From contig DWZJ01000022.1 in assembly GCA_019118245.1 (NCBI GenBank), positions 1 to 64,000 of the forward strand: a stretch of DNA of 64,000 bases. Reading direction: 5' to 3'. Numbering within the stretch: position 1 is the first letter of the stretch; every line of letters starts with the position of its first letter. This DNA comes from Candidatus Oscillibacter excrementigallinarum. GTDB taxonomy: Bacteria > Bacillota > Clostridia > Oscillospirales > Oscillospiraceae. Positions 1 to 64,000 of this stretch are shown in pieces. The position numbers and the translations under genes are program-made. The notes beneath the pieces were generated by a model. The model searched no databases. It saw nothing but the letters and a program-made list of their open reading frames with translations, and was not told the DNA's origin.

Positions 1-68
1 TAGTACGGACAGTACAGTTTAAGAAAATTTTAAGGATTTATCCATTGACAAACCACAAAATTGTGTTA

Positions 69-90
69 TTGTATTATTTGAATAATACAA
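69..90. promoter_or_regulatory. perfect inverted repeat, putative operator upstream of glycosyltransferase operon
   Basis: TTGTATTATT-TG-AATAATACAA (10-bp arms) about 190 bp before the CDS, downstream of a TTGACA at 45-50. Confidence 0.4.
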
Positions 91-277
91 ACAACAAGCT
101 GCAACAAGCACATCACCACCGCGTCTTGTGAATGGGCGTTTTACAGAGATTTGACCAAGACGCCACAAAGTACTCATGTAGACGTGCTATCCTGGGATCG
201 CAAAAAATATTCCGGGAGTTGAAGCAATTGGTGAGGCTGTGTCGTATCAAAGGCAGACGGAAAGAAGGGAGCCTGTT

Positions 278-1459
278 ATGAAGATCCTGATCACCACAGA
301 TTGGTACACGCCGGCCATCAACGGCGTGGTCACCTCTGTGAAAAACCTGCAGCGGGAGCTGGAGCGCAGAGGGCATGAAGTCCGCATCCTGACGCTGTCC
401 CAGAACCTCCGGTCCTGGTCTCGGGACGGCGTCACGGCCGTGGGCTCCATCGATGCGGGGCGGATCTATCCCGGCGCCCGGCTTCGGACCGCCATGGCGG
501 GCCGCTGGGTGCGGGAGCTGCTGGACTGGCATCCGGATGTGATCCACTCTCAGTGCGAGTTCAGCACCTTTTTCTTGGCCCGCCGCATCGCGGAGGAGCT
601 GGACATCCCCCTGATCCACACCTATCACACGGTGTATGAGGACTACACCCACTATTTCTCTCCCAGTATCCGGATGGGCCGGTGCGCGGTGGCGGCCTTC
701 TCCCGGTGGGTGGGCGGCCAGACGGACTGCATGATCGCCCCCACCGGCAAGGTGCGGGGGCTGCTGCAGGGCTACGGTGTCCGGTGCCCGGTATTCGTGG
801 CGCCCACGGGCATTGACCTGCGGCGCTTCCAGCAGGCGGCGGATCCCATGCGCCGGGCCGTGCTCCGGGCCAGCCTGGGCATCCCCGCCGAAAACACCGT
901 GCTGGTGTGCGTGGGACGTCTGGCGGAGGAGAAGAACATCCAGGAGCTGCTGCGCCTCCGGGCCGCTCTGGGCAGCCGCCCCGTGACGCTGCTGCTGGTG
1001 GGGGACGGGCCCGACCGGCCCCGGCTGGAGCAGGTGGCCCGCGATTTGAAATTGGGGGCCCCGGCGGTGATTTTCGCCGGCATGGTGGCGCCGGAGGAGG
1101 TGCCGGACTGGTACCGGCTGGGGGACCTGTTCGTCAGTGCCTCTTCCAGCGAGACCCAGGGCCTGACCTACATCGAGGCCTTGGCCGCCGGCGTACCGGC
1201 CCTGTGCCGGGCGGACCCCTGCCTGGAGGGCGTTATCCAGGACGGCGAGAACGGCTGGCAGTACCGCAGCACCGAGGAGTTCCGGCAGCGGCTGGAGGCG
1301 TTCCTGGCCCATCCGGAGACCCATGAGACCCTTCGCCGCCAGGCGGCGGAGAGCGCGGAGCAGTTCTCCGCCCAGCGGTTCGCCCAACGGGTGGAAAAGA
1401 TCTATCAGATGCAGCTGGCCCGGCGGCCCGCCTGCCAGATCCAGGGGGTGATCGCATGA
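278..1459 (+). CDS. glycosyltransferase family 4, 1,2-diacylglycerol 3-alpha-glucosyltransferase-like
   Basis: N-terminus MKILITTDWYTPAINGVVTSVKNLQ and GT4 C-terminal motif ASSSETQGLTYIEALAAGVP; ATG at 278 preferred over 239. Confidence 0.85.
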   Translation: MKILITTDWYTPAINGVVTSVKNLQRELERRGHEVRILTLSQNLRSWSRDGVTAVGSIDAGRIYPGARLRTAMAGRWVRELLDWHPDVIHSQCEFSTFFLARRIAEELDIPLIHTYHTVYEDYTHYFSPSIRMGRCAVAAFSRWVGGQTDCMIAPTGKVRGLLQGYGVRCPVFVAPTGIDLRRFQQAADPMRRAVLRASLGIPAENTVLVCVGRLAEEKNIQELLRLRAALGSRPVTLLLVGDGPDRPRLEQVARDLKLGAPAVIFAGMVAPEEVPDWYRLGDLFVSASSSETQGLTYIEALAAGVPALCRADPCLEGVIQDGENGWQYRSTEEFRQRLEAFLAHPETHETLRRQAAESAEQFSAQRFAQRVEKIYQMQLARRPACQIQGVIA

Positions 1460-2052
1460 CCAGAAGTGTAAATCGGACGGTTTTCCAGGCGGTGTCCCTG
1501 TTCGGCCTGCTGCTGTGTGTCGCGGCTGGCATCTGGGCCTGGAGGGCGGGGCTGCTGACCTCCCAGGAACGGATGCAGGCTTTTGTGACCAGCTGCGGCG
1601 CCGCGGGCGGGCTGCTGTTCGTGGCCTTCCAGGCGGTGCAGGTGGTGGTGCCGGTGCTGCCGGGAGGACTGGGATGCCTTGTGGGCGTGGTGCTGTTCGG
1701 CCCGGTGGTGGGCTTTGTCTACAACTATGTGGGCATCTGCATCGGGTCTCTGATGGCCTTCGCGGTGGCCCGCAACTGCGGGCGGCCCCTGCTGAATCTC
1801 CTGTTTTCTGAAAAGCTCCTGACCAAGTACAGCAGCTGGACGGAGCAGAACAACCGGTTCGCCCGGCTCTTTGCCCTGGCCATCTTTTTCCCGGTGGCGC
1901 CGGATGACTTCCTGTGCTATCTGGCGGGCACCACCTCCATGACGTGGCGGCGGTTCACCGCCATCATCCTGCTGGGCAAGCCCTTTTCCATCGCCCTGTA
2001 CAGCCTGGGGCTGACGGTGCTGTTTCAGCAGATCACGGGGTGGCTGGCATAA
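1456..2052 (+). CDS. TVP38/TMEM64 (VTT domain) family membrane protein
   Basis: multi-TM protein with VTT-like GGLGCLVGVVLFGPVVGFVYNYVG and FPVAPDDFLCYLAGTTSMTWRRF; start overlaps upstream stop (ATGA). Confidence 0.8.
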   Translation: MTRSVNRTVFQAVSLFGLLLCVAAGIWAWRAGLLTSQERMQAFVTSCGAAGGLLFVAFQAVQVVVPVLPGGLGCLVGVVLFGPVVGFVYNYVGICIGSLMAFAVARNCGRPLLNLLFSEKLLTKYSSWTEQNNRFARLFALAIFFPVAPDDFLCYLAGTTSMTWRRFTAIILLGKPFSIALYSLGLTVLFQQITGWLA

Positions 2053-2091
2053 AAACCTCCGCCGGCAGACGGAGAGACAGAGGAGACACTT

Positions 2092-3138
2092 ATGCGCGTT
2101 TTCATTTATAACGGCGGCCTGCGCCTGGTGGGCAAAAGCGGTGTGGGACAGGCCATCTTCCACCAGCGGGAGATGCTGCGCCGGGCCCGCATCGAGACCA
2201 CCCACCACTGGCTCCAGAAGGCGGGAGCCGTCCATATCAATACCGTGCTGCCGGACTCGGTGCTGGCGGCCCTGGCCGCCAGGCTCATGGGACGGAAGGT
2301 CATCTACTACGGCCACTCCACCATGGAGGATTTCCGGAGTTCCTTCCGGGGATCGGATAAGCTGGCCCCTCTCTTCCGGCGGTGGATCACCTTTTGCTAC
2401 GGACTGGGAGATGTGGTGCTGACGCCCACGGAATACTCCCGCCGCCTGCTGGAGAGCTACGGCTTAAAGCCCCCGGTGTACAGCATCTCCAACGGCGTGG
2501 ACACGGACTTCTTTGCCCCGGACCCGGCCCGGCGGGAGGACTTCCGCCGCCGGTGGAACATCCCGGAGGGACAGCGGACCGTCATCTCTGTGGGCCACAC
2601 CATCGCCCGGAAGGGCCTGCCGGAATTCCTGGAGCTGGCCGCCAGGATGCCGGACGTCCGCTTCCTCTGGTTCGGCTGGACGGACCCCTGCCTCATCCCC
2701 CAGGAGGTGCGGCAGGCCATGGAGCAGGCACCGGAGAACGTGACCTTCGCCGGCTTCGTGGACCGGGAGACCCTGCGGGAGGCCTACTGCGGCGCGGACG
2801 TCTTTGCCTTCATGAGCCATGAGGAGACCGAGGGCATCGTGGTGCTGGAGGCCCTGGCCTGCGGCATCCCCACGGTGGTGCGGGACATCCCGGTGTATGC
2901 CGGGTGGCTGCGAGACAGCAAAAACGTCTACAAGGCGGACAGTACGGAGGCGTTCCGGCAGCGGGTCACGGGCCTGCTGGACGGGGCCCTGCCGGATCTG
3001 ACGGAGGCAGGCCGCCGGGTGGCGGAGGAGCGGAGCATGGCGGCCATGGGCGAGCAGCTCCGGGAGATCTACCGGCGCATGGACATCCTGCCGGCGGCAC
3101 GGCCGGCGCATCCGCAGCGGAATCAGGCCCGGGCCTGA
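2092..3138 (+). CDS. glycosyltransferase family 4, second-sugar glycolipid glycosyltransferase-like
   Basis: KSGVGQAIFHQREMLRR N-terminus and GT4 motif SHEETEGIVVLEALACGIPTVVRDI. Confidence 0.8.
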   Translation: MRVFIYNGGLRLVGKSGVGQAIFHQREMLRRARIETTHHWLQKAGAVHINTVLPDSVLAALAARLMGRKVIYYGHSTMEDFRSSFRGSDKLAPLFRRWITFCYGLGDVVLTPTEYSRRLLESYGLKPPVYSISNGVDTDFFAPDPARREDFRRRWNIPEGQRTVISVGHTIARKGLPEFLELAARMPDVRFLWFGWTDPCLIPQEVRQAMEQAPENVTFAGFVDRETLREAYCGADVFAFMSHEETEGIVVLEALACGIPTVVRDIPVYAGWLRDSKNVYKADSTEAFRQRVTGLLDGALPDLTEAGRRVAEERSMAAMGEQLREIYRRMDILPAARPAHPQRNQARA

Positions 3139-3231
3139 GACGGCTGAACGGGGGGTCACGGACGGCAAAATCCTGGTATTCCCACCGGAAAATATAATCA
3201 TACAAGATCCATGTTCAAAGAAACCGAAGGA

Positions 3232-3271
3232 AAAGACCGGCTCCGGCGCTTATGCGCCGGAGCCGGTCTTT
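3232..3271. terminator. bidirectional intrinsic terminator
   Basis: 18-bp perfect stem AAAGACCGGCTCCGGCGC-TTAT-GCGCCGGAGCCGGTCTTT between convergent genes. Confidence 0.85.
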
Positions 3272-3290
3272 CATTTGCCGGGGGGATCGA

Positions 3291-5033
3291 TCACTGGGGC
3301 AGCGTCTGGACCACGCCCCGGGCGCAGTCCACGGAAACCATGGTGCCGTCCTTCAGCCGCTGCACCGCGCCGGAGGCTCCCACGATCACCGCCTTGCCCA
3401 GGGTCAGGCCCACGGTGGCGGCGTGGCCGTTGACGCCGCTCTCCTCGCTGATGATGGCGGCGGCCTGCCGGATATAGGGCAGCAGGTCATTGGTGGTGTA
3501 GGGCACCACCAGCACGTCGCCGGGCCGGAACTTGGCGGCCACCTCCTCCGGGGACCGGCAGACGCACAGGGGGCCCGAGGCGTTACTGGTCCCCACGCCA
3601 ACGGCATTGAGCAGAGCCCCGCCCACCAGGTGGACCTTGATCATGTTGGTGGTGCCGGACACACCCACCGGCACGCCGGCGGTGATGACCACCAGGTCGC
3701 CCTGCTTCACCAGCTCCGCCTTCTCCGCCGCCTCGATGGCGAAGTCGATGAGCTGGTCGGTGTTTTGCGCGTAGGGCATCAGCAGGGGCACCACGCCCCA
3801 GTACAGGGCCATCTGCCGCTGGACCCGCTCGCTGAGCAGGCAGGCCACCACCATGGTGCCGGGGCGGAAGCGGCTCACCAGCCGGGCGGTGGCGCCGCTC
3901 TGGCTGACGGTGAGGATGGCGTCGGCGCCGATGTCCATGGCGGTGGTGCAGGCGGCGTGGGCCGTGGCGGCGGCGATGGACAGGCGGCTGGAGCCCAGCA
4001 GGTTGTGCATCCGCTTGGCGTAGTTGATGTCCGCCTCGGTCCGCAGGGCGATGGCGTCCATGGTCCGCACCGCCTCCACCGGGTACTTGCCCGCCGCTGT
4101 CTCGCCGGAGAGCATGATGGCGGAGGTGCCGTCGTAGATGGCGTTGGCCACGTCGGTGATCTCCGCCCGGGTGGGACGGGGGTTTTCCACCATGGAGTCC
4201 AGCATCTGGGTGGCGGTGATCACCGGCTTGCCGACGGCCACGCACTGGGCGATGATGTCCTTCTGGATGATGGGGATCTCCGTAAAGTCGATCTCCACCC
4301 CCATGTCGCCCCGGGCCACCATGATGCCGTCCGCCACCGACAGGATCTCCGCCAGGTTGCTGACACCCTCCTGGTTCTCAATCTTGGCGATGATCTGGAT
4401 GGAGGAGTCCGCCTCATCCAGCAGACGGCGGATCTCCCGCACGTCGTCCGCCGTGCGGACGAAGCTGGCGGCGATGAAGTCAAAGCCCTGCTCCACACCG
4501 AAGAGGATGTCCTCCCGGTCCCGCTGGCTCATATAGGGCATGGACAGGCGGACGCCGGGCACGTTGACGCCCTTGTTGTTCTTCATGACGCCGTCGTTCT
4601 CCACCCGGCAGCGGATGTCGGTGGCGGTGGTCTCCAGCACGGTCAGGCGCACCAGACCGTCGTCCAGCAGGATGGTGCCGCCGGCCTTCACGTCCCCCGG
4701 CAGATCGGCGTAGGTGACGGAGCAAATGCTCTGGTCCCCCACCACATCCCGGGTGGTCAGGGTGAACTCCTGACCGGTCCGCAGGGTGACGCAGCCGCCG
4801 TCAAAGGATCTGAGGCGCACCTCCGGCCCCTTGGTGTCCAGCATGGCGGCCACGGGCAGATCCAGCTCCGCCCGCAGGGACTTCAAAGCGTCCAGCCGCT
4901 GCTTGTGCTCCGGATGGCTGCCGTGGGAGAAGTTGAAGCGGGCCACATTCATCCCGGCTTCCAGCATATCCCGCAGGACGCCCTCCCGGTCCGTGGCGGG
5001 GCCCAGTGTGCATACGATCTTTGTCTTTCTCAT
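3291..5033 (-). CDS. pyk: pyruvate kinase with C-terminal PEP-utilizing-like domain
   Basis: MRKTKIVCTLGPATDREGVLRDMLEAGMNVARFNFSHG; ARGDMGVEI; C-terminal swivelling domain. Confidence 0.97.
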   Translation of the reverse strand: MRKTKIVCTLGPATDREGVLRDMLEAGMNVARFNFSHGSHPEHKQRLDALKSLRAELDLPVAAMLDTKGPEVRLRSFDGGCVTLRTGQEFTLTTRDVVGDQSICSVTYADLPGDVKAGGTILLDDGLVRLTVLETTATDIRCRVENDGVMKNNKGVNVPGVRLSMPYMSQRDREDILFGVEQGFDFIAASFVRTADDVREIRRLLDEADSSIQIIAKIENQEGVSNLAEILSVADGIMVARGDMGVEIDFTEIPIIQKDIIAQCVAVGKPVITATQMLDSMVENPRPTRAEITDVANAIYDGTSAIMLSGETAAGKYPVEAVRTMDAIALRTEADINYAKRMHNLLGSSRLSIAAATAHAACTTAMDIGADAILTVSQSGATARLVSRFRPGTMVVACLLSERVQRQMALYWGVVPLLMPYAQNTDQLIDFAIEAAEKAELVKQGDLVVITAGVPVGVSGTTNMIKVHLVGGALLNAVGVGTSNASGPLCVCRSPEEVAAKFRPGDVLVVPYTTNDLLPYIRQAAAIISEESGVNGHAATVGLTLGKAVIVGASGAVQRLKDGTMVSVDCARGVVQTLPQ

Positions 5034-5152
5034 GCTATCACATCCACCTTTCGGTCAGAAGAAATCTGCTTCGCCTTTCAGTCTACCACAAACAGCTTCC
5101 GCAAAAAAGCGGAAAGATGTTAAAAAATCGCGAGATTCCCTCGGACAGACCT

Positions 5153-5188
5153 CCGCCGGAGCGGGCACTGTGCTGCCCGCTCCGGCGG
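5153..5188 (-). terminator. hairpin downstream of HIT gene
   Basis: 15-bp stem CCGCCGGAGCGGGCA/TGCCCGCTCCGGCGG directly after the HIT stop codon; no immediate T-run. Confidence 0.5.
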
Positions 5189-5192
5189 CACA

Positions 5193-5621
5193 TTACAGCC
5201 CCAGCTTCTCCCGCAGAGCGGCGATCATCTCCTGATATTCTCCATCGGAGAGCAGCACCGGCTCCGGGTTGGTGATGGCGAAGGACCCGCCGAACTCAAA
5301 GCCGCCCTCGTACTTGGGCACGATGTGGAAGTGCAGGTGGGGATTGGTGTCCCCGAAGGAGCCCAGGTTGATCTTGTCACAGCCCCACAGCTCCTTCACC
5401 GCGCCGGAGGCCCGGGCCAGGTCCCGGGCGAAGGCCGCCAGCTCGTCGGGCGGGCACTCGCACAGCTCCTTCCGGTGGTTTTTCAGCGCCAGGGCGCAGC
5501 GGCCCTTGTGGGCCTGGTCCTTGAAGAGGTAGAGCACGCCGGCCTCCAGCTCCCCCACCTTGTACATGATGGCCTCCCGGCCCTCGTGGTGTTCGTCACA
5601 GTAAAAGCAGCCCATGAACAT
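5193..5621 (-). CDS. HIT family protein
   Basis: HLHFHIVPKY histidine-triad motif. Confidence 0.9.
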   Translation of the reverse strand: MFMGCFYCDEHHEGREAIMYKVGELEAGVLYLFKDQAHKGRCALALKNHRKELCECPPDELAAFARDLARASGAVKELWGCDKINLGSFGDTNPHLHFHIVPKYEGGFEFGGSFAITNPEPVLLSDGEYQEMIAALREKLGL

Positions 5622-5763
5622 CTCTCCTTTTGTCAGAATATGGAGTCTCCTCCTCTACCATACAACCCCCGGCCGCCGCCGTCAAGCGGCAGTTTGGGAT
5701 TGCACGGGGATGGGAAATTTGGTATCATCTGGCTGTGAAGATTTTCCGTGAGGAGGAGCGTGT

Positions 5764-6696
5764 ATGAAACTCGGTTTGGTGACGGACAGCCTGGCGGCTT
5801 ATCCGCTGGAGCAGGCGGCGGCCATCTGCCGCGAGCTGGGGCTGGAGCAGGTGGAGCTGGGCTGTGGAAACTGGTCCCCGGCGCCTCATGTGGATTTGAA
5901 ACAGCTGACGGCGGACAGCGGCGCCCGGCGCCGCCTGCTGGACACCCTGGTGGAAAACGGCCTGACCATCTCCGCCCTGAACTGCTCCGGCAATCCCCTG
6001 TTCCCCGGGGAGAAGGGAGCGCGGGACCGGGCGGTGGCGGCGGACACCTTCCTCCTGGCGGAGCAGCTGGGCCTGGACATCGTGGTGATGATGAGCGGCC
6101 TGCCCGGCGGCTGTCCGGAGGACCGCACCCCCACCTGGATCGTTACCTCCTGGCCGCCGGAGACGGAGGAGATTCTCCGCTACCAGTGGCAGGCGGCCGT
6201 CCCGGTGTGGAAGGACCTGGCCGCCCGGGCCCGGGACCACGGGGTGCGGCACATCGCCCTGGAGTTCCACGGCTGGCAGCTGGTCTACAATGTGGAGACT
6301 CTTCGCCGCCTGCAGAGCGAGGTGGGCGGGGACATCCTGGGGGTGAACCTGGATCCCAGCCACCTCTTCTGGATGGGGGCGGACCCAATAGAGGTGGCGA
6401 AGGCCCTGGCGGACTGCATCTACCATGTGCACATCAAGGACGTGCGGCTGGAGAAGGCCGCCGGGCAGAACACCCTGCTGGACACCAAGGGGGTATTGGA
6501 ATTTGCGGCCCGTTCCTGGAACTTCGTCACCCCCGGCAGCGGCCATGGCGCGGACTGGTGGCGGACCTTTTTGAAGACCCTGCGGGAGAGCGGCTACGAC
6601 GGCGCCCTCAGCATCGAGCAGGAGGACTACACCATCCCCCTGGAGGAGGCCCTGGGAAAAGCCGTGTCCCTGCTGCGGCAGGTCCTGCCCGCCTGA
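5764..6696 (+). CDS. sugar phosphate isomerase/epimerase (xylose isomerase-like TIM barrel)
   Basis: MKLGLVTDSLAAYPLEQAAAICRELGLEQVELG; GVNLDPSHLFWMG; SIEQED. Confidence 0.88.
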   Translation: MKLGLVTDSLAAYPLEQAAAICRELGLEQVELGCGNWSPAPHVDLKQLTADSGARRRLLDTLVENGLTISALNCSGNPLFPGEKGARDRAVAADTFLLAEQLGLDIVVMMSGLPGGCPEDRTPTWIVTSWPPETEEILRYQWQAAVPVWKDLAARARDHGVRHIALEFHGWQLVYNVETLRRLQSEVGGDILGVNLDPSHLFWMGADPIEVAKALADCIYHVHIKDVRLEKAAGQNTLLDTKGVLEFAARSWNFVTPGSGHGADWWRTFLKTLRESGYDGALSIEQEDYTIPLEEALGKAVSLLRQVLPA

Positions 6697-6700
6697 ATGG

Positions 6701-6740
6701 AAAGCAGCGCCCGTCTCTTCAAAGAGACGGGCGCTGCTTT
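6701..6740. terminator. bidirectional intrinsic terminator
   Basis: 19-bp perfect stem AAAGCAGCGCCCGTCTCTT/AAGAGACGGGCGCTGCTTT between convergent genes. Confidence 0.85.
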
Positions 6741-6741
6741 G

Positions 6742-7098
6742 TCATCGCAGGAAATTCCAGCACAGAAGGGCGGCCAGCAGGAGCTGGACCGCCAGGATCA
6801 CGGGGATGCCGATGCGGAAAGAGCGGTGGAGCGTCTTGTGATGAAAGACCCGCATCCCCAGCAGGGCGCCCACGCTGCCGCCCAGGACCGCCAGCAGGAA
6901 CAGCGTCTTCTCCGGCACCCGGCGGACGGCCTCGTTTCGCATCTTGCGTTTTGCCTTCCACTTGTCCAGGCCGAAGATCAAAAAGGTGATCAGGTTGATG
7001 ACCGCCAGCCAGGCCCACAGCAGCCCCCAGGGGGAGCCGATGAAGGCAACAAGCTGGTCATTGTGCTCTGTGGGCAGATAGAGCGTCTTTTCTTCCAT
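6742..7098 (-). CDS. DUF1294 domain-containing membrane protein
   Basis: NLITFLIFGLDKWKAKRKMRNEAVRRVPEKTLFLLAVLGGSVGALLGMRVFHHKT. Confidence 0.85.
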   Translation of the reverse strand: MEEKTLYLPTEHNDQLVAFIGSPWGLLWAWLAVINLITFLIFGLDKWKAKRKMRNEAVRRVPEKTLFLLAVLGGSVGALLGMRVFHHKTLHRSFRIGIPVILAVQLLLAALLCWNFLR

Positions 7099-7167
7099 GG
7101 GGATCCCTCCTGAAACGGCAAAAGGACTGGCCGGGGATCTCCCGGCCAGTCCAGTGTAGCAGAACGC

Positions 7168-8097
7168 TCAGTTCTTGGCAAGCTTGCTCAGCTCACAGGC
7201 GGTGGCGGCCGCCAGCTTGGCGTTGTTGTACACCAGCTGGATGTTGGAAGCCAGGGAGTCGCCGCCGGTCAGGTCCTTGATCTTGGCCAGCAGGAAGGGG
7301 GTGGTCTCCTTGCCGTGGATGCCCTGGGCCTTGGCCTCCTCCACGGCCTCGTCGATGGCCTTGTTGATGACGTCCGCGTCCATGGAGTACGCCTCCGGGA
7401 TGGGGTTGGTCACCAGCATGCCGCCGCCCAGGCCCATGTCCTGCTTCACGTAGAAGGCCTTGGCCAGCTCCGCCGGGGTGTCGATCTCATAGTCCACGGC
7501 AAAGCCGCTCTTGCGGGTGTAGAAGGCGGGCAGCTCGCGGGTGCCGTAGCCGATGACGGGCACGCCGTGGGTCTCCAGGTACTCCAGGGTCAGCCCCAGG
7601 TCCAGGATGGACTTGGCACCGGCGCAGACCACCATGACGGGAGTGTGGGCCAGCTCCTCCAGGTCGGCGGAGATGTCGAAGGTCTGCTGGGCGCCGCGAT
7701 GCACACCGCCGATGCCGCCGGTGGCGAACACGGAGATCCCGGCCATATGGGCGATGATCATGGTGGTGGTGACGGTGGTGGCGCCGTCTTTTCCCTCGGC
7801 CACCAGCACCGGCAGATCCCGGCGGCTGGCCTTGGCCACGGCGGGGCCGGTCTTGCCCAGGTAGTCGATCTCCTCGGGAGAGAGGCCGGCCTTCAGCCGC
7901 CCGCCGATGACGGCGATGGTGGCGGGGGTGGCGCCGTTCTCCCGGATGATCTTTTCCACGTTCAGGGCCGTCTCCACGTTCTGGGGATAGGGCATGCCGT
8001 GGGAGATGATGGTGGACTCCAGGGCCACCACCGGGCGGCCCTCATTCAGGGCCTTCTGCACTTCAGGGGCGATGTCGAGATACTTGTTGAGAGACAT
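7168..8097 (-). CDS. psuG: pseudouridine-5'-phosphate glycosidase
   Basis: VVALESTIISHGMPYPQNVETA; ATGGIGGVHRGAQQTFDISADL. Confidence 0.96.
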   Translation of the reverse strand: MSLNKYLDIAPEVQKALNEGRPVVALESTIISHGMPYPQNVETALNVEKIIRENGATPATIAVIGGRLKAGLSPEEIDYLGKTGPAVAKASRRDLPVLVAEGKDGATTVTTTMIIAHMAGISVFATGGIGGVHRGAQQTFDISADLEELAHTPVMVVCAGAKSILDLGLTLEYLETHGVPVIGYGTRELPAFYTRKSGFAVDYEIDTPAELAKAFYVKQDMGLGGGMLVTNPIPEAYSMDADVINKAIDEAVEEAKAQGIHGKETTPFLLAKIKDLTGGDSLASNIQLVYNNAKLAAATACELSKLAKN

Positions 8098-8112
8098 GAT
8101 AAAACCTCCAAA

Positions 8113-8220
8113 TTTGAATTAGAAATTAGGAATGAGGAATTAGGAATTTCGGAGTCTGACGGAGCCAAATGATTTGAAATCGTTCCGCCAGAGGCGGAAC
8201 ACCTCAATTTCTAAATCCTA
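8113..8220. repeat. putative MITE-like intergenic repeat
   Basis: left arm gaattagaaattaggaatgaggaattaggaattt, right arm cctcaatttctaaatccta (partly inverted), internal ccgccagaggcgg palindrome. Confidence 0.4.
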
Positions 8221-8229
8221 GCTGTGCTC

Positions 8230-9315
8230 TTAGTTCTGCGCCATGCGCTGCCGCAGAGCGCCCTCGCTCATGGCGGGGTTGATGGTCTCCGCCCCCTCCA
8301 TGGCGATGGCGGAGGCGGCCAGGCCCGCTTTCGCGGTGCCCTCCAGGTCCGTGCCCTGGAGATAGGCCCAGGTGATGGCCGCCATGAACGCGTCTCCGCA
8401 GCCGGTGGTGTTCACCATCTCCGCCGGCAGGATGGGCAGATGGAGCCGCGCCCCGGACCGGTCGGCGGCGAACACGCCGTCGCCCCCCAGGGAGATGAAC
8501 ACCCGGTGGAGACCGGTGGCCAGCAGGGCATCGGCGGCAGCGTTCAAACTGGCCTCGTCGGTGATGGCCACGCCGGACAGCAGTTCCGCCTCGATCCGGT
8601 TGGGCTTGAGGGTGTGGAGCTTGCCCAGCACCGGCTGCAGCTTCACCGCCTTGGCGGTGGAGACCGGGTCGGCGAAGATGGGCACGTGGCAGTTCTCCGC
8701 CAGATACGCGATGCTCTCCGCCGGGATGTTGGTGTCGATCACCAGCACCTGGCTGCCGGACAACAGCTTCTGCCGCTGGGACAGCAGCTGGGGCGTCAGA
8801 TGGCGGTAGATGTCCATGTCGCTGACCGCTAGCAGCATATCGCCCTTCTCATCGTTGATGAAGAGGTAGGTGGAGGTGTGTCCCTCCGGGATGACGGGAG
8901 ACTGGGAGATGTCGATGCCCAGCTCCCCGCAGCTGGCGGCGATCTTCTGGGCGTACAGGTCGTCGCCGAAGGCGGTGACCATCCGCACGTCCAGCCCCAG
9001 CAGGCTCATGTTGTGGGCGATGTTCCGCCCCACGCCCCCCAGGCTCATCCGCACCGCGCCGGGGTTGGAGTCATGTCCCACCGGCACCTCCGACGGCCAG
9101 CCGCCGATGTCCATGTTGACGCCGCCCACCACCGTCACATAGGGTGCCGTGTGGACGATGTATCCCTTGCCGGTGATGTACCCCTTTTTCATCAGGTTGG
9201 AGATGTGCACTGCCACGGAGGACCGGGTGATGCCGGCTTTCTCCGCCAGCTCCTGCTGGGAGATCAGGGGATTTTCCTCGATCCAGTTCAGGATCTGCCG
9301 TTCCCGCTGGGTCAT
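8230..9315 (-). CDS. psuK: PfkB carbohydrate kinase with N-terminal winged HTH, probable pseudouridine kinase
   Basis: HTH MTQRERQILNWIEENPLISQQELAEKAGITRSSVAVHISNL then PfkB VTVVGGVNMDIGG and NTTGCGDAFMAA; adjacent to psuG. Confidence 0.88.
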   Translation of the reverse strand: MTQRERQILNWIEENPLISQQELAEKAGITRSSVAVHISNLMKKGYITGKGYIVHTAPYVTVVGGVNMDIGGWPSEVPVGHDSNPGAVRMSLGGVGRNIAHNMSLLGLDVRMVTAFGDDLYAQKIAASCGELGIDISQSPVIPEGHTSTYLFINDEKGDMLLAVSDMDIYRHLTPQLLSQRQKLLSGSQVLVIDTNIPAESIAYLAENCHVPIFADPVSTAKAVKLQPVLGKLHTLKPNRIEAELLSGVAITDEASLNAAADALLATGLHRVFISLGGDGVFAADRSGARLHLPILPAEMVNTTGCGDAFMAAITWAYLQGTDLEGTAKAGLAASAIAMEGAETINPAMSEGALRQRMAQN

Positions 9316-9495
9316 GGGAACACCTCCTTGTAAGCAAAAATTAAGATGACTAATCTAATGCTTAGTATACGGGCATTTTTCAAAATGTCAAGCCCCAACT
9401 TTGACCGGCCGTCCGTTCCGGACAGCCGATGGTCGGCGGTCTGTGGACAGGACGCCGGAGATCCGCTATACTAAAGGCAAAGAGGGGGGAGGGCC

Positions 9496-9936
9496 GTGAA
9501 CGTAGAGGTGGTACTGGAGCCGGAGCGGACGGATATCCAGGTGACGATCCACGCCCCGGCGGCTACGCCGGAGGTGGAAGCCCTGGCGGCCCGTCTCCTG
9601 GCGGAGGAGAGCGGGACGGTCCTGGGCTTCCGGGAAGCGGAGGCGGTGCCCTTGGACCCGGCGGACATCCTCCGCTTCTATGGGGAGGACAAGGAGGTCC
9701 GTGCCCAGACGGCAGCGGGGCTCTACACCGTCCGGCAGCGGCTGTATGAGCTGGAGGAGCGTCTGGCGGCCTTGCGGTTCGCCCGGATCTCCCACTCGGA
9801 GATCGTCAATCTGAGGCAGGTGACGGCGCTGGACCTGACCCTCACCGGCACCATCCGCATCACGCTGTCGGATGGGACTGTGTGCTGGGCATCCCGCCGG
9901 TATGTGAAGCGGATCAAGGAGGTGCTGGGACTGTGA
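9496..9936 (+). CDS. LytTR DNA-binding domain protein
   Basis: ARISHSEIVNLRQVTALDLTLTGTIRITLSDGTVCWASRRYVKRIKEVLG (LytTR). Confidence 0.9.
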   Translation: MNVEVVLEPERTDIQVTIHAPAATPEVEALAARLLAEESGTVLGFREAEAVPLDPADILRFYGEDKEVRAQTAAGLYTVRQRLYELEERLAALRFARISHSEIVNLRQVTALDLTLTGTIRITLSDGTVCWASRRYVKRIKEVLGL

Positions 9937-10784
9937 AAAGCCGGATGCTCACACCGCTGGGTCGCCAGCGGCTGCTGTGGGCGGCAGTGTGCGGCCTGCT
10001 GGCTGTGGTAGCGGTACTGCTGTTTGTGGCCTGGCGCGGCAGCCTGGCGGTGCCGCCGGAGGAGCCCCTGCTGGTCCGCCGGGCTGTGCTGGACGCCCTG
10101 GGCTGGCCCGTCCCGGCGGTGCTGGCCCTGGAATTGGCCCTGGCGTTTGGCCTTGGGGCCTCTGTTGGGCTGGCGGTGCCGCCCATGGAGGGATCAGGCA
10201 CCGCGGTAGCGGCCCGGACGGCGGTGCATCTGCTGTGCTCCTCGGCCCTGTTCGCCGGGGTGTGCTGGGTGTGCGGCCTGCCGCCGGCAAACTGGCAGGG
10301 GCTGTTCCTGCTGCTGGGACTTTACTGGCTGATGTACCTGGTGATCTGGCTGCTGCGGTATCTCCGCTGGCGGGCGGAGCTGGACGCGATCCGCCGGGCG
10401 CTGGGACTGGCCCGCCCGGCCGCCGGAGGCGTCTGGCAGGCGCGGCCGCTGAGGCCCTATCTGCTGCTGGCCGGGGCGCTGGAGCTGCTGCTGCCGCCGC
10501 TGCTGAGACTGCTGGACCCGCCGGACGTTCCGGCATGGACGGGGCTGTTCTATCCCTTCCTGCTGCTGCCCTTCTTCTGCCTGGCGGTGGGATGGAGCGC
10601 CGGCCATCGGTTCGGCGTCACCCTGCTGCTGCCAGTGGCCTGCGGCGTGCTGACGCTGCCCGGCGTGTTCCTGATTTACAATCACACGGCCCTGTTCCAG
10701 GCCGGCGCGGCGTTCGTGTTCGCCCTGGCGGGAAACCTGCTGGGAGCCCTGGTGAGAAGCCTGCGGCACTCCCGAAAAAGATAA
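9933..10784 (+). CDS. multi-pass membrane protein, N-terminal half DUF3021-like
   Basis: GTG start overlaps the LytTR stop; about 8 predicted TM segments; LytTR/DUF3021 pairing is a known arrangement. Confidence 0.6.
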   Translation: MKSRMLTPLGRQRLLWAAVCGLLAVVAVLLFVAWRGSLAVPPEEPLLVRRAVLDALGWPVPAVLALELALAFGLGASVGLAVPPMEGSGTAVAARTAVHLLCSSALFAGVCWVCGLPPANWQGLFLLLGLYWLMYLVIWLLRYLRWRAELDAIRRALGLARPAAGGVWQARPLRPYLLLAGALELLLPPLLRLLDPPDVPAWTGLFYPFLLLPFFCLAVGWSAGHRFGVTLLLPVACGVLTLPGVFLIYNHTALFQAGAAFVFALAGNLLGALVRSLRHSRKR

Positions 10785-10845
10785 CGGATCTTCGGAACCA
10801 AACCGCCTCCTTTGCCGACTATACAGGTAAAGGAGGCGATCCCGT

Positions 10846-11736
10846 ATGAAAAAATGGTGCCTGTTTTTGAGCCTGTATTTCTGCCTGTGCCTGCTGGCGG
10901 CCTGCGCCGGGGGAGACATCTCCGCTGCGGGGGCTGACTCCGGCGGTACGCCCTCGGAGGAGACCCAGGCCGGGGGAGAGACAACAGAGCCCGGCCAGGT
11001 GACGGAGACCTTCCGGCTGGTGGATGCCGGAGACAGCGGCCAGCCGGCCATTTTGGCCAAGGCGGACGGCACGTCCGGAGACGTGTACACCCTGGACCTC
11101 TTCGGCGTGGAGAATGTGACGCTGGAGGGATACACCGCCGAGGAGATGGCGGCCATGGACTGGTCCCCTGTGGCCGGCGCCCTGGTGGAGGTCACCTGGA
11201 ACGGCACGGTGCTGGAGTCCTACCCGGCTCAGTTCGGGGAGGTGACGGCGGTCCGTATTTTGGAGGACGGCTTCAACGACCTGTGCCGCCTGTACCGGGA
11301 CGTGCTGAATGATCTGTGGGAAGCGGACCCGGGCCTGAACGATGGTATCACGGAGCTGGGGGTGGACCTGTCGGAGACCTCCCTGCCGGAGAGCGAGCGC
11401 GCGGCAGTGGCCTACGCCTTCGGCATGGACCACGGCCTGATGCCTGTTGAGGGCACCTATCAGGAGCTGGTGGACCAGGGCTACATCGATGGGGAGGAGC
11501 TGTTCTGGGAGGACGGCTGCCTGTTCTCCATCAAAGAGACCCAGGACGAGGACCCGGTGGTGTTCAGCCTGCCCAGCATCGGCCCCGGGGATGAGATACC
11601 GGACTACAGTGGTGTCCGTTTTGACGCAGAGAAGTGGCGCGGCGGCACGGGGGCCTATTCCTTCACCAACTGCACTGCCGCCAGCCTGGACGGTCATTGG
11701 AACGTCTACACCGTGGGGGCGGAGGCCATCTCCTGA
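10846..11736 (+). CDS. putative lipoprotein of unknown function
   Basis: lipobox LCLLAACAGG; acidic secreted protein. Confidence 0.7.
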   Translation: MKKWCLFLSLYFCLCLLAACAGGDISAAGADSGGTPSEETQAGGETTEPGQVTETFRLVDAGDSGQPAILAKADGTSGDVYTLDLFGVENVTLEGYTAEEMAAMDWSPVAGALVEVTWNGTVLESYPAQFGEVTAVRILEDGFNDLCRLYRDVLNDLWEADPGLNDGITELGVDLSETSLPESERAAVAYAFGMDHGLMPVEGTYQELVDQGYIDGEELFWEDGCLFSIKETQDEDPVVFSLPSIGPGDEIPDYSGVRFDAEKWRGGTGAYSFTNCTAASLDGHWNVYTVGAEAIS

Positions 11737-11867
11737 ACCGAAGGGCCCCGAAAAAGCCTGAAAAACCTGAAAACGCCCGTTCCCTCTTGTAAAATCTTCC
11801 GGGATGGAGTACAATACCTAAGAATTGTGCAAAATTCCCACCAAAATCGAGAAAACGGGTGAATGCT

Positions 11868-13262
<1,395 letters not shown>

Positions 13263-13276
13263 GAAAACCGATTCGG

Positions 13277-13320
13277 CCCCGGTGTCCCGCCCCTATTCGG
13301 GCGGGACACCGGGGTGTTTT
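13277..13320 (+). terminator. intrinsic terminator of asnS
   Basis: 16-bp stem CCCCGGTGTCCCGCCC/GGGCGGGACACCGGGG then TGTTTTC. Confidence 0.85.
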
Positions 13321-13555
13321 CATCCAAAAAATGAAAGCATTTACACGATGGAGATCGACGAATGCGCTTTGATCGGAGATCTTATCTGCTAAAAAACTGC
13401 TTCATATTTTAGACATTTAGCCGAAGATTTTTCGGGCCTGGGCGGGCGTATTGACTTATTTTCCGTGGTGTGGTAAACATAAAAGAGACAAATATGCAAT
13501 AATATGATGGCATAAATCTTATAATTGTTTTGAACTGCAGCGTTTTTCCTAATTT

Positions 13556-13576
13556 TATAATACGAAAGCGTTTTCA
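13556..13576 (+). promoter_or_regulatory. TATAAT -10 overlapped downstream by cre-like palindrome
   Basis: TATAAT at 13556-13561; ACGAAAGCGTTTTCA at 13562-13576 resembles WTGNAANCGNWNNCW with one mismatch. Confidence 0.35.
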
Positions 13577-13620
13577 TAATGAACAGACGGAAGATCAGCC
13601 GGAGAGAGGAGGGCTCGCCC

Positions 13621-14346
13621 ATGTGGGAAGGATTGGACTATCTGCGGGAGATGAATGTGGCCTCGATCCTGATGCGCCTGATCCTGGCCATGATCTTCGG
13701 CGGCTTCATCGGACTGGAGCGGGAGCGGAAGCGCCGGCCCGCCGGCTTCCGGACCTATATGCTGGTGTGCCTGGGCGCGGCGCTGACGATGCTGCTCAGC
13801 CAATATGAGTATTATATGGTGACAAACGCCTGGCATGAGACGGCGGTGGAGATCGGCCTGCGGACGGATGTGTCCCGCTTCGGCGCCCAGGTCATCAACG
13901 GCATCGGCTTTCTGGGCGCGGGCACCATCATCGTCACCGGCAAGCAGGAGGTAAAGGGTCTCACCACGGCGGCGGGGCTGTGGGCCTCCGCCTGTATGGG
14001 CCTGGCCATCGGCGCCGGGTTTTATGAGTGCGTGCTGCTGGGCTTTGCCCTGATCTTCCTGACCAACCGGCTGCTGCCCTTCGTGGAGGACGCCATCATC
14101 GAAAACGCCAGGAACATGAACATCTATGTGGAGTTCCAGACCCTGGACGACCTGGGGGACATCATCGGACGGATCAAGTCCCAGGGGGCCCAGATCTACG
14201 AGGTGGACCTGGACCGGGGCCGGGAAGAGCGGTCCAAAAACCCTAGCGCGGTGTTCTCCATCCGATTGCCCTGCCGAAATTTCCACGTCCGGGTCCTGGC
14301 GGCGATCTCCGAACTGGAGAGCGTCTATACCATCGATGAGATCTGA
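13621..14346 (+). CDS. MgtC/SapB family protein
   Basis: GGFIGLERERKRRPAGFRTYMLVCLGAAL; GIGFLGAGTII; LTTAAGLWASA. Confidence 0.93.
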   Translation: MWEGLDYLREMNVASILMRLILAMIFGGFIGLERERKRRPAGFRTYMLVCLGAALTMLLSQYEYYMVTNAWHETAVEIGLRTDVSRFGAQVINGIGFLGAGTIIVTGKQEVKGLTTAAGLWASACMGLAIGAGFYECVLLGFALIFLTNRLLPFVEDAIIENARNMNIYVEFQTLDDLGDIIGRIKSQGAQIYEVDLDRGREERSKNPSAVFSIRLPCRNFHVRVLAAISELESVYTIDEI

Positions 14347-14351
14347 GGGAG

Positions 14352-15053
14352 GTGCGGAGTTTGCTGCCGATCTTTGACGGTGTGCGGGATGTGACCATGC
14401 TGTCCACAACGCTGCGGATGTTGCTGGCGGTGGTGTGCGGCGGCCTCATCGGGCTGGAGCGGGAGTACAAGCGCCGGCCGGCGGGGTTCCGCACCCATAT
14501 CCTGATTTGCCTGGGGGCGGCCATGACCACCCTCACCAGCCAGTTTCTGTATCTGAACCTGCACTATTACACGGACATGGCCCGGCTGGGGGCCCAGGTG
14601 GTGGCGGGCATCGGCTTCATCGGCGCCGGCGCCATCATCGTCACCCGGCGCCGCCGGGTGAAGGGGCTCACCACGGCGGCGGGCCTGTGGGCGGCCGCCA
14701 TCGTGGGACTGTGCCTGGGCGGCGGATTCTACGAGGGGGGCATCTTTGCCACGGCGCTGATCCTGGCGGCGGAGCTGTTTTTGTCCAGACTGGAGTACCG
14801 GATGCTGGACAACGCCCCGGAGGTGAACCTCTATATGGAGTACAGCAACAAGACCTGCCTGGATAATGTGCTGCGGCTGTTTCGGGATCTGAACCTCAAG
14901 GTCCTGAACATGGAGATCACCCGCTCCACGGAGACGGAGACTCACAACGCCTGCGCCCTGTTCACCCTGCGGCTGAACAAGCGGTGCCGGGTGGAACAGC
15001 TGATCCCCAAGATGAACGCCACGGAGGGCGTGGTGTCGGTGGAGGAATTGTAA
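14352..15053 (+). CDS. MgtC/SapB family protein, tandem paralog
   Basis: GGLIGLEREYKRRPAGFRTHILICLGAAM; GIGFIGAGAII; start may be GTG 14352 or TTG 14361. Confidence 0.92.
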   Translation: MRSLLPIFDGVRDVTMLSTTLRMLLAVVCGGLIGLEREYKRRPAGFRTHILICLGAAMTTLTSQFLYLNLHYYTDMARLGAQVVAGIGFIGAGAIIVTRRRRVKGLTTAAGLWAAAIVGLCLGGGFYEGGIFATALILAAELFLSRLEYRMLDNAPEVNLYMEYSNKTCLDNVLRLFRDLNLKVLNMEITRSTETETHNACALFTLRLNKRCRVEQLIPKMNATEGVVSVEEL

Positions 15054-15087
15054 CAGCGGCGAAAGCCGGAAGAATAGGAGAGAGATC

Positions 15088-15969
15088 ATGAAAAAAGCGT
15101 ATGACGTTCTGGTGATCGGCCCGGTGTCCCTGGACCACAACATCGACTATCAGGGCAACGAACGGAAAGAGGTGGGAGGCGCCGTGGTGGCATCCGGCTT
15201 CGCGGCGGCCAAAAGCGGCAACCGCACCGCCGTCTTCACCAAGCTGAATCCCGCCGACGCGGACGTGAAGGAGCGGTTCGCCGGCTCCGGCGCGGATGTG
15301 TACTGGAAGCCCTCCGAGGCCACCTGCTCCATCCGCAACCAGTATTTCACCGCCGACAAGGAGAAGCGGGCCTGCACCTCCATGGGCGTCTGCGACCCCT
15401 TCCGGTTCGATGAGCTGCCGGACATCGAGACGAAGATCTACCACTTCGCCGGTCTGGTGTACGGCGACTTCGACGGCGCCCTGTTTGCCGAGGCAGCCAA
15501 GCACGGCAAGGTGGCGGTGGATGTCCAGTGCCTGCTGCGGCACGTGGAGGCGGACAAGACCATGGCCTTCCACGACTGGGCGGAGAAGAAGCAGTATCTG
15601 CCGGTGATCGACTATCTCAAGACCGACGCGGCGGAGGCGGAGATTTTGACGGGCCTCACGGACCGGGCGGAGGCCGCCAAGCTGCTGCACCAGTGGGGCG
15701 CGAAAGAGGTCCTCATCACCCACAACACGGAGGTGCTGGCCTACGACGGGGAGACGGTCTACACCTGCCCCATCAAGGCCCGGAACCTCTCCGGCCGCAC
15801 CGGCCGGGGGGACACCACCTTCGCCGGCTATATCACCGAACGGCAGAGAGCTGGCGTGGAGGAGGCCCTGCGGTACTGCACGGCGCTGGTCTCCCTGAAG
15901 ATGGAGACGCCGGGCCCCTTCCAGGGCACCCGGCAGGATGTACTGGACTATCTGCAGGAATTTTATTGA
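15088..15969 (+). CDS. PfkB family carbohydrate kinase
   Basis: YDVLVIGPVSLDHNIDYQGN; SGRTGRGDTTFAGYI. Confidence 0.88.
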   Translation: MKKAYDVLVIGPVSLDHNIDYQGNERKEVGGAVVASGFAAAKSGNRTAVFTKLNPADADVKERFAGSGADVYWKPSEATCSIRNQYFTADKEKRACTSMGVCDPFRFDELPDIETKIYHFAGLVYGDFDGALFAEAAKHGKVAVDVQCLLRHVEADKTMAFHDWAEKKQYLPVIDYLKTDAAEAEILTGLTDRAEAAKLLHQWGAKEVLITHNTEVLAYDGETVYTCPIKARNLSGRTGRGDTTFAGYITERQRAGVEEALRYCTALVSLKMETPGPFQGTRQDVLDYLQEFY

Positions 15970-15975
15970 GAAGCC

Positions 15976-16010
15976 ACAGGAGGCGTCCGCTGTCTGCGGA
16001 CGCCTCCTGT
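15976..16010 (+). terminator. intrinsic terminator-like hairpin
   Basis: 15-bp stem ACAGGAGGCGTCCGC/GCGGACGCCTCCTGT just after the kinase stop. Confidence 0.65.
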
Positions 16011-16022
16011 ACAAAAGCTCCA

Positions 16023-16051
16023 TTGACAACGGGCGCTGTCCGTGGTAAGGT
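16023..16051 (+). promoter_or_regulatory. sigma-A-type promoter for riboswitch transcript
   Basis: TTGACA-17 nt-TAAGGT. Confidence 0.65.
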
Positions 16052-16084
16052 AACAAGTGTCAATTGCATAAAGGCAAACGAAGT

Positions 16085-16246
16085 CCCTAGAGAAATGGCG
16101 TGAGCCTGCCGAAGGAGTAAAACTCTCAGGCGTCCCGGCACGGGATGAGGACTAGGGATGGATGTGGCTCTGGAGAAGCCCGGCAACGGGGACCGAAGGT
16201 GCAAGGCGGTGTGATCCGCTGAATCTCTCAGGTAAAAGGACAGAGT
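16085..16246 (+). ncRNA. tandem glycine riboswitch (two aptamers)
   Basis: aptamer 1 CCCTAG...tgccgaaggagtaaaactctcaggc...CTAGGG (16085-16157); aptamer 2 ctctggagaagcc...accgaaggtgcaaggcggt...gaatctctcaggtaaaaggacagag (16168-16246); upstream of a Na+:Ala/Gly symporter. Confidence 0.93.
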
Positions 16247-16335
16247 GAGGTCATGGGGGCGCGAGGGTGCGCCCTGCGGGCTTTCTTTCCAGAGCGGCTG
16301 TGAGGCCGTTTTTATTTTTGGGAGGAGAGACCTAT

Positions 16336-17715
16336 ATGCTGCTGGAGATCGTACAGACCATCAACACATACCTGTCGGACTACATTCTGGTGTTTTTACT
16401 GGTGGGTGTCGGCCTATGGTATACCATCCGGACCCGCTTTGTCCAGATCCGGTTCTTCGGCGAGGGAATGCGGCGGCTGTTCGGCAGCCTGTCCCTCCGG
16501 GGCGGGCGGCAGGAGCGGGGCATGAGCTCCTTCCAGGCCGTGGCCACCGCCATTGCCGCCCAGGTGGGCACCGGCAACATCGTGGGCTCCGCCGGCGCCA
16601 TTTTGACCGGCGGCCCCGGCGCCATCTTCTGGATGTGGATCATCGCCTTTTTCGGCATGGCCACCATCTACGCGGAGGCCACTTTGGCCATCCGCACCAG
16701 GAAGCAGGGAGATGACGGCAGCTATCACGGCGGCCCGGTATACTACATCACCACCGCCTTCCAAGGAAAGCTGGGCAAATTTCTGGCTGGCTTCTTTGCC
16801 GTGGCCATCATCCTGGCCCTGGGCTGCATGGGCTGCATGGTCCAGTCCAACTCCATCGGCTCTACCTTTGAGACGGCCTTCGGCATCCCCTCCTGGATCA
16901 TGGGTGTGATCCTGGTGGTGATCTGCGCCTTTATCTTCCTGGGCGGCGTGCAGCGCCTGGCCGCCGTCACGGAGAAGCTGGTGCCCGTCATGGCTGTCAT
17001 CTTCCTGGCGGGAGCCCTTGTGGTGCTGGCAATGCGGATCCAGTACGTCCCTGCCACCTTTGCCATGATCTTCCGGTATGCGTTCCAGCCCCAGGCCATC
17101 ATCGGCGGCGGCTTCGGCGCGGCACTGAAGATCGCCATCAGTCAGGGTGCCAAGCGGGGGCTGTTTTCCAATGAAGCGGGCATGGGCTCCACCCCCCACG
17201 CCCACGCACAGGCCAATGTGAAGGATCCCCATGAGCAGGGCGTGGTGGCCATGATCAGCGTGTTCATCGACACCTTCGTGGTCCTCACCCTCAACGCGCT
17301 GGTGATCATCTCCACACTCTACACGGACGGCGGCCCCCTGGCGGGCGGCTACACGGGAGCGGTCACGGAGCAGCTCAACAGCGCCAACCTGGCCCAGACC
17401 GCCTTCGGCACGGTGATGGGCGCGGGAGCGGGGAACGCCTTCGTGGCGATCTGCCTGTTCTTCTTCGCTTTCTCCACCATCCTGGGATGGAACCTCTTCG
17501 GCAAGATCAATGTGGTTTATCTCTTCGGCAAAAAGGGTACGATCATCTATACCGTCGTGGCGCTGGTGTTCATCTTCCTGGGCACCATCACGTCCAACGA
17601 CCTGGTGTGGGCCCTGACGGATATGTTCAACTTCCTGATGGTCATCCCCAACGCATTGGCCCTGTTTGCCCTGACGGGCCTGGTGGTGAAGGGGCTGCCC
17701 AAACGGCAGAGATAA
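16336..17715 (+). CDS. alanine/glycine:cation symporter family protein
   Basis: TRFVQIRFFGEGMRRLFG; AAQVGTGNIVGSAGAILTGGPGAIFWMW; GLFSNEAGMGSTPHAHA. Confidence 0.95.
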   Translation: MLLEIVQTINTYLSDYILVFLLVGVGLWYTIRTRFVQIRFFGEGMRRLFGSLSLRGGRQERGMSSFQAVATAIAAQVGTGNIVGSAGAILTGGPGAIFWMWIIAFFGMATIYAEATLAIRTRKQGDDGSYHGGPVYYITTAFQGKLGKFLAGFFAVAIILALGCMGCMVQSNSIGSTFETAFGIPSWIMGVILVVICAFIFLGGVQRLAAVTEKLVPVMAVIFLAGALVVLAMRIQYVPATFAMIFRYAFQPQAIIGGGFGAALKIAISQGAKRGLFSNEAGMGSTPHAHAQANVKDPHEQGVVAMISVFIDTFVVLTLNALVIISTLYTDGGPLAGGYTGAVTEQLNSANLAQTAFGTVMGAGAGNAFVAICLFFFAFSTILGWNLFGKINVVYLFGKKGTIIYTVVALVFIFLGTITSNDLVWALTDMFNFLMVIPNALALFALTGLVVKGLPKRQR

Positions 17716-17866
17716 GAGTGAAGAGTTAAGAGTGAAGATCCAAAAGAGCGGGAGCGGCTATGCCGCTCCCGCTCTTTTACGGCTTTATCGGGGAAAGAGA
17801 CTGTCCGGCTCTGCCGGACACAATATCTCAACTCTCCACTCTTCACTCTCCATACTCTCCACGGAT
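17713..17866. repeat. putative MITE-like element with imperfect terminal inverted repeats
   Basis: left arm AGAGTGAAGAGTTAAGAGTGAAGAT; reverse complement of right arm GGAGAGTGAAGAGTGGAGAGTTGAGAT; abuts stop codons of both flanking convergent genes. Confidence 0.5.
17742..17778. terminator. bidirectional intrinsic terminator inside the repeat
   Basis: 17-bp stem AAAAGAGCGGGAGCGGC-TAT-GCCGCTCCCGCTCTTTT. Confidence 0.85.
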
Positions 17867-18523
17867 GGCTTCCCAAGGCACCAAAAACGTGGGGATGCCC
17901 TCCATGGCCGGGGCGATGGCATACATGGGGTAGAACACCACCAACCCCTCTGCGGTCAGATAGAAGCTCTGGGGGTTAAAGTGCCGCCGCAGCAGACGGC
18001 GGACGCCCTCGTGGTACCGAGAGACGCCGGCCGCCTCCCGCTGCCGCACCTCCGCCTCCACAGTTTCCAGCAGCCGCCGCTTCCAGCCGCTGCGGCGGGG
18101 GAAGAGGGAGGACAGGGCCGCCGGATAGCCGGAGGCCAGATCCCAGGTGTCCCCCCGACGGAGCAGGCTCACCTGGCCGCCGGGGCCCTGCTCTCGGGAT
18201 TGGGTGTACAGGCTCCAAAGGCCGCCCTCGTTATAAGTGACCTGGTAGGTCAGCTCTGCGCGGAGCCGGGGCAGCGGCTGGCTGGCCGCCAGGGCGGCCT
18301 GGTACTCCTCCGCCGCCAGGGGCAGCAGGTAAGTCTCGCAGTAGCGGAGGAAGGAGCGGCACTGGAGCTGATAGTACCGCCGGATACGGCGGGAGGTCCG
18401 GTCCGCCGCCGGCACCGGCTCTGGCAGGGACACGGCGGCGGTGAGCACCGGGATCTCCTCCACGGTCCACTCCCGCTCGGTGGTCATGGCCTCTGTGTGC
18501 AGCTGCGTGAGAGGTTCCTTCAT
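17843..18523 (-). CDS. RsiV/DUF3298-like protein without obvious TM segment
   Basis: SFLRYCETYLLPLAAEEYQAAL; LTAEGLVVFYPMYAIAPAMEGIPTFLVPWEAI typical of the DUF3298/RsiV C-terminal domain. Confidence 0.65.
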   Translation of the reverse strand: MKEPLTQLHTEAMTTEREWTVEEIPVLTAAVSLPEPVPAADRTSRRIRRYYQLQCRSFLRYCETYLLPLAAEEYQAALAASQPLPRLRAELTYQVTYNEGGLWSLYTQSREQGPGGQVSLLRRGDTWDLASGYPAALSSLFPRRSGWKRRLLETVEAEVRQREAAGVSRYHEGVRRLLRRHFNPQSFYLTAEGLVVFYPMYAIAPAMEGIPTFLVPWEAIRGEYGE

Positions 18524-18722
18524 GTCACGGCTCCTTCCTGTAAAGATGGGAAACTGCACCAGCCTATGCTACGGAGGCCGGCGGGGTGACGCGGCACACT
18601 TTAAAGCGTGAAAAATTTTCCGCCGGGAGCTCTTTACTTTCACGCGGCAGAGTGCTAAAATACAACATGGCGGCACATGGCCGCCTATTTTGAAACGCCT
18701 CCCGGAGGAAAGGGTGCTGAAT

Positions 18723-19019
18723 ATGGTGAAAATCGGCAAGAAGGAAAAGAACGGCGAGCTGTATAAGGCGATCCTGCTGCTGAGGGACGAAGAGGAGTGT
18801 TATGCGTTCTTCCAGGACCTGTGCACCGTGTCGGAGCTGCGGTCCATGGAACAGCGGTTCGAGGTGGCCTCCCTGCTGGACGACGGCATGATCTACAACG
18901 AGATCCTGGAGCGCACCGGCGCATCCAGCGCCACCATCAGCCGGGTGAACCGGTCCCTCAGCTACGGCACCGGGGCCTATGAGAAGATCTTCGCCCGGTA
19001 CAAGAAGAAGGACAAATGA
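18723..19019 (+). CDS. YerC/YecD family TrpR-related protein
   Basis: FFQDLCTVSELRSMEQRFEVASLLDDGMIYNEILERTGASSATISRVNRSLSYGTGAY. Confidence 0.93.
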   Translation: MVKIGKKEKNGELYKAILLLRDEEECYAFFQDLCTVSELRSMEQRFEVASLLDDGMIYNEILERTGASSATISRVNRSLSYGTGAYEKIFARYKKKDK

Positions 19020-19771
19020 GCAGTTACGACGCGCTGGCTTCCAGCTATGACGGCCTGATGGTGGATGTGGAGTACCGCCGGCGGGCGGACTACCTGACGC
19101 GGCAGTTCCGCAGGAGCGCTCTCCCGGTGGAGACGGTGCTGGACCTGGCCTGCGGCACGGGGACCATCGCCTGCCTGCTGGCTGAACGGGGATATCAGGT
19201 GGTGGCCACGGATGGGTCGGAGGAGATGCTGACCCAGGCGGCCCAAAAGGCGGCGGCGCTGGAACGGCCGCCGCTGTTCCTGCATCAGTCCATGCCCCGC
19301 CTGCGGCTGGGGATGACGGTGGACGCGGCCATCTCCACCCTGGATGCACTGAACTACCTCACCCGGCGGGCGGACCTGCGGGAGACGCTGGAGCGGGTGT
19401 ACCGCTGGCTCCGGCCCGGCGGCCTGTTCCTCTTTGATGTGAACACCCCCTACAAGCTCCGGCGGATGGACGGCCAGGTGTATCTGGACGAGACGGAGGA
19501 GAGCTTCTGCGTCTGGCGGACCTTCTACGCCCCGGGGCGGAAGACCTGCACCTACCAGGTGGACCTGTTCCAGCTGAATGGGGATGGGACCTGGGACCGG
19601 GCCTTTGAGGAGCACCGGGAACGGGCCTGGGAGCGGGAGGAACTGGAGGCGTATCTGGCGGAGGCGGGCTTCGGGCCGGTCACCGTCACGGGGGACCTGA
19701 CCGGCCGCCCTCCGGCACCGGAGGAGGACCGGTGGATCTTCCACTGTCAAAAACCATTCAATTCAAGATAA
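19016..19771 (+). CDS. class I SAM-dependent methyltransferase
   Basis: VLDLACGTGTIACLLAERGYQVVATDGSEEML. Confidence 0.9.
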   Translation: MSSYDALASSYDGLMVDVEYRRRADYLTRQFRRSALPVETVLDLACGTGTIACLLAERGYQVVATDGSEEMLTQAAQKAAALERPPLFLHQSMPRLRLGMTVDAAISTLDALNYLTRRADLRETLERVYRWLRPGGLFLFDVNTPYKLRRMDGQVYLDETEESFCVWRTFYAPGRKTCTYQVDLFQLNGDGTWDRAFEEHRERAWEREELEAYLAEAGFGPVTVTGDLTGRPPAPEEDRWIFHCQKPFNSR

Positions 19772-19787
19772 AACAGGAGTTTCTGCA

Positions 19788-20687
19788 ATGAGCGATCAAC
19801 TGATCCGTGCCATCTCCAAGGATGGCTGTGTAAAAGCCACGGCGGTGTCCACCCGGGACCTGACAGAGCGGGCCCGGCAGATCCACAAGACGCTGCCGGT
19901 GGCCACGGCGGCCCTGGGGCGCACCCTGGCGGCCGCATCCATGATGGGCAATGCCCTGAAGGAGGACGGGGCCAGCGTGACCCTGCAGATCAAGGGCGGC
20001 GGCCCCCTGGGGACGCTGCTGGCAGTGTCCGACAACCAAGGCAACGTCCGGGGAACCGTGGACGACCCGGCGGTGGACCTGCCCCTGCGGCCGGACGGCA
20101 AGCTGGACGTGGGCGCCGCCGTGGGCCGGGACGGCACCCTGACGGTGATCCGGGACCTGAACATGAAGGAGCCCTATGTGGGCAGCGTGGGACTGCTGGG
20201 AGGCGAGATTGCCGAGGATCTGGCGGCCTACTTCGTGGAGTCGGAGCAGATCCCCACGGCCTGCGGCCTGGGGGTGCTGGTGGACCGGGACCAGAGCGTG
20301 CTGGCCGCCGGCGGCTATCTCATCCAGCTGCTGCCCGGCGCCGGTGAGGACACCATCGCCAAGGTGGAGGGCAGCCTGATGGCGGCGGGAGCCGTGACGG
20401 GCCTGCTGCGGGACGATCCTGACCCGGAGGCCATGCTGCGGCGTGCCCTGTCGGATTTCGACCTGGAGATCCTGGAGAAGAGCCCCATCGAATACCGCTG
20501 CTACTGCAGCCGGGACCGGATGGAGCGGGCGCTCATCAGCCTGGGGGCGGAGGAGCTGCAGGCCATGATTGACGAGCAGGGCGGCGCGGACCTGACCTGC
20601 CGCTTCTGCGACAGTGTCCAGCACTTCTCCAAGGAGGATCTGGAGGCCATGGTGCGGGACATTCAGAAAAAAAGGAAAAAAATTTGA
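19788..20687 (+). CDS. hslO: Hsp33 family redox-regulated chaperone
   Basis: GNVRGTVDDPAVDLPLR; C-terminal zinc motif CYCSRDRM...CRFCDSVQHFS. Confidence 0.96.
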   Translation: MSDQLIRAISKDGCVKATAVSTRDLTERARQIHKTLPVATAALGRTLAAASMMGNALKEDGASVTLQIKGGGPLGTLLAVSDNQGNVRGTVDDPAVDLPLRPDGKLDVGAAVGRDGTLTVIRDLNMKEPYVGSVGLLGGEIAEDLAAYFVESEQIPTACGLGVLVDRDQSVLAAGGYLIQLLPGAGEDTIAKVEGSLMAAGAVTGLLRDDPDPEAMLRRALSDFDLEILEKSPIEYRCYCSRDRMERALISLGAEELQAMIDEQGGADLTCRFCDSVQHFSKEDLEAMVRDIQKKRKKI

Positions 20688-20695
20688 ATTTCCAG

Positions 20696-20724
20696 TTGAC
20701 AGACCGGGGTTCTTTGAGTATAAT
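20696..20724 (+). promoter_or_regulatory. consensus promoter of tRNA cluster
   Basis: TTGACA-17 nt-TATAAT. Confidence 0.85.
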
Positions 20725-20755
20725 AACTTTTGCCGTCTGACAAGAGCGGCAATCG

Positions 20756-20832
20756 GGGAGCATAGCTCAGCTGGTTAGAGCACCTGCCTTACAAGCAGGG
20801 GGTCACTGGTTCGAGTCCAGTTGTTCCCACCA
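20756..20832 (+). tRNA. tRNA-Val (TAC)
   Basis: cloverleaf GGGAGCA...CTTACAA anticodon loop...GGTTCGAGTCC...TGTTCCCACCA. Confidence 0.96.
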
Positions 20833-20844
20833 GAGTTTATACAT

Positions 20845-20921
20845 GGCCCGGTAGTTCAGTTGGTTAGAACGCTAGCCTGTCACGCTAGAGGTCGACGGTT
20901 CGAGCCCGTTCCGGGTCGCCA
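20845..20921 (+). tRNA. tRNA-Asp (GTC)
   Basis: GGCCCGG...CTAGC-CTGTCAC-GCTAG...GGTTCGAGCCC...CCGGGTCGCCA. Confidence 0.95.
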
Positions 20922-20924
20922 TCT

Positions 20925-20952
20925 CCCGCGAGATGGAGTTCCATCTCGTGGG
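20925..20952 (+). other. hairpin between tRNA-Asp and tRNA-Phe
   Basis: 12-bp stem CCCGCGAGATGG-AGTT-CCATCTCGTGGG then TCCCTTTTGG. Confidence 0.6.
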
Positions 20953-21006
20953 TCCCTTTTGGGGTTGAGATTCCCCGCCCGCGCCCGGCGGCGCGGAAAA
21001 AGATTT

Positions 21007-21082
21007 GCCCAGATAGCTCAGTTGGTAGAGCAGGGGACTGAAAATCCCCGTGTCGCTGGTTCGATTCCGGCTCTGGGCACCA
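21007..21082 (+). tRNA. tRNA-Phe (GAA)
   Basis: GCCCAGA...GGGGA-CTGAAAA-TCCCC...TCTGGGCACCA. Confidence 0.96.
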
Positions 21083-21085
21083 CCT

Positions 21086-21161
21086 GCGGGCATAGCTCAT
21101 CTGGTAGAGCGCCACCTTGCCAAGGTGGAGGTAGCGAGTTCGAGCCTCGTTGCCCGCTCCA
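21086..21161 (+). tRNA. tRNA-Gly (GCC)
   Basis: GCGGGCA...CCACC-TTGCCAA-GGTGG...TGCCCGCTCCA. Confidence 0.96.
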
Positions 21162-21162
21162 G

Positions 21163-21197
21163 ATGAAGTGCTCACACAGCGCGTGTGAGCACTTCAT
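21163..21197 (+). terminator. hairpin/terminator after tRNA-Gly
   Basis: 15-bp stem ATGAAGTGCTCACAC/GTGTGAGCACTTCAT then ATTTC. Confidence 0.65.
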
Positions 21198-21213
21198 ATT
21201 TCAAAAATAAATG

Positions 21214-21242
21214 TGGACTTTTTTGGAAAGTTCGCATATAAT
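21214..21242 (+). promoter_or_regulatory. promoter of tRNA-Cys
   Basis: TGGACT-17 nt-TATAAT directly upstream of tRNA-Cys. Confidence 0.6.
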
Positions 21243-21258
21243 ATAAAGGAACCCCCAT

Positions 21259-21333
21259 GGTGACATAGCCAAGTGGTAAGGCAAGGGTCTGCAAAACCCT
21301 GATTCCCCGGTTCAAATCCGGGTGTCACCTCCA
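21259..21333 (+). tRNA. tRNA-Cys (GCA)
   Basis: GGTGACA...AGGGT-CTGCAAA-ACCCT...TGTCACCTCCA. Confidence 0.95.
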
Positions 21334-21618
21334 GAGAAATTCCCAGAGCGACCGCTCTGGGAATTTTATTTTTGGCGCCGATGAGATCTGGCTCTATATA
21401 TTAAGCGAAGTGGATGGAGCCATAGGAAATCCGCTCACCATTCACAAGAAATCTGCGAAATTTGGACAAAAATTCATATAGATCGATGAGAAAATTGGCA
21501 AAATCTTTACAAAAACTATACAGGAAACTGAAAAGGAGCTGTGCTATAATAACTCTGAATTAATATTTTTGGGGAGGCCTTCTGCCTTTGGCTGGAGGCC
21601 TTTCTAGAAGGAGCGTAT

Positions 21619-24600
21619 ATGGCACAGACTGTTTCAGATACCTTGCGGCTGGGGGTCGATGTGGGCTCCACCACGGTCAAGACGGTGGTCTTGAATCCTG
21701 CCGACAACAGCGTATTGTTCACCCGGTACCAGCGGCACAACGCCCATCAGGCAGACACCGTCCGGCAGCTTCTGGAGGAAGCGGCCGGACGGTTTCCCCG
21801 TGCGCGCTTCCGGATCGGCGTGTGCGGGTCCGGCGGGCGGCCCATCGCCGCAGCTCTGGGGGCCAACTATGTCCAGGAGGTGGTGGCCAACGCCGCCGCC
21901 GTCCGGGCCCTGTACCCGGAGGTCCGCACCGCCGTGGAGCTGGGCGGTCAGGACGCCAAGGTGATCTTCTTCCACTATGACGAGGCCACTGGGAAGCTCC
22001 AGACCTCTGATATGCGGATGAACGGCAGCTGTGCCGGCGGCACCGGCGCGTTCATCGACGAGATCGCCGCTCTGCTGAACGTGCCGGCGGACGAGTTCGA
22101 GCAGCTGGCCGCCCAGGGAAAGACCGTCTACAGCATTTCCGGCCGCTGCGGCGTGTTCGCCAAGACGGACATCCAGCCTCTGCTGATCCAGGGGGCGGAG
22201 CGGGCCGACATCGCCCTGTCCACCTTCCACGCCATCGCCAAGCAAACCATCGGCGGTCTGTCCCAGGGGCTGGAGCTGACGGCCCCCATCATCTTTGAGG
22301 GCGGCCCCCTGACCTTCAACCCCACGCTGGTGCGGGTGTTCGCGGAGCGGCTGGACCTGAAAGAGGCCGACATCGTCCGGCCGGAGCACCCGGAGACCAT
22401 TGTGGCCAGGGGCACCGCCATCGCCTTGGATGAGCTGTTCCCCGGCCAGCAGGACGCCGTGACGCTGGCCCGGGCCCTGGAGCGGCTGGACGCGGCGCCG
22501 GGCCCGGCGGAGGATACCGCCGGATCCGGAAAGCCCTATTTTGTCGGCGACGCAGAGCGGGATGCCTTCCTCCGCCGCCACCGGGCGGAGCTGCGCCAGC
22601 CGGTGGACGCCACGGATCGGAAGGTGCTGCGGGGATACCTGGGCATCGACTCCGGCTCCACCACGTCCAAGTTCGTCTTCATGGACGAGGACGAGCAGGT
22701 GACGGATACCTTCTATGCCAACAACCAGGGCGAGCCGCTGAAGGTGGTCCGGGAAGGGCTGCTGGCCCTGGCGGAGAAGTATGCGAAGCTGGGCATTCAG
22801 ATCGAGGTGCTGGGCCTGGGCACCACCGGCTACGGCGAGCAGATGCTCTCCGCCGCCTTCCACGCCGACTACCACACGGTGGAGACCGTGGCCCACGCCC
22901 GGGGCTGCCGCCGCTTCTTCCCGGACGCCACGTTCCTGCTGGACATCGGCGGCCAGGACATGAAGGCCATCTGGCTGAAGGACGGCGTGGTCACCAACAT
23001 CATGCTGAACGAGGCCTGCTCCTCTGGCTGCGGCTCCTTCCTGGAGAACTTCGCCTCCACTCTGGGGATGCCGGTGGATCAGGTGGCGGAGGCCGCCTTC
23101 CGGTCCCAGTCCCCGGCGGAGCTGGGCAGCCGGTGCACCGTGTTCATGAACAGCACCATCATCAATGAGCAGCGCAACGGCAAGAAGCCGGATGATCTGG
23201 TGGCGGGGCTGTGCCGGTCTATTATTGAAAATGTATTTACCAAGGTGGTGCGGATCGCCAACGTCTCGGAGCTGGGGGACCGGGTGGTGGTCCAGGGCGG
23301 CACCTTCCGGAACTTCGCCGTCCTCCGGGCCCTGGAGGAGTACCTGGGCCGGGGGGTGACGCTGGCGCCCTATCCCGGCGAGATGGGCGCCCTGGGCGCA
23401 GCTCTCGCGGTGAAGCAGGAGGTGGAGGCCCACGGGTACGCCAACGGCCGCTGCTCCTCCTTCATCGGGTTCGACGCAGTCAAGGACTTTCACTACACCC
23501 GGGAGAGCGGCGTGCTCTGCCCCCACTGCGCCAACCACTGCAGCCGGACGGTCCTGCGGTTCCCGGACGGGGGCTGCTATGTCACCGGCAACCGGTGCGA
23601 CCGGGGCACCGTGGTGACGGAGGGACCTGCTGTCCAGGAGAAAAAGGGCCAGGAAGTGCCGGACCTGTTCCGCCTGCGGCAGGAGCTGCTGTTCAAGACC
23701 TGGCCCGCCGCCCCGGTGCGGGAGGCGCAGAGCGAGACCGTGGGCCTGCCCCGGGTGCTGGAGTTCTGGGACAGTATGCCCTTCTGGAGCACCTTCTTCC
23801 GGGCTCTGGGGTATCCGGTGAAGTTCTCCCACCCCAGTAGCCGCAAGCAGTACGAGAGCGGACTGCAGTATGTGGCTTCGGACACCATCTGCTTTCCGGC
23901 CAAGCTGGTCCACGGCCATGTGCTGGATCTGTCCAAACAGGGCGTGGAGCGGATCTTCCTGCCCTACATCTTACATATGCCGCCGGAGAACAAGCAGGAG
24001 AAGAGTCCCTATGTCTGCCCGGTCATCATGGGCTACTCCATGGTGGTGCGGAACTTCCAGTCCCCGGAGCAGCACTTTCCCGTGCGCTTTGAGACACCGG
24101 TGTTCCACTGGTTCAGCGAGCAGGACCGGAAGCGGCAGATCTGCCAGTACGCCATGGACCACTGCGGCGCCACGAAGCAGCAGGCGGAGGCTGCCTACCG
24201 CCAGGCGGAGACGGCCATCCTCTCCTTCCGCCGTCAGCTGGTGGAGGCGGGGAAGCGGGTCATCGCGGACACCGAGAGAGCAGGCGGCTTCGCGGTGGTG
24301 CTGGCGGGACGGCCCTACCACACGGACCCCCTCATCAACCACGATTTGGCCCGGATGTTCACCCGACGGGGCATCCCGGTGCTGACGGTGGACAGCCTAC
24401 CGGGGCTGGAGAACGCCAATTTGCGGAAGTCCCGGGTGGAGATTACCAACGACTTCCACGCCCGGATGCTCTCCGGCGCCATGGCGGTGGCGGAGCAGGC
24501 CTGCCTGGAGTACGTGCAGATCGTCAGCTTCGGCTGCGGCCACGACGCCATTTTGTCCGATGAGATCATCCGCCTGCTGGGGGAGGGCAGCGGCAAGCCG

Positions 24601-26043
24601 CCTCTGATCCTGAAGGTGGACGAGAGCGAGGCCGCTGGGTCCCTGGGCATCCGGGTCCAGTCTTTCATTGAGACGGTGCAGCTGCGCCGCTCCGCCCAGG
24701 TGGAGTGGACAGCCCTGTCCCGCCCCCTGCCGGAGCCCTACGAGGTGAAGTACCGCAAGGCGGACAAACAGCTGCGGACCGTGCTGGTGCCCAACATCTC
24801 CGCGCCGGTGTCCACCCTGCTGACAGCTCTGATGGACCGGGAGGGCATCCGGGCGGTGAGCCTGCCGGTGGGCGGGCCGGAGCAGATCCGGGTGGGGAAG
24901 AAGTACACCCACAACGACATCTGCTTCCCCTGTCAGATGGTCATCGGCGAGCTGATCGACGCTTTGCAGAAGGGGAACTATCCGGAGGACTCCGTGGCCG
25001 TGGGCATGGCCAAGCTCAGCTGCGACTGCCGGATGGCCAACTATACCGCCATCCTCCGCAAGGCGCTGGACAGCGCCGGATTTGAGACCGTCCCCATCCT
25101 CACCACCGACCCCGGCGACACCAAGGGCATCCACCCCGGCGTGTCCATGCTGGGGGCCCGGTCCGTGCTGATGGCGGCGTGGGCCTTTTCCATGCTGGAC
25201 ATCCTGGAGGAGCTCACCCGGAAGATCCGCCCCTATGAGACGGCGGCCGGTGAGACGGACCGGGTGTTCAACGAATGCGTGGAGAGCCTGGCCGAGGCCT
25301 CCAAGCAGGGGCTTGGAAAGCTGATCGGCGCCTTCCGGCGGTCCATCGAGGCATTCCAGGGGCTCCACTGGGATCGCTCCTGCCGCAAGCCCCGGGTGCT
25401 GGTCACCGGCGAGCTGCTGGTGAACTTCCACCCCGGCACCAACTTCCATGTGGAGGAGTACCTGGAGAAAAACGGCATGGAGGTCATCCTGCCCCGTATC
25501 ACCTACCAGTTCCGCAAGGACTTCCAGGCGTCCATCAGTGAGATCCGGGATTTCGGCGCCCATTTGGCGCCCTATCCCTTTGCCCTGGACGCCGCCGTGG
25601 AGGGCATCCAGCGGTTTTTGGAGCAGATCGCCAAGGCCCATCCCCTGTACCACCGGGCGGCCCGGCCCCAGGAGCTCCACGACGGGGTGAAGGAGATCAT
25701 CCCCAAGACCCTCACCTGCGGCGAGGGCTGGCTGATGGCGGGCGAGATCGCCCACTACGCCAAGCAGGGCGTCCGGTCTTTCATCATCCTCCAGCCCTTC
25801 GGGTGCCTGCCCAACCATGTGTGCGGGCGGGGCGTCACCAAGCGGCTCAAGGAGGAGTTCCCCGGCGTGCAGATCCTGCCCCTGGACCTGGACCCGGACA
25901 CCAGCTATGCCAATGTGGAGAACCGGCTCCAAATGCTCATCATGAACCAGGCCGCGGAGGCGGAAGATCCTGCGGCCAGCGCAGGACCGGCACTGAAAAA
26001 GACCCGGGGTGGCTCTCCCCGTCCGGCGCTGTCTTCTACATAA
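21619..26043 (+). CDS. acyl-CoA dehydratase activase fusion (two BcrAD/BadFG ATPase domains plus DUF2229-like region)
   Basis: two ASKHA repeats (LGVDVGSTTVKTVVL and LGIDSGSTTSKFVFM), two cysteine motifs (NGSCAGGTGAF, NEACSSGCGSFLENF), then GRPYHTDPLINHDL region. Confidence 0.92.
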   Translation: MAQTVSDTLRLGVDVGSTTVKTVVLNPADNSVLFTRYQRHNAHQADTVRQLLEEAAGRFPRARFRIGVCGSGGRPIAAALGANYVQEVVANAAAVRALYPEVRTAVELGGQDAKVIFFHYDEATGKLQTSDMRMNGSCAGGTGAFIDEIAALLNVPADEFEQLAAQGKTVYSISGRCGVFAKTDIQPLLIQGAERADIALSTFHAIAKQTIGGLSQGLELTAPIIFEGGPLTFNPTLVRVFAERLDLKEADIVRPEHPETIVARGTAIALDELFPGQQDAVTLARALERLDAAPGPAEDTAGSGKPYFVGDAERDAFLRRHRAELRQPVDATDRKVLRGYLGIDSGSTTSKFVFMDEDEQVTDTFYANNQGEPLKVVREGLLALAEKYAKLGIQIEVLGLGTTGYGEQMLSAAFHADYHTVETVAHARGCRRFFPDATFLLDIGGQDMKAIWLKDGVVTNIMLNEACSSGCGSFLENFASTLGMPVDQVAEAAFRSQSPAELGSRCTVFMNSTIINEQRNGKKPDDLVAGLCRSIIENVFTKVVRIANVSELGDRVVVQGGTFRNFAVLRALEEYLGRGVTLAPYPGEMGALGAALAVKQEVEAHGYANGRCSSFIGFDAVKDFHYTRESGVLCPHCANHCSRTVLRFPDGGCYVTGNRCDRGTVVTEGPAVQEKKGQEVPDLFRLRQELLFKTWPAAPVREAQSETVGLPRVLEFWDSMPFWSTFFRALGYPVKFSHPSSRKQYESGLQYVASDTICFPAKLVHGHVLDLSKQGVERIFLPYILHMPPENKQEKSPYVCPVIMGYSMVVRNFQSPEQHFPVRFETPVFHWFSEQDRKRQICQYAMDHCGATKQQAEAAYRQAETAILSFRRQLVEAGKRVIADTERAGGFAVVLAGRPYHTDPLINHDLARMFTRRGIPVLTVDSLPGLENANLRKSRVEITNDFHARMLSGAMAVAEQACLEYVQIVSFGCGHDAILSDEIIRLLGEGSGKPPLILKVDESEAAGSLGIRVQSFIETVQLRRSAQVEWTALSRPLPEPYEVKYRKADKQLRTVLVPNISAPVSTLLTALMDREGIRAVSLPVGGPEQIRVGKKYTHNDICFPCQMVIGELIDALQKGNYPEDSVAVGMAKLSCDCRMANYTAILRKALDSAGFETVPILTTDPGDTKGIHPGVSMLGARSVLMAAWAFSMLDILEELTRKIRPYETAAGETDRVFNECVESLAEASKQGLGKLIGAFRRSIEAFQGLHWDRSCRKPRVLVTGELLVNFHPGTNFHVEEYLEKNGMEVILPRITYQFRKDFQASISEIRDFGAHLAPYPFALDAAVEGIQRFLEQIAKAHPLYHRAARPQELHDGVKEIIPKTLTCGEGWLMAGEIAHYAKQGVRSFIILQPFGCLPNHVCGRGVTKRLKEEFPGVQILPLDLDPDTSYANVENRLQMLIMNQAAEAEDPAASAGPALKKTRGGSPRPALSST

Positions 26044-26112
26044 GCGCGGGTGTCGGCCGCATTTCCGGACTCCGGGTAGGAACGCCCGGTGCCAAGGTTC
26101 TGCTTGGATGCG

Positions 26113-26156
26113 AAGAGGGCGGCCGTTCATACAAACGGCCGCCCTCTTGAATTTTT
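26113..26156. terminator. intrinsic terminator
   Basis: 15-bp stem AAGAGGGCGGCCGTT/AACGGCCGCCCTCTT then GAATTTTTGC. Confidence 0.75.
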
Positions 26157-26204
26157 GCTTGTCTGGAATCTCCGGCATTTCCGGAGGCGCGGCCCGGCCA
26201 GCGG

Positions 26205-27512
26205 TCACTCCGCGCGTGCGGGAGGCGTGAGGGCGCTCCTGTGGAGGGCAGAGAGCAGTTCCCGCACCTGCTCCCGGGAGAGGCGGGGCGGCAGCGCACC
26301 GTATAGGCTCCGCTCTACATCGTCCACCAGGATGGCGTATCTGGCCTGCATGGGCGCATCCAGCGCGTCCCGGAGGGGACCCTCTGCCAGACGCTCCAGA
26401 TACTCCCGGGGGGTCTCCTGGCTCTGGCGGCGGCAGCGGCGGCGGGCGCCCCAGCGTTCCAGCTGCAGCAGAGCGGCACGGGGGGTTCCGGCATACCGCA
26501 GCAGAAAGGCCCTGACCCGCAGGCGCTGACCGAGCCGGGAGAGCAGGCCGCGGCGGTCCAGACGCTGCCGGACGAGCCCGTCGTCATCTTCCTCCGGCAA
26601 TCTGATGCGGCTGCGGCTGCGCCAGAGCCAGCGCGCCAGGACAGCTATTCCGGCCAGGACCAGCGCGGCCAGGAACAGGAGCAGCAGCCCTGCCACAAGC
26701 TGAGGGGCGATGGCGGGGCCGGAGACACTCTCTACAGGCAGAACGGCCTCACTGCCGCCTCCGGCGTCGGAGGACATTCCTGCGGACCCGGCGGAGCGGC
26801 CCTGGAAGAGGGACGTCAGGAACCGGAACACAGCGATCAGGGCACCCTGCAAAAAGCTGCCGATGGCCTGGAAGATGGGGATCAGCTCTCCCCTGGCGGC
26901 CAGCAGCAGGGCACAGGCGGCCACAGCCAGCGCGGCCAGGACCGCCGGGATCAGCAGGGCTGGAAGCCGTCCAAATGGAGAGCCGGCGCGGATAGTGTTC
27001 CGGCCGGAGGTGCGCATCCCCACCACCGCTAGCAGATCCAGCAGCAGCAGCGCCAGCAGCACCGGCACCCGGTCCAGCAGCTGTGGGGTGAAGGAGGCCA
27101 CGATCAGATAGAACAGCCCGTACAGGCCCATGTACTCCCCGGCACTGTGGAGGTGGAGGACCGTGACAGGCGTGACGCCCCAATGGTATCCCCGGCACAG
27201 GGGGAAGAGGTACAGGGGCGCCTGAATCACCAGAAGGGGCGGGTAGGTCAGGTCCAGCGTGCGGCTGAGCAGGGGGATCCAGACAGCGCAGAGCAGGGCG
27301 TTCAGCAGCAAAATCTGCCAAAAGCGGCGGGGCTTTCGAAGAAAGAGGGTGTTTCCCGCGGCCATCAGCCCGCCGGAGAACAGAAAACCAAACATGGAGA
27401 AGGGCGGCCGGCCGCACAGAAGCTGCCACAGAATGTCGGCCGTCAGGAAGACGATCAGCAGCTCAGTGGCCAGCGGCAGACACCTGAGGGCAGCGGTCTT
27501 TCCGTGTCTCAT
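26205..27512 (-). CDS. membrane protein with DUF4129-like C-terminus
   Basis: N-terminal multi-TM region, C-terminal basic DUF4129-like segment ETPREYLERL...YAILVDDVERSLYG; operon with DUF58 and MoxR genes. Confidence 0.6.
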   Translation of the reverse strand: MRHGKTAALRCLPLATELLIVFLTADILWQLLCGRPPFSMFGFLFSGGLMAAGNTLFLRKPRRFWQILLLNALLCAVWIPLLSRTLDLTYPPLLVIQAPLYLFPLCRGYHWGVTPVTVLHLHSAGEYMGLYGLFYLIVASFTPQLLDRVPVLLALLLLDLLAVVGMRTSGRNTIRAGSPFGRLPALLIPAVLAALAVAACALLLAARGELIPIFQAIGSFLQGALIAVFRFLTSLFQGRSAGSAGMSSDAGGGSEAVLPVESVSGPAIAPQLVAGLLLLFLAALVLAGIAVLARWLWRSRSRIRLPEEDDDGLVRQRLDRRGLLSRLGQRLRVRAFLLRYAGTPRAALLQLERWGARRRCRRQSQETPREYLERLAEGPLRDALDAPMQARYAILVDDVERSLYGALPPRLSREQVRELLSALHRSALTPPARAE

Positions 27513-28732
27513 AGGCCGCCTCCCGCCCGAAAGGCGTTCAGGTCCAGGACCTGCAGGAGGGGGTGAGACTGCGCTCCCCAGGCCAGCAGGGGGACGCGGT
27601 GCCGCTCCAGCAGCGCGCAGGTGCTGGGGTCCAGGCGGCGGACGTCCCCGCAGATCAGAAAGGCGCCGGAGAGGCTGCGGAGACGCGGCAGGATCTCGTC
27701 CGCCGTGATGGAGGCAGCGGTGTCCGCAGCGGCCAGCAGCATCAGGACCGCGGGCAGCTGCCGCCGGTCCCGGCAGACGGCGAACTGCTCCAGCCGCCCG
27801 GCTGGGCGGGAGATCAGCAGAGACACGGCAACCTCCTCTTCCGTCAGCTGTGCTGCCAGAGAGCCCAGGATTTCCAGGGCGGATTCAAAATTCTCCGGCG
27901 GCAGGCCCGCGAAGGAGGCACCGTCCAGCAGGAATACGGCCCGGCGGGGAGAGATTTTTTCGTAGATGTTCACCATGGCGCCCTGTCCCCGGGCCATCAG
28001 GCGGAAGTTCAGAGACCTGGCGTTGTCCCCCGGCTGGTAGGCGCGGACGTTCCGGATCACGGTCCGGTCGTCCTGAAAGCCACGGGCGCCGGCCTCCAGC
28101 TCCCAGCTGTTGCGCAGGAACCAGCGGGTGGACACGGGGACCAGCCGGGGAAACACCGCCAGCGTCACGGGCCTGGGCAGCGGGATTTCCTTCTCCCGGA
28201 CGCACAGGCACAGGCCGTCGCCGGAGAGCAGCCGGATTCGGTCAAAGGACAGCAGGCCCCGGTGCTCCGCCTGGAGGCGGCCGGTGTAGGACATCCGCTG
28301 ATGTCCCAGCAGGAAGGAGACGTTCTTTTCATAATAAGGCTTCTGCACGGGCCCCTCCGGCAGCTCCACGACCTCCCAGCGGTGCTCCGGCCGGAGGGCA
28401 CCGCCCAGCTCCAGGGGGAAGCGCACTGTCAGCCAGACCAGAGGCAGCCACTTGGGGTTGTCCAGCGTCACCCGCAGGGGACAGGACTCCCCGGGGAAGA
28501 CGCAGCTCCGCTCTGCCTGGAGGGCGGCGGTCACGCCGTCTAACACATAGCGGGCCCAGAGGCGGGCCGCGGCGGCCACGGCGGCGGCCGCCAGAGAGAA
28601 GATGGCGGCGGGCAGCCGCCCGCTCAGGCTGAAGCCCACCCCGCAGGCCGCCAGGGCCAGGATGGAGAGGCGTCCCGTGAACAGGCTGGACTCGGCGAAG
28701 TCCTCTGCGGCGGACTCAGGCGTTCTGACCAT
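27509..28732 (-). CDS. DUF58 domain-containing protein
   Basis: ELEAGARGFQDDRTVIRNVRAYQPGDNARSLNFRLMARGQGAMVNIYEKISPRRAVFLLDGA; start MVRTPESAAED at 28732. Confidence 0.9.
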   Translation of the reverse strand: MVRTPESAAEDFAESSLFTGRLSILALAACGVGFSLSGRLPAAIFSLAAAAVAAAARLWARYVLDGVTAALQAERSCVFPGESCPLRVTLDNPKWLPLVWLTVRFPLELGGALRPEHRWEVVELPEGPVQKPYYEKNVSFLLGHQRMSYTGRLQAEHRGLLSFDRIRLLSGDGLCLCVREKEIPLPRPVTLAVFPRLVPVSTRWFLRNSWELEAGARGFQDDRTVIRNVRAYQPGDNARSLNFRLMARGQGAMVNIYEKISPRRAVFLLDGASFAGLPPENFESALEILGSLAAQLTEEEVAVSLLISRPAGRLEQFAVCRDRRQLPAVLMLLAAADTAASITADEILPRLRSLSGAFLICGDVRRLDPSTCALLERHRVPLLAWGAQSHPLLQVLDLNAFRAGGGL

Positions 28733-29696
28733 GGGTAAGGACCTCCCCGGTCTCCCGGCAGGGCACCTGGGACAGCACGGCCTCCACCACGCTGGCCGCC
28801 TCCAGGCCGGAGAGCGCCGCCTGATGGGACAACAGCACCCGGTGGGGCAGGACATAGCGGGCCAGATACTTCACATCGTCCGGGGTGACATAGTCCCGGC
28901 CGGAGAGAGCGGCGTAGGCCTTGGAGGCCCGGAACAGGTCCCGGGACACCCGGGGGCTGGCGCCGCAGGCCAGCTCCGGCTGCTCCCGGGTGGCCTGGAC
29001 CAGCTCCACGATGTACGCTACCACCAGATCGGACAGGCGGACCTGCCGGATCTCCCGGGTGATCCGGTTGATCTCCTCCGGGGAGAGCAGGGGGCGGAGG
29101 TCCGCAAAGACGGCCCCATCTCCCATGGCCCGGAGCATGGCGGCCTCTTCCCTGGGGGAGGGGTAGCCCATGGAGAGCTTGAAGAGGAAGCGGTCCAACT
29201 GGGCGGCGGGCAGGGCGAAGGTGGTCTCCGTCTCCACCGGGTTTTGGGTAGCCAGGACCATGAAGGGCGGGGCCAGAGGATAAGTGACGCCGTCCACGGA
29301 CACCTGCCGCTCCTCCATGGCCTCCAGCAGGGCGGACTGGGTGCGGGGGATGGCCCGGTTGATCTCATCCGCCAGCAGGATGTTGGTCATGACGGGGCCG
29401 GGGGTGAAGATCATTTCCCCGGTCTTCTGGCTGTAAATGTTCATGCCCACGATGTCCGATGGCAGCAGGTCCGGGGTGAACTGCACCCGTACCATGCCGC
29501 AGCCCAGCACTGCAGAGAGGGCCTTTACCAGCGTGGTCTTGCCCACGCCGGGGATGTCGTCAATCAGCACGTGCCCGCCGGCGAACAGACTGGTGAGCAC
29601 CAGGCGGATCTGCTCACCTTTGCCGATGATGGCCTTGCCGCACTCCGCCTCGATCTGCTCCGCCAGATGGCGGAGCTCTGTGAAGTCCATAGTCAC
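28716..29696 (-). CDS. MoxR family AAA ATPase
   Basis: GGHVLIDDIPGVGKTTLVKALSAVLG; LLADEINRAIPRTQSALLEAMEERQVSVDG; VLATQNPVE. Confidence 0.96.
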   Translation of the reverse strand: MTMDFTELRHLAEQIEAECGKAIIGKGEQIRLVLTSLFAGGHVLIDDIPGVGKTTLVKALSAVLGCGMVRVQFTPDLLPSDIVGMNIYSQKTGEMIFTPGPVMTNILLADEINRAIPRTQSALLEAMEERQVSVDGVTYPLAPPFMVLATQNPVETETTFALPAAQLDRFLFKLSMGYPSPREEAAMLRAMGDGAVFADLRPLLSPEEINRITREIRQVRLSDLVVAYIVELVQATREQPELACGASPRVSRDLFRASKAYAALSGRDYVTPDDVKYLARYVLPHRVLLSHQAALSGLEAASVVEAVLSQVPCRETGEVLTHGQNA

Positions 29697-29890
29697 GCCT
29701 CCTCGGTTCCATAAAGTACCTCTCTATTATATCTGACCCGAAAGCGGACCGCAAGAGCGGATGCCCGCCCCGGGAAGGCCTGAAAAACTGCGGAAAAAGA
29801 GGGGATACGCTGGAAAAGCGGAAACGCCTGTGCTATGATACGAAGCAGAAGGTCCCGCAACAGGACCGATGAGATTTGGGAGGAATGCGT

Positions 29891-31312
29891 ATGAAAAAGA
29901 CCTTGTCTCTGCTGTTGTCCCTGGCGCTGATGCTCAGCCTGGCGCTGCCCGCATCCGCCGCAGAGACCGAGTATCCCGCCCTGGAGGGCGGGGTGACCGA
30001 GATCCAGAAGTACGGCAACATCGTTCTGGACATCGACCCGGCGGATCTGGAGGCGGGCGGCTACACCTATGGCGACCTGCTGACTGTCACGGTCAACGGC
30101 ACGGCGTATGAGATGCCTCTGTGCACCAACTACTCCGACGTGGACACCGGCGCCCTGGTGCTGCGGGACAGCGAGGGCGTTCTGATCGCCGCCATCAACA
30201 TGGGGGACTTTGCCACTACCAACGGCCTTGCCACCAAGGTCACCGCAGAGGACGGCTCCTATACCTGGGAGTTCCCGGAGGGGCAGTCCCTGGAGACCAT
30301 CACGGTCTCCATCTCCATGAAGGAGGCGGGCGGCTACTATGACCAGTATCTGATCCACCAGCTGACCCGTACCAATGAGCGGGCGGACTACGCCTCTGAC
30401 GCGGTGTTTGCCAACTTCCGCAACGTGGCGGTGGGAGACCTGGGTGAAAACGCCCTCTTCCGCAGCAGCAGCCCCGTGAACAACGAGCTGAACCGGGCTG
30501 CCTATGCCGACGATCTGGCGGAGGCCAGCGGCGTCCAGACCGTGATGAATCTGGCGGACTCCAGCGCCGCTATCGAGGGCTACATGGCCGCCGAGGGCTT
30601 TGACTCCCCCTACTATCAGTCCCTGTACGAGGCGAGCCAGGTCATTGCCCTGAATCTGGGCGTGGATTTCACCGCCGCGGACTTCAAAACCGGCCTGGCG
30701 GAGGGCCTGCGCTTCTTCGCGGAGAACGAGGGACCCTATCTGGTCCACTGCAACGAGGGCAAGGACCGGGCTGGCTTTGTCTCCGCCCTGCTGGAGTGCC
30801 TGATGGGCGCCACCTATGACGAGGTGGTGGCGGACTACATGACCACCTATGTGAACTACTACCACCTGGAAGAGGGCAGCGAGCAGTATGAGGCGGTGAA
30901 GAACAGCAACATCGTCTCCATCCTCGCCAACATCACCGGCGCCGCGGAGGGCGCGGACCTGACCACTGTGGACCTGGCCGCGGCGGCGGAGGACTATATG
31001 CTGGACGCCGGTCTGACCGCGGATGAGATTTCCGCCCTGAAGGCCAACCTGGCCCAGGACTACACGGCGGAGGTGGAGACCCCTGTGGAGGAACCCGCAG
31101 AGGAGACGCCGGAGGAGGAGACTCCGGCCGAGGAGCCCGCTTCCCAGGCCCGGACCTACACGGTGGAGGCGGGAGACTGCCTGTGGAACATCGCCTATGA
31201 GGTGTACGGCACCGGCACCCGCTGGACCGTGATCTACGAGGCAAACCGGGACACCATCCGCGACCCCGGCATGATCTACATCGGGCAGGTGCTGACCATC
31301 CCCGCCGCCTGA
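29891..31312 (+). CDS. secreted tyrosine-phosphatase-like protein with C-terminal LysM domain
   Basis: signal peptide MKKTLSLLLSLALMLSLALPASA; P-loop VHCNEGKDRAG (CX5R); LysM YTVEAGDCLWNIAYEVYGTGTRWTVIYEANRDTIRDPGMIYIGQVLTIP. Confidence 0.88.
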   Translation: MKKTLSLLLSLALMLSLALPASAAETEYPALEGGVTEIQKYGNIVLDIDPADLEAGGYTYGDLLTVTVNGTAYEMPLCTNYSDVDTGALVLRDSEGVLIAAINMGDFATTNGLATKVTAEDGSYTWEFPEGQSLETITVSISMKEAGGYYDQYLIHQLTRTNERADYASDAVFANFRNVAVGDLGENALFRSSSPVNNELNRAAYADDLAEASGVQTVMNLADSSAAIEGYMAAEGFDSPYYQSLYEASQVIALNLGVDFTAADFKTGLAEGLRFFAENEGPYLVHCNEGKDRAGFVSALLECLMGATYDEVVADYMTTYVNYYHLEEGSEQYEAVKNSNIVSILANITGAAEGADLTTVDLAAAAEDYMLDAGLTADEISALKANLAQDYTAEVETPVEEPAEETPEEETPAEEPASQARTYTVEAGDCLWNIAYEVYGTGTRWTVIYEANRDTIRDPGMIYIGQVLTIPAA

Positions 31313-31340
31313 CGGCACCGAAAGTTGCACAAATCGACAG

Positions 31341-31372
31341 AGCGCCCCCGGACTTTCCGGGGGTGCTTTTTG
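31341..31372 (+). terminator. intrinsic terminator
   Basis: AGCGCCCCCGGA-CTT-TCCGGGGGTGCT-TTTTG. Confidence 0.8.
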
Positions 31373-31405
31373 CACCATTGACAAAGAACCGGAGGACGGC
31401 GGGAT

Positions 31406-31461
31406 TTTACACAGACTTTACATAGAATTGGTGTCGGATTTTACTTGGGGCTGTTTATACT
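31406..31461 (+). promoter_or_regulatory. putative Pho box and promoter of the pst operon
   Basis: TTTACA at 31406 and 31417 (11-nt period), further TTTTAC near 31439, TATACT at 31456-31461. Confidence 0.6.
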
Positions 31462-31510
31462 AAGACCGTCCCTTGAGCAACAGACATAGGAAAAAGGAGT
31501 AATCTTCAAC

Positions 31511-32398
31511 ATGAAAAAAGTATTTTCTCTCTTGCTGTCCCTGACCATGGTCATGGCTCTGCTGGCTGGCTGCGGCGGCGGAGACACCTCTTCTGACACC
31601 ACTGCCACGGACGATACCGCCGCCGGCGATACCACCCAGGAGGAGACCACCGCGCTGAGCGGCACCGTCGCCACCGACGGCTCCACCTCCATGGAGGAGG
31701 TCATCGGCGCCCTGGGCGAGCAGTTCATGGCTGACAACTCCGGCGTGACCGTTACCTACAACCCCACCGGCTCCGGCTCCGGCATCGAGGCCGTGTCCAA
31801 CGGCAGCTGCGACATCGGCCTGGCCTCCCGCGCTCTGACCGATGACGAGAAGGCGGGCGGCCTGACCGAGACCATCGTGGCCCTGGACGGCATCGCCGTG
31901 ATCGTCAACGCTGAGAACTCCGTCACCGACCTGTCCCTGGAGCAGATCGCCCAGATCTACACCGGCGCGGTCACCGACTGGTCTGAGCTCGGCAGCGACG
32001 CTGGCGCCATCGCCGTGATCGGCCGTGAGTCCGGCTCCGGCACCCGGGACGGCTTCGAGTCCATCACCGGCACTGAGGACCAGTGCGTGCTGGCCCAGGA
32101 GCTGAGCTCCACCGGCGCCGTCATCGAGGCGGTCCGCACCACCCCCGGCGCCATCGGCTACGCCTCCCTCTCCGCTGTGCAGGATCAGGAGGGCATCACC
32201 GTTCTGACGGTCGGCGGCGTGGCTCCCTCTGAGGCCACGGTTCTGGACGGCAGCTATGCCATTCAGCGTCCCTTCGTGTTCGCCACCCGCACCGACGAGG
32301 CCCTGTCCGAGGCTGCCCAGGCCTTTTTCGACTTCGCCACCTCCACCGCCGCCAACGATCTGATCGCCAACGCCGGTGCCGTGCCCGTGGCCCAGTAA
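31511..32398 (+). CDS. pstS: phosphate ABC transporter substrate-binding protein
   Basis: lipobox LLAGCGGG; VATDGSTSMEEVIGALGEQFM; GRESGSGTRDGFES. Confidence 0.95.
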   Translation: MKKVFSLLLSLTMVMALLAGCGGGDTSSDTTATDDTAAGDTTQEETTALSGTVATDGSTSMEEVIGALGEQFMADNSGVTVTYNPTGSGSGIEAVSNGSCDIGLASRALTDDEKAGGLTETIVALDGIAVIVNAENSVTDLSLEQIAQIYTGAVTDWSELGSDAGAIAVIGRESGSGTRDGFESITGTEDQCVLAQELSSTGAVIEAVRTTPGAIGYASLSAVQDQEGITVLTVGGVAPSEATVLDGSYAIQRPFVFATRTDEALSEAAQAFFDFATSTAANDLIANAGAVPVAQ

Positions 32399-32515
32399 GA
32401 CAACGCTTGTTTTGCCACCTTCATATTGCGGTCAGCCGCCGTGCCCAGACATGGGGCGGCGGCCGTTCCGCTGAAATCGGGACGGGCGCCCCGTCCGGAA
32501 ACAAAGGAGAACCTT

Positions 32516-33475
32516 ATGGAACATGAAATCGTGGGGCAAGCCGTTGAGGCCGCTGTGGACGGCGCGCTGGCAGGCGCCGTCGGCAAGAAAAAAGAGCCCA
32601 TGACTGGGAAAAAGACACTGAAGGCCATGGAGCAGGTGATGAACGCCATCTTCTTCGTCTGCGGCATGGTGGCGGTGGCCTTTGTGCTCCTCATCAGCAT
32701 CTACCTCATCATCTCCGGCCTGCCGGCCATCATTGAGATCGGGCCCATCAACTTCCTGTTCGGCACCCGCTGGTACGCCTCCACCGGGGACTTCGGCATC
32801 CTGGCCATCATCCTCACCTCCTTCGCGGGCACAGCGGGCGCCATCCTCATCGGTGTGCCCATCGGGCTGCTGACGGCCGTCTTTCTCTCCAAGGTGGCGC
32901 CGCCCAGGTTCGCCGCCGTGGTCCACGCGGCGGTGGAGCTGCTGGCGGGCATCCCTTCAGTGGTGTATGGCCTGGTGGGCATGATCCTGCTGGTGCCTGC
33001 CATCCGGGTGGCCTTTGACCTGCCCTCCGGCGCAACGCTCCTGGCGGCCATCATCGTGCTGGCCGTGATGATCCTGCCCTCCATCATCTCCGTCTCGGAG
33101 ACGGCGCTCCACGCCGTGCCCCGGGAGTATGAGGAGGCATCCCTGGCCCTGGGAGCCACCCACATCGAGACGGTGTTTCGGGTCAGCGTGCCCGCCGCCC
33201 GCAGCGGCATCGCCACCGCCATCGTGCTGGGCATCGGCCGGGCCATCGGCGAGGCCATGGCCATCATCATGGTGGCCGGCAACGTGGCCAATATGCCGGG
33301 CCTGCTGACGCCGGTGCGGTTTTTGACCACCGCCATCGCCTCGGAGATGTCCTACGCCTCCGTGGGCTCTCTCCACCGCAATGCCCTGTTCTCCATCGGC
33401 CTGGTGCTGTTCCTCTTCATCATGCTGATCAATGTGTTCCTCAATGTCTTCATCAAACGGAAAAAGGAGGACTGA
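32516..33475 (+). CDS. pstC: phosphate ABC transporter permease PstC
   Basis: permease in pst operon order; GIPSVVYGLVGMILLVPAIR; IGRAIGEAMAIIMVAGN. Confidence 0.95.
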   Translation: MEHEIVGQAVEAAVDGALAGAVGKKKEPMTGKKTLKAMEQVMNAIFFVCGMVAVAFVLLISIYLIISGLPAIIEIGPINFLFGTRWYASTGDFGILAIILTSFAGTAGAILIGVPIGLLTAVFLSKVAPPRFAAVVHAAVELLAGIPSVVYGLVGMILLVPAIRVAFDLPSGATLLAAIIVLAVMILPSIISVSETALHAVPREYEEASLALGATHIETVFRVSVPAARSGIATAIVLGIGRAIGEAMAIIMVAGNVANMPGLLTPVRFLTTAIASEMSYASVGSLHRNALFSIGLVLFLFIMLINVFLNVFIKRKKED

Positions 33476-33480
33476 CCGCC

Positions 33481-34338
33481 ATGGGATCCCATACCCTGTC
33501 TCCCCGGCGCCGGCTGTATGACAAGGGCCTGCGGGCGCTGCTGTACTTCTGCGGCTTCCTCACCTGCGCCCTGCTGGTGCTGATCATCGGCTATATCTTC
33601 TACCGGGGCATCCCCTTCATCAGCTGGGAGCTGCTGTCCACCCAGTCCAGCTATATCAACGATACCATCGGCATCCTGCCCAATATCCTAAACACCCTCT
33701 ATATCATCCTGCTGTCCATGGTGATCGTGCTGCCCCTGGGGGTGGGCGCCGCCATCTACCTGACGGAGTATGCCACCAACCGGCGTCTGGTGGCCGTCAT
33801 CGAGTTCGCCACCGAAACTCTGACCGGCATCCCCTCCATCATCTTCGGCCTGGTGGGTATGCTGTTCTTCATCCAGATGATGGGCCTGAAGACCGGCGTG
33901 CTGGCCGGCGGCCTGACCCTGGTGGTGATGATCCTGCCCACCATCGTCCGCACCACCCAGGAGAGCCTGAAGACCGTGCCGGACTCCTACCGGGAGGGCG
34001 CCCTGGCTCTGGGCGCCGGCAAGTGGCACATGGTCCGCACCGTGGTGCTGCCCAACGCGGTGGACGGCATCGTCACCGGCTGCATCCTGGCGGTGGGCCG
34101 CATCGTGGGCGAGAGCGCGGCACTGCTGTACACCGCCGGCTTCGGCCTGGTGCTCAACGACTTCGTCACCGCGCTGGAGTCCTCCTCCGCCACGCTGACC
34201 GTGGCCCTGTATGTCTATGCCAGCGAGCGGGGCGAGACCGACGTCGCCTTTGCCATCGCCACCATCCTCATGCTGCTGACCCTGGTGATCAACCTGTCTG
34301 CCAACCTGGTGGGCCGGAAACTGAAGAAAAATAAGTAG
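33481..34338 (+). CDS. pstA: phosphate ABC transporter permease PstA
   Basis: [56 protein letters not shown]. Confidence 0.95.
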
Positions 34339-34349
34339 GAGAGAGATCC

Positions 34350-35105
34350 ATGTCCACTATCCTTGAAGTGAAAGACCTGAACCTGTGGTACGGGGCCCAT
34401 CACGCCCTCCACAGCGTCAATATCGACATTCCCGAGCATGAGATCACCGCCCTGATCGGGCCCTCCGGCTGCGGCAAGTCCACCTTTTTGAAGACGCTGA
34501 ACCGGATGAACGACCTGGTGCCGGGCATCCGCATTGAGGGCGAGGTGAACTACGCCGGGGAGAACATCTATGCCCCCAGCGTGGACACCACTTGGCTGCG
34601 CAAGCAGATCGGCATGGTGTTCCAGAAGGCCAATCCCTTCCCCATGAGCATCTATGACAACGTGGCCTACGGCCCCCGGACCCACGGCATCCGCTCCCGG
34701 GCCAAGCTGGACGAGATCGTGGAGAACTCCCTCCGCGCCGCCGCCATCTGGGACGAGGTGAAGGACCGGCTGAAGAAGAGCGCCCTGGGCCTCTCCGGCG
34801 GACAGCAGCAGCGGCTGTGCATCGCCCGGGCCCTTGCGGTGGAGCCGGAGATCCTGCTGATGGACGAGTCCACCAGCGCTCTGGACCCCATCTCCACCTC
34901 CAAGATCGAAGACCTTGCAGTGGAGCTGAAAAGCAAGTATACTGTGATCATGGTGACCCACAATATGCAGCAGGCCGCCCGTGTTTCCGACAACACCGCG
35001 TTCTTCCTGCTGGGGGACCTGGTGGAGTTCGGCAAGACGGAGACGCTGTTCTCCACACCCACGGACAAGCGCACCGAAGATTACATTACCGGCCGGTTCG
35101 GCTAA
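34350..35105 (+). CDS. pstB: phosphate ABC transporter ATP-binding protein
   Basis: [56 protein letters not shown]. Confidence 0.97.
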
Positions 35106-35117
35106 GGAGGACGCAAG

Positions 35118-35765
35118 GTGAGAAACAAGTTTGGAGAGCAGCTGGAGAAGCTGCACGTGGAAATGATCCAGATGGGCGCCCTGTGTGAGGACGCCATCTC
35201 CGCCGCGGCAAAGGCCCTGATGAACGGGGACGAGGACCTGGCTCAGGCCGCCCAGGAGGCGGAGCGGGAGATCGACCAGAAGGAGCGGGAGGTGGAGAAT
35301 CTCTGCCTGAAGCTGCTGCTGCAGCAGCAGCCCGTGGCCAAGGACCTGCGGGAGATCTCCTCTGCCCTGAAGATGATCTCCGATCTGGAGCGCATCGGCG
35401 ACCAGGCGGCGGACATCGCGGAGCTGACCCGCTTCGTGCGCATCCCCGAGGGCCCCGGCCGCCAGCGGATCCAGGAGATGGCGAACGCCGTCATCCGCAT
35501 GGTGACCGACAGCGTGGACTCCTTCGTGAAGCGGGATCTGGACCTGGCCCGGGAGGTCTGCCGGGAGGACGATCAGGTGGACGAGCTGTTCAACCAGGTG
35601 AAGAAGGAGCTGATCGGGCTGATCGCCGCGGAAGCCGACTCCGGTGAGCTGTGGCTGGACCTGATCATGGTGGCCAAGTATCTGGAGCGCATCGGCGACC
35701 ATGCCACCAATGTGGCGGAGTGGGTGGAGTACTCCATTACGGGCACCCATCCCTCCAACAACTGA
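35118..35765 (+). CDS. phoU: phosphate signaling complex protein PhoU
   Basis: two PhoU helical repeats; KDLREISSALKMISDLERIGDQAADIAE; MVAKYLERIGDHATNVAEWV; GTG start. Confidence 0.95.
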   Translation: MRNKFGEQLEKLHVEMIQMGALCEDAISAAAKALMNGDEDLAQAAQEAEREIDQKEREVENLCLKLLLQQQPVAKDLREISSALKMISDLERIGDQAADIAELTRFVRIPEGPGRQRIQEMANAVIRMVTDSVDSFVKRDLDLAREVCREDDQVDELFNQVKKELIGLIAAEADSGELWLDLIMVAKYLERIGDHATNVAEWVEYSITGTHPSNN

Positions 35766-35861
35766 GGCAGAACGCCTGCCGCCGACAGCACCGCCGCTCC
35801 GCGGCGGTCGCATCCTATCCGGCGCCGTGGCACCGGCACGTTTTGGAAGGAGAGGATCGCC

Positions 35862-36521
35862 ATGCTCACCTATGAGGATGTGAAGAACGACCCGGCAGTC
35901 CGGACCTATATCCAGCGGGCCGACGAGTCCCTGATCGCCCTGGGTTATACCGAGCACAGCTTCGCCCATGTGACGGCGGTGGCGGAGAACGCCGCCTACA
36001 TCCTCTCCACCCTGGGGTACCCGGAGCGGACGGTGGAGGTGGCGAAGATCGCCGGGTTCCTCCACGACATCGGAAACCTGGTGAACCGCATCGACCACTC
36101 CCAGTCCGGGGCGGTGATGGCCTTCCGCATCCTGGACAACATGGACTGCGACCCGGAGGAGATCGCCACCATCGTCACCGCCATCGGCAACCACGACGAG
36201 GGCACCGGCGTACCGGTGAACGCCGTGGCGGCGGCGCTGATCCTGGCGGACAAGTCCGACGTGCGCCGCAGCCGGGTCCGGAACCAGGACCCGGCCAGCT
36301 TCGATATCCACGACCGGGTCAACTACTCGGTGAAAAAGTCCAAGCTGAAGATCAATGAGGAGCATACGCTCATCAAGCTGAAGCTGTCCGTGGATACGAA
36401 GTACGGCTCCGTTATGGAGTATTTTGAGATCTTCATGGGCCGGATGATCCTCTGCCGGAAGGCGGCGGAGCGGCTGGGCCTGCAGTTCAAGCTGATGATC
36501 AACGAGCAGCAGCTGATCTGA
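35862..36521 (+). CDS. HD domain phosphohydrolase
   Basis: HSFAHVTAVAENA; AGFLHDIGNLVNRIDHSQSGA. Confidence 0.88.
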   Translation: MLTYEDVKNDPAVRTYIQRADESLIALGYTEHSFAHVTAVAENAAYILSTLGYPERTVEVAKIAGFLHDIGNLVNRIDHSQSGAVMAFRILDNMDCDPEEIATIVTAIGNHDEGTGVPVNAVAAALILADKSDVRRSRVRNQDPASFDIHDRVNYSVKKSKLKINEEHTLIKLKLSVDTKYGSVMEYFEIFMGRMILCRKAAERLGLQFKLMINEQQLI

Positions 36522-36581
36522 GCGGCCGGAGCGGCCGCCCCTCCGCCCTTCCAGTGGGGCGGAGAGACTGAACTTGGAGGG

Positions 36582-37256
36582 ATGACTGTGATCTATCTGC
36601 TGGAGGATGACGACAGTATCCGGGATTTTGTGATCTACACCCTGAACAGCCAGGGCATGGAGGCCAAGGGCTTCCCGCTGCCCTCCCTGTTCTGGCAGGC
36701 CGTGGGGGAGCAGCTGCCCTCCCTGGTGCTGCTGGACATCATGCTGCCGGAGGAGGACGGCCTCGCCGTGCTGAAAAAGCTCCGCGCCACGCCCCGCACC
36801 GCCAAGCTGCCGGTGATCATGCTGACGGCCAAGAGCACGGAGTACGACAAGGTGGTGGGCCTGGACGGCGGCGCCGACGACTATGTGGCCAAGCCCTTCG
36901 GCATGATGGAGCTGCTCTCCCGCATCCGGGCGCTGCTGCGGCGGACGGAGACGGAGAACGGCATCCTCCGCTGCGGTATCCTGGAGGTGGATCCGGGCCA
37001 GCACATCGTCCGGGTCCGGGGCCAGGAGACCACCCTGACCCAGAAGGAGTTTGAGGTGCTGTGCCTGCTGCTGCGGAATCCGGGCCAGGTGCTCTCCCGG
37101 GAGCAGCTGATCGAAAACGTCTGGGGCTACGCCTTCACCGGCGAGAGCCGGACCGTGGACGTCCATGTGCGGACCCTCCGCCAGAAGCTGGGGGAGGCCG
37201 GGGCGTACATCGAGACGGTCCGGGGCTACGGCTATAAAATCAGCCCTGTGAGCTGA
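36582..37256 (+). CDS. phoB: OmpR/PhoB-family response regulator
   Basis: receiver domain LVLLDIMLPEEDGLAVLKKLR, Trans_reg_C effector; adjacent to PhoR-like kinase and pst operon. Confidence 0.9.
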   Translation: MTVIYLLEDDDSIRDFVIYTLNSQGMEAKGFPLPSLFWQAVGEQLPSLVLLDIMLPEEDGLAVLKKLRATPRTAKLPVIMLTAKSTEYDKVVGLDGGADDYVAKPFGMMELLSRIRALLRRTETENGILRCGILEVDPGQHIVRVRGQETTLTQKEFEVLCLLLRNPGQVLSREQLIENVWGYAFTGESRTVDVHVRTLRQKLGEAGAYIETVRGYGYKISPVS

Positions 37257-37274
37257 CCGGAGGGCTGGGGATAC

Positions 37275-38936
37275 ATGACAAAACGGATTTTTCGCTCAAT
37301 CCTGGCGGTCTCCCTGGCGGTGCTGCTGGCCAGCCTGGTGTTGATCGTGGGGGTGCTCCACGGCTATTTCCAGGACCGGGTGGCGGAGGAGCTGGAGAGC
37401 CTGACGGAGTACATCGCCCACGGCGTGGAGGAGACCGGCGCGGCCTATCTGTCAGAGGATCTGCCCAGCAGCTACCGGGTGACCTGGGTGGATGCGGACG
37501 GGACCGTGCTCTACGACAACCGGGAGGACCCGGCGAAGATGGAGAACCACGCCCAGCGGGAGGAGATCCATGAGGCGCTGGTGCTGGGGAAGGGCCAGGC
37601 GCTTCGCTATTCCGAGACCCTCTCCCAGCAGACGCTGTATGCTGCCCAGCGGCTTGACGACGGGACGGTGCTGCGGGTATCCAGCACCCAGTACTCTGTC
37701 TGGATGCTGGTGCTGCAGGCACTGCAGCCTGTGGCCCTGATGATGCTGCTGGCCTTCATCCTGGCGATGGTGCTGGCCTCCCGGGTGTCCCGGCAGCTGG
37801 TGGAGCCCATCAACAACATCGACCTGAACGATCCAGCCGGCAGCGAGACGTATGAGGAGCTGACGCCGCTGCTGTCCAAGCTCCGCAGCCAGCAGCGGCA
37901 GATCCAGCGGCAGATGCGAGATCTGAAGCGCCGGCAGGAGGAGTTCATCGCTATCACGGAGAACATGAGCGAGGGTTTCCTGGTGATTGACCAAGAGACC
38001 CGTGTGCTGACCTACAACTCCGCGGTGCTGCGGCTGCTCTACGCCGAGACGCCCACCGAGGAGGGGGAGAGCGTCTATGCCCTGAACCGGGAGGCGGGCT
38101 TCCGCCGCTGCGTGGAGGAGGCATTGGCCGGCCGGCGGTGTGAACAGCTGCTGGAAAAGGACGACGACTGCCGTCAGATCATTGCCAGCCCGGTGGAGCA
38201 GGACGGGCAGATCGCCGGCGCGGTGCTGGTGATTCTGGATGTGACGGAGAAGGAGCAGCGGGAGCGGCTGCGGCGGGAGTTCACCGCCAACGTCTCCCAC
38301 GAGCTGAAGACGCCCCTGACCTCCATCCTGGGCACGGCGGAGATCCTGCGCAACGGCCTGGTGAAGCCGGAGGACATCCCCCACTTCGCCGGGAACATCC
38401 ACCGGGAGACCGAGCGGCTCATCGGGCTGGTGAACGACATCATCAAGCTCTCCCGTCTGGACGAGGGCGGCGGCCTGGGCCAGTGGGAGACCGTGGACTT
38501 GTACGGGGAGGCACGGGCCGTGCTGGAGCAGCTGGCCCCGGCGGCCCAGCGGAAGCAGGTGACCACCCAGCTGCGGGGCGACAGGGCCCTGGTGCGGGGC
38601 GTGCCCCAGATCGTGGAGGAGATCGTCTATAACCTCTGCGACAACGCCATCGCCTACAACCGGCCAAACGGCAGCGTCACCGTCACGGTGGAGAACACCG
38701 CCTTCGGTCCCCGGATCACGGTGGCGGACACCGGCATCGGCATTCCCCGGGAGGCCCAGGGACGGGTGTTCGAGCGGTTCTACCGGGTGGACAAGAGCCA
38801 TTCCGCCGGCGGCACGGGGCTGGGGCTCTCCATTGTCAAGCACGGGGCCGCCTATCTGGGTGCTCAGGTGGAACTCCACAGCGAGGCGGGCCATGGCAGC
38901 ACCTTCATCCTCACCTTTCCCAAAATCGAGGCATGA
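37275..38936 (+). CDS. phoR: PhoR-like sensor histidine kinase
   Basis: FTANVSHELKTPLTSILGTAEIL; DTGIGIPREAQGRVFERFYRVDKSHS. Confidence 0.92.
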   Translation: MTKRIFRSILAVSLAVLLASLVLIVGVLHGYFQDRVAEELESLTEYIAHGVEETGAAYLSEDLPSSYRVTWVDADGTVLYDNREDPAKMENHAQREEIHEALVLGKGQALRYSETLSQQTLYAAQRLDDGTVLRVSSTQYSVWMLVLQALQPVALMMLLAFILAMVLASRVSRQLVEPINNIDLNDPAGSETYEELTPLLSKLRSQQRQIQRQMRDLKRRQEEFIAITENMSEGFLVIDQETRVLTYNSAVLRLLYAETPTEEGESVYALNREAGFRRCVEEALAGRRCEQLLEKDDDCRQIIASPVEQDGQIAGAVLVILDVTEKEQRERLRREFTANVSHELKTPLTSILGTAEILRNGLVKPEDIPHFAGNIHRETERLIGLVNDIIKLSRLDEGGGLGQWETVDLYGEARAVLEQLAPAAQRKQVTTQLRGDRALVRGVPQIVEEIVYNLCDNAIAYNRPNGSVTVTVENTAFGPRITVADTGIGIPREAQGRVFERFYRVDKSHSAGGTGLGLSIVKHGAAYLGAQVELHSEAGHGSTFILTFPKIEA

Positions 38937-38941
38937 AGGGG

Positions 38942-38970
38942 TTGCAATCCCGACGGAAGTGTGCTAGGAT
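38942..38970 (+). promoter_or_regulatory. promoter of ABC-F leader transcript
   Basis: TTGCAA-17 nt-TAGGAT. Confidence 0.75.
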
Positions 38971-39006
38971 AGCCAGGAATCAAGAAATGAACGGAGGGGT
39001 GTGAGG

Positions 39007-39018
39007 ATGCGGATCTGA
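39007..39018 (+). CDS. 3-codon leader uORF (Met-Arg-Ile-stop)
   Basis: SD-like GGAGGGG upstream of ATG CGG ATC TGA; an in-frame GTG at 39001 could extend it to 5 codons. Confidence 0.45.
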   Translation: MRI

Positions 39019-39156
39019 GCTTTCATGTTTTGGCAGAATAGAAGGACGCTGCGGCGGAAACGCCGCCGGCTTCTCCATGCCATCACAGGGAAGGCAGACC
39101 GCTGATCTCACCCCGGTATCGCACGGCCCCGGACACGGGGCGGATGCTGTATGCCC

Positions 39157-39195
39157 GGCTGCGGGAGAGGTTTGCTCTCCCGCAGCCGTTTTTTG
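39157..39195 (+). terminator. leader intrinsic terminator (attenuator) upstream of ABC-F gene
   Basis: 13-bp perfect stem GGCTGCGGGAGAG-GTTTG-CTCTCCCGCAGCC then GTTTTTTG, ending about 25 nt before the start codon. Confidence 0.9.
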
Positions 39196-39217
39196 TTCTG
39201 CAAAGGAGGAATGCAAT

Positions 39218-40711
39218 ATGTCGATGATCGACGTCTCTGACCTGACATTTGGATATGAGGGCAGCCCGGAGCTGATCTTTGACCATGTGAGCTTTCAGAT
39301 CGACACCAGCTGGAAGCTGGGCTTCACCGGGCGGAACGGCCGGGGAAAGACCACCTTCCTGCGGCTGCTTCAGGGGAAGTACCCCTACAGCGGCACCGTC
39401 TCCGCCTCCGTGGCGTTCGAGTACTTCCCCTACGAGGTGACGGACCTGTCCCGGACAGGGCTGGAGGTGGTGCGGGAGATCGCGCCGGAGGCGGAGGACT
39501 GGGAGATCCAGCGGGAGCTGGGGCTGCTGGACCTGGCGGAGGAGGCCCTGGAACAGCCCTTCTCCGTCCTCTCCAACGGGGAGCGGACGAAGGTGCTGCT
39601 GGCGGCCATGTTTTTGAAGGAGAATGCCTTTCTGCTGATCGACGAGCCCACCAACCACCTGGACCTGGAGGGGCGGCGGAAGCTGGGGCGGTATTTAGCC
39701 CGGAAGCGGGGGTTCCTGCTGGTGTCCCATGACCGGGCGTTCCTGGACCAGTGCGTTGACCACATCCTGGCCATCAACCGGACCAACATTGAGGTCCAGC
39801 GGGGGAACTTCTCCTCCTGGTGGGAGAACCGCCAGCGGCGGGACGCCTTTGAGCTGGCCCGGCAGGAGAAGCTGCAGAGGGACATCGGCCGGCTGACGGA
39901 GTCCGCCCGGCGGGCCTCCGGCTGGTCGGACCGGACGGAGAAGAGCAAGTTCGGCGTGGACAAGACCGGCGCCAAGGCCGCGGACCGGGGCTTTGTGGGC
40001 CACAAGGCCGCCAAGCTGATGCAGCGGTCCAAATCCATCCAGCGCCGCCGGGAAGAGGCGGTGGAGGAGAAGAAACAGCTCCTGCAGGATCTGGAGCGGC
40101 AGGAGACGCTGACGGTCACGACTCTGCCCTGCCGGGCGGGAGTCCGGTTGGCGGAATTTCGGGATGTGGCCGTTCACTATGGCGGCCGCACCATCTGCCA
40201 GGGGGTGACCTTTGAAGTGCTGGCAGGGGAGCGGATCGCCCTTCAAGGCACCAACGGCAGCGGCAAGTCCAGCCTGCTGAAGCTGCTGCTGGGGGAGGAC
40301 ATCCCCCACAGCGGCACCGTGGAGACCATGAGCGGCCTGGTGATCTCCTATGTGAGCCAGAGCACGGACCACCTGCGGGGCAGCCTGACGGACTTTGTCC
40401 GGGACCAGGGCCTGGACGGCAGCCGGTTCCGGACCATCCTGCGGAAGCTGGACTTCCCCCGGGAGCAGTTTGAGCGGGACCTGGCGGACTACAGCAGCGG
40501 CCAGAAGAAAAAGGTGCTGCTGGCCGCCAGCCTCTGCACCCAGGCCCATCTGTACGTGTGGGATGAGCCGCTGAATTTCATCGATGTCATCTCCCGGATG
40601 CAGGTGGAGGACCTGCTGCTGGCCTGCCGGCCCACCCTGCTGTTCGTGGAGCACGACGCCCGCTTCTGCCAGGAGATCGCCACCCGGCACATCCAGGTGG
40701 CCCGGGCGTGA
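39218..40711 (+). CDS. ABC-F family ATP-binding protein (Lsa-like, ribosomal protection type)
   Basis: two ABC domains (GRNGRGKTTFLRLLQG; GTNGSGKSSLLKLLLGE), inter-domain linker, no TM; DEPTNHLDLEGRRKLGRYL. Confidence 0.9.
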   Translation: MSMIDVSDLTFGYEGSPELIFDHVSFQIDTSWKLGFTGRNGRGKTTFLRLLQGKYPYSGTVSASVAFEYFPYEVTDLSRTGLEVVREIAPEAEDWEIQRELGLLDLAEEALEQPFSVLSNGERTKVLLAAMFLKENAFLLIDEPTNHLDLEGRRKLGRYLARKRGFLLVSHDRAFLDQCVDHILAINRTNIEVQRGNFSSWWENRQRRDAFELARQEKLQRDIGRLTESARRASGWSDRTEKSKFGVDKTGAKAADRGFVGHKAAKLMQRSKSIQRRREEAVEEKKQLLQDLERQETLTVTTLPCRAGVRLAEFRDVAVHYGGRTICQGVTFEVLAGERIALQGTNGSGKSSLLKLLLGEDIPHSGTVETMSGLVISYVSQSTDHLRGSLTDFVRDQGLDGSRFRTILRKLDFPREQFERDLADYSSGQKKKVLLAASLCTQAHLYVWDEPLNFIDVISRMQVEDLLLACRPTLLFVEHDARFCQEIATRHIQVARA

Positions 40712-40720
40712 GCGTATGAA

Positions 40721-40760
40721 ACAAGGGCGCATCCCGTCTGGCGGGATGCGCCCTTGTACG
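40721..40760 (+). terminator. hairpin downstream of ABC-F
   Basis: 16-bp stem ACAAGGGCGCATCCCG/CGGGATGCGCCCTTGT. Confidence 0.6.
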
Positions 40761-40813
40761 GATGAAAAGAGAAGCCTGGCGGAAAAGGGATATGGCTTGT
40801 CAGCGTCGTGATA

Positions 40814-41638
40814 TCAAGCCTTTTGGAAGATATGGATGCGGAAGGAGATGCGGGTGGTAAGGGCGTCCAGAGCCGCCAGCCGCTCCGCTCCCGCCTTGGG
40901 GGTCTTCCAGTAGTAGGGCGTCATCTGGAACAGGGCGTGGATGTCCGCCTGACAGGGGAGAGTGATGGTGCCCTCCACCGGCACGATGGCCTGATAGACA
41001 AAGCCCTCGTAGGGCGTCTCCTTCTCCTGATTGGGGTAGGGCTGGTCATAGAGCACCTGCTTCAGTTCCCACAGGTGGTCCGGGCCGGGGACCACATAGA
41101 GGAAATATCCGCCCGGTTTCAGCACCCGGCGGAACTCCTCCAGTGCCAGGGGAGAGAAGCAGTCCAGCAGGAGGTCCACCGTTTCGTTCGCCACCGGCAG
41201 ATGATAGGAGGAGGCCACTGCCCACTCGATGCCGGACTCCCGCTTGGCGGCGGACCGAAGGATGGCCTTGGAGATATCCGTCCCCGCCATCCGGGGAGAT
41301 CTCCCGGCGGCGGTCAGGGCCTGGAAGATGCCGGCGGTGTAGTACCCCTCTCCGCAGCCCACATCCAAAATCACCGGAGAATCGCCGGAGAGAGACAAAA
41401 TCTGACAACAGAGCGTATTCAGAAGGGAATGATAATACCCCTTGGAGAGGAATTCCCGCCGGGCGGCGGCCATCCCCTTGTCGTCTCCCGGCGCGGCGGA
41501 GTGCTTTTGATTGGGCGGCAGCAGATAGGTGTAGCCCTCCCGGGCGATATCATAGCCGTGGCGATTCGGACAGCGGTAGACATGCGTCTCCCGCAGCAGG
41601 GGCGCGCCGCAGACCGGGCAGCGAAAGAGGCTCTCCAT
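40814..41638 (-). CDS. RlmA-like 23S rRNA (guanine) methyltransferase
   Basis: N-terminal zinc finger FRCPVCGAPLLRETHVYRCPNRHGYDIAREGYTYLLP; SAM motif ILDVGCGEGYYT. Confidence 0.88.
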   Translation of the reverse strand: MESLFRCPVCGAPLLRETHVYRCPNRHGYDIAREGYTYLLPPNQKHSAAPGDDKGMAAARREFLSKGYYHSLLNTLCCQILSLSGDSPVILDVGCGEGYYTAGIFQALTAAGRSPRMAGTDISKAILRSAAKRESGIEWAVASSYHLPVANETVDLLLDCFSPLALEEFRRVLKPGGYFLYVVPGPDHLWELKQVLYDQPYPNQEKETPYEGFVYQAIVPVEGTITLPCQADIHALFQMTPYYWKTPKAGAERLAALDALTTRISFRIHIFQKA

Positions 41639-43023
41639 CACAGTCCCTCTTCCGTCACGTTGTTGATCCACTTCCGGCTCCGCAGCCGCAGGATGCCCCA
41701 GGGGCACTTGCACACGTTCTCCGACTGGATGCACAGGCATACCACTGCCACCGGCGCATTGAACACCAGAGCCGTCAGGAAGGTCAGGGGCACGGCGATG
41801 ACCCACTGGCAGCTGAGATCGATGATGGAGGCCATGCGGGAATCGCCGCCGGCACGGAGCAAGCCGGTGATGTTGGTGATGTCAAAGGCCTTCAGAGGCA
41901 GCATAAAGAGATAGATCACGCACATGGTAACGGCAATTTCAAATGCCAGCCCCTCCAGATGGAACAGGGGATAGAGGTAGGGAATGAACACGGTGGGCAG
42001 CAGCACCGCCAGGCACGCGGACACCAACAGGCCCACCCCGAAGGAGACTGCCAGCAGGCAGCAGCCCAAGGAGTAAACCTCCTCCCGGTCGGCTCCCTCA
42101 CCAATTCGCTTGCCCACGATGACAGCAGTAGCTCCCGCCACGCCGAAGCAGGCCACGGTGGAGAACTTGTCGATGTTGCCCATGATGGCATAGGCCGCAA
42201 GCATATCAGTGCTGATGACCATGTGGCCCATGATGGCGGTCATGACGCTGACGCCCAGGCCCCACAGGATCTCATTGACCAAAACAGGGGTGGCATACTT
42301 CAAAAAGCTGCGGACCATGGCCCGGCCTGGCCGCAGCAGCAGGCGGAGCATCAGCGGTACTCGGCGGTAGTGAGGGGCATAGAGGGCCACGATGAGGAAC
42401 TCCAGCACGCGGGAGATCAGCGTGGCGATGGCCGCACCGGTGATGCCCATGGCCGGGGCGCCGAACTTGCCGAAAATCAGGACATAGTTCAGGCAGGTGT
42501 TGGTCAGCATGGAGATGCCGAATACGATCATGCCCATGGCGGGGTTCTCCGTGCTGCGCTGCATCCCGATGTAGACGGAGCTGATGGTGTTGAAGATGTA
42601 GCTGAGGCCCACGATCCGGAGATAGGGGGCGCCCAGCTCGATGAGCAGATCGTTGTTTGTCACCAGGGCCATGACCTGGAGGGGGAAGCAGAACAGCACC
42701 ACGGCCGCTGTCACCGCGATGATCAGGCCGGCGTAAAGGCTGACGCCCATACAGCGGTTGATGTTCTCCGTGTCCCCCTTGCCCCAGTACTGGCTGGCCA
42801 GGACGGAGAGGCCGCTGAGCAGCCCCAGAATGATGATCTGCAGCAGGTAGATGGGCGTGTTGGCGGCGGTGACGGCGGAGAGCTCGTTCTGCCCCAGCAT
42901 GCCCACCATAAAGGTGTCCACAAAGCCCAGGGATGTGGTGATCAGATTCTGTAGGATCAGCGGCAGGGCCAGGCGGAACAGCCGCTTGTAGAAGCCGGGC
43001 TTCCGGTGAAGATGACGGAACAT
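41638..43023 (-). CDS. MATE family efflux transporter
   Basis: 12-TM MATE; PLILQNLITTSLGFVDTFMVGMLG; stop overlaps rlmA start (TGATG). Confidence 0.94.
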   Translation of the reverse strand: MFRHLHRKPGFYKRLFRLALPLILQNLITTSLGFVDTFMVGMLGQNELSAVTAANTPIYLLQIIILGLLSGLSVLASQYWGKGDTENINRCMGVSLYAGLIIAVTAAVVLFCFPLQVMALVTNNDLLIELGAPYLRIVGLSYIFNTISSVYIGMQRSTENPAMGMIVFGISMLTNTCLNYVLIFGKFGAPAMGITGAAIATLISRVLEFLIVALYAPHYRRVPLMLRLLLRPGRAMVRSFLKYATPVLVNEILWGLGVSVMTAIMGHMVISTDMLAAYAIMGNIDKFSTVACFGVAGATAVIVGKRIGEGADREEVYSLGCCLLAVSFGVGLLVSACLAVLLPTVFIPYLYPLFHLEGLAFEIAVTMCVIYLFMLPLKAFDITNITGLLRAGGDSRMASIIDLSCQWVIAVPLTFLTALVFNAPVAVVCLCIQSENVCKCPWGILRLRSRKWINNVTEEGL

Positions 43024-43061
43024 GATAGAAACCTCTTGAAGATGTGAAAAGTCAATGTGCC

Positions 43062-44198
43062 TTACAGCATCGGCATCCGGGTGTCGTGGTGGCGCCGCAG
43101 GGCGTCCGCGCAGGCATCGATATCGGCGGCGGTGGTCTCCGGGCCGAAGCTGAGGCGGATGACGCCGCCGGAGACCTTCTTCGGCAGCTTCAGGGCGGCG
43201 ATGACGTGGCTGGGCTTGCCCTGGTGGCAGGCGGAGCCGGCGGAGATGCAGATGCCCTGCCGCCCCAGGTCGTTGACGATGTTCTGGCTGGGCCAGCCCA
43301 CCAGGGAGACGGAGAGCACATGGGGCGCCCCGCCCGGCGCGGAGAGCACTTTCAGATCCGGGATGGCGGAGAGCCGCTCCACGGCATAGTCCCGGATCTG
43401 GGCCATGTGGCGGAGCTTCTCGTCCAGGTTTTCCAGCCGCAGTTCCACGGCCTTGGCGAAGCCGGCGATCTGGGCCGTGGCCTCGGTGCCGGCCCGGAGG
43501 CCGCTCTCCTGCTCGCCGCCGGCCAGCAGGGGCTTGGGATTCCGGACCCGGGGGCCGATGTACAGGGCCCCGATGCCCTTGGGCCCGCCGATCTTATGGG
43601 CGGAGATGGTGATGAAGTCCGCCCCCAGGGATCTGGCGGTGAAGGGGACTTTCAAGAAGCCCTGGACCGCGTCGGTGTGGAGCAGGGTCTGGGGATTCCT
43701 CGCGGCCAGGCCCTTGGCGATCTCCGCGAGGGGATAGAGGTTCCCCAGCTCGTTGTTCACCAGCATGACGGAGACCAGCGCCGTGTCCGGCCGGACGGTG
43801 GAGAGCACCTGCTCGGCGGAGATGGAGCCGTCCTGGGCCGGGGCCAGATAGGTGACCTCGTACCCCTGGCGTTCCATCCAGCGGCAGGACTCCAGCACGG
43901 CGCTGTGCTCCACGGCGGTGGTGACGATGTGTTTCCCCACATGGCGGTTCTGCCAGCAGGCGGCGGTGACGGCCCAGTTGTCCGCCTCCGTGCCGCAGGA
44001 GGTGAAGAACAGCTGCTTGGCGTCACAGCCCAGGGCACCGGCGACGGTGCGGCGCCAGGACTCCACCCGGCGCTTCATCTCCAGCCCCATGGGATACTGG
44101 GAGCTGGGGTTGCCGAACTGTCCGGTGAGCACCTCGTACATGACATCCGCCACTGCCCGGGGGACGGGCGTGGTGGCGGCGTGGTCCAGATAGATCAT
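43062..44198 (-). CDS. cysteine desulfurase family protein (NifS-like)
   Basis: MIYLDHAATTPVPRAVADVM; SAHKIGGPKGIGALYI; ISAGSACHQGKPSHV. Confidence 0.95.
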   Translation of the reverse strand: MIYLDHAATTPVPRAVADVMYEVLTGQFGNPSSQYPMGLEMKRRVESWRRTVAGALGCDAKQLFFTSCGTEADNWAVTAACWQNRHVGKHIVTTAVEHSAVLESCRWMERQGYEVTYLAPAQDGSISAEQVLSTVRPDTALVSVMLVNNELGNLYPLAEIAKGLAARNPQTLLHTDAVQGFLKVPFTARSLGADFITISAHKIGGPKGIGALYIGPRVRNPKPLLAGGEQESGLRAGTEATAQIAGFAKAVELRLENLDEKLRHMAQIRDYAVERLSAIPDLKVLSAPGGAPHVLSVSLVGWPSQNIVNDLGRQGICISAGSACHQGKPSHVIAALKLPKKVSGGVIRLSFGPETTAADIDACADALRRHHDTRMPML

Positions 44199-44308
44199 GA
44201 AAGAATATCTCCTTACAGTTGGGCCTTGCCCAACGATGAAAATTACAGTATAATCAAAGCGCGTCTAAACATTATATAAAGATTTTGCGGAAAGTGCAAG
44301 GAGATTCC

Positions 44309-45598
44309 ATGAAAGTTGCCATCTACACCTTGGGCTGCAAGGTGAACCAATACGAGACCCAGGCCATGGAGCAGGCGCTGCGGGCCCGGGGGCACGCCAT
44401 CGTGCCCTTCGGGGAGGAGGCGGATGCCTACATCGTGAACACCTGCTCTGTCACGGCGGTCAGTGACCAAAAATCCCGTCAGGTGATCCACGGCGTCCAG
44501 CGGAGGCACCCCGGCGCGGTGGTGGCGGTGTGCGGCTGCTACTCCCAGACCCACGCCGACGATGTGCGGAAGCTGGGGGTGGACCTGATCGCCGGCACCG
44601 GCGACCGGACGGGCTTCCTCCATCTGCTGGAGGAGGCCGCGGCGGAAAAGCGTCAGATCGAGGCCATCGACCAGCCCTTTGAGCGGCGGGTGTTCGAGGT
44701 CCTGCCTGCCGGCGGGCTGGAGGGCCGCACCCGGGCCATGCTGAAGGTGGAGGACGGGTGCGTCAACTTCTGCACCTACTGCATCATCCCCTACGCCCGG
44801 GGCAGGGTCCGGTCCCTGCCCATCCCCACCGCCGTGGAGCAGACCCGGAAGCTTGCGGCGGAGGGCTACCGGGAGATCGTGGTGACGGGCATCGAGATCT
44901 CCTCCTGGGGCCAGGATCTGAAGACCGGCGAGACGCTCATCGACCTGCTGGAGGCCGTCTGCGATGCCGCGCCCGGGGTCCGGGTCCGACTTGGGAGCCT
45001 GGAGCCCCGGACCATCACCGAGGACTTCTGCCGCCGTGCGGCGGCCCTGGCCAACCTCTGCCCCCAGTTCCACCTGTCCATGCAGTCCGGGTGCGACGCC
45101 ACCCTGAAGCGGATGAACCGGAAGTACGACACCGCCCGGTATCTGGAATCCGTTGCACTGCTGAACCAGTATTTTGACCACCCCGCCGTCACCACGGACC
45201 TGATCACCGGGTTTCCGGAGGAGACGGAGGAGGAGTTTGCCCAGACCCTGGACTTCCTCCGCCGGTGCGGCTTTGCCCAGATGCACATCTTCCCCTACTC
45301 CGTCCGGCCCGGCACCCCGGCGGCAAAAATGCGCCAGGTGCCGAAAGCCGTGAAGGAGGAGCGGGCCCACCGGGCGGCAGAGGCGGCGGCGGAGCTCCAC
45401 CGGAAGTATCTGGAGGACTGCGTGGGGGCGGTGTACCCCGTCCTCTTCGAGCAGCCCAGGGACGGCAGGTATGTTGGCCACGCCCCCAACTACATGGAGG
45501 TGCTGGCAGAGGGCGCGGACCTGCACAACCAGATCCGGAACGTGAAGATCACCGGCACCGACGGAGAGTCCCTGCTGGGGGAGGTTTTGGAGGACTGA
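44309..45598 (+). CDS. mtaB: tRNA t6A37 methylthiotransferase MtaB
   Basis: YTLGCKVNQYETQAMEQAL; radical SAM VEDGCVNFCTYCIIPYARGRVRS. Confidence 0.94.
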   Translation: MKVAIYTLGCKVNQYETQAMEQALRARGHAIVPFGEEADAYIVNTCSVTAVSDQKSRQVIHGVQRRHPGAVVAVCGCYSQTHADDVRKLGVDLIAGTGDRTGFLHLLEEAAAEKRQIEAIDQPFERRVFEVLPAGGLEGRTRAMLKVEDGCVNFCTYCIIPYARGRVRSLPIPTAVEQTRKLAAEGYREIVVTGIEISSWGQDLKTGETLIDLLEAVCDAAPGVRVRLGSLEPRTITEDFCRRAAALANLCPQFHLSMQSGCDATLKRMNRKYDTARYLESVALLNQYFDHPAVTTDLITGFPEETEEEFAQTLDFLRRCGFAQMHIFPYSVRPGTPAAKMRQVPKAVKEERAHRAAEAAAELHRKYLEDCVGAVYPVLFEQPRDGRYVGHAPNYMEVLAEGADLHNQIRNVKITGTDGESLLGEVLED

Positions 45599-45599
45599 C

Positions 45600-46175
45600 A
45601 TGAAGAGCCACTTTTTCGCCTACATCTCCCGGATGCGGTTCATCCAGCGGTGGGCCCTGATGCGCAACACCGCCCCAGAGAATGTCCAGGAGCACAGCCA
45701 CCAGGTGGCGGTGCTGGCCCACGCCCTGGCGGTGATCCGCAACGAACAGTTCGGCGGGCATCTGGACCCCGGCGCCGTGGCGGTGGCGGCGCTGTACCAC
45801 GACGCCAGCGAGATCCTGACCGGCGATATGCCCACCCCCATCAAGTACGACAACCCCGCCATCCGCAGTGCCTACCGGGACGTGGAGGCGGTGGCGGAGA
45901 AGAAGCTGCTCCAGATGCTGCCGCCGGAGCTCCAGGGGGTGTACGAACCCATCCTGACGGAGGCGGACCCGGAGATCCGGCAGGTGGTGAAGGCGGCGGA
46001 CAAGCTCTCCGCCTACATCAAATGCGTGGAGGAGCTGAAAGCCGGCAACAACGAGTTCCGGCAGGCCGCCGCCCAGACCCGCCATGCGCTGGAGGGATAT
46101 GGACTGCCAGAGGTGGCCTATTTCCTGGAGACCTTTCTGGACAGCTTCTCCCTCACCCTGGACGAGCTGCAATGA
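45600..46175 (+). CDS. yfbR: YfbR-like 5'-deoxynucleotidase (HD domain)
   Basis: RWALMRNTAPENVQEHSHQVAVLAHALAVI; LYHDASEILTGDMPTPIKY. Confidence 0.93.
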   Translation: MKSHFFAYISRMRFIQRWALMRNTAPENVQEHSHQVAVLAHALAVIRNEQFGGHLDPGAVAVAALYHDASEILTGDMPTPIKYDNPAIRSAYRDVEAVAEKKLLQMLPPELQGVYEPILTEADPEIRQVVKAADKLSAYIKCVEELKAGNNEFRQAAAQTRHALEGYGLPEVAYFLETFLDSFSLTLDELQ

Positions 46176-46183
46176 TGTGAAAA

Positions 46184-46217
46184 CATCCCCGGCGCTGTGC
46201 GCCGGGGATGCTTTTTT
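46184..46217 (+). terminator. intrinsic terminator
   Basis: 12-bp stem CATCCCCGGCGC-TGT-GCGCCGGGGATG then CTTTTTT. Confidence 0.88.
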
Positions 46218-46226
46218 ACCAGTTCC

Positions 46227-47438
46227 TTATTGGCCCAGCTTGGAGCAGATCAGTCCGCCCAGGCGGCGGACGCCCTCTTCGATCAGATCCTCCGGCGTGC
46301 TGCCGAAGCTCATGCGCATACAGTTCTTTCCCCGGCCGTCATGGTCGGAGAAGAAGCCCTCGCCCTCCACAAAGGCCACGCCCACGGCCGGGTCCGCGGT
46401 GGACTCCCGCAGCAGGGCGGTGGTGTCGATGCCGCCGGGCAGCTCCACCCAGGTGAAGAGGCCGCCGTCCGGATAGCTGTGCTTGGTGCCCGCGGGGAAG
46501 TACCGGTCGATGCTCTGGAGCATCACGTCCCGGCGCTTGCGGTACAGGTCGCAGATCATCTTGTGGTGGGCGGGGTAGTAGCCCCGCTTGAAGAACTCCG
46601 CGCAGAGGATCTGGGGCAGCATGGAGGTGTGGGAGTTGGTGGCGGCCTTCACGTCCACCAAATGCCCAATGGTCTCCGCGTCCGCCACCACATAGCCCAG
46701 GCGGGAGCCGGGGGAGAAGATCTTGGAGAAGCTGCCCGCCATCACCACATGGTCCGTGGCGTCAAAGTGCTTGATGGGGAACAGGTCCTCGCCGCTGTAG
46801 CGGATATCCCGGTAGGGGTCGTCCTCCAGCACCAGCACGTCGTATTTTGCGGCCAGCTCCGCCACGGCCTTCCGCCGCTCCAGGCTGAGGGTGCGGCCGC
46901 TGGGATTCTGGAAGGTGGGGTTGGTGTAGATCATCTTGGGATGGAACTGCCGGATCTTCCGCTCCAGGTCCTCCGGCAGCAGGCCGTCGTCGTCCATGTC
47001 CACGCTGACGCATTTAGCCTGGAACAGGTCGAAGATCTCCACGGACTGGACGAAGGTGGGGGCCTCCAGCAAGATCACGTCGCCGGGGTCGATGTACGCC
47101 TGGCAGGTCAGGTTGATGCCCTCCAGGCCGCCGGCGACGATCATGACGTTTTCCACGCCGCAGTCGATGCCCTTGGGGGCCAGCAGGTCCCGGACCACCA
47201 CTTCCCGCAGGTCCCGCACCCCGATGAGGGGGCCGTACTGCAGGGCCTCCACGCCCCGGCCGTCTGTCTGCAGGATCTCGTCCGCCAGAAGGCGGATGGT
47301 GTCCACCGGCAGGGCTTCTCTGGCGGGAGAGCCGCCGCCGAAGGAGATGACGTTCGGATCGATCATGGACCCGAACAGCCCTCTGACCACATTGGCCGTG
47401 AAGGCCATATTTTCCATGCGCTTGGCGTAAGGTACCAT
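46227..47438 (-). CDS. PLP-dependent aminotransferase (2-aminoadipate aminotransferase-like)
   Basis: FGGGSPAREALPVDTIR; TNPTFQNPSGRTLSLERRKAVAELA; MAGSFSKIFSPGSRLGYVV. Confidence 0.92.
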   Translation of the reverse strand: MVPYAKRMENMAFTANVVRGLFGSMIDPNVISFGGGSPAREALPVDTIRLLADEILQTDGRGVEALQYGPLIGVRDLREVVVRDLLAPKGIDCGVENVMIVAGGLEGINLTCQAYIDPGDVILLEAPTFVQSVEIFDLFQAKCVSVDMDDDGLLPEDLERKIRQFHPKMIYTNPTFQNPSGRTLSLERRKAVAELAAKYDVLVLEDDPYRDIRYSGEDLFPIKHFDATDHVVMAGSFSKIFSPGSRLGYVVADAETIGHLVDVKAATNSHTSMLPQILCAEFFKRGYYPAHHKMICDLYRKRRDVMLQSIDRYFPAGTKHSYPDGGLFTWVELPGGIDTTALLRESTADPAVGVAFVEGEGFFSDHDGRGKNCMRMSFGSTPEDLIEEGVRRLGGLICSKLGQ

Positions 47439-47580
47439 CCTGTCTTGTCCTCCCTTTTTCCGGCGCGCACCGGCGCCGCTGTGTGATAAGATGTTCCTAC
47501 TATACCACAGAAGGGACGGAAACTCAATTCCCGAAAAAGGGACCGTCCCGGGGCAGCGCCCCGGGACGGGAGAGAAGACG

Positions 47581-48732
47581 CTATTCCAGGGGGATCTCCA
47601 CATCCCCCACCCGGACGGCGGCCACCTGGCCCACGTCCAGCAGGTCCTGGAACTGGCTGGTGAAGCTGGCGGAGGTATAGGTGCCGCCTTCTCCGCCGCG
47701 GCTGCCGCCGCCGGTCAGGCCGGAGGTCGGCGCGGACACCGGCTGGACGGTGCCGTCCCGGAACACCAGGGCGGTGTCCGCCCGAAGTTCACCGATCTTC
47801 CGATACGGGGTACCGCCGGAGGCCTCCACGCTGAGAGAGAAGGGGGACACCGAGACTTGGATAGCGCGGCCGTCCTCCTGCCAGGAGCCGGTCAAAGTCT
47901 GGGAGATGGCCTCCGGCTGGAAGGTGAGGATGGCTGGGTGGTCTGTCACCGCCGTGTCCACGCCGTTCACCCGCAGAACGGGCGGCAGAACTAGCAGAGT
48001 CAGGGGCTGGGCGGTGAAGTCCAGGTCACCGTCCTTCGCCGTGATGCTGCAAAGGTAGGTGAGGGTGTGGCTCTCTGGTGCATAGCCCTGACTGGCTACC
48101 TCGCCGGAACTCCCGGAGGTGTAGTGAGAGATACAGTCCTCCGCTAGGGCGTTGCCGGTGATCCCGGTGTAATGGCAGTAGGAGAGAAAGTCTGCCCAGT
48201 CAATATCCGCCCATTTGTCCTGATCTGCGGCTTTTAGATCCTCCCAGGAGAAGTCCCCGGTGAGATAGTAGTCGACGGGCACCGGAACAATCATATGGTC
48301 GGATGAGGGGCTGCTGTCCGCCTGCTGGACTGCCGCCCGGTCCACCGTGTCCGGCAGATGGTAGTCCAGGATCAGATAGAGGCTTTTCTCACTGACCAGG
48401 GCCTGCCGCACTGTCAGGGTCACATCGTCGCAAACCGAAGTGACATGCACCTCCTGAAACGCCGCCTGCCCCATGGGGGTGGAGGCGGCCCACGCCCCAA
48501 ATCGGCTGGCGAGAATGGCGTCCCAGTTGGCGACGACCACCGCCCCGGCGGAGACCGTCAGAAGGACGATCAGCACCGCCGCCAGCGCCGCCTTGCGGAC
48601 AAAGCCCTTGGGCCGAAAGACGGCGGGCCGCGCCTGTGGCGTCGGCTCTGCCGACAAAACGGCCTCCCGCAGCCGGGACTCCAGCTCCGGCGGGGGCGCG
48701 CAGTGTTCCATTGCGTCGCGATAGCGATTCAT
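47581..48732 (-). CDS. DUF4179 domain-containing protein (putative anti-sigma factor)
   Basis: short cytosolic N-terminus, TM AALAAVLIVLLTVSAGAVVVA, DUF4179-like ectodomain; ATGA overlap with sigma gene. Confidence 0.8.
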   Translation of the reverse strand: MNRYRDAMEHCAPPPELESRLREAVLSAEPTPQARPAVFRPKGFVRKAALAAVLIVLLTVSAGAVVVANWDAILASRFGAWAASTPMGQAAFQEVHVTSVCDDVTLTVRQALVSEKSLYLILDYHLPDTVDRAAVQQADSSPSSDHMIVPVPVDYYLTGDFSWEDLKAADQDKWADIDWADFLSYCHYTGITGNALAEDCISHYTSGSSGEVASQGYAPESHTLTYLCSITAKDGDLDFTAQPLTLLVLPPVLRVNGVDTAVTDHPAILTFQPEAISQTLTGSWQEDGRAIQVSVSPFSLSVEASGGTPYRKIGELRADTALVFRDGTVQPVSAPTSGLTGGGSRGGEGGTYTSASFTSQFQDLLDVGQVAAVRVGDVEIPLE

Positions 48733-49205
48733 AAGTGTCCCTCCCATGCTGTCCGCAGGGCGTCCCGGCCCCGCTTCAGCCGCATTTTCACCGTGGGCAC
48801 CGTCACCCCCAGGAGCCGCGCGATCTCCCGGAGGGAGTACCCCTCATAGTAGCGGAGGTGGATGGCCGTCCGCTGGGGCTCCGGCAGGGCGGCCACATGG
48901 TCCAGCAGGCCCAGCTCCTCCGGTGTGACGGCGGCGGATGCGGCCTCCAGCGGCAGGTCTGACCGGCTGGAGCGTTTCCAGGCGTCCCGGCACTGGTTCA
49001 GGGCCACCCGGAACAGCCACCGCCGTTCGTGCTCCGGCGAGGCAAAGGCCGGCGCCCGGTACAGCCGCTTGCAGAACACCTCCTGCAAGACGTCCTCCGC
49101 GTCTGCCGGGTCCTTCATCTGGAGAAGGCAGAAGCGGTACAGAGAGGGCCCATAGGTCCGGTACACCTGCTCAAAGAGCCGCTCCGATTCGGTCACTGGC
49201 CTCAC
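48729..49205 (-). CDS. sigma-70 family RNA polymerase sigma factor (ECF-type)
   Basis: MKDPADAEDVLQEVFCKRL; region 4 LRYYEGYSLREIARLLGVTVPTVKMRLKRGRDAL. Confidence 0.93.
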   Translation of the reverse strand: MRPVTESERLFEQVYRTYGPSLYRFCLLQMKDPADAEDVLQEVFCKRLYRAPAFASPEHERRWLFRVALNQCRDAWKRSSRSDLPLEAASAAVTPEELGLLDHVAALPEPQRTAIHLRYYEGYSLREIARLLGVTVPTVKMRLKRGRDALRTAWEGHL

Positions 49206-49260
49206 CTCCCTCTGCTTTGATTACGAATGAGCAGGGCAAAAAGTCACAGGGAGTTGCGAA

Positions 49261-49288
49261 AAAACGCCCGGCTTTTGCCGGGCGTTTT
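49261..49288 (-). terminator. intrinsic terminator downstream of recG
   Basis: AAAACGCCCGGC-TTTT-GCCGGGCGTTTT. Confidence 0.85.
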
Positions 49289-51363
49289 CAGTTCAGGGTA
49301 TCCGCCGCCTGGGTGAACAGGGCCTGGATGCGCTCCGCCGTGGCGGGGCAGGAGGTGAGCTCCGGATCCTCCGCCAGCAGCTGCTCCGCCGCCTGGCGGG
49401 CCTCCTGCAGCAGCAGGGTGTCGCAGCCCAGATCCGCCACCTTCAGGCCCGGCAGGCCGTGCTGCCGCTGGCCGAAGAAGTCGCCGGGGCCCCGGAGCCG
49501 CAGGTCCTCCTCCGCGATCTTGAAGCCGTCGGTGGTCTTGGTCATGACCTTTAGCCGCGCCCGGGTCTCCTCGTTCTGGTTGTCGGAGATCAGGATGCAG
49601 TAGGACTGATGCTTCCCCCGGCCCACCCGGCCCCGCAGCTGGTGGAGCTGGGAGAGGCCGAACCGCTCCGCGTTTTCAATCACCATGACGGCGGCGTTGG
49701 GCACGTCCACTCCCACCTCGATGACGGTGGTGGACACCAGGATGTCCGTCTCGTGGGCGGCGAAGGCGGTCATGACTGCGTCCTTCTCCTTGGGCTTCAT
49801 CTTGCCGTGGACGAAGGCCACCTTCAGGTCGGGGAACACCTCGGCCTGGAGCTTTTTGGCATACTCCGTCACCGCCTTCCGCTCGTCGGGGAGCTCGTCA
49901 TTTTCCTCGACCATGGGGCAGACGATGTAGGCCTGGCGGCCCTCGCCCACCAGCTTGCGGATAAAGTTATACACCCGCTGGTGGTAGCCGCCGCTGACGG
50001 CGAAGGTCTGCACCGGCTGGCGGCCGGGGGGCAGCTGGTCGATGACGGACACGTCCAGGTCACCGTACAAAATCAAGGCCAGCGTCCGGGGGATGGGCGT
50101 GGCGGACATGACCAGGATGTGGGGGTGGTCCCCCTTGGCGGCCAGGTCCGCCCGCTGGGCCACGCCGAAGCGGTGCTGCTCGTCCGTTACCACCAGCCCC
50201 AGGTCGCGGTAGGCCACGCTGCCGGTGATGAGGGCGTGGGTGCCGATGGCGAAGTCGATCTCCCCGCTCTCCAGCTGCTGGGCGATGGAGCGCTTCGTCT
50301 TGGCGGTGGTGGAGCCGGTCAGCAGGGCACACCGGATGCCCAAATTTTCCAGCAGGGGGGCCAGGCCTTGGTAGTGCTGCTGGGCCAGGATCTCCGTGGG
50401 GGCCATCAGGGCCGCCTGACGGCCGTTCTTCACGCAGAAGTACACACAGGCGGCGGCCACCATGGTCTTGCCGGAGCCCACGTCCCCCTGGACCAGACGG
50501 TTCATGGGCGTGCCGGAGCGCATGTCCGCCAGGGCCTCCTCCACGCAGCGGCGCTGGGCGTCTGTCAGGGTAAAGGGGAGGGCGGAATAGAAGGGCTCCA
50601 TGTCCACATCGCCGCAGGGGGGCACATGGACCACCTCACGGCGTTGGCGGAGCCGCTCCAGCCCGATGGTGAAGAGAAACAGCTCCTCAAAGGCCAGCCG
50701 CCGCCGGGCCAGGTCCAGGGCCTCCGCGCTCTCCGGGAAGTGGATGTTCTCGTAGGCGTACTCGATGCGGCAGAGCTGGTACTCCCGCCGCACCCGGTCC
50801 GGCAGCACATCCGGCAGGATGTCGGCGCAGGCGTCCAGCCCCTGGCGGATGGACCGGGACAAAATCAGCTGGCTGACCCCGGCGGTGAGGGGATAGATGG
50901 GCACGATGCGGCCGGTGACCTCCCGGCGTCCCTCCGGCTCCACCACGGGATTCGTCATCTGGCGGCGGAAGAGGGAGCCCTCCGCCCGGCCGTAGAAGAT
51001 ATACGTCTCCCCCTGGCGCAGGTTGTTTTTCAGCCACGCCTGGTTGAAGAAGGTCACGTTTAATTCCCCGGTGTCGTCCACCGCCCGGAGCTTCACCAGG
51101 TCCAGTCCACGGCGGACATGGGAGATGGTGGGAGGTGACGATACCATGGCGGCCACGCCGGCGGCCTCGCCGGGCGCCAGGTCGGCGAGGCGGCGGAGCT
51201 GGGTGCGGTCGTCATAGGCCCGGGGGAAGTAGGAGATCAGGTCCCGCAGGGTGGCGATGCCCAGTTTGCCCAGGGCCTTGGCCCGCTGCTCCCCGATGCC
51301 CTTGATGTAGCGCACGTCTGTATTCAGGTCCGCCATTGGATCACCTCCCACTCTGTAAATCAT
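49288..51363 (-). CDS. recG: ATP-dependent DNA helicase RecG
   Basis: RLVQGDVGSGKTMVAAACVYF; TDEQHRFGVAQR; QLHQLRGRVGRGKHQSYCIL. Confidence 0.97.
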   Translation of the reverse strand: MIYRVGGDPMADLNTDVRYIKGIGEQRAKALGKLGIATLRDLISYFPRAYDDRTQLRRLADLAPGEAAGVAAMVSSPPTISHVRRGLDLVKLRAVDDTGELNVTFFNQAWLKNNLRQGETYIFYGRAEGSLFRRQMTNPVVEPEGRREVTGRIVPIYPLTAGVSQLILSRSIRQGLDACADILPDVLPDRVRREYQLCRIEYAYENIHFPESAEALDLARRRLAFEELFLFTIGLERLRQRREVVHVPPCGDVDMEPFYSALPFTLTDAQRRCVEEALADMRSGTPMNRLVQGDVGSGKTMVAAACVYFCVKNGRQAALMAPTEILAQQHYQGLAPLLENLGIRCALLTGSTTAKTKRSIAQQLESGEIDFAIGTHALITGSVAYRDLGLVVTDEQHRFGVAQRADLAAKGDHPHILVMSATPIPRTLALILYGDLDVSVIDQLPPGRQPVQTFAVSGGYHQRVYNFIRKLVGEGRQAYIVCPMVEENDELPDERKAVTEYAKKLQAEVFPDLKVAFVHGKMKPKEKDAVMTAFAAHETDILVSTTVIEVGVDVPNAAVMVIENAERFGLSQLHQLRGRVGRGKHQSYCILISDNQNEETRARLKVMTKTTDGFKIAEEDLRLRGPGDFFGQRQHGLPGLKVADLGCDTLLLQEARQAAEQLLAEDPELTSCPATAERIQALFTQAADTLN

Positions 51364-51591
51364 TGCTCCCCATTATATAATGACACCAGAGAAAAAACAA
51401 GGAGACGGCCTTATGCAGCAGCGTTTGTGTGCCTTGCCTGTGAAAATCTGGATGCAGAAAATCACCAAGGGATGACATTTGGAGGAAATCAGCAAAATAG
51501 AAAAACAATTTTGTATGGGACTTTTTCAAATCATTGGCAGTATTATAGGTGAAAAGCTTTTCAAAGAAATCCACATGGGAGACGGGCAATT

Positions 51592-52065
51592 ATGCGGGGA
51601 GAACAAGAATTCAACACGGCTGTGGAACAATACTTGAATATGGTCTATCGCATTGCACTGAACTGGTTCGGCAATGTCCATGATGCGGAGGACGCAGCAC
51701 AGGAGGTGATGCTCCGTCTGTGGAAAAGCGCGTCCGTACCCGAGGATGAGAGCCATCTGCGACACTGGCTAGTGCGGGTGACGATCAATGTCTGCAAAGA
51801 TCTATCCCGGTCGCCGTGGCGGCAGCACGTGATCCCTCTTGGGGAAACTCAGACGGAATCCTACGTTGCGGAACCAGAGTCCCAGGAGGTGCTGGAAGAG
51901 GTCATGCGACTGCCCAAAAAGTACCGCATCCCGCTGTATCTCTTCCATTATGAGGGCTATTCCATCAAAGAAATCGGAGAGTTGCTGAAAATCAATCCGT
52001 CAACCATACGCACAAGACTTTCCAGAGCGAGAGAACTGCTGAAAAATCAGCTGGAGGAGGCGTGA
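51592..52065 (+). CDS. sigma-70 family RNA polymerase sigma factor (ECF-type)
   Basis: NVHDAEDAAQEVMLRLWKSA; FHYEGYSIKEIGELLKINPSTIRTRLSRARELLK. Confidence 0.93.
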   Translation: MRGEQEFNTAVEQYLNMVYRIALNWFGNVHDAEDAAQEVMLRLWKSASVPEDESHLRHWLVRVTINVCKDLSRSPWRQHVIPLGETQTESYVAEPESQEVLEEVMRLPKKYRIPLYLFHYEGYSIKEIGELLKINPSTIRTRLSRARELLKNQLEEA

Positions 52066-52068
52066 CAG

Positions 52069-53229
52069 ATGCAAACGAAATATCAGAAAGCTTTCGACCA
52101 TGTCACCGCCTCTGACCGATTGAAAGAGGAGGTGCTGAACATGACAAAACAGGAGAAAGAGACGCTGCGCAGGCAGATTCCCAAGGCTGCCCTAGTTGCT
52201 GCCATCATCATTTTGATCTTGGCCGGAACGGCCGTGGCGGTGAGTATACCAGGCATCCAGGACTGGTTCCAGCAGTATTGGCAGGAGGCCGGCGGAGGCG
52301 CTCCCATGACAGCGGAGCAGGAGACAGCCATCGGACAAATGACCCAATCCGTCGGAACTTCTGCTCAATCGGAGAAAGCAGAGGCAGAAGAGGACGAAAA
52401 CCTGGCTGCTGGGGAAAACCTGCCGCCTGAAGGGGAGTCCCCTGCGGAGAAAACGTCAGGGGGAGAAACGGTGGAAGCGCCCGGCAGGAACCAGGCATCC
52501 GAATCCGCTACAAACGGAGACAAGCCGGTTGCAGAAACAGTGGGCACTACAGTTAGCTTAGACTCTGTGACGGTTGGGGAAAAACATCTCTGGATGCTAC
52601 TTCACGTTAGTGGAACATTTGAGCCTGGAAAGTCATATAGTTTTGAGAGATCTGAACTTATAGGGGCGCCAGAAAAAGTCTACGAAGATCTTGGAATTAA
52701 GGTGGGGAAGGGACTTACTTGCAGCAGCAACGTTTTAGAAGATGGAAGCCTGCAAATTTTGGCCCAATATCAAAGCCCTGATCCAAATGCCGATTTAACG
52801 GAAGGCGGGAATCTCTGCCTGCATTTGGAAAATCTCCTGATGGATCGAGAGCCGCTTCTGGAAGGACAATGGGATATCCCCTTTACCCTGGAGCAAGCGT
52901 CGGCGATGCCTGCAATCAAGCTGGAAAATATAAGCATCCCGGTACCTGAATCGGAAGACGCAGGTGACATAAACTTCCAGGAAATCCGCATAACGTCCAC
53001 AGGAATGGAGCTGATTTGCGATGCGCAATATGCCGGATCTACACTTTGGCCGGACGTGGCCCTGATTCTGACAGATGGAAGCGAAATTGAAGCTGGCGCG
53101 GCTCATGCATCCTGGGAAGGAGAGGCAGATACAAGCCTCTGGATTACCGATTACACCTGGAAAGTGCCCATCGCCTTGGAGCAGGCGTCTTCCGTCCGGA
53201 TCGGGGACGTGTTGATTCCGCTGAAATAA
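52069..53229 (+). CDS. DUF4179 domain-containing protein (putative anti-sigma factor)
   Basis: TM ALVAAIIILILAGTAVAVSI; acidic low-complexity linker; C-terminal VPIALEQASSVRIGDVLIPLK resembles paralog at 47581-48732. Confidence 0.75.
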   Translation: MQTKYQKAFDHVTASDRLKEEVLNMTKQEKETLRRQIPKAALVAAIIILILAGTAVAVSIPGIQDWFQQYWQEAGGGAPMTAEQETAIGQMTQSVGTSAQSEKAEAEEDENLAAGENLPPEGESPAEKTSGGETVEAPGRNQASESATNGDKPVAETVGTTVSLDSVTVGEKHLWMLLHVSGTFEPGKSYSFERSELIGAPEKVYEDLGIKVGKGLTCSSNVLEDGSLQILAQYQSPDPNADLTEGGNLCLHLENLLMDREPLLEGQWDIPFTLEQASAMPAIKLENISIPVPESEDAGDINFQEIRITSTGMELICDAQYAGSTLWPDVALILTDGSEIEAGAAHASWEGEADTSLWITDYTWKVPIALEQASSVRIGDVLIPLK

Positions 53230-53280
53230 TGGTGAAATCTACTGTGCCATATTCTCAGAATTTACCAAGGCACTCAGTTT

Positions 53281-53318
53281 TAAAGTGCAGTAACCATACG
53301 CGGTTACTGCACTTTAAC
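53281..53318 (+). terminator. intrinsic terminator-like hairpin
   Basis: 15-bp stem TAAAGTGCAGTAACC/GGTTACTGCACTTTA. Confidence 0.65.
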
Positions 53319-53391
53319 TATACGCCAAGCGGCAATTTGCTTGTTGTTCTTGTATGGGATAGGACGACGGCGAGCGCACCGCCTTTTCCTT

Positions 53392-53889
53392 TTACAGGTT
53401 CGTGTTCACATAGTCATAGAACCGGTAGGTGAGGCCGTTTTCCGCCACCGGGTCGCTGATGGACGCCACCGTCCAGCCGGGCAGCTTGTCCAGGTTGGGG
53501 AAGAAGGAGTCCGCCCCCTCCGCGGCGGCGTCCACCCGGGTCACATACGCCCGCCGGCACTTGGAGAGCAGGGCGGCGTAGATGCTGCCGCCGCCGATGA
53601 CCCAGAGGTGGTCCTGGGGGGTGTCCGCCGCAGCCTCCATGGCGGCCTGCAGGCTGGAGACCACCACGGCCCCCTCCCGGTGAAAGTCCGCGCAGCGGGT
53701 GATGACGATGTTCTTCCGCCTGGGCAGGGGCTTCCCGCCGGGGAAGGAGTCCAGGGTCCGGCGGCCCAGGATGACGGTGCCCTCCAGAGTGAGGGAGCGG
53801 AAGCGCTTCATGTCCGTGGGCAGGGAAAAGAGCAGATCGTTGTCCCGGCCAATGGCCCAGTTTCGATCCACGACGACAATGGCATTCAC
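53392..53889 (-). CDS. folA: dihydrofolate reductase
   Basis: MNAIVVVDRNWAIGRDNDLLFSLPTDMKRFR; VILGRRTLDSFPGGKPLPRRKNIV. Confidence 0.95.
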   Translation of the reverse strand: MNAIVVVDRNWAIGRDNDLLFSLPTDMKRFRSLTLEGTVILGRRTLDSFPGGKPLPRRKNIVITRCADFHREGAVVVSSLQAAMEAAADTPQDHLWVIGGGSIYAALLSKCRRAYVTRVDAAAEGADSFFPNLDKLPGWTVASISDPVAENGLTYRFYDYVNTNL

Positions 53890-53902
53890 AGGGCAGGCCT
53901 CC

Positions 53903-54733
53903 TCAAATGGCGATGGGGATCTTGTCCTCGAAGGGGGCGGGGGTGTAGCCCTCCAGGGAGAAGCTGTCCCGGGTAAAGGCGTAGAAATCCGTCACGGACG
54001 GGTCCATGCGGAACACCGGCGCCGGGGTGGGCGTCTGGGTCAGCATCCTTTCGATGATGGGCACGTGGCGGTCGTAGATGTGGGCGTCCGCGATGACGTG
54101 GACCAGCTCGCCGGGCACCAGGCCGCTGACCTGGGACAGCATGTGGACCAGTACGGCATACTGCACCACGTTCCAGTTGTTGGCCGCCAGCATATCCTGG
54201 CTCCGCTGGTTCAAAATGGCGTTGAGCACGTTGCCGGACACGTTGAAGGTCATGGACCACGCGCAGGGGTACAGGTTCATCTCGTGGAGGTCCTGGTGGT
54301 TGTAGAGGCTGGTGAGGATGCGGCGGGAGGCGGGGTTGTGCTTCAGATCGTACAGCACCCGGTCCACCTGGTCCATCTCCCCCTCGGGGTATTGGTGCTT
54401 GATGCCCAGCTGATAGCCGTAGGCCTTGCCGATGGAGCCGTCCGCGTCCGCCCACTCGTCCCAGATGTGGCCGTTCAGATCGTGGATGTTGTTGGACTTC
54501 TTCTGCCAGATCCACAGCAGCTCGTCCACCGCCGTCTTCCAGTAGGTCCGGCGGAGGGTCAGGATGGGGAACTCCTCCTGGAGATCATAGCGGTTGACGA
54601 TCCCGAATTTTTTGACCGTGTGGGCGGGGGTCCCGTCCTCCCAATGGGGGCGGACGGCCTGGTCGGTGTCCCAGACCCCGTGGTCCAGGATGTCCCGGCA
54701 GTTCTGGATGAAGAGCGCGTCAGCGCGGCTCAT
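53903..54733 (-). CDS. thyA: thymidylate synthase
   Basis: LTLRRTYWKTAVDELLWIWQKKSNNI; YPCAWSMTFNVSGNVLNAILNQRSQDMLAANNWNVVQYA; start MSRADALFIQNCRDIL at 54733. Confidence 0.95.
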   Translation of the reverse strand: MSRADALFIQNCRDILDHGVWDTDQAVRPHWEDGTPAHTVKKFGIVNRYDLQEEFPILTLRRTYWKTAVDELLWIWQKKSNNIHDLNGHIWDEWADADGSIGKAYGYQLGIKHQYPEGEMDQVDRVLYDLKHNPASRRILTSLYNHQDLHEMNLYPCAWSMTFNVSGNVLNAILNQRSQDMLAANNWNVVQYAVLVHMLSQVSGLVPGELVHVIADAHIYDRHVPIIERMLTQTPTPAPVFRMDPSVTDFYAFTRDSFSLEGYTPAPFEDKIPIAI

Positions 54734-54940
54734 GGCGGTCCCTCCTCGGCATTTTATCGTTCCCTCCAGTATAGCAGAGCCCGGCGGAAAAGACAATCCG
54801 CAGTTGAGGACCGCCCTGCCAAATCGGGGACCGCTTTTGCGGTTTTGGTTGTGAAAACCGGCAAGATGCGGTACAATACCCCATGACGACAGAGCCGCCG
54901 GGAGCGGCCGGAGACCTTTGCGGAGGAGAGGAGGCGGAAG

Positions 54941-55789
54941 ATGCTGGACCGGAATGAGATCAGCAAGCGGGGCTATCTGAAGGAGGATTTCCGCCTGTTC
55001 CATCTGAAGGACAGCCGGGCCCAGGAGGTGGACTACCACTACCACGCCTTTGACAAGCTGATCCTCCTGCTGGGGGGGAAGGTCACCTATGTGGTGGAGG
55101 GCGTCACCTACTTCCTCCAGCCCTGGGATATGCTGCTGGTGGGCCACGACCTGATCCACCGGCCCATCATCGACCCGGCGGAGCCCTATGAGCGGGTGGT
55201 GGTCTGGCTGGGCCGGGAGTGGCTGGAGCGGCGCAGCGACCCCGGCGAGGCGCTGGCCACCTGCTTCGACACCACCCGGGAGCGGGGCTTCCACCTGCTG
55301 CGCTTCGACGCGGAGCGGCGGCTCCACTACATGCAGCGCATCCAGCAGATGGAGGAGGCCCAGCGGGACAAGGGCTTCGGCGCCGCCCGGATGGCGGACA
55401 CCCTCTGCCAGCAGCTGCTGATCGACGTGAACCGGGATGTGCTGCGCTCCCGCACCGCCCAGGAGGAGCGGGACAGCTACCGGGTGGACCCCAAGATGGA
55501 GGAGATCCTCCGGTACATCCTGAACCACCTGGAAGAGGAGCTGACCGTGGACGCCCTGGCCAAGCGGTTCTTCATTAGCCGGTACTATCTCATGCACCGG
55601 TTCAAGGCCGTCACCGGCTACACGGTCCACCAGTACATCAGCCAGAAGCGGCTGCTGCGGGCCGGGGAGCTGATCCGCTCCGGCGTGCCGGTGATGAAGG
55701 CGGCGGAGCAGGCGGGGTTCGAGGAGTATTCCACCTTCCTGCGGGCCTTCCGCAGCACCTTCCACATGAGTCCCCGGGAGTTCCGGTGA
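54941..55789 (+). CDS. AraC family transcriptional regulator with cupin domain
   Basis: C-terminal HTH LTVDALAKRFFISRYYLMHRFKAVTGYTVHQYISQKRLLRAGELI...FEEYSTFLRAFRSTFHMSPREFR. Confidence 0.93.
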   Translation: MLDRNEISKRGYLKEDFRLFHLKDSRAQEVDYHYHAFDKLILLLGGKVTYVVEGVTYFLQPWDMLLVGHDLIHRPIIDPAEPYERVVVWLGREWLERRSDPGEALATCFDTTRERGFHLLRFDAERRLHYMQRIQQMEEAQRDKGFGAARMADTLCQQLLIDVNRDVLRSRTAQEERDSYRVDPKMEEILRYILNHLEEELTVDALAKRFFISRYYLMHRFKAVTGYTVHQYISQKRLLRAGELIRSGVPVMKAAEQAGFEEYSTFLRAFRSTFHMSPREFR

Positions 55790-55810
55790 AAAGAGATGAG
55801 ACCAGAGAAA

Positions 55811-55840
55811 GGCGGGAGCGCGCAGCGCTCCCGCCTTTTC
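55811..55840. terminator. bidirectional intrinsic terminator
   Basis: AAAGGCGGGAGCG-CGCAG-CGCTCCCGCCTTTT. Confidence 0.85.
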
Positions 55841-55845
55841 ACGAT

Positions 55846-57039
55846 TTATTCCAGCACATCGCCCGCGGCCAGACGGAGGATGGCCTCCATGTCGGCGGGC
55901 TGGATCTTCACGAAGCCGCCGAAGGGGAAGGCGTTCGGCTTCTCCGCCCGGTGGGCAACCATGTCCGGGATGTCCTTGGCCTTGGCCCCCAGCTCCTCAA
56001 AGGTGATGGGCATCCCCAGGGAGTGGAAGAACAGGCACAGCTTCTCGATGCCCTGGCGGGCGGTGGCCTCCGGGTCCGCGAAGTTCATCTCGCAGCCAAA
56101 GACCCGCACGGCGAACTGGGCCAGCCGGACGGGATCGTGGGGCAGCACATACTCCATCCAGGCGGGCAGCACCACCGCCAGGCCCGCGCCGTGGGCGCAG
56201 TCGTAGAAGGCGGAGAGCTCATGCTCGATCTGGTGGCTGGCCCAGTCCTGCTCCCGGCCCACGCCGCAGGAGTTGTTGTGGGCCAGCATCCCCGCCCACA
56301 TCAGGTCTGCCCGGGCCGCGTAGTCGTTGGGGTCGGCGATGGCCTTGGGGGCCGCGTCCAGCACGGTTTTCATCAGGGCCTCGCACAGCCGGTCCGTCAG
56401 GGCCACGTCCGGCGTGTTGGTGAAGTACCGTTCCATGATATGGGCCATCATGTCCACCGCGCCGCTGGCGGTCTGGTAGGCGGGCAGGGAGCAGGTGAAC
56501 CGGGGATTCAGCACCGCGAACTTGGGGCGGATGACGTCCGTCTTGGGGCAGCCCCACTTGAGGTTGCCCTGCTCCTGGGTGATGACGCAGCTGTCGGAGC
56601 CCTCGCTGCCGGCGGCGGAGATGGTCAGCACCACGCCCACGGGCAGGGTCTTTTCGATTTTGGCCTTTCCGGTGAAGAAGTCCCAGAAATCCCCGTCGTA
56701 CAGCGCGCCGAAGCCGATGGCCTTGGCGGTGTCGATGACGCTGCCGCCGCCCACGGCCAGCAGGAAGTCCGCCCCGGTCTGCCGGACCAGGTCGATGCCC
56801 TCGTAGACCTTGCCGCTGCGGGGGTTGGCCTGGACGCCGGAGAGCTCGGTGAAGGGGATGCCGGCCTCGTTCAGGGAGGCGGCGACGGCGTCATAGGCGC
56901 CGTTGCGGCGGACGGAGCCGCCGCCGGTGACCAGCAGCACCCGGGTGCCGCCGAACCGGCGCACCAGGGCGCCGGTATTTTTCTCCTCCCCGTCGCCGAA
57001 GGCGAACAGGGTGGGGGAGTAGAAGGTGAAGTTGTTCAT
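55846..57039 (-). CDS. iron-containing alcohol dehydrogenase
   Basis: NFTFYSPTLFAFGDGEE; FLLAVGGGSVIDTAKAIGFGALYDGDFWDF; CAHGAGLAVVLPAWM. Confidence 0.95.
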   Translation of the reverse strand: MNNFTFYSPTLFAFGDGEEKNTGALVRRFGGTRVLLVTGGGSVRRNGAYDAVAASLNEAGIPFTELSGVQANPRSGKVYEGIDLVRQTGADFLLAVGGGSVIDTAKAIGFGALYDGDFWDFFTGKAKIEKTLPVGVVLTISAAGSEGSDSCVITQEQGNLKWGCPKTDVIRPKFAVLNPRFTCSLPAYQTASGAVDMMAHIMERYFTNTPDVALTDRLCEALMKTVLDAAPKAIADPNDYAARADLMWAGMLAHNNSCGVGREQDWASHQIEHELSAFYDCAHGAGLAVVLPAWMEYVLPHDPVRLAQFAVRVFGCEMNFADPEATARQGIEKLCLFFHSLGMPITFEELGAKAKDIPDMVAHRAEKPNAFPFGGFVKIQPADMEAILRLAAGDVLE

Positions 57040-57085
57040 GGGAGTGTGCTCCTTTCAGAATCGTTTGTCAGAGGCGTTCCGCACG

Positions 57086-57667
57086 TCAGTCAATCGGTGT
57101 ATCGGAGAAGGTCACAGTCACCGCCAGACCCGCCGTGCAGTCGATGCTGCGGAAATCCTCCAGGGAGCCGGCGATAGAGCCGCTGGCGGAACCGGCCTTC
57201 AGCAACAGGGGGATCTCCTCGCCGCAGACGATCTCCTGGGAATCGCCCAGCTGGGTGCTGAAGGTGGCGGCACAGCCGTCGAGATCCACGCTGTCCTGAT
57301 ATGTATAGGTGTTGTGCCCAGTGTCGGAGATGTCGAAAATTTCGTAGCCGGAGGGGGTAAAGCGGAAGCCCATGCTGTATTCGCCGGGTTCAATGTTCCC
57401 AAAGACATGGCCGGATTGGTTCCAAGTGCCGTCCTCGTATTTCCAGACCTCTGTGGAGACGGACTGGATGGGTGCCTCCACGGTGTAGTCGAAAAAAACC
57501 AGTGCCTCCTCTTTGCCGTTCAACAACTCCAGCAGTGCCTGCGCATCCTCGGAAAAGACGGCGGGGCGGATGGTGGGCGTGGGTTCCGAAGGGGCTTCTT
57601 GGGCACCGCAGGCGGCCAGCGGGAAGAGAAACAGCAGGCAGAGAAGCGCTGCAAATCTCTTCTTCAT
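57086..57667 (-). CDS. putative lipoprotein
   Basis: lipobox MKKRFAALLCLLFLFPLAACGAQEAP. Confidence 0.7.
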   Translation of the reverse strand: MKKRFAALLCLLFLFPLAACGAQEAPSEPTPTIRPAVFSEDAQALLELLNGKEEALVFFDYTVEAPIQSVSTEVWKYEDGTWNQSGHVFGNIEPGEYSMGFRFTPSGYEIFDISDTGHNTYTYQDSVDLDGCAATFSTQLGDSQEIVCGEEIPLLLKAGSASGSIAGSLEDFRSIDCTAGLAVTVTFSDTPID

Positions 57668-57670
57668 GGC

Positions 57671-58651
57671 TCAATACCCCCGGGTCCGGTCCACCAGCCC
57701 CGCCAGGGGCCGGCCGGCGGCGTAGTTTTTCAGGTCCTCGCAGAACAGCTCCACGTTCCGGTCGCAGGTGTACCCCAGGGTCATGTTGCCGGAGACATGG
57801 GGGGTGAGGATCAGGTTCCGGGCGTCCCACAGGGGGTCCTCCCTGGGCAGGGGCTCAGGGTCCATCACATCCAGGGCGGCGCCCGCCAGCTTTCCGGTGT
57901 TCAGGGCCTCCGCCAGGGCCGCCTGGTCCAGGGCGGTGCCCCGGCCCACGTTGATGACATAGGCGTCGGCGGGCAGCAGGGCGATCCGCTCCCGGTTCAG
58001 GATGTGGATGGTCTCCGGCGTGCTGGGCAGGGCCATCACCAGGATCTTCGTCTGGGGCAGCATCTGGTCCAGGGCGGAGATGGGATACACCGCGTCAAAG
58101 GCGGGGTGGAGCCTGCCGCTGCGGCTGAGGCCCACGATCTTCGCGGCCCCCATGCCCCGCATCCGCTCCGCCACGTGGCGGCCGATGTCCCCGGTGCCCA
58201 GGATGGTGAATTCATTGTCCCGGATGGAGCGGATGGACAGCTGGTTGGACCAGCTGTGGTTCCGAACCACCTCGATGTATTCCGGCATCCGCCGCAGCAG
58301 CATCAGCGTCACCATCACCACGTGCTCCGCGATGGTGACGCCATAGACGTTGGAGTTGGTCAGCAGACAGTCCGGGTTGGCAAAGAACTCCGGATGCTTG
58401 CAGTAGAGGTCCACCCCGGCGAAGGAGCAGCAATACCATTGCAGACCGGCCGGGGCCTCCCGCAGCAGGTCGGCGGAGTGGGCGTACAGCACCTCGCAGT
58501 GCTGGAGGCAGGCCTTGGCCTCCTCGAACTGGTCCAGGGTGAAGAAGTGGGGGGTGAAGCCCGTCTCCTGGCAGGCGGCTTGGATCTGGCCCTTGTGGGC
58601 CTCGGTGAGGAACTCCTGATAGATGCAGATGTCACGGCTCATATAGATCAT
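57671..58651 (-). CDS. D-2-hydroxyacid dehydrogenase family protein
   Basis: TILGTGDIGRHVAERMRGMGAAKIVGLSRSG; VINVGRGTALDQAALAEAL; NLILTPHVSGN. Confidence 0.93.
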   Translation of the reverse strand: MIYMSRDICIYQEFLTEAHKGQIQAACQETGFTPHFFTLDQFEEAKACLQHCEVLYAHSADLLREAPAGLQWYCCSFAGVDLYCKHPEFFANPDCLLTNSNVYGVTIAEHVVMVTLMLLRRMPEYIEVVRNHSWSNQLSIRSIRDNEFTILGTGDIGRHVAERMRGMGAAKIVGLSRSGRLHPAFDAVYPISALDQMLPQTKILVMALPSTPETIHILNRERIALLPADAYVINVGRGTALDQAALAEALNTGKLAGAALDVMDPEPLPREDPLWDARNLILTPHVSGNMTLGYTCDRNVELFCEDLKNYAAGRPLAGLVDRTRGY

Positions 58652-60258
58652 ACTCCTTTTTGGATGGATTGACAGAGTTGTTCAGCGCACCGCATCCCGT
58701 CCGCGGCGGCGGAGAGGATGCCTCCGGCGTAGCCCGCGCCCTCGCCGCAGGGGTACAGTCCCCGGAGGGAGGACTGGTACGTCCCGTCCCGGGGGATGCG
58801 CACCGGGGAGGAGGAGCGGCTCTCCACCGCCGTCAGCACCGCGTCCGGGTCATCATAGCCCCGGAGCTTCTGCCCCAGGAGGGGGAGCGCCCCCGCGATG
58901 GTGTCCGCCACGAAATCCGGCAGGCACAGGCGCAGGTCCGTCCAGGTGACGCCGGGGCGGTAGCTGGGCGTCACCCGGCCGGGGCCTGTGGAGGGCCTGC
59001 CCGCCAGAAAGTCCCCCACCCGCTGGGCCGGGGCCTGGTAGCCGCCCCCGCCCAAGTCATAGGCTGCGGCTTCCAGCCTCCGCTGGAAAGCGATGCCCGC
59101 CAGCACGTCCCGGCCGCCGCCGTAGTCCTCCGGCGTCACGTTCACCAGCAGGCCGCCGTTGATGTTCTCCTGGTCCCGGGCAAATTCGCTCATGCCGTTG
59201 GTGACCACCCGGTCTTTCTCCGACGCGGCGGCCACCACCTGCCCGCCGGGGCAGACGCAGAAGGAGTAGGCCGCCCGCCCATTGGGGAGATGGCAGGAGA
59301 GCTTGTAGGTGGAGGCGGGGAGCCCCGGATGTCCGGCGTACTGCCGGTACTGGGCGGCGTCGCAGTCCGCCTGCCGGTGCTCGATCCGCACGCCCACGGC
59401 GAAGGGCTTGGCCTCCATGGCCACGCCCCGGGCGTGGAGCATAGCAAAGGTGTCCCGGGCGGAGTGGCCGGGGCACAGCACCAGCTGGGAGCAGGGGAGC
59501 GTGTAAGGCCCCTCCGGCCCCTCCACGGTGATGCCGGCCAGGGCGCCGTCCCGGATGTCCAGGTCCGCCAGGCGGCTCTCGAACCGGATGTCCGCGCCCA
59601 GAGTCAGCAGTTTTTTCCGAAGCTCCACCAGGGCGATGTGGAGATAGTCCGTGCCCACGTGGGGCTTGGCGTCGATGAGAATATCCTCTGGCGCGCCGCA
59701 GGAGACCAGCGTCTCCAGGATGAAGCGGTGGCGGGGGTCCCTGGTGCCGGTGTTCAGCTTGCCGTCGGAGAAGGCGCCGGCGCCGCCCTCGCCAAACTGG
59801 ACGTTGGAGGTCAGATCCAGCTCCCCGGTGGCCCAGAACCGCTCCACGTCCGCCTTCCGCCGCTCCACCGGGCGGCCCCGCTCCAGCAGGATGGGCCGCA
59901 GGCCCGCCCGGGCCAGCACCAGGGCGGCAAAGAGACCGGCGGGCCCGGCACCCACCACCACGGGAGGCGTCTCCGTCACCGGCAGGGGAGACGGCGGGAC
60001 ATAGGCGGGCGCCGGCTGGGCCCGGCTGATCTTCCGGCTGCGGCAGCGGCGGAGGACGGCGGCCTCCTCCTTCAGGGAGACCTCCACCGTATAGACCAGG
60101 CGGACCTCCTCCCGGGCGTCCACGCTGCGGCGGAGCAAGCGCAGGGAGAGAATGTCCTTCTCCCGCACCCGGAGCAGGCGAGCGGCCTCGGCGGCCAGCT
60201 CAGCCATGCCTGCCTCCGGCGGGAGCTTGATGGAATCGATTCTTAACACCTTGTTCAA
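58648..60258 (-). CDS. NAD(P)/FAD-dependent oxidoreductase
   Basis: PPVVVGAGPAGLFAALVLARAGLRPILLERG; LYPCGEGAGYAGGILSAAADGMRCAE. Confidence 0.93.
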   Translation of the reverse strand: MNKVLRIDSIKLPPEAGMAELAAEAARLLRVREKDILSLRLLRRSVDAREEVRLVYTVEVSLKEEAAVLRRCRSRKISRAQPAPAYVPPSPLPVTETPPVVVGAGPAGLFAALVLARAGLRPILLERGRPVERRKADVERFWATGELDLTSNVQFGEGGAGAFSDGKLNTGTRDPRHRFILETLVSCGAPEDILIDAKPHVGTDYLHIALVELRKKLLTLGADIRFESRLADLDIRDGALAGITVEGPEGPYTLPCSQLVLCPGHSARDTFAMLHARGVAMEAKPFAVGVRIEHRQADCDAAQYRQYAGHPGLPASTYKLSCHLPNGRAAYSFCVCPGGQVVAAASEKDRVVTNGMSEFARDQENINGGLLVNVTPEDYGGGRDVLAGIAFQRRLEAAAYDLGGGGYQAPAQRVGDFLAGRPSTGPGRVTPSYRPGVTWTDLRLCLPDFVADTIAGALPLLGQKLRGYDDPDAVLTAVESRSSSPVRIPRDGTYQSSLRGLYPCGEGAGYAGGILSAAADGMRCAEQLCQSIQKGV

Positions 60259-60467
60259 AGTTCCTTTCAGATGCGTTTAAGATAAGAATACTATACTTCA
60301 GGCAAAGGTTCAAGGAAGAGACCTTGAAAAGATCTCTGAATTTCGCCAAGGTGCATCTGGAGAAATTCAAAAAACATGGAAACAAAATTCACACTTTCGA
60401 CACGATCCCATGTTATCATCTGTTCTAAACGATGGATGAACGGGATACATAATAGGAGGAATCGATT

Positions 60468-61838
60468 ATGTATAACGATGAACACAACCTGTACCATTAC
60501 ACCTACCGGAAGGACGGCAGCGAGACGGACGCACACTCCGCCCCGCAGGGTGAGCCGCTGCAACCCCAATCCAGCGGGCCCCAGCAGCCCGTGCAGGAGA
60601 TGAAGCCTGTGAAGAAGAATCGCATCGGACTGAAGGTAACGGCCCTGGCGCTGTGCTGTGCCCTGCTGGGCGGCGCCGTGGGCGGCGGAGTCGCCTGGGG
60701 CGTGAGCAACAGCTCCGGCGGGACGTCGGTCAATGTCAGCGGCCGCACCGTCAGCCAGGTGTCCCTGAAGACCGTGGATGGCAAGACGGAGATGAGCGAC
60801 GCGGAGGTCTATGCGGCCAACGTCAACAGTGTGGTCTCCATCAACGTCACCGGCACCAGCGGCTACAACTTCTTCGGCCAGCCGGTGCAGTCGGCCTCCT
60901 CCGGATCCGGATTCGTGCTGACCAGCGACGGCTACATCGTCACCAACTACCACGTGGTGGAGAACGCGGAGACGGTAAAGGTCACCATGTACAACGGCGA
61001 CGAGTATGACGCACAGTACGTGGGCGGCGATGAGGACTACGACATCGCCGTCATCAAGATCGAGGCCACGGACCTGCCCGCCGTCACCCTGGGCAACAGC
61101 GAGAATCTGAACGTGGGCGACCATGTGCTGGCCATCGGCAACCCCCTGGGCGATCTGACGTTTTCCATGAGCGGCGGCATGGTCTCCAGCGTGAACCGCA
61201 CCATCAATGTGGACGGCACTCCCTTCAACATGATCCAGACCGATACCTCCATCAACCCCGGCAACTCCGGCGGCCCGCTGCTGAACAGCTACGGCGAAGT
61301 GGTGGGCATCGTGTCCGCCAAGTACTCCAGCTACGGTACCTCCGGCGAAAGCGTGGAGGGCTTGGGCTTCGCCATCCCCATCAATGACGTGATCAGCATG
61401 ATCCAGGATATCATGACCAACGGCTATGTGAGCAACAAGGCCTATCTGGGCGCCACCATCGGCACCCTGACCTCCAGCATGGCCCAGCAGTACCGCTATG
61501 ACATCAGCCAGGGCGCCTTCGTCTATTCTGTGGAGGACGGCAGCCCGGCGGCCCAGGCGGGGTTGCAGCTGGGTGACGTGATCACCGCCATCGACGGCAC
61601 GGAGATCGCCTCCCTGGACGATCTGACCGCCGCCAAGAAGTCCTATTCCGCCGGCGATACCTCCACGCTGACCGTCTATCGCCAGGGTGAGACCGTCACG
61701 CTGGAGTTGACCTGGGGCACGGCGCCCGCTGAGACCACCCAGACCGATGCACAGCAGGATACGCAGAGCAGCGGCGGCCAGAACGGCGGCAACGGATACA
61801 CCAACCCCTACGATCTCTTTGAGTACTTCTTCGGCTGA
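60468..61838 (+). CDS. htrA: HtrA/DegP-like trypsin-type serine protease with PDZ domain
   Basis: N-terminal TM; catalytic motifs NYHVVE, DYDIAVIKI, NPGNSGGPLL; PDZ SPAAQAGLQLGDVITAIDGTEI. Confidence 0.95.
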   Translation: MYNDEHNLYHYTYRKDGSETDAHSAPQGEPLQPQSSGPQQPVQEMKPVKKNRIGLKVTALALCCALLGGAVGGGVAWGVSNSSGGTSVNVSGRTVSQVSLKTVDGKTEMSDAEVYAANVNSVVSINVTGTSGYNFFGQPVQSASSGSGFVLTSDGYIVTNYHVVENAETVKVTMYNGDEYDAQYVGGDEDYDIAVIKIEATDLPAVTLGNSENLNVGDHVLAIGNPLGDLTFSMSGGMVSSVNRTINVDGTPFNMIQTDTSINPGNSGGPLLNSYGEVVGIVSAKYSSYGTSGESVEGLGFAIPINDVISMIQDIMTNGYVSNKAYLGATIGTLTSSMAQQYRYDISQGAFVYSVEDGSPAAQAGLQLGDVITAIDGTEIASLDDLTAAKKSYSAGDTSTLTVYRQGETVTLELTWGTAPAETTQTDAQQDTQSSGGQNGGNGYTNPYDLFEYFFG

Positions 61839-61962
61839 GACCCTGCCTGAACAGGGCTCCGAGAACTCCTTCACAGCCCGGGGACGGCTCTGCGGCAGAC
61901 GCTGCGGGAAGACAACAGCCGTCGGATGCGGCGGGCAGTGGAGTTTCAGCATATACGGCAAA

Positions 61963-61991
61963 GGCGCACCGCGGTCAGCGGTGCGCCTTTT
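61963..61991 (+). terminator. intrinsic terminator downstream of htrA
   Basis: GGCGCACCGC-GGTCA-GCGGTGCGCC-TTTTC. Confidence 0.85.
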
Positions 61992-62040
61992 CAGCACAGA
62001 AGCGGCATCCATTCGATTGGATGCCGCTTCTGTGCTGAAA
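61989..62040. terminator. long perfect hairpin between convergent genes
   Basis: TTTCAGCACAGAAGCGGCATCCA-TTCGAT-TGGATGCCGCTTCTGTGCTGAAA (23-bp perfect stem). Confidence 0.75.
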
Positions 62041-62066
62041 TAAAAATGAAGGGAGAGATGGAATAC

Positions 62067-62192
62067 TTATTTGGTGGAGGACTCCTCCTGATGATCTTTC
62101 TGCTTCTCCTTGCGGGCCTTGATGGAACTGTTGATGCAGCCCAGGGCCAGGACAACGATGATCGCAAGCATGACATAGCCGCCGGTTTCCAT
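62067..62192 (-). CDS. 41-aa single-TM small protein
   Basis: METGGYVMLAIIVVLALGCINSSIKARKEKQKDHQEESSTK; AAGGAGGT Shine-Dalgarno upstream on minus strand; below ORF-track length cutoff. Confidence 0.7.
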   Translation of the reverse strand: METGGYVMLAIIVVLALGCINSSIKARKEKQKDHQEESSTK

Positions 62193-62329
62193 GGATCTGA
62201 GACCTCCTTTTTTATAAAGCATAATAAATTTATGAGTTGTTAATAAAGAAGATTGATTATTAACGACTTCTTAGCGATATCTTAACGATATCTTAACGCC
62301 AACTGGCAAAAAAAGCAAGCCCATTCGGA

Positions 62330-62363
62330 AAAAAGAGAGGGAAAAAATTCCCCCTCTTTTTTG
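62330..62363 (-). terminator. intrinsic terminator of Crp/Fnr gene
   Basis: A-rich/T-rich hairpin AAAAAAGAGAGGGaaaaaattCCCCCTCTTTTTT just after the stop. Confidence 0.75.
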
Positions 62364-62373
62364 GTGAAAAGGC

Positions 62374-63024
62374 TCAATCCAGGAAGTAGCCCAGAAAATC
62401 AAAGACCTCCATCAGGCGCTGTTCGTCCAGGATCTCGATCCTGCGGTACGACTGGCGGAGGATGCCTGCCTCCCGAAACTGCTTGAGGATCCGGGTGACG
62501 GAGACCCGGCTCATGCTGGTGATGGCGGCGATCTGCTCATGGGTGTACGGAATGGAGGGACCGGAGCTGGCGCAGCAGATATGCAGGAAATAGGCCACCC
62601 GTTTGTCATCCTCCAGGAAGCGGGAGCAGCAGATGTAGTCAGAGAGCAGGGTGATTCGCCGCACGAAATGGGCCATCAGGTCTTGGGGCGGAAAGCCATA
62701 TTCCTGCCAGTGGGACCAGAACCGGTCCGCAGACAGCAGATATACTTCCGCCGGGGAGATGGCGGCCACGCTCACCATCACCTTCGGATGGTCGATTAGG
62801 GCGTTGCTGCCGAACAGTTCACCGGGGCCCAGATAGAACAGGGAGATCTCATCGCCGCCGGGCCCCAGGCAGAAGGTGCGCAGTTGCCCCTTTACCAGAA
62901 AGCCAGCCTGGGTGGACGGGGCGCCTTTCTCTTGCAGGACCTCTCCGGTATGATATTGACGCTTGACGCCATACTTCAAAAAAATCTCACGGGCATGAGG
63001 GCTGAGCTGAATGTCATCCGGCAT
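62374..63024 (-). CDS. Crp/Fnr family transcriptional regulator
   Basis: cNMP-binding fold plus HTH YTHEQIAAITSMSRVSVTRILKQFREAGIL; start MPDDIQLSPHAREIF preferred over the ORF start at 63108. Confidence 0.93.
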   Translation of the reverse strand: MPDDIQLSPHAREIFLKYGVKRQYHTGEVLQEKGAPSTQAGFLVKGQLRTFCLGPGGDEISLFYLGPGELFGSNALIDHPKVMVSVAAISPAEVYLLSADRFWSHWQEYGFPPQDLMAHFVRRITLLSDYICCSRFLEDDKRVAYFLHICCASSGPSIPYTHEQIAAITSMSRVSVTRILKQFREAGILRQSYRRIEILDEQRLMEVFDFLGYFLD

Positions 63025-63106
63025 AAATCCAAGACGCTCCTCTCCCAATAGAAGAATCAATATCCACAAAAATACTAGCAGATTTTCTCCCAATCCGCAA
63101 GAGAAC

Positions 63107-63138
63107 ATTGTAACAGCTGATACAATTTAGCAGCTAAA
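63107..63138. promoter_or_regulatory. two adjacent palindromes in divergent promoter region, putative Crp/Fnr-family operators
   Basis: ATTGTAACAGCTGATACAAT (63107-63126, 9/10 symmetric) and TTTAGCAGCTAAA (63126-63138, perfect). Confidence 0.5.
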
Positions 63139-63224
63139 ACTTCTTTTACAATAATTAGTGAAGACAAGGGGGCATCACCCTGTCCATCATTTCAAATTGC
63201 ATCAATCAAAAGGAGGATCTATCC

Positions 63225-64000
63225 ATGAAGGACACCATGTGTGGTCTCGTCAAGGAAGAGAACGGCCCAAGCGGTCTGGTCTATCATACCGACCTGCCGA
63301 TTCCCCAGATCAACGACGACGAAGTGCTGATCAAGGTCCACTGCACCGCCATCTGCGGCACGGACCTGCACATCATCGAGTGGGACGACTGGTCTCAGAA
63401 GCGGATCAAGGCTCCGGTCACCCTGGGCCATGAGACGGCCGGTGAGATCGTGGCCGTCGGCAAGAATGTCACCGAGCGCAAGGTGGGCGACCGGGTGTCC
63501 TGTGAGTCTCACGTCCCCTGCGGCGAGTGCTATTTCTGCAAGAACGGGATGCCACACATCTGCAAGAACGTGAAGCTGTTCGGCTGCACCCAGAACGGCG
63601 CTTTCGCCGAATACGCCAAGATCCGCTGGGACTGCACCTTCCTGCTGGAAGATGACGTCACCGACGAGGCGGCCTGTATGTTCGAGCCCATGGGCGCCGG
63701 CGTCCACGGCGTGGAGGCCGCGGAGGTCAACGGCAAGACCGTGCTGATTAGCGGCTGCGGTCCCATCGGCCTGACGGCCATCGCCGCCAGCAAGACCTTC
63801 GGTGCCACAAAGGTCATCGCCTGCGATCTGATCGATGAAAAACTGGAGGTCGCCAAGAAGATGGGCGCCGATGTGGTTCTTAACAGCGGCAAGTGTGATC
63901 TGCCGGCAGAGGTCAAGGCTCTGACCGACGGCGTGGGCGTGGATGCCGCCATCGACATCACCGGCGCGGAACCCGCCCTCAACAGCGCCCTGAAATGTCT
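63225..64000 (+). CDS. zinc-dependent alcohol dehydrogenase, L-threonine 3-dehydrogenase-like (truncated by window end)
   Basis: CTAICGTDLHIIEWDDWSQKRIKAPVTLGHETAGEIVAVG; CGECYFCKNGMPHICKNVKLFG; SGCGPIGLTAIAASKTFGA; open at 64000. Confidence 0.9.
   Translation, partial: MKDTMCGLVKEENGPSGLVYHTDLPIPQINDDEVLIKVHCTAICGTDLHIIEWDDWSQKRIKAPVTLGHETAGEIVAVGKNVTERKVGDRVSCESHVPCGECYFCKNGMPHICKNVKLFGCTQNGAFAEYAKIRWDCTFLLEDDVTDEAACMFEPMGAGVHGVEAAEVNGKTVLISGCGPIGLTAIAASKTFGATKVIACDLIDEKLEVAKKMGADVVLNSGKCDLPAEVKALTDGVGVDAAIDITGAEPALNSALKC

Follow-up and report, generated by a model that had tools for sequence, protein, structure and literature searches.

A likely ribosome-mediated transcription attenuator upstream of an Lsa-like ABC-F gene in Oscillibacter

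Short-uORF leaders of ABC-F genes

The VmlR leader contains a three-codon upstream open reading frame (uORF), MIN, which has been characterized by toeprinting and mutations (PMC9226507). Short uORFs have also been described for CplR (MR[I/M], and exactly MRI in C. difficile) and VmlR2 (MK[L/Q]) (PMC10201436) and for Are5sc (MLV) (PMC12421871), and the drugs concerned arrest ribosomes right after initiation with little context dependence (PMC9226507, PMC10201436, PMC12421871). In B. subtilis, the vmlR uORF lies in an anti-antiterminator hairpin, and arrest at initiation frees the antiterminator (PMC9226507). In the C. difficile cplR leader (CDIF630nc_084), a hairpin with the MRI uORF and then a terminator precede an ABC-F gene for PLSA resistance, and drug stalling on this uORF was shown to be essential (PMC10201436). 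A lincomycin-responsive terminator/antiterminator leader is likewise reported for Listeria lmo0919 (rli53) (PMC11550727).

The leader studied here lies in the window, the whole 64,000-nt stretch of Candidatus Oscillibacter excrementigallinarum DNA that was analysed, and has the same plan as cplR: an MRI uORF in a hairpin, then a terminator, then an ABC-F gene. The uORF matches the CplR-type consensus MR[I/M], but the gene is Lsa-like and not CplR, and the peptide match is probably convergent. Furthermore, the cplR terminator sits over the Shine-Dalgarno (SD) sequence of its gene, whereas the Oscillibacter terminator does not. The vmlR gene belongs to another ABC-F subfamily and differs in sequence, and its leader has pausing and an SD-sequestering hairpin (PMC9226507). 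Enterococcus lsa(A), the nearest characterized protein family, also has a short uORF, but its sequence, MAGN, is different (PMC10201436). The likeness to lmo0919 is one of description, and that gene is of the VgaL type, unlike the gene here (PMC11550727). The sequence-only reading of this locus had suggested that the very short uORF could mark a distinct leader class. That suggestion did not hold, because three-codon uORFs that drive ABC-F induction were already established for VmlR, CplR, VmlR2 and Are5sc (PMC9226507, PMC10201436, PMC12421871), and the Oscillibacter leader thus belongs to a known regulatory kind.

The Lsa-like gene and its conserved leader

The ABC-F gene (39218-40711, + strand, as are all features below) encodes 497 amino acids. 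The protein scored 445.5 bits against NCBIfam NF000355 (ribosomal protection-like ABC-F), above the curated cut-off of 380, in agreement with the sequence-only reading. By far the best-scoring model was NF000167 (Lsa), which matched over the full length at 692 bits; this is below the curated cut-off of 750, and the protein is therefore called Lsa-like. The closest solved structure was Lsa(A) (7nhk, E 2.5e-127), and the CplR model gave only 161.9 bits with a cut-off of 780, so the downstream gene is not cplR. The Lsa family is characterized by resistance to lincosamides, streptogramin A and pleuromutilins, which this protein may also confer. Homologues at E<=1e-120 were found in 38 of the 86 genomes of the genus. 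Close homologues of at least 86% identity were present in seven of the 86, the window included, and the closest named genome was Oscillibacter valericigenes An411 (94%). The flanks align on both sides among these seven genomes, which suggests that gene and leader were probably inherited vertically there. The reading frame of the gene is open through the whole terminator back to an ATG at 39077 (a 544-aa ORF; the additional part covers window positions 39077-39217). Gene callers may thus annotate an overlong protein and hide the leader.

The promoter consists of TTGCAA (38942-38947), a 17-nt spacer and TAGGAT (38965-38970), read by inspection, with an extended -10 element (TGC immediately 5' of TAGGAT). 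It agrees with the consensus at only 8 of 12 positions, which is why an automatic promoter scan gave no match, yet it is conserved in the sister genomes. The SD region of the uORF, GGAGGGGTGTGAGG (38993-39006), contains GGAGGGG (38993-38999), and is followed by ATG CGG ATC TGA (Met-Arg-Ile-stop; 39007-39018). Segment 1 (38996-39026) spans the SD, the uORF and 8 nt beyond, and pairs in the minimum free energy fold with segment 2 (39087-39114) to form P1, the anti-antiterminator. Within the P1 loop is a GNRA hairpin, GCGGCG-GAAA-CGCCGC (39051-39066). An intrinsic terminator (39156-39194) follows, with arms CGGCTGCGGGAGAG (39156-39169) and CTCTCCCGCAGCCG (39175-39188), loop GTTTG (39170-39174) and a TTTTTT run (39189-39194), at a dG of -31.2. 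The gene has its own SD, AAAGGAGG (AGGAGG region at 39204-39209), within a weak TGCA...TGCA hairpin, and starts with ATG at 39218. Direct reading thus confirmed where the sequence-only reading had placed the promoter, the uORF with its SD, the GNRA hairpin and the SD and start of the gene; its terminator stem and T-run were also correct, but the stem counted 14 perfect pairs and not 13.

We compared the leader across a clade of seven Oscillibacter genomes with the gene at least 86% identical, namely the window and six sisters. The promoter, uORF, P1 and terminator were kept in 6/6 sister genomes. The uORF, ATGCGGATCTGA, was invariant in 7/7 leaders, as was the GGGGTG of its SD region across the clade. 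The GNRA hairpin was retained in most members, with a shifted register in two of the leaders compared (L002 and L139). The sequence-only reading had proposed a check by leader alignment and covariation, and in the seven genomes P1 and the terminator together kept 94.6% of pair cells (0/500 shuffles were as high), with three pairs changed on both sides. P1 alone kept 82-97% of its cells with one such change, and in the terminator stem 100% of cells were paired with two compensatory pairs. The whole leader folded at -134.1 kcal/mol and its shuffles at -96.2 on average (z -8.3; 0/200 as low). Among 142 homologues placed on a protein tree, those with MRI leaders formed one clade with a support of 100; a neighbouring clade, which also has very short uORFs (MIR, MRK, MKNR, MIIQ), was joined with weak support. 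An Rfam search of the leader at gathering and relaxed thresholds gave no credible family match. Elsewhere, the window holds a single glycine riboswitch aptamer (16160-16253, 61.5 bits) and a tRNA cluster (20756-21330). A second, overlapping ORF (MFWQNRRTLRRKRRRLL..., from 39026) was considered as a leader peptide and rejected, as it has no SD and its start and frame are lost in the sisters.

The predicted antiterminator and a word shared by Lsa-type leaders

Part of segment 2, GGGAAGGCAGACC (39088-39100), the partner of the uORF region in P1, can alternatively form 12 of 13 pairs with GGTTTGCTCTCCC (39169-39181), which comprises the terminator loop and the start of the 3' arm. The terminator therefore mimics the uORF, and P1 and this antiterminator are mutually exclusive in predicted folding since they share 39088-39100. 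When nascent RNA ending at 39181 was folded, the antiterminator had a probability of 0.00 and the terminator 0.86-1.00 in 7/7 sequences. Masking from the AUG to +16 raised the antiterminator to about 1.00 in 7/7, a modelled flip consistent with the ribosome-dependent refolding that had been proposed, and three related leaders with other short uORFs (L009, L031 and L044, with MKNR, MIR and MIR) behaved the same way. These predictions ignore RNA polymerase, pausing and ribosome dynamics. The completed terminator was more stable than the antiterminator by 7-13 kcal/mol at equilibrium, also when a ribosome occupied the uORF, so antitermination would have to be kinetic. The energy of the antiterminator helix was only moderately unusual (shuffle p 0.0075-0.14), and within the seven-genome clade the helix showed no double-sided covariation. 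A pairing of segment 2 with the 5' arm of the terminator (TGATCTCACCC:GGGAGAGGT) was rejected, as it is strong in four genomes and lost in three (L137, L138 and L140).

The comparison was extended to 142 upstream regions of homologues, the window clade included, in which the distant proteins are about 46-63% identical. An SD-preceded start codon followed by TC[C/T]TGC at +9 to +15 occurred in 103/142 leaders. In 65 leaders the complement and a second copy of the word near the terminator were also present, and 64 of these kept both pairings, with C/T and G/A varying together across the three copies; as related sequences share ancestry, these counts are not independent. The arrangement, with the word TTTC[C/T]TGC in the uORF and in the terminator and its complement between, was found in Clostridia, Bacilli, Negativicutes and the plasmid gene lsa(E). 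Exact word/complement/word triples of at least 8 nt occurred in 30/142 leaders compared to 0/710 shuffles; the window clade was missed by this test because its word is imperfect. In the 30 exact-triple leaders, the antiterminator had a mean probability of 0.07 unmasked and of 0.95 once the ribosome site was masked. Two reading frames are used for the word, which encodes Ser-Cys in some uORFs (MRNFSC, MINLSC) and Phe-Leu in others (MNNFLAN, MYTFLRA); this indicates that the RNA is conserved and the peptide is not.

The lsa(E) leader from an Enterococcus plasmid (NZ_KT448819.1; L194, positions 239-260), whose protein is 57% identical, follows the same plan: a uORF with an SD, a segment 2 complement and a terminator 3' arm that repeats the uORF word. 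Its uORF is MYNFSC with the word TTTCTTGC, where the window instead has GGATCTGAGCTTTC and GGTTTGCTCTCCC. We found no description of the lsa(E) leader in the literature searched. A search of 295 genomes for the Lsa-type leader pattern revealed no other regulated gene; matches in three genomes (G056, G194 and G287) were inspected and none was an attenuator before another resistance gene. In one genome (G121), the matches lie at contig ends, and one runs into an ABC-F gene. These two leaders (C6:17163 and C11:546020) are near-identical, and their matched stretch is identical also to that of another family (G295), which points to a mobile or repeated cassette. Another leader (L015) has, in the 360 bases before its match at 1501, two terminator hairpins (GAGCCGCAGGAGCTTTCCTGCGGCTCA) that are nearly identical and lie about 230 nt from each other.

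In 30 Paenibacillaceae leaders (within L071-L136), an AUG stands directly before a stop codon (TAA or TAG in 25, TGA in 5) just 5' of the conserved word TTTCTTGC, for instance at -206 from the gene in L134 and at -202 in L077. For the five with ATGTGA, translation could alternatively start at an overlapping GTG. In the 25 with ATGTAA or ATGTAG, masking moved the mean antiterminator probability from 0.05 to 1.00. The start-stop state is clustered on the tree, yet explaining it takes as many as 16 changes, of which well supported branches force at least five. These apparent start-stop uORFs suggest that an initiating ribosome under arrest, and not a peptide, acts as the sensor. We therefore put forward, with the chances evenly balanced, that Lsa-type leaders sense no peptide but respond to an initiating ribosome, arrested by the drug, whose footprint covers a word 9-15 nt past the uORF start that is repeated in the terminator. 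If so, nothing would keep the uORF from becoming shorter, as with MRI in Oscillibacter and the bare AUG-stop of Paenibacillaceae, and no antibiotic-sensing reading frame could be smaller than AUG-stop. Neither this family rule nor the AUG-stop forms were found described in the literature searched, which covers few subscription papers.

Proposed mechanism, alternatives and meaning

We consider it likely that the leader is a drug-responsive, ribosome-mediated transcription attenuator of the Lsa-like gene. Without drug, ribosomes would complete the MRI uORF or come off it without delay, the SD and uORF (38996-39026) would pair with 39087-39114, and with segment 2 occupied in P1 the terminator would form and halt transcription before the ABC-F gene. 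We infer that a peptidyl-transferase drug, expected to be a lincosamide, pleuromutilin or streptogramin A, would arrest a ribosome at the uORF start, with a footprint to about +16 that hides segment 1 and blocks P1. The sequence at 39088-39100 would then capture 39169-39181 as it emerges, before the full terminator forms, and after read-through the ABC-F protein would be made and clear the drug. This drug-responsive reading appears well supported, both by the structure and by close precedent.

The same attenuator could instead use GCTGCGG (39048-39054) pairing with CCGCAGC (39180-39186) as its antiterminator, as the sequence-only reading had it, but we regard this as unlikely. The two segments are indeed complementary and keep 95.9% of pair cells in the seven genomes, one position being variously U-A, C-G or U-G, and the helix would cross P1 and thus likewise require P1 to open. 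However, in the ribosome state it was 4.7-23.6 kcal/mol weaker than 39088-39100:39169-39181 at every length in 7/7 genomes, it can form only if the local GNRA hairpin melts, it comes later in transcription, and one pair is broken in two genomes. The 39048-39054 word is also similar to the terminator 5' arm, a likeness that alone could account for the complementarity, and the helix differs from the rule seen across Lsa-type leaders. Another pairing in that reading, CTTCTCC (39070-39076) with GGAGAGG (39164-39170), is complementary with one G-U but is not kept in the sisters, which have ATTCGCC, CCTTTTCC and GGTTCCCC.

It is also quite unlikely that attenuation is mainly translational, by sequestration of the ABC-F SD, with the terminator secondary. 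This was indicated for C. difficile cplR, where uORF stalling is essential and premature termination is not (PMC10201436), and the weak TGCA hairpin (39199-39216) does surround the SD here. In the six sister leaders, however, roughly 100 nt separate the terminator from the SD, so that it does not reach over the SD, and conservation of the SD hairpin is only partial. Because induction itself is inferred and a three-codon coding part could in principle stall at any slow step, the leader might terminate and read through constitutively, or sense general translation arrest or a shortage of Arg or Ile instead of a drug. We think this very unlikely, as leaders that sense uncharged tRNA normally have runs of the sensed codons and the MRI uORF has none, as the uORFs of the relatives vary in sequence or consist of AUG-stop, and as tested ABC-F leaders of like anatomy respond to drugs (PMC9226507, PMC10201436, PMC12421871).

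With the attenuator proposed here, a ribosome-protection gene of gut Oscillibacter that is probably both vertically inherited and inducible joins a known regulatory kind, with a revised antiterminator. Comparison with its relatives also offers a simple rule for Lsa-type leaders, the clinical lsa(E) included, in which the terminator would copy the stretch of RNA covered by an initiating ribosome that a drug has stalled. With uORFs that vary down to an apparent AUG-stop, the need for a nascent peptide in the sensing of lincosamides, pleuromutilins and streptogramin A becomes directly testable.
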